Source of the DNA: Poseidonibacter antarcticus
GTDB taxonomy: Bacteria; Campylobacterota; Campylobacteria; Campylobacterales; Arcobacteraceae
Direction: 5' to 3'
NCBI RefSeq assembly: GCF_003667345.1
Contig: NZ_RCWF01000007.1
Location: 1 to 64,000, forward strand
DNA: 64,000 nucleotides
Position numbers and translations under genes: made by a program. This document shows positions 1 to 64,000 of the stretch, one piece after another. Each line of letters begins with the position of its first letter. The first letter of the stretch is position 1. The notes below the pieces were generated by a model. The model was not told the origin of the DNA and did not search any database. It saw only the letters and a list, made by a program, of their open reading frames with translations.

Positions 1-72
1 GTCAAGCTCTTCATCGCTGATAATACTGCAGGGTCCCCTTGTCGGAAACGTAGGTCACTGCCAGCTCTTGAG
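1..72 (+). rRNA. rrf: 5S ribosomal RNA, 3' part (left edge cut)
   Basis: The first ~70 bases match the 3' half of bacterial 5S rRNA. The segment AAACGTAGGTCACTGCCAG at about 47-65 corresponds to the usual GTAGGGAACTGCCAG near the 5S 3' end. The molecule begins outside the window, so the exact 3' end is approximate. Its presence on the plus strand, followed by a strong terminator, means a ribosomal RNA operon ends here. Confidence 0.85.
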
Positions 73-89
73 TATTTTTATTTCAAATT

Positions 90-138
90 AGCTTAGCTTT
101 TTACACTTTTTTAGTGTTTTAAGCTAAGCTTTTTTTTT
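90..138 (+). terminator. rRNA operon terminator
   Basis: AGCTTAGCTT (90-99) pairs perfectly with AAGCTAAGCT (121-130). A second inner stem, ACACT/AGTGT, closes the loop, and a run of eight or more T follows at 130-138. This is a classic intrinsic terminator just downstream of the 5S gene. Confidence 0.88.
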
Positions 139-154
139 GCGCGCGTTTTTTGCA

Positions 155-192
155 TAAAAAAAGGTCAATCTTTCGATTAACCTTCTTTTTTA
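155..192 (-). terminator. Intrinsic terminator of the ftsI-ppi transcript
   Basis: Read on the minus strand, AAGGTTAATC and GATTGACCTT form a stem around a GAAA loop, followed by seven T. It lies just past the cyclophilin stop codon. The plus-strand side also has a T run, so it could act in both directions. Confidence 0.8.
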
Positions 193-202
193 TTTCTATT
201 TA

Positions 203-703
203 TTAGATTGATTCTAATATTTCAATTGATATAATTTTGTCTTTTTGTTCTATTTGATCTAGTACTGCAAAACTATCACTATCATCTGCTTGGATTTCTC
301 CAAATACTGTATGATGTCTATCTAAATGAGGACAAGGAACAAAACATATAAAGAATTGGCTTCCACCTGTATTAGGACCTGCATGAGCCATTGCTAAGCT
401 ACCTTTTTTATGTACTTGTTTATCTTTATCTACTTCACATTCAATTGCCCAATCTGGACCACCCATACCTGTTCCATCAGGACATCCACCTTGAGCCATA
501 AATCCAGGGATTACTCTATGAAAATTAAGGCCATTGTAAAAACCATCATTTGCTAATGTTGCAAAGTTTGCAACTGTATTTGGTGTTTCTTTATTGAATA
601 ATTTAATTAAAATTATTCCTTTATCTGTTGTAAATTTTGCATATTGGAATTTTGCTAATTCTTCTGTAGTATAATTATATTTTTTTAATTCTTTTCCGAA
701 CAT
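203..703 (-). CDS. Cyclophilin-type peptidyl-prolyl cis-trans isomerase
   Basis: A 166-residue cyclophilin that catalyses cis-trans isomerisation of X-Pro bonds. The fold is covered by [13 protein letters not shown] (61-73, with the catalytic Arg at 63), [19 protein letters not shown] (101-119) and HTVFGEI near 131. The CsA-contact Trp of eukaryotic cyclophilins is replaced (HLDRHH). No signal peptide is visible, so it is predicted to be cytoplasmic (PpiB-like rather than PpiA-like). The ATG sits 10 bases after the ftsI stop on the same strand, so the two are probably co-transcribed. The exact subgroup name is not certain. Confidence 0.93.
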
Positions 704-713
704 TTTGTACCTT

Positions 714-2591
714 TTATTTATTTTCTGGAATTATATCGTTTTTAGGTGTTAGATAGTTTAATTTGATTAGATTTTTTGTGATTTCTTTAAATACTGGAAC
801 AGCAGACCATGAAGCATAATAATAATACCAATATTTTCCTCTTGAGATAGGATTCATAACTGTTACTCCTATTGTATAAGAATTTTTTCCATCATTAACA
901 AAACCAAAAAATGATGAAATATATTTTCTAAGATATCTACCTTTTCTTGCAATTTGTGCTGTTCCTGTTTTCCCACCAATTTCTAAACCATCCATTTTTG
1001 CAGCTTTTCCTGTACCTTCATTAACTGTCTGAACTAGTAATTCTTTCATTTTTAAAGCAGTTTCTTTTGAAATTACTTTTTCTGGTTCATTATCATAAGC
1101 TTTATATTTATTATCATCATGATACAAATATGAAACTATTCGAGGTGTTCTCATATATCCATCATTGTTAAATACTGTATAAGCTTTCATTAACTGCATA
1201 AATGTTGTTGTTATGCCTTGACCGTATGAGTCTGTAGCTTTAAATACATTATCTTCACCATCACGATCTCCTGCTGAATATTGTTTTAAACTATGTATTA
1301 GTCCTTTTCTTTCATAAGGTAAATCTATTCCAGTTTTTCTTGCAAGTCCAAACCTTTTATATCCTTCATAAAATTCTGGACCTGATAATCTTTGTGCTAT
1401 TGTTAAGGTACCAATATTTGACGAATAAATTACAATATCTTTTAATGTTAGATAATGTTTTTTAAATTGATGGTCATCTCTAATTGTAAATCTTCCTAAT
1501 TTATATCGACCTTTTGGGAACTTACCTTTTTTATTTGCTTTTCCTTTTGTATTATATGCAAAAAATAGTTCGTTTTCTTTGATTCTATTTTTATCTAATA
1601 CAAGAGAAATTGAAAGAGGTTTTATAACTGAACCTGGTTCAAATTGGTATTCGATTGCATTTACATTTAATGATGGGATATCTTTTTGTCTGATTTTTTC
1701 TGGATTAAATCTATTTGAACTTGCTAATGTTAGTATATTACCAGTCTTATTATCTAATACAGATACTATTATTTCATCAGCTCCTAGTTTTTCTTTATAT
1801 AAATCAAGTGTTAGTTCATTATTTTTTTGAAGTTTCAATGGTATATTTAATTTTAAAGTTGCACCATCAATTCTTTTTCTTATTAATGAATCTTTATCAA
1901 ATGAAATATATGAAAGTACATCTCTATTACCTTTAAGTATTCCATCTTTTGATTGATTAAGTACTTTATTATAACTTTTCTCTAAACCTTTAATTCCTTT
2001 TACTTTTGTTGTACCACTTTTGGTTTCAAATTTAGAAATATAACCTATAACAGGTGTTAGTGTATCTTCGTATGAAAATAATCTTTTTTCTCCACTTTCT
2101 CGTATACTTAATCCTCTAAGTATTTTCCCACCTTTTACTTTTCTTGAGATAAATACATTTAATCGTCTTAATTTAAAAGCTAATTCTTTTAAGTTTTTTG
2201 CTGTTCTTGAATCTATATTATAAGATAGTACTAAGTTTCCAGGCTTATTCTTTACTTTTTGAAGTTTTTCATTTAACTTGTTATATGGAATATTACTATA
2301 AATTGAAAATAAGTGTAAAAATAATTCTTTTTTATCTTGAGCTAAATGTCTAGTATCTATTGAGGCTTTATAAAGCTTTTTTGAAGATGCAATTTTAAAA
2401 TTATCTGAACTTACAATATCTCCACGAACTGATAATTCTTTTTTTTCACTTTTAAGTGTAGGCATATGTCTATATTCTGTAATAGTTCTAAATACTGAAA
2501 AGACAAGTATTAATAGAAATAAAAAAATAATAGCAAATAATATTGCAATTTTTTTTGTTTTATTAATTTTTTCGATTTTATTTGAAGGCAT
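714..2591 (-). CDS. ftsI: Peptidoglycan transpeptidase FtsI (PBP3, class B PBP)
   Basis: A septal D,D-transpeptidase that cross-links peptidoglycan during division. One N-terminal membrane helix (about residues 14-34 of the form starting MPSNK) precedes the periplasmic dimerisation and transpeptidase domains. The three active-site motifs are present: S321-V-I-K, S390-S-N and K541-T-G-T. A longer reading frame begins at 2633, but that would overlap the divergent ftsW start, and the extra residues (MLKYISYYIILWIK) look unlike an FtsI N-terminus. I therefore chose the ATG at 2591, giving 625 residues, close to other Campylobacterota FtsI. Divergence from ftsW supports FtsI over another class B PBP. 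Confidence 0.9.
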
Positions 2592-2604
2592 CTTTATCCA
2601 TAAT

Positions 2605-2614
2605 ATTATATAAT
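2605..2614. promoter_or_regulatory. Back-to-back -10 boxes between ftsI and ftsW
   Basis: TATAAT at 2609-2614 faces ftsW, and the complement of ATTATA at 2605-2610 gives TATAAT facing ftsI. The gap between the two start codons is only 28 bases. The ftsW transcript would then be almost leaderless if this is its promoter. No clear Shine-Dalgarno precedes either start. Purely sequence-based, so weak. Confidence 0.35.
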
Positions 2615-2619
2615 AAGAT

Positions 2620-3867
2620 ATGTATTTTAACAAAAATAAGATTAAAGCAATAAAAAATAATTTATATTGTCAAAAAGCTGATTATACTTTATTGATATTA
2701 GTCTCTCTATTAATTTCCTTAAGTGTGATATTCTCGTACTCGCTTAGTATTTATACTGTTCAATTTTATGGATATGATCAATTTCATTTTTTTATTAGAC
2801 AAGCTATGGTTGCTATTGTTGCCATACTAATAATGTGGACTTTTTCACTTTTTGATCCAGATAAACTAGTTGGAAAAGTAGGAATGACTTTATTTTTCTT
2901 ATTTTTCTTTTTAATGGCTATTATGCCAGCTCTTCCAAGTTCTATGGTAACAGCATCTGGAGGTGCTAATAGGTGGATAAGATTACCAGGTTTTTCATTA
3001 GCTCCTGTAGAATTTTTTAAAATAGGTTTTATATATTTTTTATCTTGGTCTTTTCATAGAAAAGTTATGGACCAGCCAAAGAAAATTGGTTTAAAAAAAG
3101 AATCACTACTTTTAGCACCATATTTTTTAACATTTTTAGCTGTAGTTTTCATAGTTGCTTTTATGCAAAAAGATTTGGGACAGGTAGTGCTTTTAGGTAT
3201 TATTTTAATAATATTACTTATCTTTGCAAATAGATCTTTTAAAATATTTTTAGTATTAGGTGCAGGAGCACTCATAGGTTTAGTTGGATTAATACTTGCT
3301 GCTCCTCATAGAATTCAAAGAATTTATTCTTGGTGGGCAATGGTTCAAGATGGAATATTATCATTTCTTCCTTCTTGGGCTGGGCAGTATTTAAGAATTG
3401 ATGAGTTACCTGAACCGTATCAAGTTTCTCACTCTTTAAATGCAATGCATAATGGAAGTTTTTTAGGACAGGGTATTTCTAATGGTGATATTAAAGTTGG
3501 TTTCCTATCTGAAGTTCATACAGATTTCGTTTTAGCTGGAATTACAGAAGAAATAGGATTATTAGGCTTAATTTGTATTGTAGGAATTGTATTTAGCATT
3601 ATTTGGAGAATATTTAGAATTAGTATTAGAGTTTCAAATCCTATATATCACCTTTTTAGTCTAGGGATTGCATTAATGATTATAATTGCTTTTTTAATAA
3701 ATTCTTATGGAATATCTGGAATGATACCAATTAAAGGGATTGCTGTACCTTTGCTTTCTTATGGGGGATCATCTATGTTATCTATGTCCATTGCAATCGG
3801 TTTAGTTTTATCAATAAGTAGAGTTGTTCCTAGTGAAAGTAAAAAAATAAAAGATAAAGAGGTTTAG
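2620..3867 (+). CDS. ftsW: Peptidoglycan glycosyltransferase FtsW (SEDS family)
   Basis: A polytopic SEDS glycosyltransferase that polymerises lipid II at the septum with FtsI. About ten hydrophobic segments are visible. Family landmarks are FIRQ in the first third, the conserved SEVHTDFVLAGITEEIGLLG region (about residues 296-315) and the C-terminal SYGGSSMLSMSIAIGL. The length of 415 residues is typical. It sits directly upstream of murG (1-base gap) and divergent from ftsI, which favours FtsW over its paralogue RodA. The start codon is the first ATG; no strong ribosome site precedes it, so the exact N-terminus is less sure than the identity. Confidence 0.92.
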   Translation: MYFNKNKIKAIKNNLYCQKADYTLLILVSLLISLSVIFSYSLSIYTVQFYGYDQFHFFIRQAMVAIVAILIMWTFSLFDPDKLVGKVGMTLFFLFFFLMAIMPALPSSMVTASGGANRWIRLPGFSLAPVEFFKIGFIYFLSWSFHRKVMDQPKKIGLKKESLLLAPYFLTFLAVVFIVAFMQKDLGQVVLLGIILIILLIFANRSFKIFLVLGAGALIGLVGLILAAPHRIQRIYSWWAMVQDGILSFLPSWAGQYLRIDELPEPYQVSHSLNAMHNGSFLGQGISNGDIKVGFLSEVHTDFVLAGITEEIGLLGLICIVGIVFSIIWRIFRISIRVSNPIYHLFSLGIALMIIIAFLINSYGISGMIPIKGIAVPLLSYGGSSMLSMSIAIGLVLSISRVVPSESKKIKDKEV

Positions 3868-3868
3868 A

Positions 3869-4900
3869 ATGAATGGAAGTGTTGTTATAACAGGAGGAGG
3901 TACTGGTGGCCATTTAAAAGTTGCTGATGCCTTTGTTGATGAATTTAATAAAAGGGGGATTCCTGTGATTTTTATAGGATCTTCTAATGGACAAGATAGA
4001 CAATGGTTTGAAAATGATAAAAGATTTAAAGCTACATATTTTTTAGATACTAAAGGGGTAGTTAATAAAAATGGTTTCGGAAAACTTATATCTTTGTTTA
4101 ATATAATATCAAAAACAAGTTATTGCTTAGGATTATTCTCAAAATATAATGTAAAGACAGTAATCTCTGTTGGAGGATTTTCAGCTGCAGCTGCGACTTT
4201 TGCATCAATTATAAAACTTGGATGTAAACTTTATATTCATGAACAAAATTCTGTAATGGGTACTTTAAATAAAGTTACTTCAAGATTTGCAACAGAACTC
4301 TTTTCTTCATTTGAAAAAAAATCTAAAATAAAAGATTATCCCGTATCTGAAGAGTTTTTTCAATTAGGAAGAATTAGAGATAAGGTTAAAACAATAGCTT
4401 TTTTTGGAGGTTCTCAAGGAGCGCTTGTAATTAATGATTTTGCTTTAAAACTTGCACCAAAACTAAATAAAATGGGTATTAATATAATTCATCAAACGGG
4501 TAAAAATGATTTTTCTAGAGTTAAAGAAGAATATAAAAAACTCAATATTAAAGCTGATATTTTTGATTTTTCTAAAGAGATTCCCAAAAAAATGGAAAAA
4601 GCAGATTTTGCAGTTAGCAGGGCAGGGGCTTCAACTTTATGGGAGCTTTGTGCAAACTGTTTACCAACTTTTTTTATTCCTTATAAGCATGCAGCAGCAG
4701 ATCATCAGTATTATAATGCAAAAGATTTAGAAAATAGAGGTTTATGTTTTTTACAAAGAGAAGAAGATTTAAATGAAGAAGATTTTTTCAATGCAATAAA
4801 TAGTGATATTCACGATATGAGTAAAAAATTAACTTCTTCAATTAATTCAAATGCTGTTTCTTTAATATGTAATATTATAGTTCAAAATAATAAGAAGTAA
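3869..4900 (+). CDS. murG: UDP-GlcNAc:undecaprenyl-PP-MurNAc-pentapeptide GlcNAc transferase MurG
   Basis: Adds GlcNAc to lipid I to make lipid II at the inner face of the cytoplasmic membrane. The N-terminus carries the GT28 glycine loop GGGTGGHL (8-15), followed by the [10 protein letters not shown] segment (about 123-132). The second domain has GGSQGA, and [11 protein letters not shown] with [14 protein letters not shown] binds the UDP-GlcNAc donor. The length of 343 residues is normal. Its start follows the ftsW stop by one base with an AAAGAGG ribosome site inside ftsW, so the two are translationally linked. The last 39 bases overlap the 3' end of the convergent uppP gene. Confidence 0.96.
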
Positions 4901-5647
4901 TATTCCAAATAAAATTCTATAAATTCCAAAGGCAACAAAAGTAAAAGTTTCAAGAAATTTTAGAAATAATTTAATAGTAATAAATGCAACAATAAAAGAT
5001 ATGATAAATCCAACGGCAAGATTTACAATATGTACATCAGAGAATAGTTCTTTATAATGCTTCATTAAATCATAAGCAGTTGTAGCACACATAACAGGAA
5101 AAGCTAAGAGAAATGAAAACTCTGCACTAGCTTTTCTATTAAGTCCTACTAACATAGCTCCAATAATACTAGAACCTGCTCTTGAAGTTCCAGGTATTAA
5201 AGCAAATATTTGAGCTAATCCAATCCAAATTGCTTGCTTGTAAGTTACATCTTCAACATCTAAGGTATGAGTTTTTTTTTCATTATAAAACTTTTCTACA
5301 ATTAAAAATATAATTCCACCTATAATAAACATATATGCAACTATTTCAATTGAAAACATTGCTTTTACATCTTTTGCAAATAAAAATCCAATACCTGCAA
5401 TAGGTAAAAAAGCAATAAATACCTTTGTCCATAAACTAATATGTTTAAATGTAAATTTAGAGGGATAGTTTAATATTACAGCTAGAATTGCTGCAAATTG
5501 TATAATCACCTCAAAAGCTTTATTGATACTAGTTTGCTCAATTCCTAAGAATTCACTAGCAACTATTAAATGTCCTGTTGATGATATTGGAAGAAATTCT
5601 GTAACTCCTTCAATTATTCCTAAGATTATAGTATCGAATATTGTCAT
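4862..5647 (-). CDS. uppP: Undecaprenyl-diphosphatase UppP (BacA)
   Basis: A membrane enzyme that dephosphorylates undecaprenyl pyrophosphate so the lipid carrier can be reused for wall synthesis. Low-level bacitracin resistance is a known family trait. Both signature motifs are visible: [17 protein letters not shown] near the N-terminus and [18 protein letters not shown] in the middle, with several hydrophobic helices. The length is 261 residues, typical of the family. It is downstream of mqnA on the minus strand (12-base gap). Its C-terminal codons run into the end of murG on the opposite strand. Confidence 0.95.
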
Positions 5648-5659
5648 ATATTATTTTCC

Positions 5660-6307
5660 CTATTTTGTTAATTTTAAAAAAAGTTTTAAACTTCTTTTTT
5701 CTTTTATTCCAATATTATAATCAATTTTTTTTAGATAATCTAAAATATCTTTATTTGATATTCCTGTTCTTTTAGAATATTGATTTAATATGTATGTTGG
5801 TATTTTTATATGATTTTTATTAAATTTCTTAGTAAGTTTAGTGAGTTCTTTTTTATTAGAAGAATAACATAAAACTGCAAATACAAAAGGTAGCTTATAT
5901 TTATCATTCCATTCTTGTGCTAAATCAATAAAGCTTGTCTTTTTATTTTCATGATAATATTTTAGTGCTTTGTCTCCTATTAAAACTTTTCCATTTAGTT
6001 TTAATACTTTTGCTAATGCATTAGAAGTTTCACTTTGATAATCTTTTTCATCAATTCCTGGTATTAGTAGTACAGATAATACATCTTTTTTTGCGATAAT
6101 TCCTAGGTCTAATTTTTTTTCATGTCTTGATGCAATTGATGAAATAAAAGCCGAATCTACTTTTCTTTTTTTTAATTTTTTATTTATTAAAGAGGGATAA
6201 GATTTTTTATATTCAATGATTGCTTTAGTCTGTGTTGATCTTATATTTTTCTTTATATACACATGAAATGGTAATAAATTTATAAAATCTATTTTTGCAA
6301 AAATCAT
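5660..6307 (-). CDS. mqnA: Chorismate dehydratase MqnA (futalosine menaquinone pathway)
   Basis: Predicted to convert chorismate to 3-[(1-carboxyvinyl)oxy]benzoate, the first committed step of the futalosine route to menaquinone, which Campylobacterota use. The MqnA/MqnD periplasmic-binding-like fold is suggested by INLLPFHVY at the N-terminus, KRKVDSAFISS, the GDKAL segment and DLAQEWNDKYKLPFVFAVLC. It is short (215 residues), as in epsilon-class homologues. Its ATG lies about 70 bases from the divergent moaD start, and it probably shares a transcript with uppP. MqnA is preferred over MqnD because of the SAFISS and GDKAL pattern. Confidence 0.82.
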   Translation of the reverse strand: MIFAKIDFINLLPFHVYIKKNIRSTQTKAIIEYKKSYPSLINKKLKKRKVDSAFISSIASRHEKKLDLGIIAKKDVLSVLLIPGIDEKDYQSETSNALAKVLKLNGKVLIGDKALKYYHENKKTSFIDLAQEWNDKYKLPFVFAVLCYSSNKKELTKLTKKFNKNHIKIPTYILNQYSKRTGISNKDILDYLKKIDYNIGIKEKRSLKLFLKLTK

Positions 6308-6342
6308 AATAAGCGAAGTCCTTTAACTTAAAATTCTTTTGC

Positions 6343-6348
6343 TATAAT
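6343..6348 (+). promoter_or_regulatory. -10 box for moaD-moaE-PHP
   Basis: Perfect TATAAT 30 bases before the moaD GTG, preceded by T-rich sequence as is usual for sigma-70 promoters in this group, which lack a clear -35 element. Confidence 0.55.
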
Positions 6349-6377
6349 AATCAAAAAAGAATAAATAAGGGTTTAAA

Positions 6378-6599
6378 GTGGTTAAAGTAGAATTTTTAGG
6401 GCCTATTAATAAAGAATCAATGAATCTTGATATATCTAATTTATCACAGTTGTCTGAAATATTAAAAAAAGATGATGAAGTTTCATTGTGGTTAGAAAAC
6501 TGTGCAGTTGCAATAAATGATACACTAGTATCAAGAAAAGATATAGAGCTTTTTTCTGGAGATAAAATTTCATTATTACCACCTGTTTGTGGTGGATGA
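6378..6599 (+). CDS. moaD: Molybdopterin synthase small subunit MoaD
   Basis: A 73-residue ubiquitin-fold sulfur carrier. The C-terminal Gly-Gly (VCGG) is thiocarboxylated and donates sulfur for the molybdopterin dithiolene. GDKISLLPPVCGG matches the family C-terminus. The start is GTG at 6378, since no in-frame ATG gives a full beta-grasp N-terminus. AAATAAGGG provides a ribosome site. moaE follows immediately. Molybdopterin made here would be needed by the Mo enzyme SoxC encoded elsewhere in this window. Confidence 0.93.
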   Translation: MVKVEFLGPINKESMNLDISNLSQLSEILKKDDEVSLWLENCAVAINDTLVSRKDIELFSGDKISLLPPVCGG

Positions 6600-6616
6600 T
6601 AGAAAAAAGGCAGAAT

Positions 6617-7060
6617 ATGAAAAATTTAGAATTATTTGAAGGTAGTTTACCTGTTGAAAAAATTACAAATGCTTGGTATGCTAAATATAAAAGCTCAAAT
6701 TATGGAGCAATAATTACCTTTGTAGGGGTTGTAAGAGATGAAGATAAAATAGATGGTTTATCTTTTGATATTTATGAACCTATTTTAGATACTTGGTTTA
6801 ACTCCTGGATAGAAAAAGCAAAAAAATTAAATGCAATTGTTTTAATGGCACATAGTTGTGGCGATGTATTTAATCATGAAAGTTCATATATTGCTGCTGT
6901 TTGTTCTCCTAAAAGAAGAGTTGCTTTAGAATTAATAGATGAATTTGTTGAAGATTTTAAAGCTCAAGCTCCAATTTGGAAATATGATATTATAAATGGA
7001 AATAGAGTATATGCAAAAGATAGAAGTACAGCAATAAAAGGTTCAGGGATATTATCATGA
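6617..7060 (+). CDS. moaE: Molybdopterin synthase large subunit MoaE
   Basis: Catalytic subunit that transfers sulfur from MoaD to precursor Z (cPMP). The family core ITFVGVVRDED is followed by HSCGDVFNHESSYIAAVCSPKR and the C-terminal segment with APIWKYDIINGNRVYAKDRS, whose lysines form the active site in known MoaE. A longer frame begins at 6587 (overlapping moaD), but the ATG at 6617 has AAAAAGG seven bases upstream, and its product of 147 residues aligns with the usual start. The stop codon overlaps the next gene's ATG (ATGA). Confidence 0.93.
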   Translation: MKNLELFEGSLPVEKITNAWYAKYKSSNYGAIITFVGVVRDEDKIDGLSFDIYEPILDTWFNSWIEKAKKLNAIVLMAHSCGDVFNHESSYIAAVCSPKRRVALELIDEFVEDFKAQAPIWKYDIINGNRVYAKDRSTAIKGSGILS

Positions 7061-7848
7061 GAGTAGATTTACACAATCATACAACTTTATGTAATCATGC
7101 AAGTGGTACGAGTGAAGAATATTTATTAAGAGCAATTGAATTAGGAATAGATATATATGGATTTTCAGATCATGCACCTATGAATTATGATCCAAAATAT
7201 AGAATGGATATATCTGATAAACCTTTATATGAAAAAGAAATATTAGATTTAAAAGAAAAATATAAAGAAAAAATTGAAGTTTTATTAGCTTATGAAGTTG
7301 ATTATCTTGAAGGTTATATATTAGATGAAATAATTAATGCAAAAGTTGATTATCTAATTGGTTCTGTTCATTTTTTAAAAAACAAAAATGATATGTGGGG
7401 TTTTGATAATCCTGAATTTATTGGAGTTTATAAATCAAAAGATATTGATACTATATGGACTGAATATTTTGCTGCAATTGAAGCAATGGCAAAAACTGGT
7501 TTATTTGATATTGTTGGACATTTAGATTTAATTAAAGTATTTAAATTCTTACCTAAAAAAGATATTAGACTATTAGCAAAAAATGCACTTCTAGCAATAA
7601 AAAAATCTAATATGGTTTTAGAAATAAATACAGCAGGCTTGCGAAAACCAATAAAAGAGACTTATCCTTCTAGAACACTTTTAGAATTAGCCTATGAATT
7701 AGATATAAATATTACATTTGGTTCGGATGCTCATTCAGTTGATCAAGTTGGTTTTAAATATGAAGAAGGCAAATCTTTAGCAAAAGATATAGGTTATACA
7801 AAATGTATGACTTTTTCTAATAGAGACTCTCAATTAATAATTTTATAA
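7057..7848 (+). CDS. PHP-family histidinol-phosphatase
   Basis: The PHP-domain metal sites are visible: DLHNHTTLCNHASG at residues 4-17, FSDHAPM near 39-45, GSVHFLK, GHLDLIK, and FGSDAHSVDQVG near the C-terminus. These match HisK/HisJ-type histidinol-phosphate phosphatases, which remove phosphate in histidine biosynthesis. The length of 263 residues fits. The gene is translationally coupled to moaE by a 4-base overlap, which does not suggest any functional link. Other PHP phosphoesterases cannot be fully excluded. Confidence 0.82.
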   Translation: MRVDLHNHTTLCNHASGTSEEYLLRAIELGIDIYGFSDHAPMNYDPKYRMDISDKPLYEKEILDLKEKYKEKIEVLLAYEVDYLEGYILDEIINAKVDYLIGSVHFLKNKNDMWGFDNPEFIGVYKSKDIDTIWTEYFAAIEAMAKTGLFDIVGHLDLIKVFKFLPKKDIRLLAKNALLAIKKSNMVLEINTAGLRKPIKETYPSRTLLELAYELDINITFGSDAHSVDQVGFKYEEGKSLAKDIGYTKCMTFSNRDSQLIIL

Positions 7849-7862
7849 TTTGAGTATATTAG

Positions 7863-7880
7863 GAAAAAGTATACTTTTTT
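7863..7880. promoter_or_regulatory. Perfect palindrome between the PHP gene and glnA
   Basis: AAAAAGTATACTTTTT reads the same on both strands and is followed by T residues. It lies 15 bases after the upstream stop and about 95 bases before glnA. It could be a short terminator or an operator. A second TGTATA/TATACA pair lies near 7889-7905. Confidence 0.4.
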
Positions 7881-7935
7881 TATTACTTGTATAGTTTTTA
7901 TACACTGATTTTAGCTTATTTTTTATTATTTTTGA

Positions 7936-7941
7936 TAAAAT
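7936..7941 (+). promoter_or_regulatory. -10 box for glnA
   Basis: TAAAAT in the context TTTTTGATAAAATTGTCGC, 33 bases upstream of the glnA ATG, with T-rich sequence upstream. AAGGAG at about 7959-7964 is the ribosome site. Confidence 0.45.
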
Positions 7942-7973
7942 TGTCGCATATATAAATTCAAGGAGCTATAACA

Positions 7974-9401
7974 ATGGGTAAATTTGTTAACAATACAGAA
8001 GAGTTTTTTAAATATTGTGAAGATAATGAAGTAAAGTTTGTAGATTTTAGATTTACAGATATGAAAGGAATGTGGCATCACATTTCATATATGATGAGTG
8101 CAGTTACTGAAAGTCAATTAGAATTCGGTATGCCTTTTGATGGTTCTTCTGTTGATGCATGGCAGCCTATCAATAAATCGGATATGATTTTAAAACCAGA
8201 TGTAGGAACTGCTTTTTTAGATCCATTTACAGCTGATTCTACAATTATTGTAATTTGTGATGTTTATGACATCTATAAAAATGAGTTATATGAAAAATGT
8301 CCAAGATCTATTGCTAAAAAAGCATTAACTCACTTAAGTGAGTCTGGTGTTGGTGATGTTGCATACTTTGGACCAGAAAATGAATTTTTTATTTTTGATG
8401 ATATCAAAATCATTGATAATATTAATGAATCATATTATAGAGTTGACTCAGAAGAAGGTGAATGGTCTTCATCAACTGATTATGAAGGTGGGAACATGGG
8501 TCATAGACCTGGAACTAAAGGTGGTTATTTCCCAGCACAACCAACAGATTCAATGGTAGATTTAAGAGCTGAGATGATGTTAGTTCTTGAGCAAGTTGGA
8601 TTAGAAGTAATTTTAGGACACCATGAAGTTGCACAAGGTCAAGGTGAAATTGGTATTGTTTTTGGAGATTTAATTGAAGCTGCAGATAACGTACAAAAAT
8701 ATAAATATGTATGTAAAATGGTTGCACATTTAAATGGTAAAACTTGTACATTTATGCCAAAACCAATGTTTGGTGATAATGGAAATGGTATGCATGTTCA
8801 CCAATCAATTTGGAAAGAAGGTAAAAACTTATTCTATACAGAAGGTGAATATGGTAATCTTTCTGAAATGGCTAGACATTATGTTGGTGGAGTATTTAAA
8901 CATGCACGTGCAGTTGCTGCATTTACAAACCCAGTAACAAACTCATACAAAAGATTAATTCCAGGATTTGAAGCACCTTCAATTTTAACTTATTCTTCTC
9001 AAAATAGATCTGCTTCTTGTAGAGTTCCTTATGGAGCTGGTGAAAAAGCAACTAGAGTTGAAATGAGATTCCCAGATTCTGCTGCTTGTCCTTATTTAGC
9101 ATTTGCTGCTATGTTAATGGCTGGTCTTGATGGAATTGCAAATAAAATTGAACCAATTGGTCCAATGGATGAAGATTTATATGAAATGCCTTTAGCTGAG
9201 ATTAGAGAAAGAGAAATTCCTCAAATGCCTCATACTTTAAGAGGTTCATTAGAAGCTTTAATTAGAGATAATGATTTCTTACAACCAGTATTTTCAAAAG
9301 ATATGGTTGATACATATCAACATTATAAATTTGAAACTCAGGTTCAACCTGATGAAGCTAGACCAACAGCATTTGAATTTAAAACTACTTATTCTTGTTA
9401 A
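7974..9401 (+). CDS. glnA: Glutamine synthetase, type I (GlnA)
   Basis: Makes glutamine from glutamate, ammonia and ATP, the main ammonia-assimilation step. The 475-residue length and motifs fit [14 protein letters not shown] near residue 54, [27 protein letters not shown] and [10 protein letters not shown]. Tyr403 in [10 protein letters not shown] corresponds to the Tyr adenylylated in GSI-beta enzymes, so covalent control by GlnE is possible. The gene is monocistronic, ending in a clear terminator, with palindromes and a promoter upstream. Confidence 0.98.
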
Positions 9402-9418
9402 TCTAAGGATAAATTATA

Positions 9419-9454
9419 AAAAAAAGGTAAGTTCAAATGAACTTACCTTTTTTT
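9419..9454. terminator. Bidirectional terminator between glnA and the PBP1A gene
   Basis: GGTAAGTTCA (9426-9435) pairs with TGAACTTACC (9438-9447) and is flanked by an A run on the left and a T run on the right. It can therefore stop transcription arriving from glnA on the plus strand and from the convergent PBP1A operon on the minus strand. Confidence 0.85.
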
Positions 9455-9498
9455 AGATCTAATTTCTTTACTTAATAAAAACATAATAATAGAGTTCT

Positions 9499-11472
9499 TT
9501 AAAACTCTATTACTTCATCTCCTAAATTTTCTGTAGTAGTATTAATATCTATTTCAGGTAAAGGAGAAGTATCCGTATAGTATTCTGTTTTACCATTTAT
9601 TTTAGATGTATAAACTTTAGAAGGTTTAATAAAACTTCTAGCTATTTCTGGATGTAACTTTAAATAGTTTTTATAATAATATGAAAATGCAGGAGCAGCT
9701 ATTCTTCCACCTGTTTCTGATCTTCTCATAGGCTTATTATTGTCATTACCAAACCAAACAATTGTTTCTATTGAAGGTGAATATCCACAAAACCATCCAT
9801 CTATATTATTATTAGTTGTACCTGTTTTCCCTGCAAGTTCAATACCTGGAACCTTAGCTTGTCTTGCTGTTCCTCTTGTAACAACATCTTTTAAAATAGA
9901 TGTTATTAAAAATGTTTGTTCTGGAGTATTTATTTCTTTAGTTTGTGGTTCAAAAGTTACCGTTTCTCCAGCATTATTTGTAATTTCTTCAATTATATAA
10001 GGTTTTACCTGTGTTCCATTATTTGCAAATATACTATAATATTCACTAAATTCAAGTGGAGATACAGACATTGTACCTAGTGTTATTGACAAATCATTAG
10101 GTAGATTTGTAAATCCATATGATTCCAATCCTTTATAAACAATATTAATACCTGTATCTGTTACTAAATTTATTGTTGATAAATTTCTTGAATGAACTAA
10201 GGATTCTCTTAAATTGATAAATCCTTTAAAATTTTGTTCATAATTTCTAGGTTGCCATTTTTTATCAACCCCATTAACTGTATAATCATAAGTTCTAGAT
10301 ATATCTATAAGTTGTGAAGCAGGATTTCTTCCTTCATTTAATGCTATTTGGTACAAAAATGGCTTGATAGAACTTCCTGGTTGTCTTTTTGATTGAACTG
10401 CTCTATTAAACATAGATTTTTGATAATCAATTCCCCCAACTAATGCTAGTATTTTTCCTGTATTACTTTCAATTGAAACAAGTGCACCATTTAGTTCTTT
10501 TACATATGAATCATCATTAGGTTTATTTGATCTTTTTCTAAAATCTAAGTCTCTTTTTAATGCTTGATTATATGATAATTTTAAAGCTTTTTTTGCAATT
10601 TCTTGTGCTTCTAAATCAATTGTTAATTTAATTTTGTATCCACCAGATTTAATATCAGGGATATCATCTCTTAATGTTTTGATTACATAATCAATAACAT
10701 AAGGAGCTTTATTTTTAGTTAGTGTTTGATTATAAATTTTTGGTACTTCTTTAATAGCTGTTTCATACTGCTCTTTATTAATCCAACCTAATGTATTTAG
10801 TCTTGTAATAACTTGATTCGCTCGTGCTAAAGAAATTTTTAGGTTTTTTGTTGGAGCATAAAAACTAGGAGCTCTTGGCAGTCCTACTAAAATTGCCATT
10901 TCTTTTAATGATAATTCATATAAATCTTTTTTAAAATATCCACGTGCAGCAGTTCTTATTCCATAATATCCATGACCAAAATAAACATTGTTTAAATATC
11001 TTTCAAGTATTTCTTCTTTTGTTAAAATAGTTTCAAGTCTAATAGCAAGAAGGGCTTCTTTTATTTTTCTAATAAGTTTTTTTTCACTAGATAAAACTAA
11101 CATCTTTATTAGTTGTTGAGTTAGTGTACTAGCTCCTTCTACAAAACCTCCTGCTTTAATATCTTTTATAATTGCTCTACTTATAGCATCTGGATTTATA
11201 CCTATATGTTCGAAATATTGAGTGTCTTCAATTGCAACAAGACCTTCAATAATTCTTGCTGGAATATCGTCATATTTAACATATTCTCTATTTTCACCCG
11301 TAAATGTGTTAGCAATTAGTTTTCCATTTTTATCAAAAAATTGTGTACTTTGTTTAGGTGAGTAGTTTACTACTTTATCAATGTCATGTTTTATTTCATC
11401 ATATAATGTATATAACCATCCTAAAACAGCTAATGTTACAAGTAGAATAAAACCAAAAATGTATTTAATCAT
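9499..11472 (-). CDS. Bifunctional class A penicillin-binding protein 1A
   Basis: Polymerises and cross-links peptidoglycan. One N-terminal membrane anchor (about residues 3-22) is followed by a GT51 domain with AIEDTQYFEH (80-89, catalytic Glu82), GASTLTQQL (113-121) and RYLNNVYFGHGYYG. The transpeptidase domain has S367-S-I-K370, a VHSRN motif and K549-T-G-T. The length of 657 residues matches Campylobacterota PBP1A. It is the last gene of a tight minus-strand operon after gpmI and an ABC ATPase (1-base spacing). A small inverted repeat overlaps its stop codon (9490-9510). Confidence 0.95.
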   Translation of the reverse strand: MIKYIFGFILLVTLAVLGWLYTLYDEIKHDIDKVVNYSPKQSTQFFDKNGKLIANTFTGENREYVKYDDIPARIIEGLVAIEDTQYFEHIGINPDAISRAIIKDIKAGGFVEGASTLTQQLIKMLVLSSEKKLIRKIKEALLAIRLETILTKEEILERYLNNVYFGHGYYGIRTAARGYFKKDLYELSLKEMAILVGLPRAPSFYAPTKNLKISLARANQVITRLNTLGWINKEQYETAIKEVPKIYNQTLTKNKAPYVIDYVIKTLRDDIPDIKSGGYKIKLTIDLEAQEIAKKALKLSYNQALKRDLDFRKRSNKPNDDSYVKELNGALVSIESNTGKILALVGGIDYQKSMFNRAVQSKRQPGSSIKPFLYQIALNEGRNPASQLIDISRTYDYTVNGVDKKWQPRNYEQNFKGFINLRESLVHSRNLSTINLVTDTGINIVYKGLESYGFTNLPNDLSITLGTMSVSPLEFSEYYSIFANNGTQVKPYIIEEITNNAGETVTFEPQTKEINTPEQTFLITSILKDVVTRGTARQAKVPGIELAGKTGTTNNNIDGWFCGYSPSIETIVWFGNDNNKPMRRSETGGRIAAPAFSYYYKNYLKLHPEIARSFIKPSKVYTSKINGKTEYYTDTSPLPEIDINTTTENLGDEVIEF

Positions 11473-11473
11473 A

Positions 11474-12169
11474 TTATTTCCTAAAATCTTTATTTTTAAA
11501 TGTTGAGTTGATCAATGTTTTTGTATAAGTTTGATAAGGATTATTTAAAATTTCTTTTGTATTTCCTTGTTCAATAATAATTCCATCTTTAATTATAACT
11601 ATATTTTTACAAATATCTTTTATCGAATCAATATCATGAGTTACAAAAAGAACTAATATATTAAATCTTTGAATTAAATCATTAATCAATTTAATAATAT
11701 TAGTTTTATTCTCAATATCAAGTGCAGTTGTAGGTTCATCAAGTAATAAAAATTTTATATCTTTACTTAACGCAATAGCAATAATAACTCTTTGTATTTG
11801 TCCACCACTTAATTGATTAGGAAACTTATCTAATATTGATATATCTAAATCAACTAATTTCAATACTTCTTCTTTTTTTTCATAGCTACAAAAAAATTGC
11901 TTATGTATTTTTGTCATAGGGGATAAAGAAGTAAAAGGATTTTGCGGAATAAATCCAATAGAATTAAAATCTAAATCAAAATTTGAATTAATTTTTTTTT
12001 CACAAGTAAGAGTATTTGGTAAGAGATTTAGTAAAGCTTTTAGTGTTAAAGATTTTCCACTTCCACTTTGTCCAATTAATGCAGTTGAATCACTTATATT
12101 AAAAGAGATATCAAGCAAGGTTTTATCTTGACTTTTTATCTCTAATTTATTTATATCAATATTTAACAT
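11474..12169 (-). CDS. ABC transporter ATP-binding protein, oligopeptide/nickel (DppD/NikD) type
   Basis: A complete nucleotide-binding domain: Walker A GQSGSGKS (about 34-41), a Q-loop of the oligopeptide-importer type (IPQNPFTSLSPM), signature QLSGGQIQR, Walker B FLLLDEPTTALD and the H-loop VTHD. At 231 residues it lacks the C-terminal extension of full DppD/OppD proteins. No permease or binding protein lies nearby, so its partners must be encoded elsewhere, and the substrate cannot be read from the sequence. It is wedged with 1- and 5-base gaps between PBP1A and gpmI, so it is co-expressed with them. Confidence 0.85.
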   Translation of the reverse strand: MLNIDINKLEIKSQDKTLLDISFNISDSTALIGQSGSGKSLTLKALLNLLPNTLTCEKKINSNFDLDFNSIGFIPQNPFTSLSPMTKIHKQFFCSYEKKEEVLKLVDLDISILDKFPNQLSGGQIQRVIIAIALSKDIKFLLLDEPTTALDIENKTNIIKLINDLIQRFNILVLFVTHDIDSIKDICKNIVIIKDGIIIEQGNTKEILNNPYQTYTKTLINSTFKNKDFRK

Positions 12170-12174
12170 ATAAA

Positions 12175-13656
12175 TTAACTTTTTATTAAAGTTTCATCCA
12201 TTTCTTCTGGAATAGCTAAATTCATTAATTTTAATACAGTGGGTGCTATATTATTTAAACTTCCTGTTTTAACTTCTTTAACTTTTGGTGACATTATAAA
12301 GCAGTAAACATCTCCTACTGTATGATTTGTTAAAGTATTACCATTTTCATCTCGCATTCTTTCACAATTACCATGGTCTGATGTTAAAATAAGATTATAA
12401 TCTAGTTCTTTAACTTTTTCTATAATTAGTCCAAGCTCATAATCAACAGCTTCAACAGCTTTTTTACTTGCTTCAAAATCTCCTGTATGACCAACCATAT
12501 CACCATTTGCAAAATTTACTACAATAAAATCAGTGTTATTATTCATCGCATCTATAACATTTTTCCCAACTTGTGGTGCACTCATTTCTGGTTGTAAATC
12601 ATAAGTAGCAACATTTGGTGATGGTGTTAAAACTCTTGTTTCATTTAAAAATGGTTCTTCAAGTCCACCATTAAAAAAGAAAGTTACATGTGCATATTTT
12701 TCTGTTTCAGCTGTATGAAGTTGATTTAATCCAGCATTTGAAATTACTTCAGCAAGTGTATTTTTTGGTGTTTCTTTTGGAAATAATACAGGTACAGGAA
12801 TATTCTTATCATATTGAGTCATTGTTGCAATATGTAAGTTTTCAGAAAATTTTGGAAAATGTGAAAAGTTTTTATCTGCAAACACTGAAGATATTTCTCT
12901 CATTCTATCTGATCTAAAGTTACAAAAGATTATTGAATCATCTTTTTTCAATCCTTCATAACCTTCAAAAGCTGTAGGAATAATAAATTCATCATAAACA
13001 TCTTCTTTATAAGAATTTTCTACAAATTCAGTAGGAGATAATGAAGTTTTTGGAAATGCTAAAGCAATTGCATCATGTCCTTTTTGAATTCTATCCCATC
13101 TATTGTCTCTATCCATTGTATAATAACGTCCAGCAATTGTAGCTATTTTAATATCTTCATCGCAAATATCAATAATTTGTTTGATATATTTGTTAGCAGA
13201 ATCGGGGGCTACATCTCTACCATCAGTAATCATATGAATAAAAACTTTTTTATTTTCTTTCTTAGCAATTTGTGCCATTGCTATTAAATGATTAATATGA
13301 GAATGAACTCCACCATCACTTAATAAAGCAAGAAGATGAATATTTTTTGACGAATTTAAACAATCTTTAAATACTTGGTTATCTTTTAAAGTATTTTCTT
13401 CTATAGCTATATTTATTTTTACTAAATCTTGATACAAGATTCTTCCTGAACCAATAGTCATATGTCCAACTTCAGAATTACCCATTTGGCCATCAGGTAA
13501 ACCTACATATTTACCATATGTATGAATTAGCGAATATGGAGTATTTTTAAATAAATTATCATATGTAGGAGTATTAGCTTGCAAAAATGCATTATAGTCT
13601 GATGATTTGTTGTATCCAATCCCATCTGTAATTACAAGAATAGTTTTGTTTGTCAT
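12175..13656 (-). CDS. gpmI: 2,3-bisphosphoglycerate-independent phosphoglycerate mutase
   Basis: Interconverts 3- and 2-phosphoglycerate in glycolysis and gluconeogenesis, using two metal ions. The alkaline-phosphatase superfamily core is seen in VITDGIGYN at the N-terminus, the catalytic-Ser segment GNSEVGHMTIGSGR (Ser near residue 61), ITDGRDVAPDS, NFRSDRMRE, NFANGDMVGHTGD and TSDHGNCE. The length of 493 residues fits. It is the first gene of a minus-strand operon with the ABC ATPase and PBP1A, and is divergent from mraY. Confidence 0.97.
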   Translation of the reverse strand: MTNKTILVITDGIGYNKSSDYNAFLQANTPTYDNLFKNTPYSLIHTYGKYVGLPDGQMGNSEVGHMTIGSGRILYQDLVKINIAIEENTLKDNQVFKDCLNSSKNIHLLALLSDGGVHSHINHLIAMAQIAKKENKKVFIHMITDGRDVAPDSANKYIKQIIDICDEDIKIATIAGRYYTMDRDNRWDRIQKGHDAIALAFPKTSLSPTEFVENSYKEDVYDEFIIPTAFEGYEGLKKDDSIIFCNFRSDRMREISSVFADKNFSHFPKFSENLHIATMTQYDKNIPVPVLFPKETPKNTLAEVISNAGLNQLHTAETEKYAHVTFFFNGGLEEPFLNETRVLTPSPNVATYDLQPEMSAPQVGKNVIDAMNNNTDFIVVNFANGDMVGHTGDFEASKKAVEAVDYELGLIIEKVKELDYNLILTSDHGNCERMRDENGNTLTNHTVGDVYCFIMSPKVKEVKTGSLNNIAPTVLKLMNLAIPEEMDETLIKS

Positions 13657-13676
13657 TGTTTAAACCTTTTAAAAAG

Positions 13677-13692
13677 TATAATATAATATAAT
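13677..13692 (+). promoter_or_regulatory. Triple overlapping -10 boxes upstream of mraY
   Basis: Three TATAAT hexamers overlap head to tail at 13677-13682, 13682-13687 and 13687-13692. The last, in the context TATAATCGC, is best placed for mraY. Confidence 0.5.
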
Positions 13693-13722
13693 CGCTGATT
13701 ATATCAAAATGAAGGTTTGAGT

Positions 13723-14784
13723 TTGTTTTACTGGTTTTATAGGCATCTAGAGATTAATATTTTCCAATACATTTCAGTTAGAGCTGGAATAAGTTTTATA
13801 ATTGCATTTTTTTTAACAATGTTTTTATTACCAAAGTTTATAAAATGGGCTAAATCAAAGAATGCATCCCAGCCTATATATGAACATGCACCTTTAGGTC
13901 ACCAAGAAAAAGCAGGCACTCCTACTATGGGAGGAATGGTTTTTATTCTTGCAACAATAATAGCTACCTTGCTAACGGCAAAGTTAAATAATTTTTATAT
14001 TATAGGTGGATTAACAACAATTGCTCTATTTTCATTAATAGGGATGCAAGATGATTATTCAAAAATAACTAAGAATAAGAACTCAGCTGGTCTAAGTGCT
14101 AGAGCTAAATTAGTATTACAATTTTTATGTGCAGGTATTGTCGGTTTCATTCTATATTATTTTGCACATACAACAACCTTGCATATACCTTTTTATAAAT
14201 TACCACTATTTGATATGGGAGTATATGCTATTTTATTTTGGATGGTAGTAATGGTATCAGCATCAAATGCAGTTAATCTAACTGATGGTTTAGATGGGTT
14301 AGCGACAGTTCCATCAATTATGGCATTTTTTACATTATCAGTTTTAGTTTATATAACAGGTCATGCAATATTGTCTTCTTATCTCTTACTACCAAATATT
14401 AAACTTGCAGGTGAATTAGCAATTGTGGGTGCTGGACTTTCAGGTTCATTGATTGCCTTTTTATGGTTTAATTCTCATCCTGCAGAAGTATTTATGGGAG
14501 ATTCAGGATCACTTCCTATAGGTGCATTTATGGGATATATGGCAATTGTTGCTAAATCAGAAGTTTTACTTGTAATAATAGGTTTTATTTTTGTATTAGA
14601 AACATTATCTGTAATTTTACAGGTGGGTTCTTATAAGTTAAGACAAAAAAGGATTTTTCTTATGGCTCCAATTCATCACCATTTTGAACAAAAAGGTTGG
14701 AAAGAAAATAAAATTATTGTAAGGTTTTGGATAATTGCTTTTATGACAAATCTTCTTGCATTAATGAGTCTAAAAATCAGATAA
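13723..14784 (+). CDS. mraY: Phospho-MurNAc-pentapeptide transferase MraY
   Basis: A polytopic enzyme that forms lipid I from UDP-MurNAc-pentapeptide and undecaprenyl phosphate. Family motifs include GTPTMGG (with [18 protein letters not shown] just before), the [12 protein letters not shown] segment, the [13 protein letters not shown] aspartates, [12 protein letters not shown] and [13 protein letters not shown]. The start is TTG. The TTG at 13723 has GAAGG seven bases upstream and gives a homologue-like N-terminus ([21 protein letters not shown]). A TTG two codons earlier (13717) is also open but lies too close to the ribosome site. murD follows after 9 bases. Confidence 0.95.
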
Positions 14785-14793
14785 AGAGTAATA

Positions 14794-15969
14794 ATGAATA
14801 CAAATGAAAAAATAAGAGTATTAGGAAAAGGAATTACAGCACAAGCTATCAAAGAGAAATTTCCTAATGCACTATTATATGATGATAAAGATTTCGAATT
14901 ATATGATTTAAATTCAGAAAAAAGAACTATTGTAAGTCCCGGTATTCCTCCTTTTAATCAAATGATTAAAAAAGCAAAAAATATTCAAAGTGATTATGAT
15001 TTATTTGAAGATGTAATGCCTTTTTCAATTTGGATATCAGGTACTAATGGTAAAACAACAACTACTCAAATGTGCCAACATATATTAAATAGTCATAATT
15101 CTGTTTGTGGTGGTAATATTGGTACTCCTTTAAGTAAATTAGATTTAAAAGCATCTATATGGATTTTAGAGACATCTTCTTTTACCTTGCATTATACAAA
15201 TATTGCTAAACCTAACATATATATATTACTCCCAATCTCTGAAGATCATATTACATGGCATGGTACATTTAAAGAGTATGAAGATGCAAAATTAAAACCA
15301 CTTTTATTAATGGAAGACAATGATATAGCAATTATCCCGCAAAAATATAAAGACTACAAAACAAAAGCACGTAAAGTCATATACAAAGATAGTGATGATT
15401 TATGTAAAAAATTTGATATTGATAAAAGTAAAATAAAATTTAAAGAACCATTCTTACTAGATGCACTTTTAGCACTTGTGAGTAAAAAAATCATTTCTGA
15501 TGAAATAGATTATAAAAGAATTAATACCTTTACTATTGATGAACATAAAGTAGAAGAGTTTAACGATAATAAAAATAGAATATGGGTTAATGACTCAAAA
15601 GCTACAAATGTTGATGCAACAATAAATGCTCTTGTACCATATAAAGATAAAAGAATTCATCTTATTTTAGGTGGAGATGATAAGGGTGCTAATCTAATTC
15701 CACTTTTTGAAAATATAAATAAGCTAAATATTAAAGTATATTCTATAGGAACTAATAGCGATAAAGTTGAAAACTACTGTAATGAGTATAATATTGAAGT
15801 AGAGAATTGTAAGATATTAAAAAATTCAGTAATAAAAATAAATGAAAATTTAGAAGATGATTCTATAGGAATACTGTCTCCTGCGGCATCTTCACTAGAT
15901 CAATTCTCTTCTTATGCCCAAAGAGGAAAAGAATTTAAAGAACTTGTTTTGGGTTTAAGCAAACTTTAA
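14794..15969 (+). CDS. murD: UDP-N-acetylmuramoyl-L-alanine--D-glutamate ligase MurD
   Basis: Adds D-glutamate to UDP-MurNAc-L-Ala in the cytoplasmic branch of peptidoglycan synthesis. The Mur-ligase ATP loop is ISGTNGKTTTT (about residues 76-86). The central domain has LETSSFTLHY and the ISEDHITWHG pattern. The C-terminal domain has WVNDSKATN, LILGGDDKG and LSPAASSLDQF with the Ser/Asp residues typical of MurD. At 391 residues it is shorter than E. coli MurD (438), as in other Campylobacterota. It follows mraY closely, forming the mraY-murD pair. Confidence 0.95.
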   Translation: MNTNEKIRVLGKGITAQAIKEKFPNALLYDDKDFELYDLNSEKRTIVSPGIPPFNQMIKKAKNIQSDYDLFEDVMPFSIWISGTNGKTTTTQMCQHILNSHNSVCGGNIGTPLSKLDLKASIWILETSSFTLHYTNIAKPNIYILLPISEDHITWHGTFKEYEDAKLKPLLLMEDNDIAIIPQKYKDYKTKARKVIYKDSDDLCKKFDIDKSKIKFKEPFLLDALLALVSKKIISDEIDYKRINTFTIDEHKVEEFNDNKNRIWVNDSKATNVDATINALVPYKDKRIHLILGGDDKGANLIPLFENINKLNIKVYSIGTNSDKVENYCNEYNIEVENCKILKNSVIKINENLEDDSIGILSPAASSLDQFSSYAQRGKEFKELVLGLSKL

Positions 15970-15981
15970 ACACCTTGTGTG

Positions 15982-15987
15982 TATACT
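15982..15987 (+). promoter_or_regulatory. -10 box for the tRNA cluster
   Basis: TATACT (context GTGTGTATACTTCC) lies 21 bases before the first tRNA nucleotide. This suits a processed tRNA precursor starting near 15994. Confidence 0.45.
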
Positions 15988-16007
15988 TCCACTCCAATTT
16001 AAGTAAT

Positions 16008-16083
16008 GGCGCGATAGCTCAGTCGGTAGAGCAAAGGATTGAAAATCCTTGTGTCGACAGTTCGATTCTGTCTCGAGCCACCA
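16008..16083 (+). tRNA. trnF: tRNA-Phe (GAA)
   Basis: A 76-base cloverleaf. The acceptor GGCGCGA pairs with TCGAGCC (one G-A mismatch at position 4-69). The anticodon stem GGATT/AATCC has loop bases TTGAAAA, giving anticodon GAA. The T-arm is GACAG/CTGTC. CCA is encoded at 16081-16083. It is the first of four tRNAs upstream of tuf. Confidence 0.95.
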
Positions 16084-16095
16084 TTTAAATTAGGT

Positions 16096-16173
16096 GCTGG
16101 TGTAGCTCAGCTTGGCTAGAGCAGCTGATTTGTAATCAGCAGGTCGGGGGTTCAAGTCCCTTCACCAGCTCCA
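16096..16173 (+). tRNA. trnT: tRNA-Thr (TGT)
   Basis: The acceptor GCTGGTG pairs perfectly with CACCAGC. The anticodon stem GCTGA/TCAGC encloses TTTGTAA, giving anticodon TGT (Thr). CCA is encoded at 16171-16173. The order Thr-Tyr-Gly before tuf is the same as the thrU-tyrU-glyT-tufB region of E. coli. Confidence 0.95.
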
Positions 16174-16229
16174 TTTACATAGTGCATAGTCTGTAAAGAA
16201 TAACACTAAACGAAACAATAATTTTCAAC

Positions 16230-16314
16230 GGGAAGGTTGGAGAGTGGTCAAATCCTGCGGATTGTAAATCCGCCGCCTACGGCTTCGAAGGTTCGAGTCC
16301 TTCTCTTCCCACCA
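16230..16314 (+). tRNA. trnY: tRNA-Tyr (GTA)
   Basis: An 85-base class II tRNA with a long variable arm (CCGCCTACGGCTT region). The acceptor GGGAAGG pairs with TCTTCCC. The anticodon stem GGATT/AATCC encloses GTA. CCA is encoded at 16312-16314. Confidence 0.95.
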
Positions 16315-16325
16315 CTATAATGAAT

Positions 16326-16402
<77 letters not shown>

Positions 16403-16422
16403 TTTATTTATTGATTATTGGG

Positions 16423-16486
16423 AGCTTAGTTTTAAGCACAAATTTTATAACTCTTTATAAATATTTATCCCACTAAGCTTTTTTTT
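16423..16486 (+). terminator. Possible tRNA-cluster terminator
   Basis: AGCTTAGT (16423-16430) is complementary to ACTAAGCT (16472-16479), followed by seven T. The loop of about 41 bases is long for an intrinsic terminator, so its efficiency is uncertain. A -10 box follows just downstream for tuf. Confidence 0.5.
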
Positions 16487-16499
16487 AGTATTAATTTTA

Positions 16500-16505
16500 T
16501 ATAAT
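16500..16505 (+). promoter_or_regulatory. -10 box for tuf
   Basis: Perfect TATAAT followed by ACACGCAC, after a T-rich stretch. This would give a leader of about 115 bases containing the long hairpin at 16558-16600. Confidence 0.6.
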
Positions 16506-16557
16506 ACACGCACAAAAATTAATAGATAGTAAAATATCTATATAATTAATAATAAAT

Positions 16558-16600
16558 CCCCTCTGAATAGAGAAGCTACTGGGCTTATCTACTCAGAGGG
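16558..16600 (+). promoter_or_regulatory. Long imperfect hairpin in the tuf leader
   Basis: CCCTCTGA (16558-16565) pairs with TCAGAGGG (16593-16600). After a one-base mismatch, TAGA pairs with TCTA, and after another, AAGC pairs with GCTT around a short loop. This gives about 16 base pairs with two single mismatches. It ends about 20 bases before the tuf ribosome site (GAAGGA). The function is unknown; it may be a stability, processing or regulatory element. Confidence 0.6.
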
Positions 16601-16629
16601 CAATAACCTAAAACTAGAAGGAAAATTCT

Positions 16630-17838
16630 ATGGCAAAAGAAAAATTTGAACGAAGTAAACCACACGTAAATATCGGGACTATCGGTCACGTAGATCATGG
16701 TAAAACTACTTTAACAGCAGCAATATCAGCAGTTTTAACTAACGCTGGTGGTGGAACTATGATGGATTATGATCAAATCGATAATGCACCAGAAGAAAGA
16801 GAAAGAGGAATTACAATTGCTACTTCTCATATTGAATATGAAACAGCAACTAGACACTATGCACACGTAGATTGTCCAGGTCACGCCGATTATGTTAAAA
16901 ACATGATTACTGGTGCTGCACAAATGGATGGAGCTATCTTAGTTATTGCAGCTACTGATGGTCCTATGGCACAAACTAGAGAGCATATCTTATTATCTAA
17001 ACAAGTTGGTGTTCCTTACATCATTGTTTTCATGAACAAAGAAGATCAATTAGACGAAGAAGATAAAGAAGAAATGTTAGAACTAGTTGAAATGGAAATT
17101 AGAGAGTTACTTTCTGATTATGATTTCCCAGGTGATGACACTCCAATTATTGCAGGATCTGCATTCCAAGCATTAGAAGAAGCTAAAGCTGGTGTAAATG
17201 GTGAATGGTCTGCTAAAATCATGCAACTTATGGATGCTGTTGATACTTATATCCCAACTCCAAAAAGAGATACTGAACAAGATTTCTTAATGCCTGTTGA
17301 AGATGTTTTCTCTATTTCAGGAAGAGGAACAGTTGTAACTGGTAGAATTGAAAAAGGTATCGTTAAAATTGGTGAAACAATTGAAATCGTTGGAATTAGA
17401 GATACTATTACTACTACTGTAACTGGTGTTGAAATGTTCAGAAAAGAAATGGAACAAGGTGAAGCAGGTGATAACTGTGGTGTTCTATTAAGAGGTGTTA
17501 AAAAAGAAGACGTTGAAAGAGGTCAAGTTTTAATTAAGCCTGGTACAATCACTCCTCATACTGACTTTAGATGTGAAGTATATATTCTTTCTAAAGAAGA
17601 GGGTGGTAGACATACTCCATTCTTCTCTGGATATAGACCACAATTTTACGTAAGAACTACTGATGTAACTGGTTCTTGTACACTTCCAGAAGGTACTGAA
17701 ATGGTTATGCCTGGTGACAACGTTGAAATGACTGTAGCATTAGTTGCTCCTGTCGCTCTTGAAAAGGGAACAAAGTTCGCTATTAGAGAAGGTGGTAGAA
17801 CTGTTGGTGCTGGTGTTGTTGCAGAAATTATCAAGTAA
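16630..17838 (+). CDS. tuf: Elongation factor Tu
   Basis: GTPase that delivers aminoacyl-tRNA to the ribosome. The G domain shows GHVDHGKT (19-26), [12 protein letters not shown] and NKEDQLD; the effector region [17 protein letters not shown] is intact. Domains 2 and 3 are present to the conserved C-terminus [16 protein letters not shown]. The length of 402 residues is typical. The tRNA cluster lies upstream and rpmG 10 bases downstream, the usual Campylobacterota order. Confidence 0.99.
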
Positions 17839-17848
17839 GGATTGATTT

Positions 17849-18016
17849 ATGGCAAGCGCAAATATAAAAATCGGACTTAAATGTCAAGAGTGTGGTGATA
17901 TTAACTACACTACTATGAAAAATCCTAAGACTCATACTGAAAAGTTTGAGACTAAGAAATATAGTCCAAGATTAAAAAAACATACTTTACACAAAGAAGT
18001 AAAATTAAAGTCATAA
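17849..18016 (+). CDS. rpmG: Ribosomal protein L33
   Basis: A 55-residue 50S protein starting [17 protein letters not shown]. The first zinc-ribbon Cys pair (C12, C15) is kept, but the second pair is replaced ([10 protein letters not shown]), so zinc binding is not expected to be complete. The C-terminus [13 protein letters not shown] is characteristic of L33. AAGG at 17837-17840 serves as ribosome site. It lies between tuf and tRNA-Trp, as in many bacteria. Confidence 0.92.
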
Positions 18017-18024
18017 GACTTTAA

Positions 18025-18049
18025 GAAGAAGCAATTATATTGCTTCTTC
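18025..18049 (+). terminator. Hairpin between rpmG and tRNA-Trp
   Basis: GAAGAAGCAA (18025-18034) pairs perfectly with TTGCTTCTTC (18040-18049) around a 5-base loop. There is no proper T run, so it could be an attenuator or processing site rather than a full terminator. Confidence 0.55.
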
Positions 18050-18060
18050 ATCTTATAGTT

Positions 18061-18136
18061 AGGTCAGTAGCTCCAATGGTAGAGCGCCGGATTCCAAATC
18101 CGACGGTTGTGGGTTCGAGTCCCTCCTGGCCTGCCA
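18061..18136 (+). tRNA. trnW: tRNA-Trp (CCA)
   Basis: The acceptor AGGTCAG pairs with CTGGCCT. The anticodon stem CGGAT/ATCCG encloses TTCCAAA, giving anticodon CCA. G73 and the encoded CCA lie at 18133-18136. Its place between rpmG and secE is the standard one. Confidence 0.95.
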
Positions 18137-18189
18137 TTTCTCTTAATAAAATAAAATCAATCAAAAATCAGTATTATAAACATATTTAG

Positions 18190-18228
18190 TTTTACTTAAG
18201 TAAAAGTAAAGTTTAACTTAGATATAAT
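18190..18228 (+). promoter_or_regulatory. Palindrome plus -10 box upstream of secE
   Basis: TTTTACTTAAGTAAAA at 18190-18205 is a perfect 16-base palindrome. TATAAT follows at 18223-18228. The palindrome sits about where a -35 region would be, so it could be an operator or a weak tRNA terminator. Transcription from here would serve the secE-nusG-rplKAJL-rpoBC block. Confidence 0.45.
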
Positions 18229-18322
18229 TCCCGTCCTATACAAAGAAGTAGAATTTTTTTAAAAGTAGTTTTGACTCTTTTTAAAAGAATTTAAAAGCTT
18301 ATTATTAATCCGGAGTGAAATA

Positions 18323-18505
18323 GTGAATAAATTAAAAACATATTATAGAAATGCAAAAGAAGAGCTGTTTAAAGTAATTTTTCCAATTAAAGAACAAATT
18401 AGATCTGCATACCTTTCTGTATTTATAGTTGTAACTGTAATCTCTTTATTTTTAGCTCTAATTGATGCAATAATGTCATTAAGCTTATCTTCTATAATAA
18501 ACTAA
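18323..18505 (+). CDS. secE: Preprotein translocase subunit SecE
   Basis: A 60-residue single-span form of SecE that clamps SecY in the translocon. The amphipathic stretch YRNAKEELFKVIFPIKEQI is followed by one membrane helix at about residues 31-56. The short one-helix form is normal outside enteric bacteria. The start is GTG at 18323 with CGGAG seven bases upstream. nusG follows after 11 bases, the standard secE-nusG pairing. Confidence 0.94.
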   Translation: MNKLKTYYRNAKEELFKVIFPIKEQIRSAYLSVFIVVTVISLFLALIDAIMSLSLSSIIN

Positions 18506-18516
18506 GGAACATTATA

Positions 18517-19044
18517 ATGGCACATAAATGGTACGCAATCCAAACTTATTCAGGTAGTGAATTAGCAGTAAAAAGAGCATTAATTCAATTATCAGAAGAA
18601 CGAGAAGACGGCAAAATAGCTGATGTTTTAGTTCCTACAGAAGATTTAATTGAAGTTAAAAAAGGTAAAAAATCTATAGTTGAAAGACCTTTATATCCAG
18701 CATATGCATTTGCAAATATTGATCTAGATACAGGATTATGGCATGCAATTCAATCAATGGCAAAAGTAGGAAGATTTATTGGTGAATCGAAAAAACCTAC
18801 ACCATTATCTGAAAAAGATATTGCAGCTATCTTAGATAAAGTTAATAATAGAGCAGCAGCAAAACCAAAAGTTTCATTTGATGAGGGTGAAATGGTAAGA
18901 ATAAATGAAGGTCCATTTGCAAACTTTAATGGTATAGTTGAAGATTTTGATATGGCTTCTGGGCAGTTAAAGTTAAATGTTTCAATATTTGGTAGAAATA
19001 CTCCTGTTGAAATTTCATATACACAAGTTGAAAGAGTAGTATAA
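18517..19044 (+). CDS. nusG: Transcription elongation/termination factor NusG
   Basis: Binds RNA polymerase and links it to Rho and the ribosome. The NGN domain begins HKWYAIQTYSGSE and includes RPLYPAYAFANIDL. The C-terminal KOW domain carries GEMVRINEGPFANFNGIVEDFD and ends SYTQVERV. The length of 175 residues is typical. It is co-transcribed with secE and the downstream ribosomal protein genes. Confidence 0.98.
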   Translation: MAHKWYAIQTYSGSELAVKRALIQLSEEREDGKIADVLVPTEDLIEVKKGKKSIVERPLYPAYAFANIDLDTGLWHAIQSMAKVGRFIGESKKPTPLSEKDIAAILDKVNNRAAAKPKVSFDEGEMVRINEGPFANFNGIVEDFDMASGQLKLNVSIFGRNTPVEISYTQVERVV

Positions 19045-19054
19045 AACTTATTTT

Positions 19055-19110
19055 TTAGGCATTAGGCAAAAAAACTTGCTTCTTACATAGTTTTCTTGCC
19101 TAATGCCTAA
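19055..19110 (+). promoter_or_regulatory. 15-bp perfect inverted repeat upstream of rplK
   Basis: TTAGGCATTAGGCAA (19055-19069) is perfectly complementary to TTGCCTAATGCCTAA (19096-19110), with a 26-base loop. No T run follows, so it is not a normal terminator. Each arm also contains a direct TTAGGC-type repeat. It occupies most of the gap between nusG and rplK and may be an RNase III-type processing site or a ribosomal-protein binding leader. Confidence 0.6.
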
Positions 19111-19144
19111 TCATTAAAATCATTAAAAATAAAAAAGGAATATT

Positions 19145-19570
19145 ATGGCTAAAAAAGTTACTGGAAAACTTAAATTACAAATACCTGCTGGTGCTGCGAA
19201 TCCATCGCCACCTGTTGGACCTGCATTAGGTCAAAGAGGTATCAATATCATGGAATTCTGTAAAGCATTCAATGAAAAAACAAAAGATAAAAAGGGATTT
19301 AATATTCCTGTTGAAATTACAGTTTATGCTGATAAAAGTTTCACTTTTGAGTTAAAACAACCACCAATGACTGATTTAATTAAAAAAGTATCTGGAATCA
19401 AAAAAGGTTCTGATAATGCTTTAAAAAATAAAATCGGAAAATTAACTAAAGACCAAATTCTGGAAATAGTTGATATGAAAATTGCTGATTTAAATACTGA
19501 TGATAAAGAACAAGCTGCAAAAATTGTTGCTGGATCTGCTAGATCAATGGGTGTTGAAACAGTATTATAG
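19145..19570 (+). CDS. rplK: Ribosomal protein L11
   Basis: A 50S stalk-base protein that binds the GTPase centre of 23S rRNA. The signature [19 protein letters not shown] lies in the first 32 residues, and the C-terminal RNA-binding domain ends with [15 protein letters not shown]. The length of 141 residues is exact for the family. AAAAAAGGAAT before the ATG gives a ribosome site. Confidence 0.99.
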
Positions 19571-19594
19571 TATTACTTTTTAGTAATTAAGTCT

Positions 19595-19621
19595 TACCAG
19601 CAGACTTATGAAACGCTGGTA
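19595..19621 (+). promoter_or_regulatory. Small hairpin between rplK and rplA
   Basis: TACCAGC (19595-19601) pairs with GCTGGTA (19615-19621). It lies in the 81-base gap before rplA. It could be an L1-related regulatory structure, but I cannot identify the L1 binding motif with confidence. Confidence 0.4.
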
Positions 19622-19651
19622 GCAAACAAATAAAATATTGCGGAGAATAAA

Positions 19652-20341
19652 ATGGCAAAAAGATATAAATCATTAAAAGAAAAAATTGAACAAAGAGATT
19701 ACTCTCTTTCTGATGCTTGTAACTTATTAAAAGAATTAAAATCAACAAAGTTTGACGAAAGTGTTGAAGTTGCAATTAATTTAAATGTTGATCCAAGACA
19801 TGCTGATCAAATGATTAGAGGTGCAGTTGTACTTCCAAATGGTACTGGTAAAACTGTTAGAGTTGCAGTATTTGCTAAGGGTGTTAAAATGGACGAAGCT
19901 AAAGCAGCTGGTGCTGATATTGTTGGTAACGATGATTTAGTTGAAACTGTAATGGCTGGAAATATTGATTTTGATGTTTTAATTGCAACTCCTGATTGTA
20001 TGGGACTAGTTGGAAAATTAGGTAGAGTTTTAGGACCAAAAGGTTTAATGCCTAATCCTAAAGTTGGAACAGTTACTATGGACGTTACTAAAGCAGTTAA
20101 TGATGCTAAAGGTGGTCAAGTAGCATATAGAGTTGATAAAAAAGGTAATATGCAAGCAGCAGTTGGAAAAATTTCTTTCTCAACAGAAGCTATTAAAGAA
20201 AATATTGAAGCATTTATTGCAGCAATTAACAAACAAAAACCAGCATCTGCAAAAGGTAGATTTTATACTAATGCAGCTGTTTCATTAACTATGTCACCAT
20301 CAATTAATGTTGATGCTTCAGAATTAATGGATATTAAATAA
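19652..20341 (+). CDS. rplA: Ribosomal protein L1
   Basis: A protein of the 50S L1 stalk, and in known systems a translational repressor of its own operon. The 229-residue sequence has the family pattern: [60 protein letters not shown] (given here as two adjacent blocks), and [17 protein letters not shown] at the end. GCGGAGA upstream is the ribosome site. Confidence 0.98.
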
Positions 20342-20389
20342 GGATTCTTCCTTATTTAATAAAACATTCAATAGTGTTGATAAAGTCAA

Positions 20390-20475
20390 TATTTTTGAGT
20401 GTTCAAAGCACTGAAATAAAAACTGAAGACAGTGGGTTAAAAACTTCCCGTTTTTAATAAGTCCTACCGAAGTCG
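20390..20475 (+). promoter_or_regulatory. L10 leader (ribosomal protein autoregulatory RNA)
   Basis: GAAGACAGTGGG at 20425-20436 and CCTACCGAAG at 20463-20472 match the paired conserved strands of L10 leaders. Between them is the hairpin TTAAAAAC/GTTTTTAA. A smaller AGTG/CACT hairpin lies at 20398-20412. The element sits just upstream of rplJ. In characterised bacteria the L10-(L12)4 complex binds here and represses rplJL translation. Recognition is by eye, without a covariance model. Confidence 0.8.
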
Positions 20476-20496
20476 ATGTTTTGAAGGGAGATAAAA

Positions 20497-20985
20497 ATGA
20501 AAAAAGAACAAAAATTTGAGATAATTGAAAATTTAACATCTGAATTTAAAGATTCTCAAGCTATTGTAGTATGTGGATATAATGGAGTAACTCATAAAGA
20601 GTTAGAATCATTAAGAATCGATGCTAGAGCTAATGGAACTAAAGTTCAGGTTGCTAAAAATACTCTTGTAACTGTTGCAATTAAAAATGCTGAGTTAGGA
20701 GAAGTATCTTTAAGTGGTACAAATATTTTCTTATGGTCTGAAGATCAAATTTCTGCTTGTAAAGTTGCTGATAAATTTGCAACTGCTAACAAAGAAAAAT
20801 TTGAAATCAAATCTGGTATTATTGAAGGTGAAATGGCTGATCTTGCAACTGTTAATGCATTTGCTAAATTACCATCTAGAGAAGAACTTCTTGGTATGCT
20901 TGCAGCTACTTGGATGGCTCCACTTACAAACTTTACTATTGGGCTTGATGCTCTTAGAAAGAAAAAAGAAGAAGAGGCAGCTTAA
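20497..20985 (+). CDS. rplJ: Ribosomal protein L10
   Basis: Anchors L7/L12 dimers to the 50S stalk. The N-terminal half includes IVVCGYNGVTHKELESLR and KVQVAKNTLV. The C-terminal helix, which binds L7/L12, is the charged tail ending LRKKKEEEAA. The length of 162 residues fits. AAGGGAG upstream is a strong ribosome site directly after the L10 leader. Confidence 0.98.
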   Translation: MKKEQKFEIIENLTSEFKDSQAIVVCGYNGVTHKELESLRIDARANGTKVQVAKNTLVTVAIKNAELGEVSLSGTNIFLWSEDQISACKVADKFATANKEKFEIKSGIIEGEMADLATVNAFAKLPSREELLGMLAATWMAPLTNFTIGLDALRKKKEEEAA

Positions 20986-21040
20986 TTTTTTAAGCTATTA
21001 ATAAAAAAATATAAATAAATATATAATTAAGGAATATTAC

Positions 21041-21412
21041 ATGGCAATTTCTAAAGAAGAAGTATTAGATTACATTTCTGGTTTATCAGTACTTGAATTA
21101 TCAGAATTAGTAAAAGAATTTGAAGAAAAATTTGGAGTATCTGCACAACCTGTTGCAGTAGCTGGCGTAGCTGGTGGAGCTGTTGAAGCAGCTGAAGAAA
21201 AAACTGAATTTGATGTTATCATCAAAGATGCAGGTGCTAAAAAAATTAACGTTATTAAAGTAATTAGAGCGTTAACTGGTTTAGGATTAAAAGAAGCAAA
21301 AGCTGCTGCTGAAACTGCTGGTACAGTAGTTAAAGAAGGTATCTCTAAAGAAGATGCTGAAGCTGCAAAAGCTGAATTAGAAGCTGCTGGAGCAACTGTA
21401 GAAGTTAAATAA
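21041..21412 (+). CDS. rplL: Ribosomal protein L7/L12
   Basis: A 123-residue stalk protein that recruits translational GTPases. It has the N-terminal dimerisation region ([21 protein letters not shown]), an Ala/Gly/Val-rich hinge and the globular domain [21 protein letters not shown] followed by [12 protein letters not shown]. Strong codon bias is consistent with very high expression. Confidence 0.99.
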
Positions 21413-21438
21413 TTACACTTGTAATTTATTGAAACTTG

Positions 21439-21466
21439 TTATACAAGGCTTAAATGCCTTGTATAA
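21439..21466 (+). promoter_or_regulatory. Attenuator/processing hairpin between rplL and rpoB
   Basis: TTATACAAGGC (21439-21449) pairs perfectly with GCCTTGTATAA (21456-21466) around six bases, with no T run. The rplL-rpoB gap (179 bases) classically holds an attenuator and an RNase III site in other bacteria. The function here is inferred from position. Confidence 0.6.
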
Positions 21467-21561
21467 AGATTAGCATCTTTGAAGGCTAAGGTTAGAATTT
21501 AACGAAATTTTAACCCTATCCTTTACGGATGCTTTTGTGCTTTATACACTATAAAGCTTAA

Positions 21562-30262
<8,701 letters not shown>

Positions 30263-30264
30263 AA

Positions 30265-30295
30265 AAACAATAAGGCTTTAGCCTTATTGTTTAAA
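30265..30295 (+). terminator. Terminator of the rpoBC operon
   Basis: AAACAATAAGGC (30265-30276) pairs with GCCTTATTGTTT (30281-30292) around TTTA. The T run is short (GTTTAAAC), so some read-through into the next small gene, whose ATG is only 11 bases downstream, is likely. Confidence 0.7.
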
Positions 30296-30302
30296 CTTAC
30301 AA

Positions 30303-30689
30303 ATGGATTTATTCTCACTATTTCTAATTTTTATTGCTGTTGAACTATTTGAATCTAATTGGCAAAAGTCAGATTCAATGTATGGATTAATTGCTAATAA
30401 TTATAAAATCTATCAAAAAAATATATTTGTTTATTTTACTTTACACCTATCATTTTTTTACACAATGTTCATATCAGTATATTTAAATAACTTTTCTTTT
30501 TGGATGAGTTCAATCTTAATAATCAAATTTTTAGATATTGCATTTAAATTATCTTTAATGCAAAAAATATCAAAAGGTTCAAGTCTAGAAGAAATAATGC
30601 CAATAAATATCAAAATGACTCCACTTTTTAGATATATGAATGTCTTAATCTATCCACTTTCTTTTCTTTTTGCTGTTGGATTAATTTAA
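30303..30689 (+). CDS. Uncharacterised small membrane protein
   Basis: A 128-residue hydrophobic protein I do not recognise. Hydrophobicity suggests four membrane segments at about residues 2-16, 40-60, 65-84 and 110-127. Between the third and fourth is a basic, polar stretch (MQKISKGSSLEEIMPINIKMTP). There are no cysteines, so no metal or redox site. It starts 40 bases after rpoC, just past a terminator with a weak T tail, so it may be expressed by read-through. Codon use looks like its neighbours. The function is unknown. Confidence 0.75.
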   Translation: MDLFSLFLIFIAVELFESNWQKSDSMYGLIANNYKIYQKNIFVYFTLHLSFFYTMFISVYLNNFSFWMSSILIIKFLDIAFKLSLMQKISKGSSLEEIMPINIKMTPLFRYMNVLIYPLSFLFAVGLI

Positions 30690-30798
30690 TATACACAAAA
30701 ATAAGAACTTTTCTAAACTAAAATAAAAAACACAAAAAATTAAATTTTATCATATTTATATTTTGCTAATATATTAAAATAAATAAAAAGGAATATAT

Positions 30799-31086
30799 AT
30801 GCAATATTTAGTAATCGCTTATGATAATGAAAACTCACTTGATAAAAGAATGGATGCAAGAGCTGCTCATGTTGAAGGTACTCAAAAGTTAATGTCTGAG
30901 GGTAAAATAATTACAGCTTGTGCAATGATTGAAGAAGAAGAAATGGTTGGATCAACTGTTGTTACAAACTTTGAAAATGATGAAGAATTAAATGATTGGT
31001 TAGATAATGAACCTTATGTAAAAGGTGGAGTTTGGAATATGGATGAAATTCAGATTGTGCCAGTTAAAGTAATGCCAAAAGCTTAG
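30799..31086 (+). CDS. YciI-like protein (dimeric alpha/beta barrel fold)
   Basis: A 95-residue protein of the YciI family. Typical features are the N-terminal strand QYLVIAYD, the R-x-x-R-A-A-H-V region (RMDARAAHVEG, with the family His), a middle strand with the GSTVVTNF segment and the conserved DNEPYVKGGVW motif. Some relatives have dehalogenase or ligand-binding roles, but most are uncharacterised, so no function is assigned. AAAAAGGAATATAT before the ATG is the ribosome site. It appears to be a single-gene unit, closed by a hairpin. Confidence 0.85.
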   Translation: MQYLVIAYDNENSLDKRMDARAAHVEGTQKLMSEGKIITACAMIEEEEMVGSTVVTNFENDEELNDWLDNEPYVKGGVWNMDEIQIVPVKVMPKA

Positions 31087-31097
31087 TTAATATATCA

Positions 31098-31123
31098 AAT
31101 AAGCCCATATATTTGGGCTTATT
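31098..31123 (+). terminator. Hairpin after the YciI-like gene
   Basis: AATAAGCCCA (31098-31107) pairs with TGGGCTTATT (31114-31123) around six bases. A proper T run is absent on either strand, so it is a terminator of modest strength. Confidence 0.6.
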
Positions 31124-31296
31124 ACTACTTATAAATTTTATATCTAATCATATTAAATCAGGCTTAGTTAAGTTTTTTCAGATATTAATCAAACTGTAAA
31201 AAAGTGAGTACCTGAAAAAATTATAAAAATATAAAAATTTAAATTTGTTTGTGATTTATTTCTACTAACTTGGTCATTTTATTCTTTTTGACTTAA

Positions 31297-31420
31297 TTAA
31301 TGATACTTAATAGGAAATTTGTATTTATAGTTATTAAATTTTTTGTCAATTACATACAATCCATTTTCATATTTAGAATTAATATTATTCTTTCTTCAGA
31401 ATTTTTTCTAAAGTCTATAT
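31297..31420 (-). pseudogene. Possible decayed C-terminal gene fragment
   Basis: Two minus-strand frames give protein-like stretches joined by an apparent frameshift. The first reads YNIDFRKNSEERIILI. The second, in a different frame, reads NSKYENGLYVIDKK then FNNYKYKFPIKYH and ends at a stop complementary to 31297-31299. Together they look like the tail of a lost protein. No ribosome site or start is present. The evidence is only amino-acid texture, so this is tentative. Confidence 0.3.
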
Positions 31421-31456
31421 TGTAGCTTCATATATTGATATAAAATTAATTTCTAG

Positions 31457-31462
31457 TATAAT
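31457..31462 (+). promoter_or_regulatory. -10 box for the DUF2971 gene
   Basis: TATAAT in the context CTAGTATAATATTT, 20 bases before the ATG at 31482. AAAAAAGG supplies the ribosome site. Confidence 0.5.
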
Positions 31463-31481
31463 ATTTAAAAAAGGTTATTCA

Positions 31482-32297
31482 ATGAGAAATATTATTTATC
31501 ATTATTGTAGTGTTGAAGCTTTCAATGCTATTATTCAAAATAAAACAATATGGTTAAGTTCTGTTTATAATTTGAATGATTATAAAGAAATACATTGGAT
31601 TAAAGATAAAATTTTTAAGAAAATTCAAAACTCTATTACAAAAGATAATTTTCAAAAATATAAAACTTTTGAAGAGTTATATTCAAAACAATTACCAAAT
31701 GTATATATTGCATCTTTTTCACAAGGTTCTGATTTATTAAGTCAATGGCGAGCTTATGCAAATGATGGTTATGGTGTTGCCATTGGTTTTAACAGTGATT
31801 ATTTTAAAAAAAATAAAATGATAAAAACTTCACAGGTTTTATATGATGAAATTTGTCAAGAAAAACAAATTGATTTAATGCTTAAGCCTTTAGATAATTT
31901 AGATTGTGATATTGATATTAATTCAATTGAGTTTAAAAATATTTGTAAAGAGATAATAATTGATATAAATAATTTATCTGCACGATCTAAAAATGAACTT
32001 TTTAAAGAAGAACAAGAAGTAAGACTTATTCATAATCCAAAAATAATTGATGATAAAAAAAACAAAAAGTTTATATTTAAAGATAATTTATCCAAAATGA
32101 AATTTAGATCTGTTTGTGGAAACTTGATTCCTTATTTTGAATTAAAATTTGAAGAAGAAATAAAAGATATCCCAGCTATCTTAGAGATTGTAAAAGGACC
32201 AAAAAATAAATTTATAGAACAAGAAGTGAAAATATTTCTTTCTCTTAATGGTTTTTATAGCGTAGATATTAAAAGCTCAAAATCATCTTATAGATAA
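31482..32297 (+). CDS. DUF2971 family protein
   Basis: A 271-residue cytoplasmic protein. Family hallmarks are IYHYCSVEAFNAIIQNKTIWLSS at the N-terminus, YNLNDYKE shortly after, and SFSQGSDLLSQWRAYANDGYG followed by VAIGF near residues 80-105. A later KEEQEVRLIH matches the conserved E-x-E-x-R-x-I segment. The biochemical role of the family is unknown; members are often found in accessory and variable regions. The gene has its own promoter and follows a gene-poor stretch with a possible pseudogene, suggesting a locally gained gene. Confidence 0.85.
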   Translation: MRNIIYHYCSVEAFNAIIQNKTIWLSSVYNLNDYKEIHWIKDKIFKKIQNSITKDNFQKYKTFEELYSKQLPNVYIASFSQGSDLLSQWRAYANDGYGVAIGFNSDYFKKNKMIKTSQVLYDEICQEKQIDLMLKPLDNLDCDIDINSIEFKNICKEIIIDINNLSARSKNELFKEEQEVRLIHNPKIIDDKKNKKFIFKDNLSKMKFRSVCGNLIPYFELKFEEEIKDIPAILEIVKGPKNKFIEQEVKIFLSLNGFYSVDIKSSKSSYR

Positions 32298-32316
32298 CAA
32301 ATACCTTAAATTTGGA

Positions 32317-32322
32317 TATACT
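32317..32322 (+). promoter_or_regulatory. -10 box for the gene at 32351
   Basis: TATACT in the context TTTGGATATACTAGC. It lies downstream of the longer possible start at 32312, which supports the ATG at 32351 as the true start. Confidence 0.4.
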
Positions 32323-32350
32323 AGCAAATATAAAACACGATAGGATTAAA

Positions 32351-32839
32351 ATGAAATTTAATGATTTAAATTTAGAAACACAAAAACAATTACACACACA
32401 GTTAACACAATATATGAATAATCTTGGTGGAATGAACTTCTTTTTACAAATGATGGAAGATATTAGAGATGAAAAGCCAAGTTCATTATTAAATAAAACT
32501 GCAATATACCATTTTAAACAAGGTAAAATTACTTGGGGTAAATCAATTTATAAAGATACATTGACTTTATTGTTTTCAGCAATAAGAAAAGAAGAAAAAG
32601 ATGGGGATATGTTAAATAACTTAAACCCAAAAGCATATAAAGAAACTATGAATATGATGAGAGCATTAAAGCCTGTTACTATTACAATATCATCAGATGA
32701 TGAAGCTAATACTAATACTTTTAGTTTTAATATTTTAGATTCAAGTGAGCCTAAAAAAACTAAAATAGATTTAATGTTTAAAGTTATTTATTTTTATAAT
32801 ATAGAGTTTGCAAAAGATGCTCTAAATTTTAAAGCATAG
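32351..32839 (+). CDS. Uncharacterised cytoplasmic protein
   Basis: A 162-residue protein starting MKFNDLNLETQKQLHTQL. An earlier in-frame ATG at 32312 is rejected because a -10 box lies between it and the chosen start, and TAGGATTAAA precedes the ATG at 32351. It has no signal peptide, membrane segment or cysteines. The N-terminal half looks helical (QYMNNLGGMNFFLQMMEDI), and the middle has lysine-rich segments. I do not recognise the family. It is followed after 8 bases by the YwbE-like gene, so they are likely co-expressed. Confidence 0.75.
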   Translation: MKFNDLNLETQKQLHTQLTQYMNNLGGMNFFLQMMEDIRDEKPSSLLNKTAIYHFKQGKITWGKSIYKDTLTLLFSAIRKEEKDGDMLNNLNPKAYKETMNMMRALKPVTITISSDDEANTNTFSFNILDSSEPKKTKIDLMFKVIYFYNIEFAKDALNFKA

Positions 32840-32847
32840 GAAAAATA

Positions 32848-33039
32848 ATGGACGGTAAAAAAAGAATTAATATTAAACCAGGTCTTACAGTAAATATAGT
32901 TTTAAAAGAAGATCAAAGAACTGGTAGATTAACAAAGGGCGTAGTGCAAGATATTCTAACAAAATCTCCTACACATCCTCACGGAATAAAAGTAAGAACT
33001 ACTTTTGGTGAAGTTGGACGTGTACAAGAGATTTTATAA
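32848..33039 (+). CDS. YwbE family protein (DUF2196)
   Basis: A 63-residue basic protein that follows the family pattern closely: INIKPGLTVNIVLKEDQRTG, LTKGVVQDILTKSPTHPHGI, then KVRTTFGEVGRVQEIL. The whole family is small and of unknown function; its compact beta-rich pattern (TKG-V-x-DIL, HP-GIKV) recalls small nucleic-acid-binding folds, but that is only a guess. AGGAAAA before the ATG gives a ribosome site. Confidence 0.88.
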   Translation: MDGKKRINIKPGLTVNIVLKEDQRTGRLTKGVVQDILTKSPTHPHGIKVRTTFGEVGRVQEIL

Positions 33040-33071
33040 AGATATAAAGGTTATATACCTTTATATCTTTT
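33040..33071. terminator. Bidirectional terminator between ywbE-like and MFS genes
   Basis: AGATATAAAGGT (33040-33051) pairs with ACCTTTATATCT (33057-33068) around five bases, followed by TTTT. On the other strand it overlaps the last codons of the convergent MFS gene. Confidence 0.75.
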
Positions 33072-34199
33072 ATAAAATAGTAAACATAAAACAACTCCAA
33101 TTAAAGCCATCCCTGCACCAACAAGTGACGGATAATTAAAACTAAGTCCAAACAATAATGGAATACCTCCAAATAATGCACCTAAAGAGTTGGATACATT
33201 AAAAGCCGCTTGAATAAAAGCAGCCCCTAACATTTCTGAATGTTTTGCACTTTTTAACATAATCATATTAATAGGCGAGCTAATTGACATTGCAAGTGCT
33301 CCACAAATAAAAGTAAGTATTATTGATACTATTTTATTTTCTGAGAATAAAAATACCAAAATAAGAGCAATTACCATTAGTGTAAGTAAAAATATAGAAG
33401 CTATAACTGGATCTTTCTTATCAGCTAAATATCCACCAAAAATATTCCCAACAACCATTCCTCCCCCTGCAACTGCCATCATATAAGAAACACTTCCCAT
33501 TTCAAATCCTGACACATGAATAAGAAGTGGAGCTATATAACTGAACCAAGCAAATAAACCTCCAAATCCAATAGAAACAATAGTTAAGATATGCCATGCT
33601 TTAATTGTTTTAAAAAACTCTAATTCTTCCTTAAATGTAACACTTCTAAGAGCTTTTAAATGTGGTAAATAAAGGTAAAGAAATAAAATAGTTAATAATC
33701 CTAAAAATGAAACAATTCCAAAAGCATATCTCCAATGAAGATGATGTCCTAGAAAAGTAACAAGAGGGACCATTAATAAAATTGCTAAGGTTAATCCTGT
33801 AAATATTGAAGCAATAGCTTGTGCGGCTTTTCCTTCTTTTGCTAATTTAGAAGCGACAACTGTAGCAACACCAAAAAAAGCTCCATGTGGAAGACCAGAT
33901 AAAAATCTTGATATTAAAAGAGTATTATAATCAGGTGCAATAATTGAAAAAGCATTAAATATTGTAAACATAATCATTAATGTAATTAAAATATATTTTG
34001 GTGGAAATTTTGCACTAAGTGCAACTAAAACAGGTGCACCAACTACAACACCTAATGCATAAGCAGAAATCAAATGACCTGCTACTGGAATTGAAACATT
34101 AATAGAACTTGCAATATCAGGGAGTAATCCCATTATTACAAATTCAGTAGTACCAATTGCTAAACCACCTAAGGCTAATGGAAATAATTCTTTTGTCAT
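33051..34199 (-). CDS. MFS transporter, DHA1 family (AraJ/YdhP-like efflux)
   Basis: A 382-residue, 12-helix major facilitator. The N-terminus FPLALGGLAIGTTEFVIMGL has the G-x-x-x-G-T-x-E-F-V-x-M-G-L pattern of AraJ-type DHA1 proteins. Conserved loop residues SRFLSGLPHGAFFGVA follow helix 4, and the motif-A-like AKFPPKYILI follows helix 2. Relatives export sugars, purine nucleosides or drugs, and the substrate here cannot be told. It stands alone on the minus strand, divergent from rpsL. Confidence 0.9.
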   Translation of the reverse strand: MTKELFPLALGGLAIGTTEFVIMGLLPDIASSINVSIPVAGHLISAYALGVVVGAPVLVALSAKFPPKYILITLMIMFTIFNAFSIIAPDYNTLLISRFLSGLPHGAFFGVATVVASKLAKEGKAAQAIASIFTGLTLAILLMVPLVTFLGHHLHWRYAFGIVSFLGLLTILFLYLYLPHLKALRSVTFKEELEFFKTIKAWHILTIVSIGFGGLFAWFSYIAPLLIHVSGFEMGSVSYMMAVAGGGMVVGNIFGGYLADKKDPVIASIFLLTLMVIALILVFLFSENKIVSIILTFICGALAMSISSPINMIMLKSAKHSEMLGAAFIQAAFNVSNSLGALFGGIPLLFGLSFNYPSLVGAGMALIGVVLCLLFYKRYKGI

Positions 34200-34319
34200 T
34201 GTTTAGTATCTTTTTAATTGATTTTTTTGAAATTTTAGTAATAAATTTTTTATTAACTTAAAAAGTATAACTATTATTTGCAAAAAATTCTGTTAAAGAG
34301 TAATTAAGTTTAAATTCAG

Positions 34320-34325
34320 TATAAT
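34320..34325 (+). promoter_or_regulatory. -10 box for rpsL-rpsG-fusA
   Basis: TATAAT in the context CAGTATAATCCCTC, with a T-rich upstream region. The resulting leader is about 165 bases long and holds small hairpins and a 26-codon open frame (34363-34443). Confidence 0.6.
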
Positions 34326-34329
34326 CCCT

Positions 34330-34497
34330 CTACTTTTTAGAAAACCTAATTGTTTCTCTAGAATGGAAGTATCGTTTCAGCTTTATGTTGAGGTAAACGA
34401 GAAGCATGAGCATTGCTTTAATTGCTCTAACCAATTTAAATAGGGAATCTCATATAATATTATAATGGATTACTCTACAATATATCAAAGGGAAAGA
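34330..34497 (+). promoter_or_regulatory. Structured leader of the rpsL operon
   Basis: Two alternative short stems compete: AAGCA/TGCTT (34402-34406 with 34414-34418) and GAGCA/TGCTC (34408-34412 with 34423-34427). An ATG at 34363 opens a 26-codon frame ending at 34443, but with no convincing ribosome site. It could be an autoregulatory leader; this is only a position-based suggestion. Confidence 0.35.
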
Positions 34498-34872
34498 ATG
34501 CCAACTATCAATCAACTTGTTAGAAAAGAGCGAAAAAGAGTGATTAAAAAATCAAAATCACCTGCACTTGACAAATGTCCACAAAGAAGAGGAGTTTGTA
34601 CTAGAGTATATACTACAACTCCAAAAAAACCTAACTCGGCTTTAAGAAAAGTTGCAAAAGTTAGATTAACAACTGGTTTTGAAGTTATTTCATATATCGG
34701 TGGAGAAGGTCACAACCTTCAAGAACACTCTATTGTGTTAGTAAGAGGGGGTAGAGTTAAAGATTTACCTGGTGTTAAATATCACGTAGTTCGTGGTGCT
34801 TTAGATACTGCTGGTGTTGCAAACAGAACTGTTGCAAGATCTAAATACGGTACTAAAAAACCAAAAAAATAA
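34498..34872 (+). CDS. rpsL: Ribosomal protein S12
   Basis: A decoding-centre 30S protein of 124 residues, starting [14 protein letters not shown]. The loop [10 protein letters not shown] and the later [13 protein letters not shown] are wild-type, with lysines at the positions that mutate in streptomycin resistance. An upstream ATG (34465) would add 11 residues foreign to the family; AAAGGGAAAGA before 34498 supports the shorter start. It is first in the rpsL-rpsG-fusA operon. Confidence 0.98.
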
Positions 34873-34877
34873 GGTAG

Positions 34878-35357
<480 letters not shown>

Positions 35358-35366
35358 GGAATTAAG

Positions 35367-37475
35367 ATGGCAAGAGAAACACCACTTAACAGACTTAGAA
35401 ATATCGGAATTGCTGCACATATTGATGCAGGTAAAACTACAACAACTGAAAGAATTTTATTCTATACAGGTGTTGAACATAAAATTGGTGAAGTTCATGA
35501 TGGTGCTGCTACTATGGACTGGATGGAACAAGAGCAAGAAAGAGGTATTACAATTACTTCTGCTGCTACAACTTGTCACTGGAAACACCCAAAAACTAAC
35601 GATGACTTAATGATCAATATTATTGATACTCCAGGTCACGTTGACTTCACTATTGAAGTTGAAAGATCTATGAGAGTACTTGATGGTGCCGTAGCTGTAT
35701 TTTGTTCAGTAGGTGGGGTTCAACCACAATCTGAAACTGTTTGGAGACAAGCAAATAAATATAGAGTACCAAGAATGATTTTCGTTAATAAAATGGATAG
35801 AACTGGTGCTGATTTCTTTAATGTTGAAGCACAAGTTAACGAAAGATTAAAATCAAATGCTATTCCTATTCAAATTCCTATTGGTGCTGAAGAAAACTTC
35901 CAAGGTGTTGTTGATTTAGTACAAATGAAAGCTATCGTTTGGGATTTAGATGCTGCGATGGGTTCAAACTACCATGTTGAAGATATTCCTGCTGATTTAC
36001 AAGAAAAAGCTGAAGAATATAGAGAAAAAATGGTTGAAGCAGCTGCTGAAGCTGATGATGCATTAATGGAAAAATACCTTGAAGGTGAAGAATTAACTGA
36101 AGAGGAAATCGTAGCAGGTCTTAAAAAAGGTTGTCTTAATATGACAGTTACTCCTATGACTTGTGGTACTGCATTTAAAAATAAAGGTGTTCAAACTTTA
36201 CTTGACGCTGTTGCAATGTACTTACCATCTCCATTAGAAGTTGAAGATATTAAAGGTGAAACTCAAGAAGGTGAAGCTGTAGTTGTACCATCTACTGATG
36301 ATGGTGAAGTTGCAGGACTTGCATTCAAAATTATGACAGATCCATTTGTTGGACAATTAACTTTCACAAGAATCTATAGAGGTGTTCTTAAGTCTGGTAC
36401 TTATGTAATGAACTCAACTAAGATGAAAAAAGAAAGAATTGGTAGACTTTTAAAAATGCATGCTATCAAAAGAGAAGAAGTTACTGAATTATATGCTGGA
36501 GAAATCGGTGCAGTTGTTGGTTTAAAATCAACAATTACAGGTGATACTTTAGCATCTGCTGAAGATCCAGTTATTTTAGAAAGAATGGATTTCCCAGAAC
36601 CAGTTATTTCTGTTGCAGTTGAACCTAAAACTAAAGCTGACCAAGAAAAAATGGGTATTGCTTTAGGAAAATTAGCTCAAGAAGATCCATCATTTAGAGT
36701 TGCTACTGATGAAGAATCTGGACAAACTATTATTTCAGGAATGGGTGAATTACACCTTGAAATTCTTGTTGATAGAATGAAAAGAGAATTTGCAGTTGAA
36801 GCTGAAGTTGGTGCTCCTCAAGTTGCATATAGAGAAACTATTAAAAATGCAGTTAAACAAGAATACAAATACGCTAAACAATCTGGTGGTAAAGGTCAAT
36901 ATGGTCATGTTTATTTAACTATTACACCAATGCCTGCAGATTCTGAAGAAAACTACGTGTTTACTTCATCTATCAAAGGTGGTTCTGTTCCAAAAGAATA
37001 CGTTCCTGCTGTTGATAAAGGTTGTCAAGAAGCTATGGCTGGTGGTATCCTTGCTGGTTATCCATTAGTTAACATTGCAGTTGATTTATATGATGGTTCT
37101 TACCATGATGTGGATTCATCTGAAATGGCGTTTAAATTAGCTGCTTCAATGGGATTCAAACAAGGTTGTAGAAGTGCTGCTGCTCAACCTGTAATTCTTG
37201 AACCAATTATGAAAGTTGAAATTGAAACTCCTGAAGATTATATGGGAGATGTTATCGGTGACGTTAACAAAAGAAGAGGACAAGTTCAATCTATGGATGA
37301 TAGAGCAGGTGTTAAACTTGTTGTAGCAATGATTCCATTAGCTGAAATGTTCGGTTACTCTACAGATTTAAGATCTATGTCTCAAGGTAGAGCAACATAT
37401 TCTATGATTTTTGATAACTACATGGACGTTCCTAAGAATGTTTCTGAAGAAATCATTAAAAAGAGAAATGGTTAA
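35367..37475 (+). CDS. fusA: Elongation factor G
   Basis: Translocase GTPase of 702 residues. The G domain has [17 protein letters not shown] (14-30), the effector [29 protein letters not shown] and [10 protein letters not shown]. Domain IV shows [12 protein letters not shown] and the C-terminal domain ends in [16 protein letters not shown]. The start is 9 bases after rpsG. It is the last gene of the str operon here; tuf is not part of it but lies in the rpoBC block. Confidence 0.99.
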
Positions 37476-37485
37476 TAGCTTTAAG

Positions 37486-37509
37486 TAAATGACACTTTTG
37501 TGTCATTTA
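37486..37509 (+). terminator. First hairpin after fusA
   Basis: TAAATGACAC (37486-37495) pairs perfectly with GTGTCATTTA (37500-37509) around TTTT. The tail is only TAGTTATT, so termination is probably partial. Confidence 0.6.
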
Positions 37510-37554
37510 TAGTTATTAACAAGATTTGTTTTGTTTATTAAAAGTCTTTGATTT

Positions 37555-37560
37555 TATAAT
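37555..37560 (+). promoter_or_regulatory. Orphan -10 box between fusA and nadK
   Basis: TATAAT in the context GATTTTATAATTAGAC with T-rich sequence upstream. Transcription from here would start near 37567 and reach a strong terminator after only ~50 bases. Confidence 0.4.
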
Positions 37561-37582
37561 TAGACAACAAATTTTTGTATAG

Positions 37583-37620
37583 AAAAAAGGGATATGCTAA
37601 ATGCATATCCCTTTTTTTTT
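37583..37620 (+). terminator. Strong intrinsic terminator upstream of nadK
   Basis: GGGATATGC (37589-37597) pairs with GCATATCCC (37603-37611) around TAAAT, flanked by six A on the left and nine T on the right. It is the strongest terminator of this region. It ends either the str operon or a short independent RNA. Confidence 0.85.
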
Positions 37621-37719
37621 GCCTAATTTCTTTGCCTCGCAAACATATGGTTATTTTAAAAGTATTTATTATATACTATTATCAAAAATTATATATATTA
37701 GATAAAAATAGAGGTAAAT

Positions 37720-38598
37720 TTGAGATCAAATAAAAATCAAGAACTAGTATCTCCACTTCGTAAAGCTGGAATTGTTTTAAGACCTTCAAGTCCTAAATTA
37801 AAAACTGTATATGTAGAAATTAAATCAATATTAGAAAAAAATAATATTGAAGTTTTTTTAGAAGATAATTCTGCAAACATGATTAATGACAAGGGTTTAG
37901 CATTAGATGAATTATGTACTAAAGTTGATTTTCTTGTTTCAGTAGGTGGGGATGGTACTTTACTATCAGTTGTAAGAAGATCTTTTGCTTTTAATAAACC
38001 TGTTTTAGGTATAAATTTAGGAACACTGGGATTTTTAACTGATATTTCTATGGAAGAATTAGAAAATTTTATTATTGACCTTAATAATAACAATTATAGA
38101 ATAGATAATCGTATGATGATTAAAGGTACACTAAATCTAAATAGTTTTGTTGCTTTTAATGATATTGTAATTACTAGAAAATCAATTTCTTCAATGATTA
38201 AAATAGATGCAAAAATTGATAATAAACATTTCAATTCTTATTATGGAGATGGTGTAATTATATCAACTCCTACAGGCTCAACTGCTTATAATTTATCCGT
38301 AGGTGGTCCAATTGTTTATCCTTTAACAGAAGCTTTTATTATAACTCCTGTTGCTCCCCATTCATTAACTCAAAGACCACTAGTAATGCCAGCAGATTTT
38401 CAAATAGAATTTACAAGTACTGATTCAAATGGTGCTGTTGTAATTGTTGATGGACAAGATATTTATGAATTAGAACAAAATGAATCTATCAAAATTAAAA
38501 TTGCAAAACAAAGTGCGAGAATGTTACATAGATGTAAAAGAAATTATTTTGAAGTATTAAATGAAAAATTAAGATGGGGAAATAAATTTAATGATTAA
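37720..38598 (+). CDS. nadK: NAD kinase
   Basis: Phosphorylates NAD to NADP. The diagnostic GGDGT motif lies in FLVSVGGDGTLLSVVRR (about residues 71-87), followed by GINLGTLGFLTDIS. The second conserved region STPTGSTAYNLSVGGPIV and APHSLTQRPLVMP complete the active site. The length of 292 residues fits. The start is TTG at 37720 with GAGG five bases upstream, and no good ATG is available. Its stop overlaps the recN start by 8 bases. Confidence 0.95.
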   Translation: MRSNKNQELVSPLRKAGIVLRPSSPKLKTVYVEIKSILEKNNIEVFLEDNSANMINDKGLALDELCTKVDFLVSVGGDGTLLSVVRRSFAFNKPVLGINLGTLGFLTDISMEELENFIIDLNNNNYRIDNRMMIKGTLNLNSFVAFNDIVITRKSISSMIKIDAKIDNKHFNSYYGDGVIISTPTGSTAYNLSVGGPIVYPLTEAFIITPVAPHSLTQRPLVMPADFQIEFTSTDSNGAVVIVDGQDIYELEQNESIKIKIAKQSARMLHRCKRNYFEVLNEKLRWGNKFND

Positions 38599-40126
38599 TA
38601 GAATTTATATTAAAGACTGTTTGTCATTTCAAGAAATTGATTTAGAATTTAGTACAGGTTTAAATGTTTTTACAGGTCCAAGTGGAGCAGGTAAATCTAT
38701 ATTAATGCAAGCAATTTTATCACTATTTGCATTAAGTGATGTAAAAGCTAGTTTAGGTGAAGTTTTAATAAGTGATTCAAAAGTTATTGATGAGTTATAT
38801 GATTTAGAAACAAATGATGATATTATTATTAAAACAATAAAAAAAGAAAATGTTAGATTTTTTATAAACAATCAAACTATTTCTAAAAAAAACTTAAACG
38901 CTTTTTCTTCTAGATTAATCAAACATTTAAATTTAAAAGATACCTCTGATTTTGAAAGTAATAAGTTATTAAATTTTATAGATAAATTATGTAAAAAAGA
39001 TTACAAAGAATTTGCCAAAATAAAATCAGAATTTGATGTATTATACAAAGAATTAATGATAACACGAAAAGATCTTAAAAAGATTATTGCAGATGAATTA
39101 AAAATTGAAGATTTAAAAGAGTTTACAAAATTTGAAATTGATAAAATAGAAACAATAAATCCAACAGTTGATGAGTATGAAGAATTAAATTTATTAAAAA
39201 GAAAACTTTCCAAAAAAGACAAAATTGAAGATGCAATAAAAAGTGCTTCAACTATTTTAAATTATAGACAAGATGTTTCAAATACCTTAGAACTTTTAGA
39301 AGAAGATTCAAGTTTTTTTGATGAAACAATGAATGAACTAAATAATATTTTTGAAAAATTTAATGATTCTTTATATGAATTAGAAGATATAGATATTGAA
39401 ACTGTATTAAATAGGATTGAAAAATTATCATCATTGCAAAAAAGGTTTGGTTCTATTGCTCAAGCTTTAGCTTATAAAGATGAAAAAATAAAAGATTTAG
39501 AATCATATGAAAATATTACTTTTGAAAAGTCGGTATTAGAAAATAAATTAGCTTCTTTAACTAATGATATAGATAAGTTATCAAAACAATTATCAGTATA
39601 TAGAAAAAAAAGTTTATTAACACTTGAAAAAAAAATAAATAAATATTTAAAGTTTTTATATTTATCAAATGCAAAAATTACTTTGTTAGATAAAAATTTA
39701 GATTCATATGGAATTGATGAAGTACATTTTGAATTAAATGGCGTTAGCTTAAATACAATTAGTTCAGGTGAGTACAATAGATTAAGATTAGCACTATTAA
39801 CTTCTATGAGTGAATTTGATATTATTGAAAATGGAGTTTTATTTTTAGATGAAATTGATGCTAACTTAAGTGGAAAAGAAAGTGATGCAATTGCAAATGT
39901 ATTATCTACATTATCTAAATCTTACCAAATCTTTGCAATATCTCATCAACCTCAATTAACTTCAAGTTCACATCAACATTTTTTAGTGGATAAACATAAT
40001 GGAGTTTCTACTATTAAACTATTAAATAAAGATGAAAGAATCAATGAAATAGCTAGAATGATAAGCGGTGAAGAAATCACAACTAATGCAATAAATTTTG
40101 CAAAAAACTTACTAATTAAAAAATAA
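38591..40126 (+). CDS. recN: DNA repair protein RecN
   Basis: An SMC-like ATPase for double-strand-break repair. It has Walker A GPSGAGKS (29-36), long coiled-coil arms from about residue 130 to 365, then an ABC-type signature ISSGEYNRLRLAL and Walker B VLFLDEIDANLSG. At 511 residues it is shorter than E. coli RecN (553), the loss being in the coiled coils, as in other Campylobacterota. The ATG overlaps nadK by 8 bases, a pairing (nadK-recN) common in bacteria. Confidence 0.94.
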   Translation: MINRIYIKDCLSFQEIDLEFSTGLNVFTGPSGAGKSILMQAILSLFALSDVKASLGEVLISDSKVIDELYDLETNDDIIIKTIKKENVRFFINNQTISKKNLNAFSSRLIKHLNLKDTSDFESNKLLNFIDKLCKKDYKEFAKIKSEFDVLYKELMITRKDLKKIIADELKIEDLKEFTKFEIDKIETINPTVDEYEELNLLKRKLSKKDKIEDAIKSASTILNYRQDVSNTLELLEEDSSFFDETMNELNNIFEKFNDSLYELEDIDIETVLNRIEKLSSLQKRFGSIAQALAYKDEKIKDLESYENITFEKSVLENKLASLTNDIDKLSKQLSVYRKKSLLTLEKKINKYLKFLYLSNAKITLLDKNLDSYGIDEVHFELNGVSLNTISSGEYNRLRLALLTSMSEFDIIENGVLFLDEIDANLSGKESDAIANVLSTLSKSYQIFAISHQPQLTSSSHQHFLVDKHNGVSTIKLLNKDERINEIARMISGEEITTNAINFAKNLLIKK

Positions 40127-40127
40127 A

Positions 40128-40157
40128 AAATTTGGTAAAGTAAAATTTACCAAATTT
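40128..40157 (+). terminator. Hairpin after recN
   Basis: AAATTTGGTAAA (40128-40139) pairs with TTTACCAAATTT (40146-40157) around six bases. It lacks a downstream T run on the plus strand, so it is a weak terminator. Confidence 0.55.
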
Positions 40158-40355
40158 ATAAAATAACTCAAAATATAAAAAATATTCTAATCAAATCCCT
40201 TTAAATCATAATTATAGACCTACTTCTTAGTATTTATAAGCTAATCATAATTTTATAATAAGCTATTGTTATATTAATTTTTATTATATAGATAAGAAGT
40301 AATAAATAAGTTTTATTTATACTTGATATTTTAGTTTCAATTAAGATTTTAAAAC

Positions 40356-40396
40356 TATAATTATATACTTTAGTTGGTATTCTTTTAATATACCAA
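40356..40396 (+). promoter_or_regulatory. sox promoter and inverted repeat
   Basis: TATAAT at 40356-40361 is followed by the inverted repeat TTGGTAT (40374-40380) and ATACCAA (40390-40396), spaced by 9 bases. The repeat would sit at or just after the transcription start and just before the strong ribosome site AAGGAGGGG. It is a candidate operator or 5' stem-loop for the sox operon. The remainder of the 40158-40414 gap is plain AT-rich sequence. Confidence 0.45.
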
Positions 40397-40414
40397 ATTA
40401 AATAAGGAGGGGAA

Positions 40415-41740
40415 ATGACGAAAATTAGTAAAAATTCTGAAAAGAGTTTAAAGTTAAATTCTTTAGAGCAATCTAGTAGAAGAAACTTTTTTAAAAAAAC
40501 AGCTATTTACTCAGCTAGTGCTTTAACTGCCGCAACAGTTTTAGCTCCAATTAAATTAAAAGCTGATGATGAGAATATTATACATCAGGTAGATTGGGGA
40601 ACTAAGCTTGGTGATAGAGTTGATAAAAACCCTTATGGTGTACCATCACTTTATGAACATAACAATGTAAGAAGAGTTCATGATTTATTATCATCAGGTG
40701 ATAGATATGCAACTGTATCAATGTCTCCATTACACCAACAAGAAGGAATTATTACACCAAATGGTTTATTCTTTACAAGAAATCATGGTGGAACAGCACA
40801 AATTGATCCTAATAAATATAGACTTATGATTCATGGTTTAGTTAAAAAACCAATTGTTTTAACATTAGAACAATTAAAAAGGTATCCATCAGAATCTAGA
40901 ATTCACTTTATTGAGTGTCCTGCAAATGGATCTACTGGATGGAGAGGACCTCAATTTAATAACTTGCAATTTGTTAAAGGTATGATGAGTTCAGCTGAAT
41001 GGACAGGAGTAAAACTTTCTGTTCTTTTAGAAGACTTAGGTCTTAAACCTGAAGCGCAATGGGCTTTAGTTGAAGGTAGTGATAACTCAGAAATGGGAAG
41101 AACTCTTCCAATTGAAAAAATCTTAGATGATGCAATGCTTGTTTGGGGACAAAATGGTGAACCATTACGACCAGAACAAGGTTATCCAGTTAGATTGTTA
41201 GTACCAGGTTGGGAAGGTAATTTAAATGTTAAATGGGTTAAAAGAATAGAATTTTCTGATAAACCATGGCATTCAAAAGAAGAAACATCTAAATATACAA
41301 TGTTGCAACCAAGTGGTAAAGCTATTAACTATTTCTGGCCAATGGAAGTAAATTCAATTATTACTTCACCATGTCCTGAAGTTCCTTGGACTGATTTGAA
41401 AAAAGGTGATATGGTAGAAATATCTGGAATTGCTTGGTCAGGTCGTGGTACTATTAAAACAGTTGATATTTCACTTGATGGTGGAAATAATTGGGTTGAA
41501 GCTCCTTTAAAAGGTTTAGTTTTACCTAAGTCATGGACTAGATTCTCATATATTATTAAATGGGATGGAAAGAAAAAAGTTCTATTATCAAGAGCAATTG
41601 ATGATTCAGGGCATATTCAACCTTCAATTGACAAATTAGTTGGAACAGTTGGAGTTGAGGGTATTTATCATAGAAATCCAATTGTAGGTTGGGAAGTAAC
41701 ATCAAAAGGAGTTGTAAATAATGTACATGTTAGATCTTAA
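40415..41740 (+). CDS. soxC: Sulfane dehydrogenase molybdenum subunit SoxC
   Basis: The molybdopterin subunit of Sox(CD)2, which oxidises sulfane sulfur bound to SoxY by six electrons. A Tat signal (SSRRNFFKKTAIYSASALTA, about 20-39) sends the folded protein to the periplasm. The sulfite-oxidase fold is shown by FTRNHGGTAQID, HFIECPANGSTGWRGP with the Mo-ligand Cys168, and the C-terminal dimer domain with ISGIAWSGRGTIKTVDIS. The length of 441 residues fits. It opens the sox cluster, with a very strong AAGGAGGGG ribosome site. Confidence 0.96.
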   Translation: MTKISKNSEKSLKLNSLEQSSRRNFFKKTAIYSASALTAATVLAPIKLKADDENIIHQVDWGTKLGDRVDKNPYGVPSLYEHNNVRRVHDLLSSGDRYATVSMSPLHQQEGIITPNGLFFTRNHGGTAQIDPNKYRLMIHGLVKKPIVLTLEQLKRYPSESRIHFIECPANGSTGWRGPQFNNLQFVKGMMSSAEWTGVKLSVLLEDLGLKPEAQWALVEGSDNSEMGRTLPIEKILDDAMLVWGQNGEPLRPEQGYPVRLLVPGWEGNLNVKWVKRIEFSDKPWHSKEETSKYTMLQPSGKAINYFWPMEVNSIITSPCPEVPWTDLKKGDMVEISGIAWSGRGTIKTVDISLDGGNNWVEAPLKGLVLPKSWTRFSYIIKWDGKKKVLLSRAIDDSGHIQPSIDKLVGTVGVEGIYHRNPIVGWEVTSKGVVNNVHVRS

Positions 41741-42788
41741 AAAATCATTATTAGCAGTTGGTGTTGTAACTTCACTTTTAGCAACTAATGCAGCTGCAGT
41801 TGAAAAAAATATTGATGGTGCAGTTATTTATCCTGTAAAAGATGGAAAATATACTGCTTATTCAGTAAATCAACAAAAGAAAGAAGGTTTTAGTTCATAC
41901 GGTAGAACTCCTACTAAAAATGAAATTAAAGCATGGGATACAGATGTAATGCCAGATGGGCATGGTTTACCTGTTGGTTCTGGTTCTGTTGAAGATGGAG
42001 ATGAATTATATGAAGCTCAATGTTCAATGTGTCATGGTGACTTTGGTGCTGGTGGAGTAGGTGGCTATCCTACATTATCAGGTGGACAAGGATCACTTAA
42101 AAATCAATTAGGATTAAATGGAACAGAAGCTCCAAGAAAAACTATTGGTTCTTATTGGCCTTATGCAAGTACACTTTTTTGGTACATTAAAACTGCAATG
42201 CCTTTCCCTCATCCAAAATCTTTAAGCGATGATGAAGTTTACGCAATTACAGCATACTTATTATCTGTAAATAGTATTAAAGTAGCAGGTGAAGAAATCG
42301 ATGATGAATTTGTTTTAAGTAATGAAAACTTCAAAGATATTAAAATGAATAATACTGATGGTTTCTATCCTGTAGATCCAAGTAGACATGATTTAAAAGA
42401 ACAAAGAGGTCCTTTAGCTCAAGGTACAAGATGTATGAAAGATTGTAATCAACCTAAACCTGTAAGTATCGCAGCTGAAATTGACGTTGGTTTTTATCCT
42501 GCAATTAGTACAAAAAAAGACTTGCCAAAAACCAAAGAAAATGCTACAGTATCAAAAGCTGCAAAAGTTTATGAAGCTAGTTGTAGTGCTTGTCATGCTA
42601 ATGCTGCAATAGGGGCTCCTGTTCTTGGTGATAAAGATGCTTGGGCTGCTGTTGTTGAAAAAGGTATAGATAAGGTTTATGCAAATGGAATTAATGGATT
42701 AAATGCAATGCCTGCTAAAGGTGCTACGGATTTATCCGATGAAGAATTCAAAGAAGTAGTTGATTATATGATTAACTCAAGCAAATAA
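41721..42788 (+). CDS. soxD: Sulfane dehydrogenase cytochrome c subunit SoxD
   Basis: A dihaem cytochrome c partner of SoxC that passes electrons on. It has an N-terminal signal peptide ending near TNAAA. The first haem site is CSMCH (about residues 101-105) and the second CSACH (about 287-291). Pro-Met segments (TAMPFPHP and NAMPAKG) can supply the axial ligands. Between the domains is RCMKDC, an additional Cys pair. The ORF overlaps the soxC end by 20 bases; AAGGAG inside soxC lies 8 bases from this ATG. The length of 355 residues is normal. Confidence 0.94.
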   Translation: MYMLDLKKSLLAVGVVTSLLATNAAAVEKNIDGAVIYPVKDGKYTAYSVNQQKKEGFSSYGRTPTKNEIKAWDTDVMPDGHGLPVGSGSVEDGDELYEAQCSMCHGDFGAGGVGGYPTLSGGQGSLKNQLGLNGTEAPRKTIGSYWPYASTLFWYIKTAMPFPHPKSLSDDEVYAITAYLLSVNSIKVAGEEIDDEFVLSNENFKDIKMNNTDGFYPVDPSRHDLKEQRGPLAQGTRCMKDCNQPKPVSIAAEIDVGFYPAISTKKDLPKTKENATVSKAAKVYEASCSACHANAAIGAPVLGDKDAWAAVVEKGIDKVYANGINGLNAMPAKGATDLSDEEFKEVVDYMINSSK

Positions 42789-42800
42789 AGGGGAGAACTA

Positions 42801-43151
42801 ATGAAATTAGTAAAAAGTTTACTATTAGCATCAGCTATTAGTGGTTTAATCACAACTAGCAGTTTCGCAAATGATGATTTAGTTAAAAAAGGTGAAAAAA
42901 TCTTTATGACTAAAAATTTAGGTAACTGTTTAGCATGTCATGCTGCAAATGGAAAGAATGTTGATGGACCTGGAAGTATGGGACCAAAATTACAAGCTTT
43001 AGAACATTGGCCTGATGAAGCACTATATCAAAAAATATATGACCCATATACTACTAACCCAATTTCAGCAATGCCAGCATTTGGTAAAAATGGTTGGTTA
43101 GATGATTCAGAAATAAAAGCAGTAGTTGCTTATTTAAAAACAATTAAATAA
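42801..43151 (+). CDS. soxX: SoxX, cytochrome c subunit of SoxAX
   Basis: Monohaem c-type cytochrome that pairs with SoxA to attach thiosulfate to SoxY. A signal peptide (1-23, ending SSFA) precedes the haem motif C43-L-A-C46-H47; M91 in SAMPAFGKNG is the likely axial ligand. The short length of 116 residues is typical. AGGGGAGAAC before the ATG is the ribosome site, 12 bases after soxD. Confidence 0.92.
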   Translation: MKLVKSLLLASAISGLITTSSFANDDLVKKGEKIFMTKNLGNCLACHAANGKNVDGPGSMGPKLQALEHWPDEALYQKIYDPYTTNPISAMPAFGKNGWLDDSEIKAVVAYLKTIK

Positions 43152-43171
43152 TTAATATAAAAGGAAATAAA

Positions 43172-43621
43172 ATGAACAGAAGAAATTTTTTAAGCTTAGG
43201 ATTAGGTGCATTGGCTGTTTCAATGCTACCATCAACTTTAAGTGCTATTAACTTTAGAGAATCAAAACCAGAAGCATGGACTACTACAAAAGTTGAAGAT
43301 TCAATTAAAGCAGTTTTTGGTGATCTTCCTAAAGGTGAAGGTAAAATTAAATTAAAAGCTCCAGATATTGCTGAAAATGGTGCAGTTATTCCTGTAACTA
43401 TTTCTACAAAATTAAATTCTAAAACTGTAGCAATTTTTCAAGATGCAAATCCTGAAAGTACTGTAGCTGTATTTAGTGTTCCTGAAAATGGAATTATTGA
43501 CTATTCTGTAAGAATTAAAATGGCTAAAACAGGTACTGTTACTGTTGTAGCAAATGTAGATGGGAAATTAATTTCTGCTTCTAAACTTGTAAAAGTAACT
43601 ATTGGTGGATGTGGAGGTTGA
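43172..43621 (+). CDS. soxY: SoxY, sulfur-carrier protein
   Basis: Carries the sulfur intermediate covalently on a C-terminal Cys at the end of a flexible GGCGG arm; here the last residues are VTIGGCGG. A Tat-type signal (NRRNFLSLGLGALAVS) exports it, probably together with SoxZ, which has no signal of its own. The length of 149 residues is standard. It is followed by soxZ after 65 bases, in the usual Y-Z order. Confidence 0.95.
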   Translation: MNRRNFLSLGLGALAVSMLPSTLSAINFRESKPEAWTTTKVEDSIKAVFGDLPKGEGKIKLKAPDIAENGAVIPVTISTKLNSKTVAIFQDANPESTVAVFSVPENGIIDYSVRIKMAKTGTVTVVANVDGKLISASKLVKVTIGGCGG

Positions 43622-43686
43622 TTTAAATCAATACCCATTTAGATATTAATAATAAATAATGAATAGAAAATAAAAGGAAATATATT

Positions 43687-43992
43687 ATGGCAAAAAAAAC
43701 AAGAATTAAAGCAAAATTAAAAAAAGATATTATTACTGTAAAAGCTATGGCTAATCACCCAATGTTAAGTTATATAGAAGCAAAAAATGCAAAAAAAGAA
43801 GCTAATTTTATTACTTATATGGTAGCAAAAGTTAATGACAAAATTGTTTATGAAGTATCAACAAGTCAGTTCTTATCAAAAAATCCATATATTAAATTTA
43901 AATTTAAAGGTGCAGCAAAAGGTGATTTAGTTGAAATCACTTGGACTGATTTAAAAGGTACAACACAAGTTAGTAGTGCAAAAATTAAATAA
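43687..43992 (+). CDS. soxZ: SoxZ, SoxY partner
   Basis: A 101-residue immunoglobulin-like partner of SoxY. Conserved features are RIKAKLKKDIITVKAMANHPM at the N-terminus and the C-terminal GDLVEITWTDLKGT. It has no signal peptide, agreeing with co-export with SoxY through Tat. AAAAGGAAATAT before ATG is the ribosome site. Confidence 0.94.
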   Translation: MAKKTRIKAKLKKDIITVKAMANHPMLSYIEAKNAKKEANFITYMVAKVNDKIVYEVSTSQFLSKNPYIKFKFKGAAKGDLVEITWTDLKGTTQVSSAKIK

Positions 43993-44023
43993 TTACATAA
44001 TAAACAATTAATAAGGAGAGCTT

Positions 44024-44938
44024 ATGTTATTGAAAATCGTAAAAGCTACAACTTTGGCTGCAATAGCTACTTGTGCATTAAATGCAAGTGACTTTAATGC
44101 TCAAGCAGAAAAAGATAGATTAGCTTTAATTAAATACTTTGAAGCAAAATTTGAAGACCCTGAAAAAAATAGAAATACATTCTTTCCATATTCAACAGAT
44201 GATGAATTAAAGAATTCTATTGCAAAAGGTGTTAAATTTGAAGAATTTTCAAAAGGTAATTATGCTTTTAATATTGATGGTAAATCTCAATATGAAGAAT
44301 TAAAAGAAATGCCACCTTATGAAGATGCAATTGATGAGGGTGAAGAATTATATACTAAAAAGTTTGCAAATGGTAAATCTTTTGCTTCTTGTTTCCCTAA
44401 TCCTGCAATTGGAGCTGATTATCCAATGTATGATGATAAAAAGAAAGAAATTATTACTTTAACTCAATCAATTAATACTTGTTTAACATCAAATGGTGAA
44501 AAACCTTGGAATACAAAAAAAGGTAACATGGCTAAATTACAAGCTTACTTTGCTTCAGCTACAACAGATGAAGAATTGAAAGTTAATGTTACTATTCCAA
44601 GTGCCGATGCAGCAGCTGCTTATGAAAGAGGAAAAGAATATTATTACTCACAAAGAGGTTATTTAAAACTTTCTTGTGCAACTTGTCATGTTCAAGGTGC
44701 AGGATTAAGAGTTAGAAATGAAAAGCTTTCTCAATTTGTAGGACAAACTACACACTTCCCTGTATTTAGATTAAAATGGGATGGATTAGGTACATTAGAG
44801 AGAAGAGTATCAGGTTGTATTAAAGATCAAGGTCAAGTTCCACCAAAAGATAATAGTAAAGAAATGAAAGAATTAATATATTTCTTATCTTATATGTCAA
44901 ATGGTTTAACTGTTGATGGTCCAGATATTAGAAAATAG
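44024..44938 (+). CDS. soxA: SoxA, catalytic cytochrome c subunit of SoxAX (single-haem form)
   Basis: Couples thiosulfate oxidatively to the SoxY Cys. A signal peptide covers about residues 1-20. Only one CxxCH is present (C218-A-T-C221-H222), and Cys265 in RRVSGCIKDQG is the expected haem-ligating persulfide Cys. In the N-terminal half the Cys residues in SFASCFPNP and SINTCLTSNG probably form a disulfide in place of the second haem of dihaem SoxA. AAGGAGAG upstream is the ribosome site. The length of 304 residues is normal. Confidence 0.94.
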   Translation: MLLKIVKATTLAAIATCALNASDFNAQAEKDRLALIKYFEAKFEDPEKNRNTFFPYSTDDELKNSIAKGVKFEEFSKGNYAFNIDGKSQYEELKEMPPYEDAIDEGEELYTKKFANGKSFASCFPNPAIGADYPMYDDKKKEIITLTQSINTCLTSNGEKPWNTKKGNMAKLQAYFASATTDEELKVNVTIPSADAAAAYERGKEYYYSQRGYLKLSCATCHVQGAGLRVRNEKLSQFVGQTTHFPVFRLKWDGLGTLERRVSGCIKDQGQVPPKDNSKEMKELIYFLSYMSNGLTVDGPDIRK

Positions 44939-44948
44939 GGAGTTGATT

Positions 44949-45371
44949 ATGAAAAAAATATATAAAGCTACGCTAGCTACACTCTTTTTATCTACATTTA
45001 TTGGGACTTCTTTAAGTGCTAATGATATTACTAAACTAGATGTAAAAAATGAGTGTAATGTTAAAGCAAATGGTATTAAAAAAGTATTAGCAACAGCTAG
45101 TAAGTATAATATTATTGCGAAAAAAGAAGGTGTTGAATTCAAAAGATTGGGTATGACTAATACACAATATATTGATGGAACAATGAAAGCAATAACAGAG
45201 GGTTCAAAAACTGTTGATATTGTTAATGCTAAAAATAAAAAAACTGGAGAGGTTTCTACTGAATATGCAGCATGGAGAGCTTGTTCATTTGCTATAAGTG
45301 CACTTCAACAAAAAGAAGAAGCCAAAACAACTTGGAAACTTGCAATGCCAGGTAATGGTTTTGAATATTAA
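44949..45371 (+). CDS. Uncharacterised secreted protein in the sox cluster
   Basis: A 140-residue protein with a clear signal peptide (MKKIYKATLATLFLSTFIGTSLSA). An upstream start at 44913 overlaps soxA and would spoil the signal peptide; AGGGAG lies 7-8 bases before 44949. The mature part begins NDITKLDVKNECNVKAN and ends in a Trp/Cys-containing helix (AAWRACSFAISALQQKEE) and NGFEY. It has two cysteines, no CxxCH, no CxxC. I do not recognise the family. Its place right after soxA suggests a periplasmic Sox accessory, perhaps like the SoxAX-binding protein SoxK, though it does not resemble that sequence. Confidence 0.8.
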   Translation: MKKIYKATLATLFLSTFIGTSLSANDITKLDVKNECNVKANGIKKVLATASKYNIIAKKEGVEFKRLGMTNTQYIDGTMKAITEGSKTVDIVNAKNKKTGEVSTEYAAWRACSFAISALQQKEEAKTTWKLAMPGNGFEY

Positions 45372-45396
45372 ATTAAATTAATTTAAAAATACATTT

Positions 45397-45425
45397 AAAA
45401 GCCAAGATTAACACTTGGCTTTTTT
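45397..45425 (+). terminator. Terminator inside the sox cluster
   Basis: AAAAGCCAAG (45397-45406) pairs with CTTGGCTTTT (45414-45423) around seven bases, with T to 45425. It separates soxCDXYZA and the unknown gene from the rhodanese-soxB pair, so those may be partly uncoupled. Confidence 0.8.
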
Positions 45426-45450
45426 ATTAAATAAAATAAAAGGAAATATA

Positions 45451-46101
45451 ATGAAATTATTAAATAAATTACTTATTGTAACAGCTTTTTCAGGTTTAGT
45501 TGCAAGTTCAGTTTTAGCAGAAGATTCATCAAATTATGTACCAATTTCAAAAGGTGTTAAGTCAATTGATATAAATTTAAACGATGAAAAATTTACTATT
45601 ATGAGAAATCAAACTCCTGGAAATAAAATATCTCCATTATATGATACAACTTTTAGAGGTGTTCCTCAACCGATTATTTTAGCAAAAGGTTTAGAAACTT
45701 TAGGAGAATTAGAGTTTATTGATTTAATGAAAAAAGCTCAAACAGATGAAAATATTGCAATTATTGATTCAAGAAAACCAGGTTGGTTTGATAGATTAAG
45801 AATCCCAGGTGCGATAAACGTTCCATTTACAAATTTTGAAGAAAAAGATACTGCTATTGAAATGATGGAAGATGAAATGGGTGTTGTTCAAAATGATGAC
45901 GGTACTTTAGATTTTTCTAATGCAAAGACTTTAGCGTTATATTGTAATGGTTATTGGTGTGGTCAAACTCCAGGAATGGTTAAAAATGCAAAATTTGCAT
46001 TATTAAAAATGGGATACCCAGTTGAAAAGATTAAATACTACAGAGGTGGTATGCAAGCTTGGACTTCATTAGGTTTTACAGTTGTAGGATCTGGAAAATA
46101 A
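45451..46101 (+). CDS. Periplasmic rhodanese-domain protein next to soxB
   Basis: A 216-residue secreted protein (signal peptide about 1-24, ending SSVLA). The rhodanese domain spans about 85-210: IAIIDSRKPGWFDRLRIPGAINVPF, then the active-site loop LYCNGYWCGQTPG, then YRGGMQAWTSLGF. The loop has a second Cys four residues after the first (C-N-G-Y-W-C), unusual for classical thiosulfate sulfurtransferases. The chosen ATG has AAAAGGAAATATA ahead of it; an earlier start (45415) lies in the terminator. A likely role is sulfane-sulfur transfer in thiosulfate oxidation. A paralogue lies at 54677. Confidence 0.88.
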   Translation: MKLLNKLLIVTAFSGLVASSVLAEDSSNYVPISKGVKSIDINLNDEKFTIMRNQTPGNKISPLYDTTFRGVPQPIILAKGLETLGELEFIDLMKKAQTDENIAIIDSRKPGWFDRLRIPGAINVPFTNFEEKDTAIEMMEDEMGVVQNDDGTLDFSNAKTLALYCNGYWCGQTPGMVKNAKFALLKMGYPVEKIKYYRGGMQAWTSLGFTVVGSGK

Positions 46102-46127
46102 TTTAATATTATAAAATAGGGATAAAC

Positions 46128-47891
46128 ATGAGTAAATTAAGTAGAAGAGAATTTATATATATGATGTCAGTACTTGGTGCTGCTCCTGTATTTGCAAATT
46201 CTCACACAAGAATGACAGATACTAATAAACTAGAAGATTATTATAAATTAAAAAGCTTTGGTAATGTAAGACTTCTTCATATGACAGATTCTCATGCACA
46301 ATTAATGCCTGTATACTTTAGAGAACCAAGTGTAAACTTAGGACTTCATGGTAACTATGGTAAGCCACCTCATATTGTTGGTGAAAAACTATTAGATTAT
46401 TATGGTATTAAAGGTAATAAAAGATTAGAATATGCATATTCATGCGTAAACTTTGAAAAACATGCAAAAGTTATGGGGCGTGTTGGTGGATTCTCACAAC
46501 TTAAAACTGTAATTGATTTTTTAAGAAATAATTATGGAAAAGAAAAAACACTTATGTTAGACGGTGGAGATACATGGCAAGGAAGTGCAACAGCTCTTTA
46601 CACTCGTGGTAGAGATATGGTTGGTGCAATGAACTTACTAGGTGTTGATATTGCTGTTGGACATTGGGAGTTTACTTATAAAGCTGAAGAAATTTTAGCA
46701 AATGTAAAAGAACTTGATGCAGAATTTTTAGCACAAAATGTTTTTGTAAAAGAAGATGCATTAATGGATGGTGCAGAAGCTTATGATGAAGATTCAGGAT
46801 TAGCTTTTAAACCGTATACAATTAAAAAAATGGGAAATGCAAGAGTTGCAGTTATTGGTCAAGCTTTCCCTTATACAACTATTGCAAATCCTCAAAGATT
46901 TATTCCTGATTGGACTTTTGGGATTAAAGATGAAGAAATGCAAGAGTTAGTTGATACTATTAGAGATGAAGAAAAACCAGATGCTGTTATTGTTTTATCT
47001 CATAATGGTTTTGATGTTGATCAAAAAATGGCAGAAGTTTGTACTGGAATTGACTTTATTATGGGAGGTCATACTCACGATGGTGTTCCAGAAGCAGTTC
47101 CTGTTAAAAATGAAGAGGGAACTACTTATGTATGTAATGCTGGTTCAAATGGTAAGTTTTTAAATGTTCTTGATTTAGATATTCAAAATGGAAAAATCAA
47201 AGATTTTAAATTTACACTTCTTCCAATTTTCTCTGATTTAGTTCCTGAAGATAAAGAAATGAAAGCTTATATTGAAAAAGTGAGATTACCATTTATAAAA
47301 GATTTAAATAGAACTATTGCTACAACTGAAGAGACTCTATTTAGAAGAGGTAACTTTAATGGTTCATGGGATCAGATTATTTGTGATGCATTGATTGATG
47401 TAAAAGGTGCAGATATTTCACTTTCACCTGGATTTAGATGGGGTACAACTGTAATGCCTGGTCAAGATATTACATTTGATGATTTAATGACACAAACAGC
47501 TATGACTTATCCTGAAACGTATGCAAGAGATATTACAGGTCAAGGAATTAAAGATATTTTAGAAGATGTTGCAGATAACCTATTTAACGCTGATCCATTT
47601 TATCAACAAGGTGGAGATATGGTTAGAACTGGTGGTATTTCTTATAAAATTGATCCAAAAGCTAAGATGGGTAGCAGAATTTCTGATATTCAACTTACTA
47701 AAAATGGAAAAAAACTTCAAGCTAGTAAATCTTACAAGGTTGCTGGTTGGTCAACTGTTGGTTCTAAATCACCAGGTGAACCAGTTTGGGAAACAGTTGA
47801 AACTTATTTAGGAAATGTAAAACATATTGTAAATTTAAGAGTAGATACTCCTGATATTATTGGTGTTAAAAATAACCCAGGAATTATATAA
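46128..47891 (+). CDS. soxB: SoxB, thiosulfohydrolase
   Basis: Hydrolyses the terminal sulfonate from SoxY-thiocysteine S-sulfate as sulfate, using a dinuclear manganese centre. A Tat signal (LSRREFIYMMSVLGAA) exports it. The metallophosphatase-type motifs are intact: LLHMTDSHAQ, LDGGDTWQGS, GHWEF, SHNGFDVDQ and GGHTHDG. The C-terminal domain resembles 5'-nucleotidase (NFNGSWDQIICDAL). The length of 587 residues is typical. It follows the rhodanese gene after 26 bases, forming a two-gene unit. Confidence 0.96.
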   Translation: MSKLSRREFIYMMSVLGAAPVFANSHTRMTDTNKLEDYYKLKSFGNVRLLHMTDSHAQLMPVYFREPSVNLGLHGNYGKPPHIVGEKLLDYYGIKGNKRLEYAYSCVNFEKHAKVMGRVGGFSQLKTVIDFLRNNYGKEKTLMLDGGDTWQGSATALYTRGRDMVGAMNLLGVDIAVGHWEFTYKAEEILANVKELDAEFLAQNVFVKEDALMDGAEAYDEDSGLAFKPYTIKKMGNARVAVIGQAFPYTTIANPQRFIPDWTFGIKDEEMQELVDTIRDEEKPDAVIVLSHNGFDVDQKMAEVCTGIDFIMGGHTHDGVPEAVPVKNEEGTTYVCNAGSNGKFLNVLDLDIQNGKIKDFKFTLLPIFSDLVPEDKEMKAYIEKVRLPFIKDLNRTIATTEETLFRRGNFNGSWDQIICDALIDVKGADISLSPGFRWGTTVMPGQDITFDDLMTQTAMTYPETYARDITGQGIKDILEDVADNLFNADPFYQQGGDMVRTGGISYKIDPKAKMGSRISDIQLTKNGKKLQASKSYKVAGWSTVGSKSPGEPVWETVETYLGNVKHIVNLRVDTPDIIGVKNNPGII

Positions 47892-47906
47892 TATCTTAAA
47901 AAATGA

Positions 47907-47950
47907 AAATCAAAAAGTATAAGGAATAAGTCTTTATACTTTTTTGATTT
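47907..47950 (+). terminator. Hairpin after soxB
   Basis: AAATCAAAAAGTATAA (47907-47922) pairs with the TTATACTTTTTTGATTT stretch (47934-47950), with one bulged T. The 3' arm itself is T-rich. It shares bases 47946-47950 with a second hairpin downstream, so the two cannot fully form together. Confidence 0.65.
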
Positions 47951-47992
47951 AATAAACAGTTTAATTTTATTATTTTAACTGTTTATTAAATC
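47946..47992 (+). promoter_or_regulatory. 16-bp perfect inverted repeat before the cytochrome-thioredoxin gene
   Basis: GATTTAATAAACAGTT (47946-47961) is perfectly complementary to AACTGTTTATTAAATC (47977-47992). It ends 5 bases before the GGAGG ribosome site of the next gene, so folding could affect translation. Its 5' arm overlaps the soxB terminator hairpin. Confidence 0.6.
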
Positions 47993-48010
47993 AAAATGGA
48001 GGAATATCTT

Positions 48011-48823
48011 TTGTTAATAAAAACTTTGTTATTAATATCCGTATTTTTTATTACATATTTAAGTGCAGATTTTAAAGAGGGTAAAAAAATATTTTTACAA
48101 AAATGTTCATCATGTCATAGTAAATATATTGATATGAAAATAATCAAAAAAAACTTTTTTGAAAATGAAAATAAAACTTTAAAGATGACTTCTCCAAGTG
48201 AAAATATGCTAGCTTATGCAATTATGGATAGTCCCAAACATTTAGGTGAAAAAGATGATCCTGAAATGCAACAAATTGAAATTGAAGAATTTTTAAAAGA
48301 TTATCTTGAAAATCCTGATCTTAATAATACTATTTGTGAAGGAAGAATAATTCAATATTATAATAAAAAACTTCCTAGTAATTATGATTTAAGCAGTGAA
48401 GATATATCAAATTTAGCAATTTATTTTATGAACTACAAAGAAGAAAGATTAAAAAACAATAGTACAAAAATAGAGTTAAAAGTTTTACCAAATAATTTTA
48501 ATGAGGAAAAACTATTAAAAGAAGCTAAGAAACAGCAAAAAAGAATACTTATTTATGCAACTGCTAAAACTTGTCATTTTTGTAAAAAGATGGACAAAGA
48601 AGTACTAAGTTTAAGTGATGTTAAAAATGAAATCAAAAAAGATTTTATTTTATTAAAAGTTGATATTGAAGATAGCTCTTTACCTTTTAATCTTGCAAAA
48701 AATTATAGAGGAATGACACCAACTTTTTTTGCAATTAACAATGATGGGAAACTTCAAAATAAATATCCAGGTTCTTGGAATAAAAAAGACTTTTTATTAA
48801 TATTAAAGGAAAATAGTAAATAA
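48011..48823 (+). CDS. Fusion of a c-type cytochrome domain and a thioredoxin-fold domain
   Basis: A 270-residue secreted protein. The TTG at 48011 is chosen because GGAGG lies 8 bases upstream and it gives a clean signal peptide (MLIKTLLLISVFFITYLSA); an ATG at 47996 overlaps that ribosome site. The haem motif is C32-S-S-C35-H36. A later KLPSNYDLS sits where cytochromes often have a Met-Pro axial ligand, so that ligand may be missing. The C-terminal part (about 165-270) has a thioredoxin-like fold with C188-H-F-C191 and a cis-Pro loop GMTPTFF. A role in sulfur or disulfide redox in the periplasm is inferred from the domains and the sox location. Confidence 0.82.
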   Translation: MLIKTLLLISVFFITYLSADFKEGKKIFLQKCSSCHSKYIDMKIIKKNFFENENKTLKMTSPSENMLAYAIMDSPKHLGEKDDPEMQQIEIEEFLKDYLENPDLNNTICEGRIIQYYNKKLPSNYDLSSEDISNLAIYFMNYKEERLKNNSTKIELKVLPNNFNEEKLLKEAKKQQKRILIYATAKTCHFCKKMDKEVLSLSDVKNEIKKDFILLKVDIEDSSLPFNLAKNYRGMTPTFFAINNDGKLQNKYPGSWNKKDFLLILKENSK

Positions 48824-49276
48824 ATGAAAAACATTGGTAAAGTAATTGAAATATTTAGTGCAGATAAAAACTCTTCAGGATTTCCTAGACCAATAGTAGA
48901 GCAACTTGATATTATAAAAGATTATGGTATTAAACACGATAAATTTGCTGGTAAAAATCAAGATAAAACAGTAATGATTGTTGGTTTAAAAGCTTATACA
49001 ATTGCAGAAGAAAATGGTATAAATTTAGATTATGGTAGTTTTGGTGAAAATATTTTATTTGACTTTGATCCACATAAATATAAAGTTGGTTCAACTTTTC
49101 TAATTAATGATGTTAAGTTAGAAATTACACAAAATTGTACTATTTGTAATCACTTAGGTGTTTTCTCACCAGACTTACCTTCATTAGTAAGAGAACATAG
49201 AGGTTTATATTGTAGAATAATAAGCAGTGGTATAATCACTAAAGAAAATATAGTTTATATAAAGGAAGAAATATAA
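48824..49276 (+). CDS. MOSC-domain protein
   Basis: A 150-residue stand-alone MOSC domain, a fold shared with the C-termini of molybdenum-cofactor sulfurases and mARC/YiiM proteins. Family features are KHDKFAGKNQDKTVMIVG, YGSFGENIL and a Cys region (ITQNCTICNHLG) in place of the conserved MOSC Cys. No signal peptide is visible, so it is likely cytoplasmic. Its ATG directly follows the previous stop, and its own stop overlaps the next start (A of TAATG). A role in handling sulfur or Mo cofactor for SoxC is possible but unproven. Confidence 0.85.
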   Translation: MKNIGKVIEIFSADKNSSGFPRPIVEQLDIIKDYGIKHDKFAGKNQDKTVMIVGLKAYTIAEENGINLDYGSFGENILFDFDPHKYKVGSTFLINDVKLEITQNCTICNHLGVFSPDLPSLVREHRGLYCRIISSGIITKENIVYIKEEI

Positions 49277-49713
49277 TGAAGAAAATATTATTAGTTTTAT
49301 TTTTTACTGTTTTTGTTTATGGTGAGTCAACATTTAGTAATCCCCAGCCTTCATTTGAAAATCCAAGGAAAGTTGTTTTTCAAATGTATGATTCAAATCT
49401 TGAAAAAGTAAATCATAATTTAGGAACAATTTATAATATTTTAAAAGAATATCCTGAAGAATCTTTAAAAATTTCAGTTGTTGCTTATGGTAATGGAATG
49501 AGAGCTTTAAGAAAAGATTATGATAAAAATACACTTGCTAGAATAAGTTCACTTATGGAATATGATGTTGAGTTTTTTGCATGTAAAAATACTATGGAAA
49601 GTATGAATTGGACAAAAGATGAATTTATTGATGATTTAATTTATGTTCAAGCTGGAATTGTTGAATTTATTGAAAAACAAGTTGATGGATATGTTGGAGT
49701 TAATGCATATTAA
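49276..49713 (+). CDS. Secreted DsrE-like protein
   Basis: A 145-residue protein with a short signal peptide (MKKILLVLFFTVFVYG). The mature part resembles the DsrE/DsrF/TusD-type fold: KVVFQMYDSN, VVAYGNGMRAL, the conserved Cys in FFACKNTMESMNW, and QAGIVEFIEKQVDGYVGVNAY at the end. Cytoplasmic relatives carry persulfide sulfur on that Cys; this one is exported, as are several sulfur-oxidiser homologues. A sulfur carrier role with the neighbouring redox protein is inferred. The start overlaps the MOSC stop by one base. Confidence 0.85.
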   Translation: MKKILLVLFFTVFVYGESTFSNPQPSFENPRKVVFQMYDSNLEKVNHNLGTIYNILKEYPEESLKISVVAYGNGMRALRKDYDKNTLARISSLMEYDVEFFACKNTMESMNWTKDEFIDDLIYVQAGIVEFIEKQVDGYVGVNAY

Positions 49714-49735
49714 TTTTATTTAAAAAGGTTAAAAA

Positions 49736-50518
49736 ATGTTAAAAAAAGTTTTATTTTTATTATTAGTCGCTTTTATATCTTTTTCATTTGCAAAACAGAT
49801 TAATCAATCTTTATGCGATGAAAAAGGAGATGGTTTTATTTATGCTGGGAATGAGTGTATAAATTACTCAATGTTTGAAGGTGATGATAATGATAGATTA
49901 ATCATAATCGTTCCTGGAACATGGGATGAAGGAAGTAATGTTCTTGGAAGATATACTCCTTTTGCTGAAAATATAAATATGACAACAGATGTTAGTACAA
50001 TAGCTATTGCACTTCCTGGGTATTCAAAATCTTCACTTAATCATTTAAAATCAATTGGTAGTAAAGAGTATAATCATCAAGCAGCTACAAAAGAGTATGT
50101 AGAATTTTTAGAAAAACTAGTAATTGCCCTAAAAGATAAATATAAAAGTAAAGAAATCACAATTATAGGACATTCAGCTGGTGCTATGATGAGTGCATCA
50201 TTAGCTGGTTTAAATAATAAGCTTTTAAAAAATGTAGTATTAGTAGCAGGTAGATATGAAAGACCTGATTATGCAAATGAAAAACATCTTTTAGCTATTG
50301 ATGTATTAGATAAGATGAATAAAAATACAAAGTTTATTATGATTTATGGTACTGAAGATAAAATCTCAAAACCTAGTGTTACAAAAGACTTCTATAAAAA
50401 AATGAAAAAACAAGGATTAGATGTAGAACTTGTTGAGGTAAAAGATGCTGGACATATTGATTTAGATATGACAGATAGAAGTGTAGAAGCAATTAGTTCA
50501 TTATTTGAAGAAGAATAA
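49736..50518 (+). CDS. Secreted alpha/beta hydrolase
   Basis: A 260-residue protein with a signal peptide (MLKKVLFLLLVAFISFSFA). The hydrolase fold shows the oxyanion region IIIVPGTWDEGSN, the nucleophile elbow GHSAGA (Ser near residue 145), a later acid region IYGTEDKISKP, and the catalytic His in DAGHIDLD. Two Cys (SLCDE and NECINY) lie just after the signal peptide and may form a disulfide. The substrate is unknown. It belongs to the sox-downstream run with tight spacing and ends where the next gene begins. Confidence 0.85.
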   Translation: MLKKVLFLLLVAFISFSFAKQINQSLCDEKGDGFIYAGNECINYSMFEGDDNDRLIIIVPGTWDEGSNVLGRYTPFAENINMTTDVSTIAIALPGYSKSSLNHLKSIGSKEYNHQAATKEYVEFLEKLVIALKDKYKSKEITIIGHSAGAMMSASLAGLNNKLLKNVVLVAGRYERPDYANEKHLLAIDVLDKMNKNTKFIMIYGTEDKISKPSVTKDFYKKMKKQGLDVELVEVKDAGHIDLDMTDRSVEAISSLFEEE

Positions 50519-51682
50519 ATGGATAAGAAAAAACAGTTAGTTTTCAATTTAAACAATTTCTTATTATCAACGTCACACGTATTAGATTTTTTAGAGTCAC
50601 AATATAGTAATACATCAGATAAACATTCAAAAAATGTTGCTTTTTTATCTTTGAAAATTGGACAGAAACTAAATCTTAGTCCAGAAGAGATGTCTGATTT
50701 ATGTGCTTATAGTTTATGTCATGATATTGCACTAAATGAAGTAAGAAAAAAAGATATGGCTTATTATGAATTAAGTGAAGAGAAAATAAAAGATTTTCCT
50801 TTTTTATTAGCTAAAAATAATATATTAAAATATCAAAGAGAAAGATATGATGGTCTTGGACCTTTTGGATTAAAGAAAAAAGAAATACCTCTTCTTTCTT
50901 TAATACTTTTTTTTACACAAACATTAGATGAAGAGTTTGATTTAGCAAAAAAAGATATTGAAAATAGAAAAGATATAATCTCTTTTGCAAAAGAAAATTC
51001 AAATATACTTTTTGATGAAAATATAGTAAATGCATTTTTAGAAGTAAGTTCTAAGATAGATTTTTGGATAGATATTCAAAATGAAAATGATATTATTTAT
51101 TTTATATTTAATAATCTGCATGATTTCACAAGAGTCTTAGATTTTGAAGATGTATTAAAAATAACAAGTGTTTTAAATGATATATTAGATAATAAATCAA
51201 CTTTGGTAAAAAATGCTAAAAAAATGTGTGAATTTTATGAATTTGAGCATAAAGATAAATTTACTTTTATGATTACTGCTTCATTATGTAATATTGGAAA
51301 ACTGTTGATTCCTTTAAATATATTAGAAAAAAGTGATAAATTAACAATAAATGAATATGAAGATATAAAAGCCTATCCTTATCATAGTAAAAAAACATTA
51401 ACTAATATTATGGGCTTTAATGATATTGCTCTTAGCACTTGTAAAATTCAAGAATTATTAGATGGTTCTGGTTATCCTTATAATTTAGAGGCAAAAGACT
51501 TAAGCTTAAAAGATAGATTATTAGCTACTTTAAATATTTATACATCTTTATGTAGTGAAAAAAACTATAGAAATGCTTATTCTCATAATCAAGCTATTAA
51601 TATATTAAAAAAATTAGCGAATGATAAAAAATTAGATATATCAATTATTGAAGATATAGATAAAAATTTATTAAGTATTTAA
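50519..51682 (+). CDS. Tandem degenerate HD-GYP-type protein
   Basis: A 387-residue cytoplasmic protein with two HD-GYP-like halves. The first has H36, H68-D69 (CHDIALNE) and YQRERYDGLGPFG; the second has CNIGKLLIPLNIL and KIQELLDGSGYPYNL, then YRNAYSHNQAINILKKL. In each half key metal or catalytic residues are lost (Q replaces the YH-type His; HD is C-N in the second), so cyclic di-GMP hydrolysis is doubtful. It may be a pseudo-enzyme sensor or scaffold. The ATG abuts the previous stop (TAA-ATG). The signalling partner could be the chemoreceptor next door, but this is inference. Confidence 0.78.
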   Translation: MDKKKQLVFNLNNFLLSTSHVLDFLESQYSNTSDKHSKNVAFLSLKIGQKLNLSPEEMSDLCAYSLCHDIALNEVRKKDMAYYELSEEKIKDFPFLLAKNNILKYQRERYDGLGPFGLKKKEIPLLSLILFFTQTLDEEFDLAKKDIENRKDIISFAKENSNILFDENIVNAFLEVSSKIDFWIDIQNENDIIYFIFNNLHDFTRVLDFEDVLKITSVLNDILDNKSTLVKNAKKMCEFYEFEHKDKFTFMITASLCNIGKLLIPLNILEKSDKLTINEYEDIKAYPYHSKKTLTNIMGFNDIALSTCKIQELLDGSGYPYNLEAKDLSLKDRLLATLNIYTSLCSEKNYRNAYSHNQAINILKKLANDKKLDISIIEDIDKNLLSI

Positions 51683-51780
51683 TTTTTTTCTATTATTAAA
51701 AAATAATAATAATGATTCGCTAAATTAAAGATAATATAGCTACTATTATATTACTTAAACAATAAATAACGGAGAAACGT

Positions 51781-54663
51781 ATGTTTTCAAATATCTCTAT
51801 AAAAGTAAAGTTATTACTATTGGCTCTTATTACAATAGTTTTTATATCTTTATCTATTGCAATTGATTCTATTTATTCAATAAATCAATTTTCAGATCAA
51901 AATGTAGAAAAGTATAAAAAGAATGCTTATGAAAAAAAAGAAAAAGAGTTACAAAACTATATTTCATTAGCAATGAAAACAGTAGATGCTTATCATAAAA
52001 GAACAGAAATCTCAAAGATAAAACTAGAAGTTCAAGATAATTTAAAAATACAAACAAATTTTTTATTTTCAATTTTACAAGCTGAATATGAAAAATTAAA
52101 AGGTGTTTTATCAGAAGATGCACTTAAGTATAGATTAAAAACTATAGTAGAAGAGAGTAGATATGGTAAAACTGGATATTTTTGGATCAATGATACAAAT
52201 GCTGTTATAGTAATGCATCCTTTTAAACCACAGTTAAATGGTAAAGATCTTACTAATTATAAAGATAAAGGTGGAAAGCAAATATTTAAAGAATTTGCAG
52301 ATTTAGCAAAAGCAAAGAATGAAGGTTTTGTTGACTATGTATGGCCAAAACCTGGATTTGAAACTCCACAGAAAAAAGTATCTTTTGTTAAATTATTTAA
52401 ACCATATAACTGGGTAATAGGAACTGGAGAATATGTATCAGATGTTTCTTCAAAAATAAAAAAAGAAGCTTTAGAAACTATTAGTCAAATGAGATATGGT
52501 AAAACTGGATATTTTTGGATTAATGATTCTTCACCAAAAATGATAATGCATGGAATTAAACATGATTTAGATGGAAAAGATTTATCAAATATTAAAGATA
52601 AGACAGGGAAATATATATTTAAAGAATTTTCAAAAGTTGCAAATGCTGATAAATCAGGTGGCTTGGTAAAATATATGTGGCCAAAACCTGGATTTGATGT
52701 AGAACAACAAAAATTTTCATATGTACAGAAATTCGCAGCTTGGGATTGGGTAATTGGAACAGGTGTTTATATTGATGATGTTGAAGCTGATATTTTATTA
52801 ATGAAAGAAAATACTTCAGAAGAAATTAATGATATTATAATAAGCATTATAATTTTTTCATTGATTGCAATATTATTAGTATATATAATCTACTCATTTT
52901 TAATTAATAAAGCAATTATTACACCACTTTGGAATTTAAATGAAGTTATAAAAAATATGTTAAAAAATGATTCAAATACTAACGAAATTGAAAAATCTTC
53001 TAATGATGAGGTAGGTAAACTAGTTGATAGTTTTAATGCTTATATCCGTAAATTAAAAGATGGTGTAGCTGAAGATGCAAAAGTAATTGAAGAAGTTGAT
53101 GATGTAATTACTAAAGTTAATAATGGATTTTACGTATATAAAGTACAGAAAAATTCTAATAATCCACAAATTCAAGAATTAAGAAATTCAATTAATTCAA
53201 TGATTGAAAAAACAAATGAGAATTTAAGTGTATTAAATAATACTTTACTAAGATATGGAAATTCAGATTTTACATTTGATAGAAAAGAAGCTTCTAGTGA
53301 AGTAAGTGGAATTATTTCTTCTATTAATTCAAGTACAAAATTAATAGGTGTTACTGTTTGTGAATTATTATCAATGATTGTTTCAAGTGGTAAAAAATTA
53401 AATACTGATACCAATATTTTATCTACATCTGCAAATAATTTATCAAGTTCAGCAAATGAACAAGCTGCATCTTTAGAAGAAACGGCAGCAGCATTAGAAG
53501 AGGTAACTTCAATTGTTAAATCAAATGTTCAAAAAGTACATCAAATGTCTTCTTTAGCAAATGATTTACAAATATCATCTAATGAAGGTCAAAATTTAGC
53601 TTCGAAAACAACACAGGCAATGGATGATATTGATAAACAAGTTAATTCAATTAATGATGCAATTACAGTAATAGATCAAATTGCATTCCAAACAAATATA
53701 CTTTCTTTAAATGCAGCAGTAGAAGCAGCGACAGCAGGAGAGGCAGGTAAAGGTTTTGCAGTTGTTGCACAAGAGGTACGAAATTTAGCAAATAGATCAG
53801 CAGAAGCTGCAAAAGAAATTAAAGGTATTGTTGAAACAGCAACGTTAAAAGCGAATGAGGGAAAAGTTATTGCCAATAATATGATTGGTGGATATACTGA
53901 CCTTAATGAAAAAATTACTCAAACAATAGAATTAATTGAAGATGTATCAAGTGCAAGTATTGAAGAGGAAAGTGGAATTGTTCAAATAAATGATGCTATA
54001 AATACCTTAGATCAAGTAACTCAAGTTAATGCAAGTTCTGCTACTACTATTAGTAATTTAGCAAATGAAGTTTCAGGACTATCTGAGAATTTATTAAAAA
54101 TAGCAGATCGAGCAAATTTTAATGAATCAAGTTTAAATGAAATTTCAGATATTGATTTGGTATTCAAAATTTCTAAATTAAAAAATGATCATATTAAATT
54201 CAAAAATACAAATTTTGAAAAAATAGGAACAACTAATATTTCTTGGTCGGTAACTAAATCTAGTGATTGTGATTTAGGAAAATGGATCAAAGAGCAAGAA
54301 AAAAACGCTAAAGAATTTACAAAAAATATAAATTGGAAGAATTTAAAACATAGTCATGAACTTGTACATAGTAGTGTACAAGAATATATAAATGAAACTT
54401 GTAAAGATGACGCTGATAATGATAATTTAACGATGTTCGCAAAACAGTTAGATAAATCTACTCAGGAAGTTTTTATTGCATTAGATCAAATAAAAAAAGA
54501 TAATGTTATAGCTGATAAAAGTAAAGTAGAAAAAGCCACTCCTATTACTAGGATAAAAGAAGATAAGTATAAAGGGTCTAAAACTACAGTAAACACATCA
54601 GTGAACAGGGTAATAGAATCAAAAGTATCAAATAATGATGACGATGAATGGGAAAGCTTCTAA
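51781..54663 (+). CDS. Methyl-accepting chemotaxis protein with two Cache units and a C-terminal CZB domain
   Basis: A 960-residue chemoreceptor. TM1 is at about 8-29. The periplasmic part has two similar Cache units, each opening with YGKTGYFWIND (about 127 and 240). TM2 is near 350-372, then HAMP (from about 375). The signalling domain has the tip IAFQTNILSLNAAVEAATAGEAGKG (about 635, written as one conserved segment). After residue 790 a CZB domain carries H-x-x-F, CDLGKW and HELVH. The last residues EWESF match the W-x-x-F pentapeptide that tethers CheR/CheB. The ligand cannot be read from sequence. Confidence 0.93.
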   Translation: MFSNISIKVKLLLLALITIVFISLSIAIDSIYSINQFSDQNVEKYKKNAYEKKEKELQNYISLAMKTVDAYHKRTEISKIKLEVQDNLKIQTNFLFSILQAEYEKLKGVLSEDALKYRLKTIVEESRYGKTGYFWINDTNAVIVMHPFKPQLNGKDLTNYKDKGGKQIFKEFADLAKAKNEGFVDYVWPKPGFETPQKKVSFVKLFKPYNWVIGTGEYVSDVSSKIKKEALETISQMRYGKTGYFWINDSSPKMIMHGIKHDLDGKDLSNIKDKTGKYIFKEFSKVANADKSGGLVKYMWPKPGFDVEQQKFSYVQKFAAWDWVIGTGVYIDDVEADILLMKENTSEEINDIIISIIIFSLIAILLVYIIYSFLINKAIITPLWNLNEVIKNMLKNDSNTNEIEKSSNDEVGKLVDSFNAYIRKLKDGVAEDAKVIEEVDDVITKVNNGFYVYKVQKNSNNPQIQELRNSINSMIEKTNENLSVLNNTLLRYGNSDFTFDRKEASSEVSGIISSINSSTKLIGVTVCELLSMIVSSGKKLNTDTNILSTSANNLSSSANEQAASLEETAAALEEVTSIVKSNVQKVHQMSSLANDLQISSNEGQNLASKTTQAMDDIDKQVNSINDAITVIDQIAFQTNILSLNAAVEAATAGEAGKGFAVVAQEVRNLANRSAEAAKEIKGIVETATLKANEGKVIANNMIGGYTDLNEKITQTIELIEDVSSASIEEESGIVQINDAINTLDQVTQVNASSATTISNLANEVSGLSENLLKIADRANFNESSLNEISDIDLVFKISKLKNDHIKFKNTNFEKIGTTNISWSVTKSSDCDLGKWIKEQEKNAKEFTKNINWKNLKHSHELVHSSVQEYINETCKDDADNDNLTMFAKQLDKSTQEVFIALDQIKKDNVIADKSKVEKATPITRIKEDKYKGSKTTVNTSVNRVIESKVSNNDDDEWESF

Positions 54664-54678
54664 GAAGCTTTCTTTTTT
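54652..54678. terminator. Terminator built into the end of the chemoreceptor gene
   Basis: GAAAGCTTC (54652-54660) pairs with GAAGCTTTC (54664-54672) with the stop codon TAA as the loop, followed by six T. The 5' arm encodes the last residues (ESF). It ends right beside the end of the convergent rhodanese gene (54677). Confidence 0.85.
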
Positions 54679-55351
54679 AATTTGGTTTAATTGTCGGGAA
54701 ACCTAAACTTAACCATGATTGAATTCCACCTCTATACCATTTAAGTTTTTCTTCTGGATATCCAATAGCAATTAAGTTTTTCATAGATAGAGGTGATTGT
54801 CCACACCAAACTCCATTACAAAATAGTAATAATTCTTTTGCATTCGTAAAATCATAACCGTCATCTGTAATTTCAACACCTAATATATCCATCGCATCAA
54901 CAAAATCATCAGGATATTGAGCCTTATTCAAGTGAATAAATGGAACATTAACAGCACTAGGTATTGTTTGATTTAAATACCAATTTACAGTTCGTGAGTC
55001 AACTAAAAGCATATTTTCATTATCATTTGCTTTGTCAATAAAATCTAAAACTTCAATTTCACCATAAGTTTCAACCTTAGGAGAATATTTTATTGGAGAA
55101 ACTTTTCCTAAATAAGTAATAAAACTTTTTTTACAATCTTGGGGAACTTTTTCATCTACTAAATTCCCACCTAAAATAGTGCTAGGATTAAATTTAACAC
55201 CTTTACAATTATCTGGTTTCTCTCTTTTTATTGTGATGCTCTTTATTTCATCATTAGAATCTGTATATGAAACATCCACACCAATTGTCTCTAAGGAAGA
55301 AGCACTTAAAAAACTACTTACTAGTATACTTGATATTATTAACTTTTTCAT
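54677..55351 (-). CDS. Secreted rhodanese-domain protein, paralogue of the sox one
   Basis: A 224-residue secreted protein (signal MKKLIISSILVSSFLSASS) with an N-terminal extension containing two Cys (PDNCKG, QDCKK). The rhodanese domain shows LLVDSRTVNWYLNQTIPSAVNVPF (two blocks), active-site loop LLFCNGVWCGQSP, and YRGGIQSWLSLGF. The C-N-G-x-W-C-G-Q loop matches the 45451 protein, so the two share an origin. It lies convergent to the chemoreceptor, on its own transcript. Sulfane-sulfur handling in the periplasm is likely; the exact reaction is unknown. Confidence 0.87.
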   Translation of the reverse strand: MKKLIISSILVSSFLSASSLETIGVDVSYTDSNDEIKSITIKREKPDNCKGVKFNPSTILGGNLVDEKVPQDCKKSFITYLGKVSPIKYSPKVETYGEIEVLDFIDKANDNENMLLVDSRTVNWYLNQTIPSAVNVPFIHLNKAQYPDDFVDAMDILGVEITDDGYDFTNAKELLLFCNGVWCGQSPLSMKNLIAIGYPEEKLKWYRGGIQSWLSLGFPTIKPN

Positions 55352-55444
55352 TTTATTCCTTTGTATAATATAGTTATTTATTATATATTATTAATTTTAA
55401 AGTTGACTAAAATACTTTGATATTATAATTATATAAAATTTAGG

Positions 55445-55450
55445 TATAAT
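55445..55450 (+). promoter_or_regulatory. -10 box for the U32 gene
   Basis: TATAAT in the context TTAGGTATAATTGCGC, about 50 bases before the ATG. A further TATAAT-like box lies near 55413. The gap from 55352 is otherwise AT-rich with no feature. Confidence 0.5.
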
Positions 55451-55500
55451 TGCGCTTTTAACAAATATTAATAAATTATAAATATTACCAAGGACACATT

Positions 55501-56781
55501 ATGAATAATAACAAAGTAGAATTACTATCACCTGCAGGAAGTTTAGAAAAAATGAAAATTGCAATAAACTACGGTGCAGATGCAGTTTATGCTGGAGTTT
55601 CTCACTTCTCTTTACGAATTAGAGCAGGTAAAGAATTTACATTTGAGACATTTAAAGAAGGGATTGAATATGCACATGCTCGTGGAAAAAAAGTATATGC
55701 AACAATCAATGGATTTCCTTTTAATTCACAAATTGATTTACTAAAAAAACACATTGAAAAGATGGCAGAACTTAAACCTGATGCTTTTATCGTAGCAGCT
55801 CCTGGTGTTGTTAGATTATGTAGAGAAATAGCACCTGAGATTGATATTCATTTATCAACACAAGCTAATGTTCTTAATTATCTAGATGCTCAAGTATTCT
55901 GGGATATGGGTGTTAAAAGAATTGTTGTTGCACGTGAAATATCATTAAAAGATGTTATTCAAATTAAAAAGCATTTACCAGAAATGGAAATAGAGATTTT
56001 TGTGCATGGTTCAATGTGTTTTGCTTATTCTGGAAGATGTTTGATCTCAGCTGTTCAAAGTGGACGAGTTCCAAATAGAGGTTCATGTGCAAATGATTGT
56101 AGATTTAATTATACGTTATATGCAGAAAGTGAAAATCAAAGTACATTATTTAGACTTGAAGAAGATCCAGGTGTTGGAACGTATATTTTTAATTCAAAAG
56201 ATATGAACTTAGCTTCGCATATTCAAGAAATTCTTGATTCAGGTGCAGTTGATTCACTTAAAATTGAAGGTAGAACTAAATCTCCATATTATGCAGCAGT
56301 AACAGCACATGCATATAGAGAAGCAATTGATGATTATTATGCCAATACATTTGATGCCGATAAATATCAAAGAGAACTTCATACTACAAAAAATAGAGGT
56401 TTTACAGATGCTTATTTAGTTCATAGACCATTTGATAAATTGGATTCTCAAAATCATGAATATGCATTATCAAAAGGTTCATATGAAGTTACTGGACTTA
56501 TTACAGAAGATGAAAAGCATTTTATGTGTAAGTATAAAGTTTATCCAAATCAAGATATAGAAATTTTCACTCCAAAAGATACAAAAATCGTTGAATGTGA
56601 TAACGAAATTGGGAAAATTTACAAAAAAGAAGATGGAATTTATTATATTAATTTCAAAAAAATCTTAACTGAAACAAATAAGCAAATGGAATCTGTTCAT
56701 AGTGGTAATACTAATAAAATTCAATTACCAGGTACATTGCCTTATTTAACAATATTAAGAACAGAAAATACTGAAATATAG
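55501..56781 (+). CDS. U32 family protein, TrhP/YegQ-like tRNA hydroxylation protein
   Basis: A 426-residue U32 'peptidase' family member. It opens VELLSPAGSLEKMKIAINYGADAVY, has EIFVHGSMCFAYSGRCLIS, then SGRVPNRGSCANDCR, the conserved Cys cluster, and KIEGRTKSPYYAA. Characterised relatives (TrhP) act in prephenate-dependent 5-hydroxylation of uridine-34 in tRNA, not proteolysis. The assignment is by family resemblance. The function could also be that of the 23S rRNA hydroxylase RlhA, which is longer. AAGGACACATT precedes the ATG. Confidence 0.87.
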   Translation: MNNNKVELLSPAGSLEKMKIAINYGADAVYAGVSHFSLRIRAGKEFTFETFKEGIEYAHARGKKVYATINGFPFNSQIDLLKKHIEKMAELKPDAFIVAAPGVVRLCREIAPEIDIHLSTQANVLNYLDAQVFWDMGVKRIVVAREISLKDVIQIKKHLPEMEIEIFVHGSMCFAYSGRCLISAVQSGRVPNRGSCANDCRFNYTLYAESENQSTLFRLEEDPGVGTYIFNSKDMNLASHIQEILDSGAVDSLKIEGRTKSPYYAAVTAHAYREAIDDYYANTFDADKYQRELHTTKNRGFTDAYLVHRPFDKLDSQNHEYALSKGSYEVTGLITEDEKHFMCKYKVYPNQDIEIFTPKDTKIVECDNEIGKIYKKEDGIYYINFKKILTETNKQMESVHSGNTNKIQLPGTLPYLTILRTENTEI

Positions 56782-56796
56782 GTATTTAATAAAACA

Positions 56797-58104
56797 ATGA
56801 TTTTTTTTAGAGTTTCCCAAAATATTAATATAAAAACTACTGATGGTACTTTAGTTGCTTACCACAAATTTAAAATGCCATCAAACTTAGAGAACGAGAC
56901 TGTTTATATCTCAACTCAAAATGATTTTGAGGATTTAAAAGAAGTTTTTAAAAATGTAGATAAAGTAAAATATACTACAAGATTTTTGAAAGAAGATAAA
57001 ATTAAAAGCTTAGCAAATTTCCCTATTGAATTGGGAATTTCTAATGAGAATGAATATTTAAAATCTCTTAAGTATGAAAAAGATATAAAAAAAAATATTA
57101 TAAAAGATAAAGAAGAAATAATTTCTTTATTGAATGATTCAAAACAAGTTGATTTATATAAACAATTAGTATCTAAGAAAAAAGATGAAGTATCGATAGT
57201 AATTATTGGCAGACTTGGAAAAAGTATTAGTGAAATGATAAGTGCATCAACAGCACTTAGAATTTTATATGATAAATTAAAAGAAGTTTTTAAAAATGTT
57301 AAAATGGATTTATATATAAATGCATCAAATAACAATTTTTATTCAAGAGATAGACAAATTTATCTTAAACAGAATTTTATAAATGAAGTATTGCCACTAA
57401 GTATTACAAGTAAGAAATTTTTTACTTATGATTATTTTATTGATAATAGTTCTGTGATTGAAAAATCATCTTATTTTCAGAACTTAAATTATGTTGATGC
57501 GTGGTTATATAAGTTTGGATTAGATTATAAAAAAATACCTTCTTCTTTAAAATATAATGAATTAAGTATTGATAATATTAAAGTCTCAAAAAGTCTAGAA
57601 AATAAAATAAATTTATTAAAAACAAAAGGAAAAATACTTTTATTTCATCCTTTTTCAGCAAGTGTAAAAAAGACAATACCTCAAAATATTGCTTCTTCAA
57701 TACTAACTAAAATGTTAACAAAATTTGATGATTATACTATTATTTCAACTTTAAATATTGATACAAAAATTGATGATGATAGATATGTAAATTTATCTAA
57801 AGAATCTAAGAGTATAAATGATTTTATTTATATTATTTCTCAAATGGATTCGATTATAACAACGGATACATCAACTTTTCATATATCAGATGCCTTTATG
57901 ATACCAACTATTGTATTATCAACTGACAAAGAAATTGATAAAAGAGTGAAGTATTATAATTACACAAAAGTAATAAAAATTAAAGATGAATCGAAGTCTT
58001 TATCCAAGTTCATTTATGATAATGATTCTTTAACATTGTATAGATTTAAATCGTGGGAAAAGCTGAAATTATCGAAGATTATTAAACTATTAGATACTTT
58101 TTGA
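56797..58104 (+). CDS. GT9-like (heptosyltransferase-fold) protein, function unknown
   Basis: A 435-residue cytoplasmic protein. The C-terminal part (about 240-420) resembles the GT9 donor domain: GKILLFHPFSASVKKTIP, IISQMDSIITTDTSTFHISDAF, MIPTIVLST. In true LPS heptosyltransferases the D-S/T-x-x-x-H-x-A-A motif is DTSTFHISDA here. The N-terminal region is poorly conserved to my eye. No neighbouring heptose gene is present. It could be an LPS or glycan transferase or a non-enzymatic relative. It starts 15 bases after the U32 gene and is likely in the same operon. Confidence 0.7.
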   Translation: MIFFRVSQNINIKTTDGTLVAYHKFKMPSNLENETVYISTQNDFEDLKEVFKNVDKVKYTTRFLKEDKIKSLANFPIELGISNENEYLKSLKYEKDIKKNIIKDKEEIISLLNDSKQVDLYKQLVSKKKDEVSIVIIGRLGKSISEMISASTALRILYDKLKEVFKNVKMDLYINASNNNFYSRDRQIYLKQNFINEVLPLSITSKKFFTYDYFIDNSSVIEKSSYFQNLNYVDAWLYKFGLDYKKIPSSLKYNELSIDNIKVSKSLENKINLLKTKGKILLFHPFSASVKKTIPQNIASSILTKMLTKFDDYTIISTLNIDTKIDDDRYVNLSKESKSINDFIYIISQMDSIITTDTSTFHISDAFMIPTIVLSTDKEIDKRVKYYNYTKVIKIKDESKSLSKFIYDNDSLTLYRFKSWEKLKLSKIIKLLDTF

Positions 58105-58110
58105 TATAAT
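58105..58110 (+). promoter_or_regulatory. -10 box for purE
   Basis: TATAAT in the context TTTTTGATATAATCGTG, 31 bases before the purE ATG and starting directly after the previous gene's stop. Confidence 0.5.
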
Positions 58111-58141
58111 CGTGACTTTATAGAAAATACAAGGAATAAAA

Positions 58142-58636
58142 ATGAATTTTATATCAATTATTATGGGTAGTAAATCTGACTATGAAATTATGAAACACTG
58201 TGCAGATACGTTCGAAAGATTTAATGTAAATTATGAACTTATTATCTCATCAGCTCATAGATCTCCAACAAGAACTAAAAATTATATTAAAGAAGCAGAA
58301 GAAAAAGGTGCTATTGCATTTATTGCAGCTGCTGGTATGGCAGCTCATTTAGCAGGTGCTTTAGCATCTGTTACAACTAAACCTGTTATTGGTGTTCCAA
58401 TGAAAGGTGGAGCAATGGATGGAATGGATGCAATGCTTTCTACTGTTCAAATGCCAGCTGGTATGCCTGTTGGTACTGTTGCACTTGGAAGATCAGGTGC
58501 TATTAATGCAGCATATTTTGCAATGCAAATTCTCGCAATTACAAATAAAGAATTAGCTGTAAAATTAAAAGAAGATAGAATTGTTCAGGCTAAAAAAGTT
58601 GAAACAGATTCTAAAGAAGTAGAAGTACTTTTATAA
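58142..58636 (+). CDS. purE: N5-carboxyaminoimidazole ribonucleotide mutase PurE
   Basis: Purine biosynthesis: converts N5-CAIR to CAIR. The family sequence is clear: IIMGSKSDYEIM (Ser/Asp at the active site), ISSAHRSPTRT, FIAAAGMAAHLAGALASVT and GRSGAINAAYFAMQIL. The length of 164 residues is standard. AAGGAATAAAA provides the ribosome site, and a hairpin follows. Confidence 0.97.
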   Translation: MNFISIIMGSKSDYEIMKHCADTFERFNVNYELIISSAHRSPTRTKNYIKEAEEKGAIAFIAAAGMAAHLAGALASVTTKPVIGVPMKGGAMDGMDAMLSTVQMPAGMPVGTVALGRSGAINAAYFAMQILAITNKELAVKLKEDRIVQAKKVETDSKEVEVLL

Positions 58637-58642
58637 TATAAA

Positions 58643-58672
58643 TTAGTGCTATTTTATTAGCACTGATTTTAC
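58643..58672 (+). terminator. Terminator after purE
   Basis: AGTGCTA (58645-58651) pairs with TAGCACT (58658-58664), then GATTTTACTTTTT. A moderate intrinsic terminator. Confidence 0.65.
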
Positions 58673-58727
58673 TTTTTATTAAAATCAAAAATATATCAAA
58701 ACAAAATTAACACTAGGGATTAAATAG

Positions 58728-59609
58728 ATGCTTACATTTTCACAAATTCTATTAAAATTACAAGAATTTTGGGCAAAAGAAGGATGTAATATTGTACAAC
58801 CTTATGATATTCCAGCTGGTGCTGGAACTTTTCATCCAGCAACACTTTTACGAAGTTTAGACTCAACACCTTGGTCAACAGCTTATGTTGCACCAAGTAG
58901 AAGACCAACTGATGGAAGATATGGAGAAAATCCAAATAGATTAGGTGCTTATTATCAATTTCAAGCATTAATTAAACCAAGTCCTGACAATATTCAGGAT
59001 TTATATCTTCAATCATTAGAATATTTAGGTTTAGATTTATCTAAGCATGATGTTAGATTTGTTGAAGATAACTGGGAATCTCCAACACTAGGTGCATGGG
59101 GACTTGGTTGGGAAGTTTGGCTTGATGGAATGGAAGTTACTCAATTTACTTATTTTCAACAAGTAGGAGGAATTGCGTGTGATCCTGTTGCTGTTGAAAT
59201 TACATATGGAACAGAAAGACTTGCAATGTATTTACAAGGTGTTGATTCTGTATTTGATATTGTATGGAATGAAAATAAATATGGAACTACAACTTATGCA
59301 GATGTTCATAAAGAAAGTGAATATGAATTTTCAAAATATAACTTTGAAATAGCTAATACAGAAATGTTATTTAGACATTTTGATGATGCTTTTAAAGAAT
59401 GTAATATTTGTCTTGAAAATGGACTTCCTCTTCCTGCTTATGATCAATGTATGATGGCATCACATGCTTTTAATACATTAGATGCAAGAAAAGCTATTTC
59501 AGTAACTGAAAGACAAAATTATATTTTAAAGGTACGAGAATTATCTCAAGGTTGTGCTGTTTTATATAAAAGTCAAGAAGAAGAAAGACTAAAAAGAATA
59601 GGTAGATAA
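58728..59609 (+). CDS. glyQ: Glycyl-tRNA synthetase alpha subunit
   Basis: Catalytic subunit of the bacterial alpha2beta2 GlyRS; the beta subunit (glyS) is not in this window. The N-terminus [19 protein letters not shown] and then [11 protein letters not shown] is diagnostic. [11 protein letters not shown] and [12 protein letters not shown] are further family motifs. The length of 293 residues fits. It heads the conserved run glyQ - Nif3 - flgZ-like - waaA - rlu. Confidence 0.97.
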
Positions 59610-59615
59610 ATAATA

Positions 59616-60371
59616 GTGAAAGTACAAAATATATACAATTTTTTAAATGATCTATCACCTTTTTCATATCAAGAAAAATGGGATAATAGTGGACTTCTTG
59701 TAGGTTCTTTAGATGATGAAATAAAAAAAGTATATATTAGTATTGATTTAGATGAAGAATTAATTGATGAAGTTGAAGACAATTCTTTAATTATTACCCA
59801 TCATCCTTTGATTTTTTCAGCTTTAAAAAAAATTAATTATGATTCATATAGTACTAAATTATTACAAAAATTAATTAAAAAAGATATAGCTTTAATTTCA
59901 ATGCATACAAATATAGATAAAACGCATTTAAATAAATATGTAGTAAGTGAGATTTTAGGTTTTAAAATTGAAAATACAGATGAATTTATATCTTATGCAA
60001 ATGTAAATATGAAGTTTAATGATTTAGTAAAATATGTATCAAAAAAATTGGATTTAAAAACTACAAAAGCCGTTAAATGTAACAATTTTATAAAAAATGT
60101 AGCAATTGTTACAGGTGCAGGGATGTCTTTAATTAGTGAAGTAAAAGCAGATTGTTTCTTAACAGGTGATATAAAATATCATGATGCAATGGAAGCAAAA
60201 GCTAGAGGTATTTCATTAATTGATATAAGACATTATGAGAGTGAAAGACACTTTAGCAACTTGCTAGAGGGACTTCTTTCAGAATATTTGAAAAAAAATG
60301 AATTAAAAGCTATAATAACAGCTTCAAAAAATCCATTTGATTTTTTTATAGAAGGAGAAACTATTGAATAA
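59616..60371 (+). CDS. Nif3-like dinuclear metal centre protein (DUF34)
   Basis: A 251-residue Nif3/YbgI-family protein, often called GTP cyclohydrolase 1 type 2, though that activity is not general. Metal-binding features: ITHHPLIFSALKKINYD near residues 60-70, MHTNID, then LTGDIKYHDAMEAKARG and IDIRHYESE near the C-terminus. The start is GTG at 59616, 6 bases after glyQ. The end overlaps the next gene by 8 bases. Same order as HP0959-HP0958 in Helicobacter pylori. Confidence 0.88.
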   Translation: MKVQNIYNFLNDLSPFSYQEKWDNSGLLVGSLDDEIKKVYISIDLDEELIDEVEDNSLIITHHPLIFSALKKINYDSYSTKLLQKLIKKDIALISMHTNIDKTHLNKYVVSEILGFKIENTDEFISYANVNMKFNDLVKYVSKKLDLKTTKAVKCNNFIKNVAIVTGAGMSLISEVKADCFLTGDIKYHDAMEAKARGISLIDIRHYESERHFSNLLEGLLSEYLKKNELKAIITASKNPFDFFIEGETIE

Positions 60372-61095
60372 GTATTTACAGGATTTAATCAAATTATCTA
60401 AATTTGATACATCAATTAGCATGTTCGAACCAAAAATCGAAAATGAAAAAGCAAAACTTGCAACATTTGTTGAAACAGCAGAAGATATTAAGGCATCAAT
60501 AAATGCTTTATATCTAGAAGTTGATGATATCAAATCTAAAAGAAGTAAGAATAATGTTCACTTAAGTGAATTAAAATCTAAGTTAGACGATATTTCTAAG
60601 AAGAATGATAATATTCAAACAGAAAAAGAGTTAAAAGCTTTACAATTAGAAGAAGAAATTGCTAAAGAACAAATTACTTTCGCAAATGAAGAAATAAATA
60701 GATTAGATACATTAAGTGAGTCTAAAGAAGAAACACTTAAAGAATTACAAGAACAATTAACTGAAGAAGAAGAATCTATTAAAGATATTCAAGTTGCAGT
60801 TGATAATACTATTGAAGAAATCAATAAAGAACGAAATCTTGTATATCAAGAAAGAAGTGAATTATTAGAGAAATTTGATAATAAAATTTTAACATTCTAT
60901 GAAAAAATTAAAAGATGGGCAAAAGATTCTGCTGTTGTTCCTGTAAAAAAACAAGCATGTTATGGTTGTCATATGAAAATTAATGATAAAACATACGCAG
61001 AAGTTATAAAATCAGAAGAGATTGTAAACTGTCCACATTGTGGTAGAATTCTTTATAAAGAAGATGAAATAGAAGAACAAACACAAAAGGCTTAA
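60364..61095 (+). CDS. FlgZ/HP0958-like coiled-coil zinc-ribbon protein
   Basis: A 243-residue protein: a long helical hairpin (about 25-180) followed by a C-terminal zinc ribbon with C199-x-x-C202 and C223-x-x-C226 (CYGCH and CPHCG). This matches Helicobacter HP0958 (FlgZ), which protects RpoN and is needed for flagellum assembly. The start is TTG at 60364, overlapping the upstream stop, with AGAAGGAG ahead. Gene order on both sides equals Helicobacter. The flagellar role is inferred from orthology. Confidence 0.85.
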   Translation: MNKYLQDLIKLSKFDTSISMFEPKIENEKAKLATFVETAEDIKASINALYLEVDDIKSKRSKNNVHLSELKSKLDDISKKNDNIQTEKELKALQLEEEIAKEQITFANEEINRLDTLSESKEETLKELQEQLTEEEESIKDIQVAVDNTIEEINKERNLVYQERSELLEKFDNKILTFYEKIKRWAKDSAVVPVKKQACYGCHMKINDKTYAEVIKSEEIVNCPHCGRILYKEDEIEEQTQKA

Positions 61096-61097
61096 TT

Positions 61098-62249
61098 TTG
61101 AGCCTTTTTAGTGTATTTTACTATTTACTTTTGTTTGTAGTATATATACTAGCAATACCTTATTTAATTTTTAAATCAAGAAATCCAAAATATAGACAAG
61201 CAATTCCCTCAAAATTCTTTTTAAAAAATAATCCAAAGTTTAATGAAAATGGAATATGGTTTCATTCTTGTTCAATGGGTGAAACAAAAGCTATTAAGCC
61301 TTTAATAGATTATTATAAAGAGAATGTAAATGTATCAGTTATTACAAATACAGGATATGAAGAGGCACTTAAAAGTACTTCAAATGTAAGATATTTACCT
61401 TTTGAAATATTTTTACCATTTTGGGTGAATAAACAAAAAGTTCTAGTTGTTATGGAAGCTGAATTATGGTTTATGCTTTTTTTAGTAGCAAAAAGAAAAG
61501 GTGCAAAAACTTTTTTAATAAATGCAAGAATTTCTGATAAATCATATAATTCTTATAAAAGATTTTCTTTTCTTTATAAAAGAATATTTGAGAATATTGA
61601 TAAAGTTTTTGCACAAAGTGATATTGATAAAAAAAGATTAGAGCAATTAGGTGCGAAGAATGTTGAAACTATTGGAAATATAAAATTAGCACAAATGCCA
61701 GTAGTAACTGAAGTTTTAGAAAAAGTTGATGATGTATTAATTACAGCAGCAAGTACACATAAAAATGAAGAAGAATTAATTCTAAAATCATATAAAAGAA
61801 GTCAAGGTAAACTAGTAATCGTTCCTAGACATCCAGAAAGATTTTTGGAAGTAGATTTATTAATTAAAGAGTATATAAAAGGTAAGTCTTTTACTTATCA
61901 TAAATATTCACAACAAGAAGACTTTGATTCAGATATAATTTTAGTAGATAAAATGGGTATACTAAATAATATATTTGCTATTTCAGATCTTGTTATTTTA
62001 GGTGGGGCATTTGAAAAAATTGGTGGACATAATCCAATTGAACCTGCATATTTTAATTGTAAAATAGTAAGTGGAATGAATATATTTAATCAAAAACCAC
62101 TTTTTGAGTGTATTGAAAATTATTACTTAATAAAAAATGATGAATTAGGTGATTATTTAAATAATATTAAAAATCTAAAAAAACCAGTTTTAAAAAAGAT
62201 TGGTTCACTAGATCCCATAATAAAGGAAATAAATGGCTGGACGAGATAA
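61098..62249 (+). CDS. waaA: Kdo transferase WaaA (lipid A Kdo transferase)
   Basis: Transfers Kdo to lipid IVA, joining the LPS core to lipid A at the inner membrane. One N-terminal membrane segment is followed by the GT30 region IWFHSCSMGETKAIKPLI, with the middle YLPFEIFLPFW and INARISDKSY, and the C-terminal GGAFEKIGGHNPIEPA donor-site motif. The length of 383 residues fits. The start is TTG at 61098, two bases after the flgZ-like stop. Its end overlaps the next gene by 17 bases. Confidence 0.95.
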   Translation: MSLFSVFYYLLLFVVYILAIPYLIFKSRNPKYRQAIPSKFFLKNNPKFNENGIWFHSCSMGETKAIKPLIDYYKENVNVSVITNTGYEEALKSTSNVRYLPFEIFLPFWVNKQKVLVVMEAELWFMLFLVAKRKGAKTFLINARISDKSYNSYKRFSFLYKRIFENIDKVFAQSDIDKKRLEQLGAKNVETIGNIKLAQMPVVTEVLEKVDDVLITAASTHKNEEELILKSYKRSQGKLVIVPRHPERFLEVDLLIKEYIKGKSFTYHKYSQQEDFDSDIILVDKMGILNNIFAISDLVILGGAFEKIGGHNPIEPAYFNCKIVSGMNIFNQKPLFECIENYYLIKNDELGDYLNNIKNLKKPVLKKIGSLDPIIKEINGWTR

Positions 62250-62985
62250 AGCATACAAATTATTAGCAATGCAAGAAGGAATTTCTAATTCTAAAGCAAA
62301 AGAGTTAATAGATAAAGGACTTGTAAGAGTTGCTGGAAAAAAAGTAATGATTGCACGTGGTGAAATTAGTGCAGATGTTACTTTTGTAGTAAAAGATATT
62401 GCTCCAATAAAAGTGATATTTCAAGATAACGATATCTTAGTAGTAGATAAACCTGCATTTTTAACAGCAGATGAAGTTGCTAGAAAATATCCTGATGCAA
62501 TATTGCTTAACAGACTTGATAAAGAAACAAGTGGTGTTATGATGTTTGCAAAAAATGAAGATTTTCAGAAAAAAGCAATAAAAGAATTTAAACAAAACAG
62601 AGTTTATAAAGAATATGTTGCAATTGTTGAAGGTAAGGTTATTGAAGAAATTGTCATTGATAAACCTATTTTAACAACAAAAGATAGAGGTAGTGCTAAA
62701 TCAAAAATTGATGTAAAAAAAGGTAAACCAGCTAAATCAACTGTTTATCCAATGCTAGTAGAAGGTAACAAATCAAAAATCAAGATTGTTATTGAATCTG
62801 GAAGAACACATCAAATTAGAGTTCATCTTAATTCTGTTGGTTTACCAATTATTGGTGATGCAATTTATGGTAGAACTGCTAGTAATGTTACTAGAGTATT
62901 ATTGCATTCAAAAATCACTAAAATATTTGACTATGTATTCGAAGCTAGAGAACCTAGAGAATTTAAAGTGTATGAATTTAATTAA
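62233..62985 (+). CDS. RluA-family pseudouridine synthase
   Basis: A 250-residue pseudouridine synthase. It has an S4-like N-terminal RNA-binding part (NSKAKELIDKGLVRVAGKKVM), the active-site segment LLNRLDKETSGVMMFAK (catalytic Asp near residue 96) and SGRTHQIRVHLNSVGLPIIGD. These features fit RluA/RluD-type enzymes; the target uridine cannot be told. It lies in the same position as HP0956 in Helicobacter, just after waaA. Confidence 0.88.
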   Translation: MAGRDKAYKLLAMQEGISNSKAKELIDKGLVRVAGKKVMIARGEISADVTFVVKDIAPIKVIFQDNDILVVDKPAFLTADEVARKYPDAILLNRLDKETSGVMMFAKNEDFQKKAIKEFKQNRVYKEYVAIVEGKVIEEIVIDKPILTTKDRGSAKSKIDVKKGKPAKSTVYPMLVEGNKSKIKIVIESGRTHQIRVHLNSVGLPIIGDAIYGRTASNVTRVLLHSKITKIFDYVFEAREPREFKVYEFN

Positions 62986-63011
62986 AATTTAAGTTAAAAT
63001 ATAAATAAATA

Positions 63012-63047
63012 TTTCTACAAAGTCCTATAAAATAGACTTTGTAGAAA
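63012..63047 (+). terminator. Hairpin after the pseudouridine synthase
   Basis: TTTCTACAAAGTC (63012-63024) pairs perfectly with GACTTTGTAGAAA (63035-63047) around ten bases. It is followed by A rather than T, so it is not a standard terminator. Confidence 0.5.
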
Positions 63048-63119
63048 AAAACTAAAAAACTAAAACTAAAACTAATCTTAATAAACACAAATTTAACCTA
63101 TCTTGAAGTATTAAAAAAG

Positions 63120-63125
63120 TATAAT
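63120..63125 (+). promoter_or_regulatory. -10 box for ffh
   Basis: TATAAT in the context AAAAAGTATAATCCAC, 33 bases before the TTG start at 63158; TAGGAG is the ribosome site. Confidence 0.5.
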
Positions 63126-63157
63126 CCACAAAATTAAAAAAATCTAGGAGTAGGGCT

Positions 63158-64000
63158 TTGTTTGATTCAATAACCGGTTCGATAAAAAATGCTGTTAATA
63201 AAATAAGACATAAAGATGATGTTGCTTCATTAAAAAAAGCAATTGTTGAATTAAAAAAATCTTTATTAAAAGCAGATGTTCATCATAAAACTACAAAAGA
63301 ATTATTATTAGCAATTGAGCTTGAAACAAAAAGACTTGGTATTGGGCAAGACTCATTTATCAGTGCTTTAAAAACAGAATTAACTAAAGTATTAACAACT
63401 GAAGGTAATCAAGGTTTTGTTTATTCAAACACACCACCTACTACGATTTTAATGACAGGGCTTCAAGGTTCTGGTAAAACAACAACAACAGGTAAATTAG
63501 CTAACTATTTAAAACAAAGAAATAAAAAAGTTTTAGTAGCAGCTGGCGATTTACAAAGACTTGCAGCAGTTGAGCAATTAAAACAAATTGCCGCACAAGT
63601 TGAAGTTGATATTTATTTTGATGATAATGAAAAAGATCCAATTGCAATTGCTAAAGCTGCTCAAGAAAAAGCTATAAAAGAACATTATGATGTTTTATTA
63701 GTGGATACTGCGGGTCGTCTTGCAATTGATGAAGAGTTAATGACTCAATTAAAAAATGTTAGAGATGCGATTAAAATAGATGAAATTTTCTATGTTGCGG
63801 ATTCTTTAACAGGACACGATGCTACAAAAACTGCAGCTTCATTTAAAGAGCAAATTGGTATTGATGGTGTTATTCTTTCTAAATATGATGGAGATACAAA
63901 AGGCGGGGTTGCCTTATCAATTGCATCACAAGTTGGTGTTCCTTTAAGATTTATTGGTATTGGTGAAAAAATGCCAGACCTTGAAGTATTTATTCCTGAT
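63158..64000 (+). CDS. ffh: Signal recognition particle protein Ffh (right end cut)
   Basis: SRP GTPase that targets nascent membrane proteins. The first 281 residues are in the window. The N-domain begins FDSITGSIKNAVNKI; the G domain has TGLQGSGKTTTTGKLA, DTAGRLAIDEELM, and SKYDGDTKGGVALSIA; the M domain lies beyond the edge. The start is TTG at 63158 with GGAG seven bases upstream. No SRP RNA gene was found in the 172-base gap before it. Confidence 0.95.
   Translation, partial: MFDSITGSIKNAVNKIRHKDDVASLKKAIVELKKSLLKADVHHKTTKELLLAIELETKRLGIGQDSFISALKTELTKVLTTEGNQGFVYSNTPPTTILMTGLQGSGKTTTTGKLANYLKQRNKKVLVAAGDLQRLAAVEQLKQIAAQVEVDIYFDDNEKDPIAIAKAAQEKAIKEHYDVLLVDTAGRLAIDEELMTQLKNVRDAIKIDEIFYVADSLTGHDATKTAASFKEQIGIDGVILSKYDGDTKGGVALSIASQVGVPLRFIGIGEKMPDLEVFIPD

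Follow-up and report, generated by a model that had tools for sequence, protein, structure and literature searches.

Two candidate partner sets of thiosulfate oxidation encoded 3' of soxB in Arcobacteraceae: a MOSC protein that follows SoxC and a DsrE/thioredoxin pair that follows SoxB

Introduction

The closest described counterparts of the thioredoxin considered here are SoxW and SoxS of Rhodovulum and Paracoccus, with which it has in common an exported thioredoxin fold, a CxxC motif and a gene located among the sox genes; in Paracoccus, incorrect disulfides are reduced by SoxS, which keeps SoxYZ from being inactivated (PMC10451225). In Sulfurovum indicum, dsrE, soxW and soxH1 adjoin soxABXY1Z1 and are upregulated 2.17-3.83-fold on thiosulfate (PMC10045233), and no soxV was reported in A. 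butzleri (PMC2147049). The placement of DsrE and SoxW beside sox genes is therefore partly known already, in a report that covers one genome and contains no MOSC, no survey and no mechanism (PMC10045233).

Two further groups bear on the MOSC protein. YiiM has an invariant MOSC cysteine at the proposed molybdenum cofactor (Moco) site (PMC5818509), and in ABA3 Moco is bound 1:1 by the MOSC domain (PMC2997495). The chaperones TorD/DmsD/NarJ, NapD and XdhC are cytoplasmic partners encoded with a molybdoenzyme, several of these enzymes being exported folded by Tat; for yedYZ, of the sulfite oxidase family, a specific chaperone gene was not found nearby (PMC4228395). Our literature search on SoxCD cofactor insertion gave no work naming SoxCD among the papers listed, and in the literature searched we met no specific cofactor-insertion partner for SoxC; nor did we find there a report linking MOSC to SoxC, or biochemistry for any of the four proteins described below.

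Results

The sox cluster and the four genes that follow soxB

We analysed a 64,000-nucleotide stretch of the Poseidonibacter antarcticus genome (contig NZ_RCWF01000007.1, positions 1 to 64,000; hereafter the window), whose sox genes stand in the Arcobacteraceae-type order soxC-soxD-soxX-soxY-soxZ-soxA, small exported protein, exported rhodanese and soxB, followed by four further genes. The molybdopterin sulfane dehydrogenase subunit gene soxC (40415..41740, forward strand) matched TIGR04555 at 607 bits as well as Pfam Oxidored_molyb and Mo-co_dimer, and a Tat motif, SRRNFFKK, can be read off its product. Directly 3' of it, where relatives also have a similar gene, lies the cytochrome c subunit gene soxD (41721..42788, forward; two CxxCH motifs), and then soxX, soxY, soxZ and soxA (42801..44938, forward) in an order kept in relatives, with SoxX matching TIGR04485 and SoxY ending in GGCGG. 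The thiosulfohydrolase gene soxB (46128..47891, forward) scored 837 bits against TIGR04486 (cut-off 550). Between soxA and soxB, the small exported protein (44952-45371) has two cysteines, no Pfam match above cut-off and a position like that of SoxK, and the exported rhodanese (45451-46101) has a position like that of SoxL; a second exported rhodanese, encoded on the reverse strand (54677-55351) at a place conserved in several relatives, is a paralogue of the first, and the motif CNGxWCGQ is common to both.

The four genes 3' of soxB encode an exported fusion of an N-terminal cytochrome c domain (CSSCH) with a C-terminal SoxW-like thioredoxin domain (CHFC; 48011..48823), a cytoplasmic MOSC protein (48824..49276), an exported DsrE-family protein (49276..49713) and an exported alpha/beta hydrolase (49736..50518), all on the forward strand. 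An initial annotation, made from the letters alone, had named these families in this order and had counted three signal peptides; both points held (Pfam Thioredoxin_2, MOSC, DsrE and alpha/beta hydrolase), the signal peptides being on the first, third and fourth products and none on MOSC. The arrangement is not unique to this genome: the four-gene set follows soxB in nearly all examined Arcobacteraceae loci, and the order soxB-(cytochrome-)thioredoxin-MOSC-DsrE is conserved in most Arcobacteraceae (loci from genome collections). In Sulfurovum-type loci thioredoxin and DsrE likewise lie 3' of soxB, without MOSC, and several have a porin and a SoxH-like metallo-hydrolase between. As separate observations, a DUF302 protein lies directly 3' of DsrE in Sulfurovum-type loci (L041:11256-12191, L095:2644-3585 and L044:5599-6588; DUF302 match in the first two), and YeeE-type Sulf_transp genes come next in L044.

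The same annotation had the set lying directly after soxB in one operon. Spacing within the set is indeed tight (intergenic gaps of 0, -1 and 22 bp), but 119 bp with two strong hairpins separate it from soxB, so that co-transcription with soxB should not be taken for granted. These conserved hairpins (47912..47994, forward) comprise a terminator-like element, AAAAAGUAUAAGG...CUUUAUACUUUUUU, and then a long AT-rich palindrome that ends at the ribosome-binding site. The folding energy was -30.7 kcal/mol (z -6.9), and an alignment of seven sequences (related loci of the genus) contained 31 pairs, 7 of them with changes on both sides; the compensatory changes fall in the second hairpin. Rfam gave no credible match for the hairpins, and promoter and terminator scans were not above shuffles. 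The genes downstream may be transcribed at a level different from that of soxB.

The exported thioredoxin, DsrE and hydrolase

The fusion gene has a TTG start with a good ribosome-binding site upstream, and a signal peptide can be read off its product. It matched Pfam Thioredoxin_2 (1e-11), and a sub-threshold cytochrome c match spanned the haem motif only; its structural model (m04ca6b8b24ee) matched thioredoxins and DsbD-gamma, and because thioredoxins dominated the fold matches the N-terminal cytochrome domain was not matched separately. Both cysteines of the thioredoxin CxxC are invariant (21 sequences), and the protein combines the thioredoxin fold with CxxC, the export signal and the sox-cluster location of the SoxW/SoxS type. 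It differs from SoxW and SoxS in having DsrE as a partner and, in many cases, a cytochrome c at its N-terminus, and where those systems have soxV this genome has a full-length DsbD, its only DsbD_TM match.

CxxCH stands near the N-terminus in 15/15 fused sequences, as in class I cytochromes c; the axial Met that these have before the C-terminal helix is absent from the window sequence, the motif TMPSM being kept in Sulfurovum-type sequences and replaced in Arcobacteraceae, the window included. The domain is also variable, with a thioredoxin-only orthologue at the same place in several genomes. Its role in electron transfer is less certain because Arcobacteraceae have no conserved axial Met and several species lack the domain. 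A cysteine of the cytochrome domain (SIC/TIC), kept in 14/15 fused sequences, could be a haem ligand. In one genome a cytochrome-thioredoxin doublet with DsrE forms three identical-scoring tandem copies at 3.9 kb spacing (G168:C1:1764679-1774470). Some cytochrome-thioredoxin matches contain an in-frame TGA (G018, G139, G227), and selenocysteine was considered and rejected; the G018 match overruns the last codon of its orthologue across an ordinary stop.

The DsrE-family protein (Pfam 2.8e-9; signal peptide) has the domain and single conserved cysteine of its family, Cys103 being invariant in 20 orthologues, and its relatives of known structure are MTH1491 and ST0148. By gene context, DsrE and thioredoxin are the same partners as in the dsrE-soxW-soxH1 group of Sulfurovum indicum. 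An alphaproteobacterial plasmid also encodes a related exported DsrE, close to soxB, soxC and a SoxV-like protein, so the partnership may extend beyond the phylum. The hydrolase (Pfam 2e-11; signal peptide; two invariant cysteines) was present in 16/17 SoxB-positive vs. 0/5 SoxB-negative Arcobacteraceae genomes; it is nearly confined to this family (one genome outside it) and, in our sample, occurred only in sox-bearing genomes. At its residue 60, in the stretch expected to hold the oxyanion site, the window has Pro (IIVPGTW) and nearly all orthologues have His (IIVHGTW).

Co-occurrence separates MOSC from DsrE

A single set of 238 genomes from the order, all with a completeness of 80% or above, was scored with profiles for SoxB (TIGR04486), SoxC (TIGR04555), DsrE (A2) and MOSC (A3). 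SoxB was called above cut-off, with three split or contig-cut genes added; DsrE at 126 bits or more, with one contig-edge fragment added (next match 87 bits); and MOSC at 107 bits or more (next match 64 bits). Thioredoxins being so widespread, profile scoring of the pair was limited to DsrE, and the link of the thioredoxin to SoxB comes from its position beside DsrE and soxB. Fisher p values are not to be read literally, the genomes being related by descent.

DsrE was found in 75/78 SoxB genomes vs. 1/160 others, and so occurs almost only with soxB rather than mainly apart from sox genes; MOSC was found in 68/69 SoxC genomes vs. 1/169 others, the one-to-one pattern of a system-specific molybdoenzyme chaperone. 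Genomes with both anchors had nearly always both partners (DsrE 53/55, MOSC 54/55), those with SoxB only had DsrE without MOSC (22/23 and 0/23), those with SoxC only, SoxB being undetected, had MOSC nearly always without DsrE (14/14 and 1/14), and those with neither had no DsrE (0/146) and a single MOSC pseudogene (1/146; G116). Genomes that lack SoxC and have lower-scoring proteins of the sulfite oxidase family (about 150-204 bits) were without this MOSC. SoxC and SoxD occur together, and co-occurrence separates neither SoxC from SoxD nor SoxB from SoxXA.

Within mixed genera, which contain genomes with and without the anchor, two genomes were discordant for SoxC/MOSC (13 genera) and two for SoxB/DsrE (15 genera). 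For the first pair, the MOSC end lies at a contig edge in G179, and G116 lacks SoxC and has a MOSC with stop codons; for the second, the soxB contig of G208 stops inside the next gene, and a short contig of G159 starts just 5' of porin, cytochrome-thioredoxin and DsrE. G179, G208 and G159 look like assembly gaps. SoxB without a called DsrE was seen in G043 and G162, the latter only 82% complete. In SoxC-less G091 a broken MOSC without its C-terminal half stands at the place of the intact MOSC of its congeners G062 and G103, which fits decay after SoxC loss. Decayed MOSC genes lie at L093:2842-3077 and L088:521-886, in a pair of genomes that belong to a single genus and lack SoxC.

These counts bear on two broader explanations. 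The initial annotation had proposed that all four genes form one periplasmic sulfur-relay or SoxY-repair module, which would make MOSC a sulfur carrier. Gene order is tight in Arcobacteraceae and sulfur carriers occur in both the MOSC and DsrE families; however, MOSC has no signal peptide, is absent from 23/23 SoxB-positive SoxC-negative genomes and is present, usually next to soxC, in 14/14 SoxC-positive genomes in which SoxB went undetected, and a single module that includes it is very unlikely. For the thioredoxin and DsrE, a pair to which MOSC does not belong, a role in SoxY relay or repair is still plausible: comparison with soxCD divides the proposed module, MOSC following SoxC and DsrE following SoxB. 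Of the combination that the annotation did not know as a described system, dsrE-soxW beside sox has been published (PMC10045233). That the genes co-occur without functional meaning, merely because a single block was inherited or transferred, is exceedingly improbable: the genes do often adjoin, but both partners are retained even when relocated away from sox, they are lost together in many genera, and DsrE is common to two separate sox lineages with identities of only about 26-41% between their SoxX, SoxY and SoxA proteins.

The MOSC protein and its place in the genome

The MOSC protein (Pfam 1.5e-8) combines the domain with the absolutely conserved cysteine of its family, Cys108 (CTIC), which is invariant in 46/46 sequences. 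Its structural model (ma67f5ae0f852; modest confidence, pLDDT 69) matched YuaD and YiiM, its NCBIfam match is a MoaC-MOSC protein, and a PDB sequence search gave no relative. The MOSC fold and an invariant cofactor-site cysteine are thus common to it and to YiiM, YuaD, mARC and MoaC-MOSC/ABA3, from which it differs in being a short single domain (150 aa), in having its presence locked to SoxC and in having no known electron-transfer partner. Like TorD/DmsD/NarJ, NapD and XdhC it is a cytoplasmic protein encoded with a molybdoenzyme, but its fold is unrelated to theirs.

Where soxC lies inside the same cluster MOSC adjoins soxB, and at separate soxCDYZ loci it usually lies 0.2-4 kb from soxC, divergent from or downstream of soxCDYZ; in some genomes it has been relocated away from sox yet retained. 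In four soxCDYZ loci (L074, L078, L079 and L082) a thioredoxin, and usually also a SoxH-like metallo-hydrolase, adjoins MOSC. Alphaproteobacterial plasmids with sox genes had no MOSC relative at E 0.001, and the gene could be chromosomal there; unless it is, some organisms may mature SoxC without MOSC. The only plasmid MOSC was in Cetobacterium, directly 3' of moaA.

Discussion

Presence, families, location signals, conservation, co-occurrence and synteny are what we observed, and from them we infer every biochemical step below. On balance we favour the interpretation that the genes 3' of soxB represent two separate partner sets of thiosulfate oxidation, with the roles proposed here: a periplasmic thioredoxin/DsrE set on the SoxB side and a cytoplasmic MOSC on the SoxC side, which stand side by side because soxCD and soxXYZAB form one cluster in Arcobacteraceae. 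More tentatively, and with somewhat less confidence than we would need to prefer it outright, MOSC would be dedicated to SoxC, carrying or inserting its cofactor, and DsrE with the cytochrome-thioredoxin fusion a general SoxXAB-side unit of sulfane-sulfur handling in Campylobacterota.

DsrE follows SoxB with or without SoxC, which places its role in the thiosulfate-binding and sulfate-release half of the pathway (SoxXA, SoxB, SoxYZ) and not with SoxCD. The SoxW-like thioredoxin and the single-cysteine DsrE may act as a pair on SoxYZ in the periplasm, so that its cysteines neither stay in disulfides nor hold surplus sulfane sulfur. Cys103 of DsrE would take sulfane sulfur, or an unwanted persulfide or polysulfide, from SoxY; the thioredoxin would reduce the DsrE persulfide and SoxY disulfides; the DsbD of the genome would supply the electrons that recharge the thioredoxin; and SoxY would thereby stay competent for SoxXA and SoxB. 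In the many species that have it, the fused cytochrome c may link the dithiol to the pool of periplasmic cytochromes by electron transfer. Sulfur uptake by DsrE and reduction by thioredoxin fit the observations, the direction of sulfur flow given here being a candidate. DsrE might instead be a sulfur donor or an export step, bringing polysulfide to SoxY or SoxY sulfur to a transporter: sulfur transfer is known for DsrE-family proteins, YeeE-type Sulf_transp genes lie nearby in L044, and delivery from SoxYZ via SoxS to SoxT has been proposed in Hyphomicrobium (PMC11582611). We consider this rather doubtful, since DsrE is equally frequent with and without SoxC (53/55 and 22/23) and hence not specific to genomes that would store or export sulfane sulfur.

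The Tat pathway exports folded proteins, so SoxC would receive its cofactor in the cytoplasm, the compartment of MOSC. MOSC may bind the molybdenum cofactor via Cys108 and hand it to apo-SoxC, or protect it there, before folded SoxC exits by Tat, and the simplest way to read MOSC is as a protein that carries the cofactor to SoxC or inserts it. It is unlikely that MOSC is instead a YiiM/mARC-type molybdenum-cofactor enzyme which detoxifies a by-product of sulfane oxidation. Characterised MOSC proteins do bind the cofactor and reduce N-hydroxylated compounds (PMC5818509), and the structural model points to YiiM and YuaD; however, this is a short version that follows a single molybdoenzyme, detoxification of a by-product would be expected rather to go with the use of thiosulfate and so with SoxB, and NCBIfam matched it with a MoaC-MOSC protein. 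Because SoxC and SoxD are inseparable by co-occurrence, MOSC might also act on SoxD or the SoxCD complex, or sense sulfur or regulate soxCD from the cytoplasm; we detected no DNA-binding domain in it, and MOSC biochemistry indicates a role with molybdenum cofactor, which makes this quite improbable.

If the cofactor-carrier reading of MOSC is correct, MOSC would be, as far as our literature search showed, the first such partner for a member of the sulfite oxidase family that is exported by Tat. SoxCD decides whether the sulfur of thiosulfate is fully oxidised to sulfate. The match of MOSC to SoxC in 68/69 genomes gives a direct lead to the cofactor-insertion step of SoxC, and the locking of DsrE and thioredoxin to SoxB suggests that a step of thiol handling on SoxYZ is missing from the present picture of these sulfur oxidisers, which are common in vents, sediments and coastal water.
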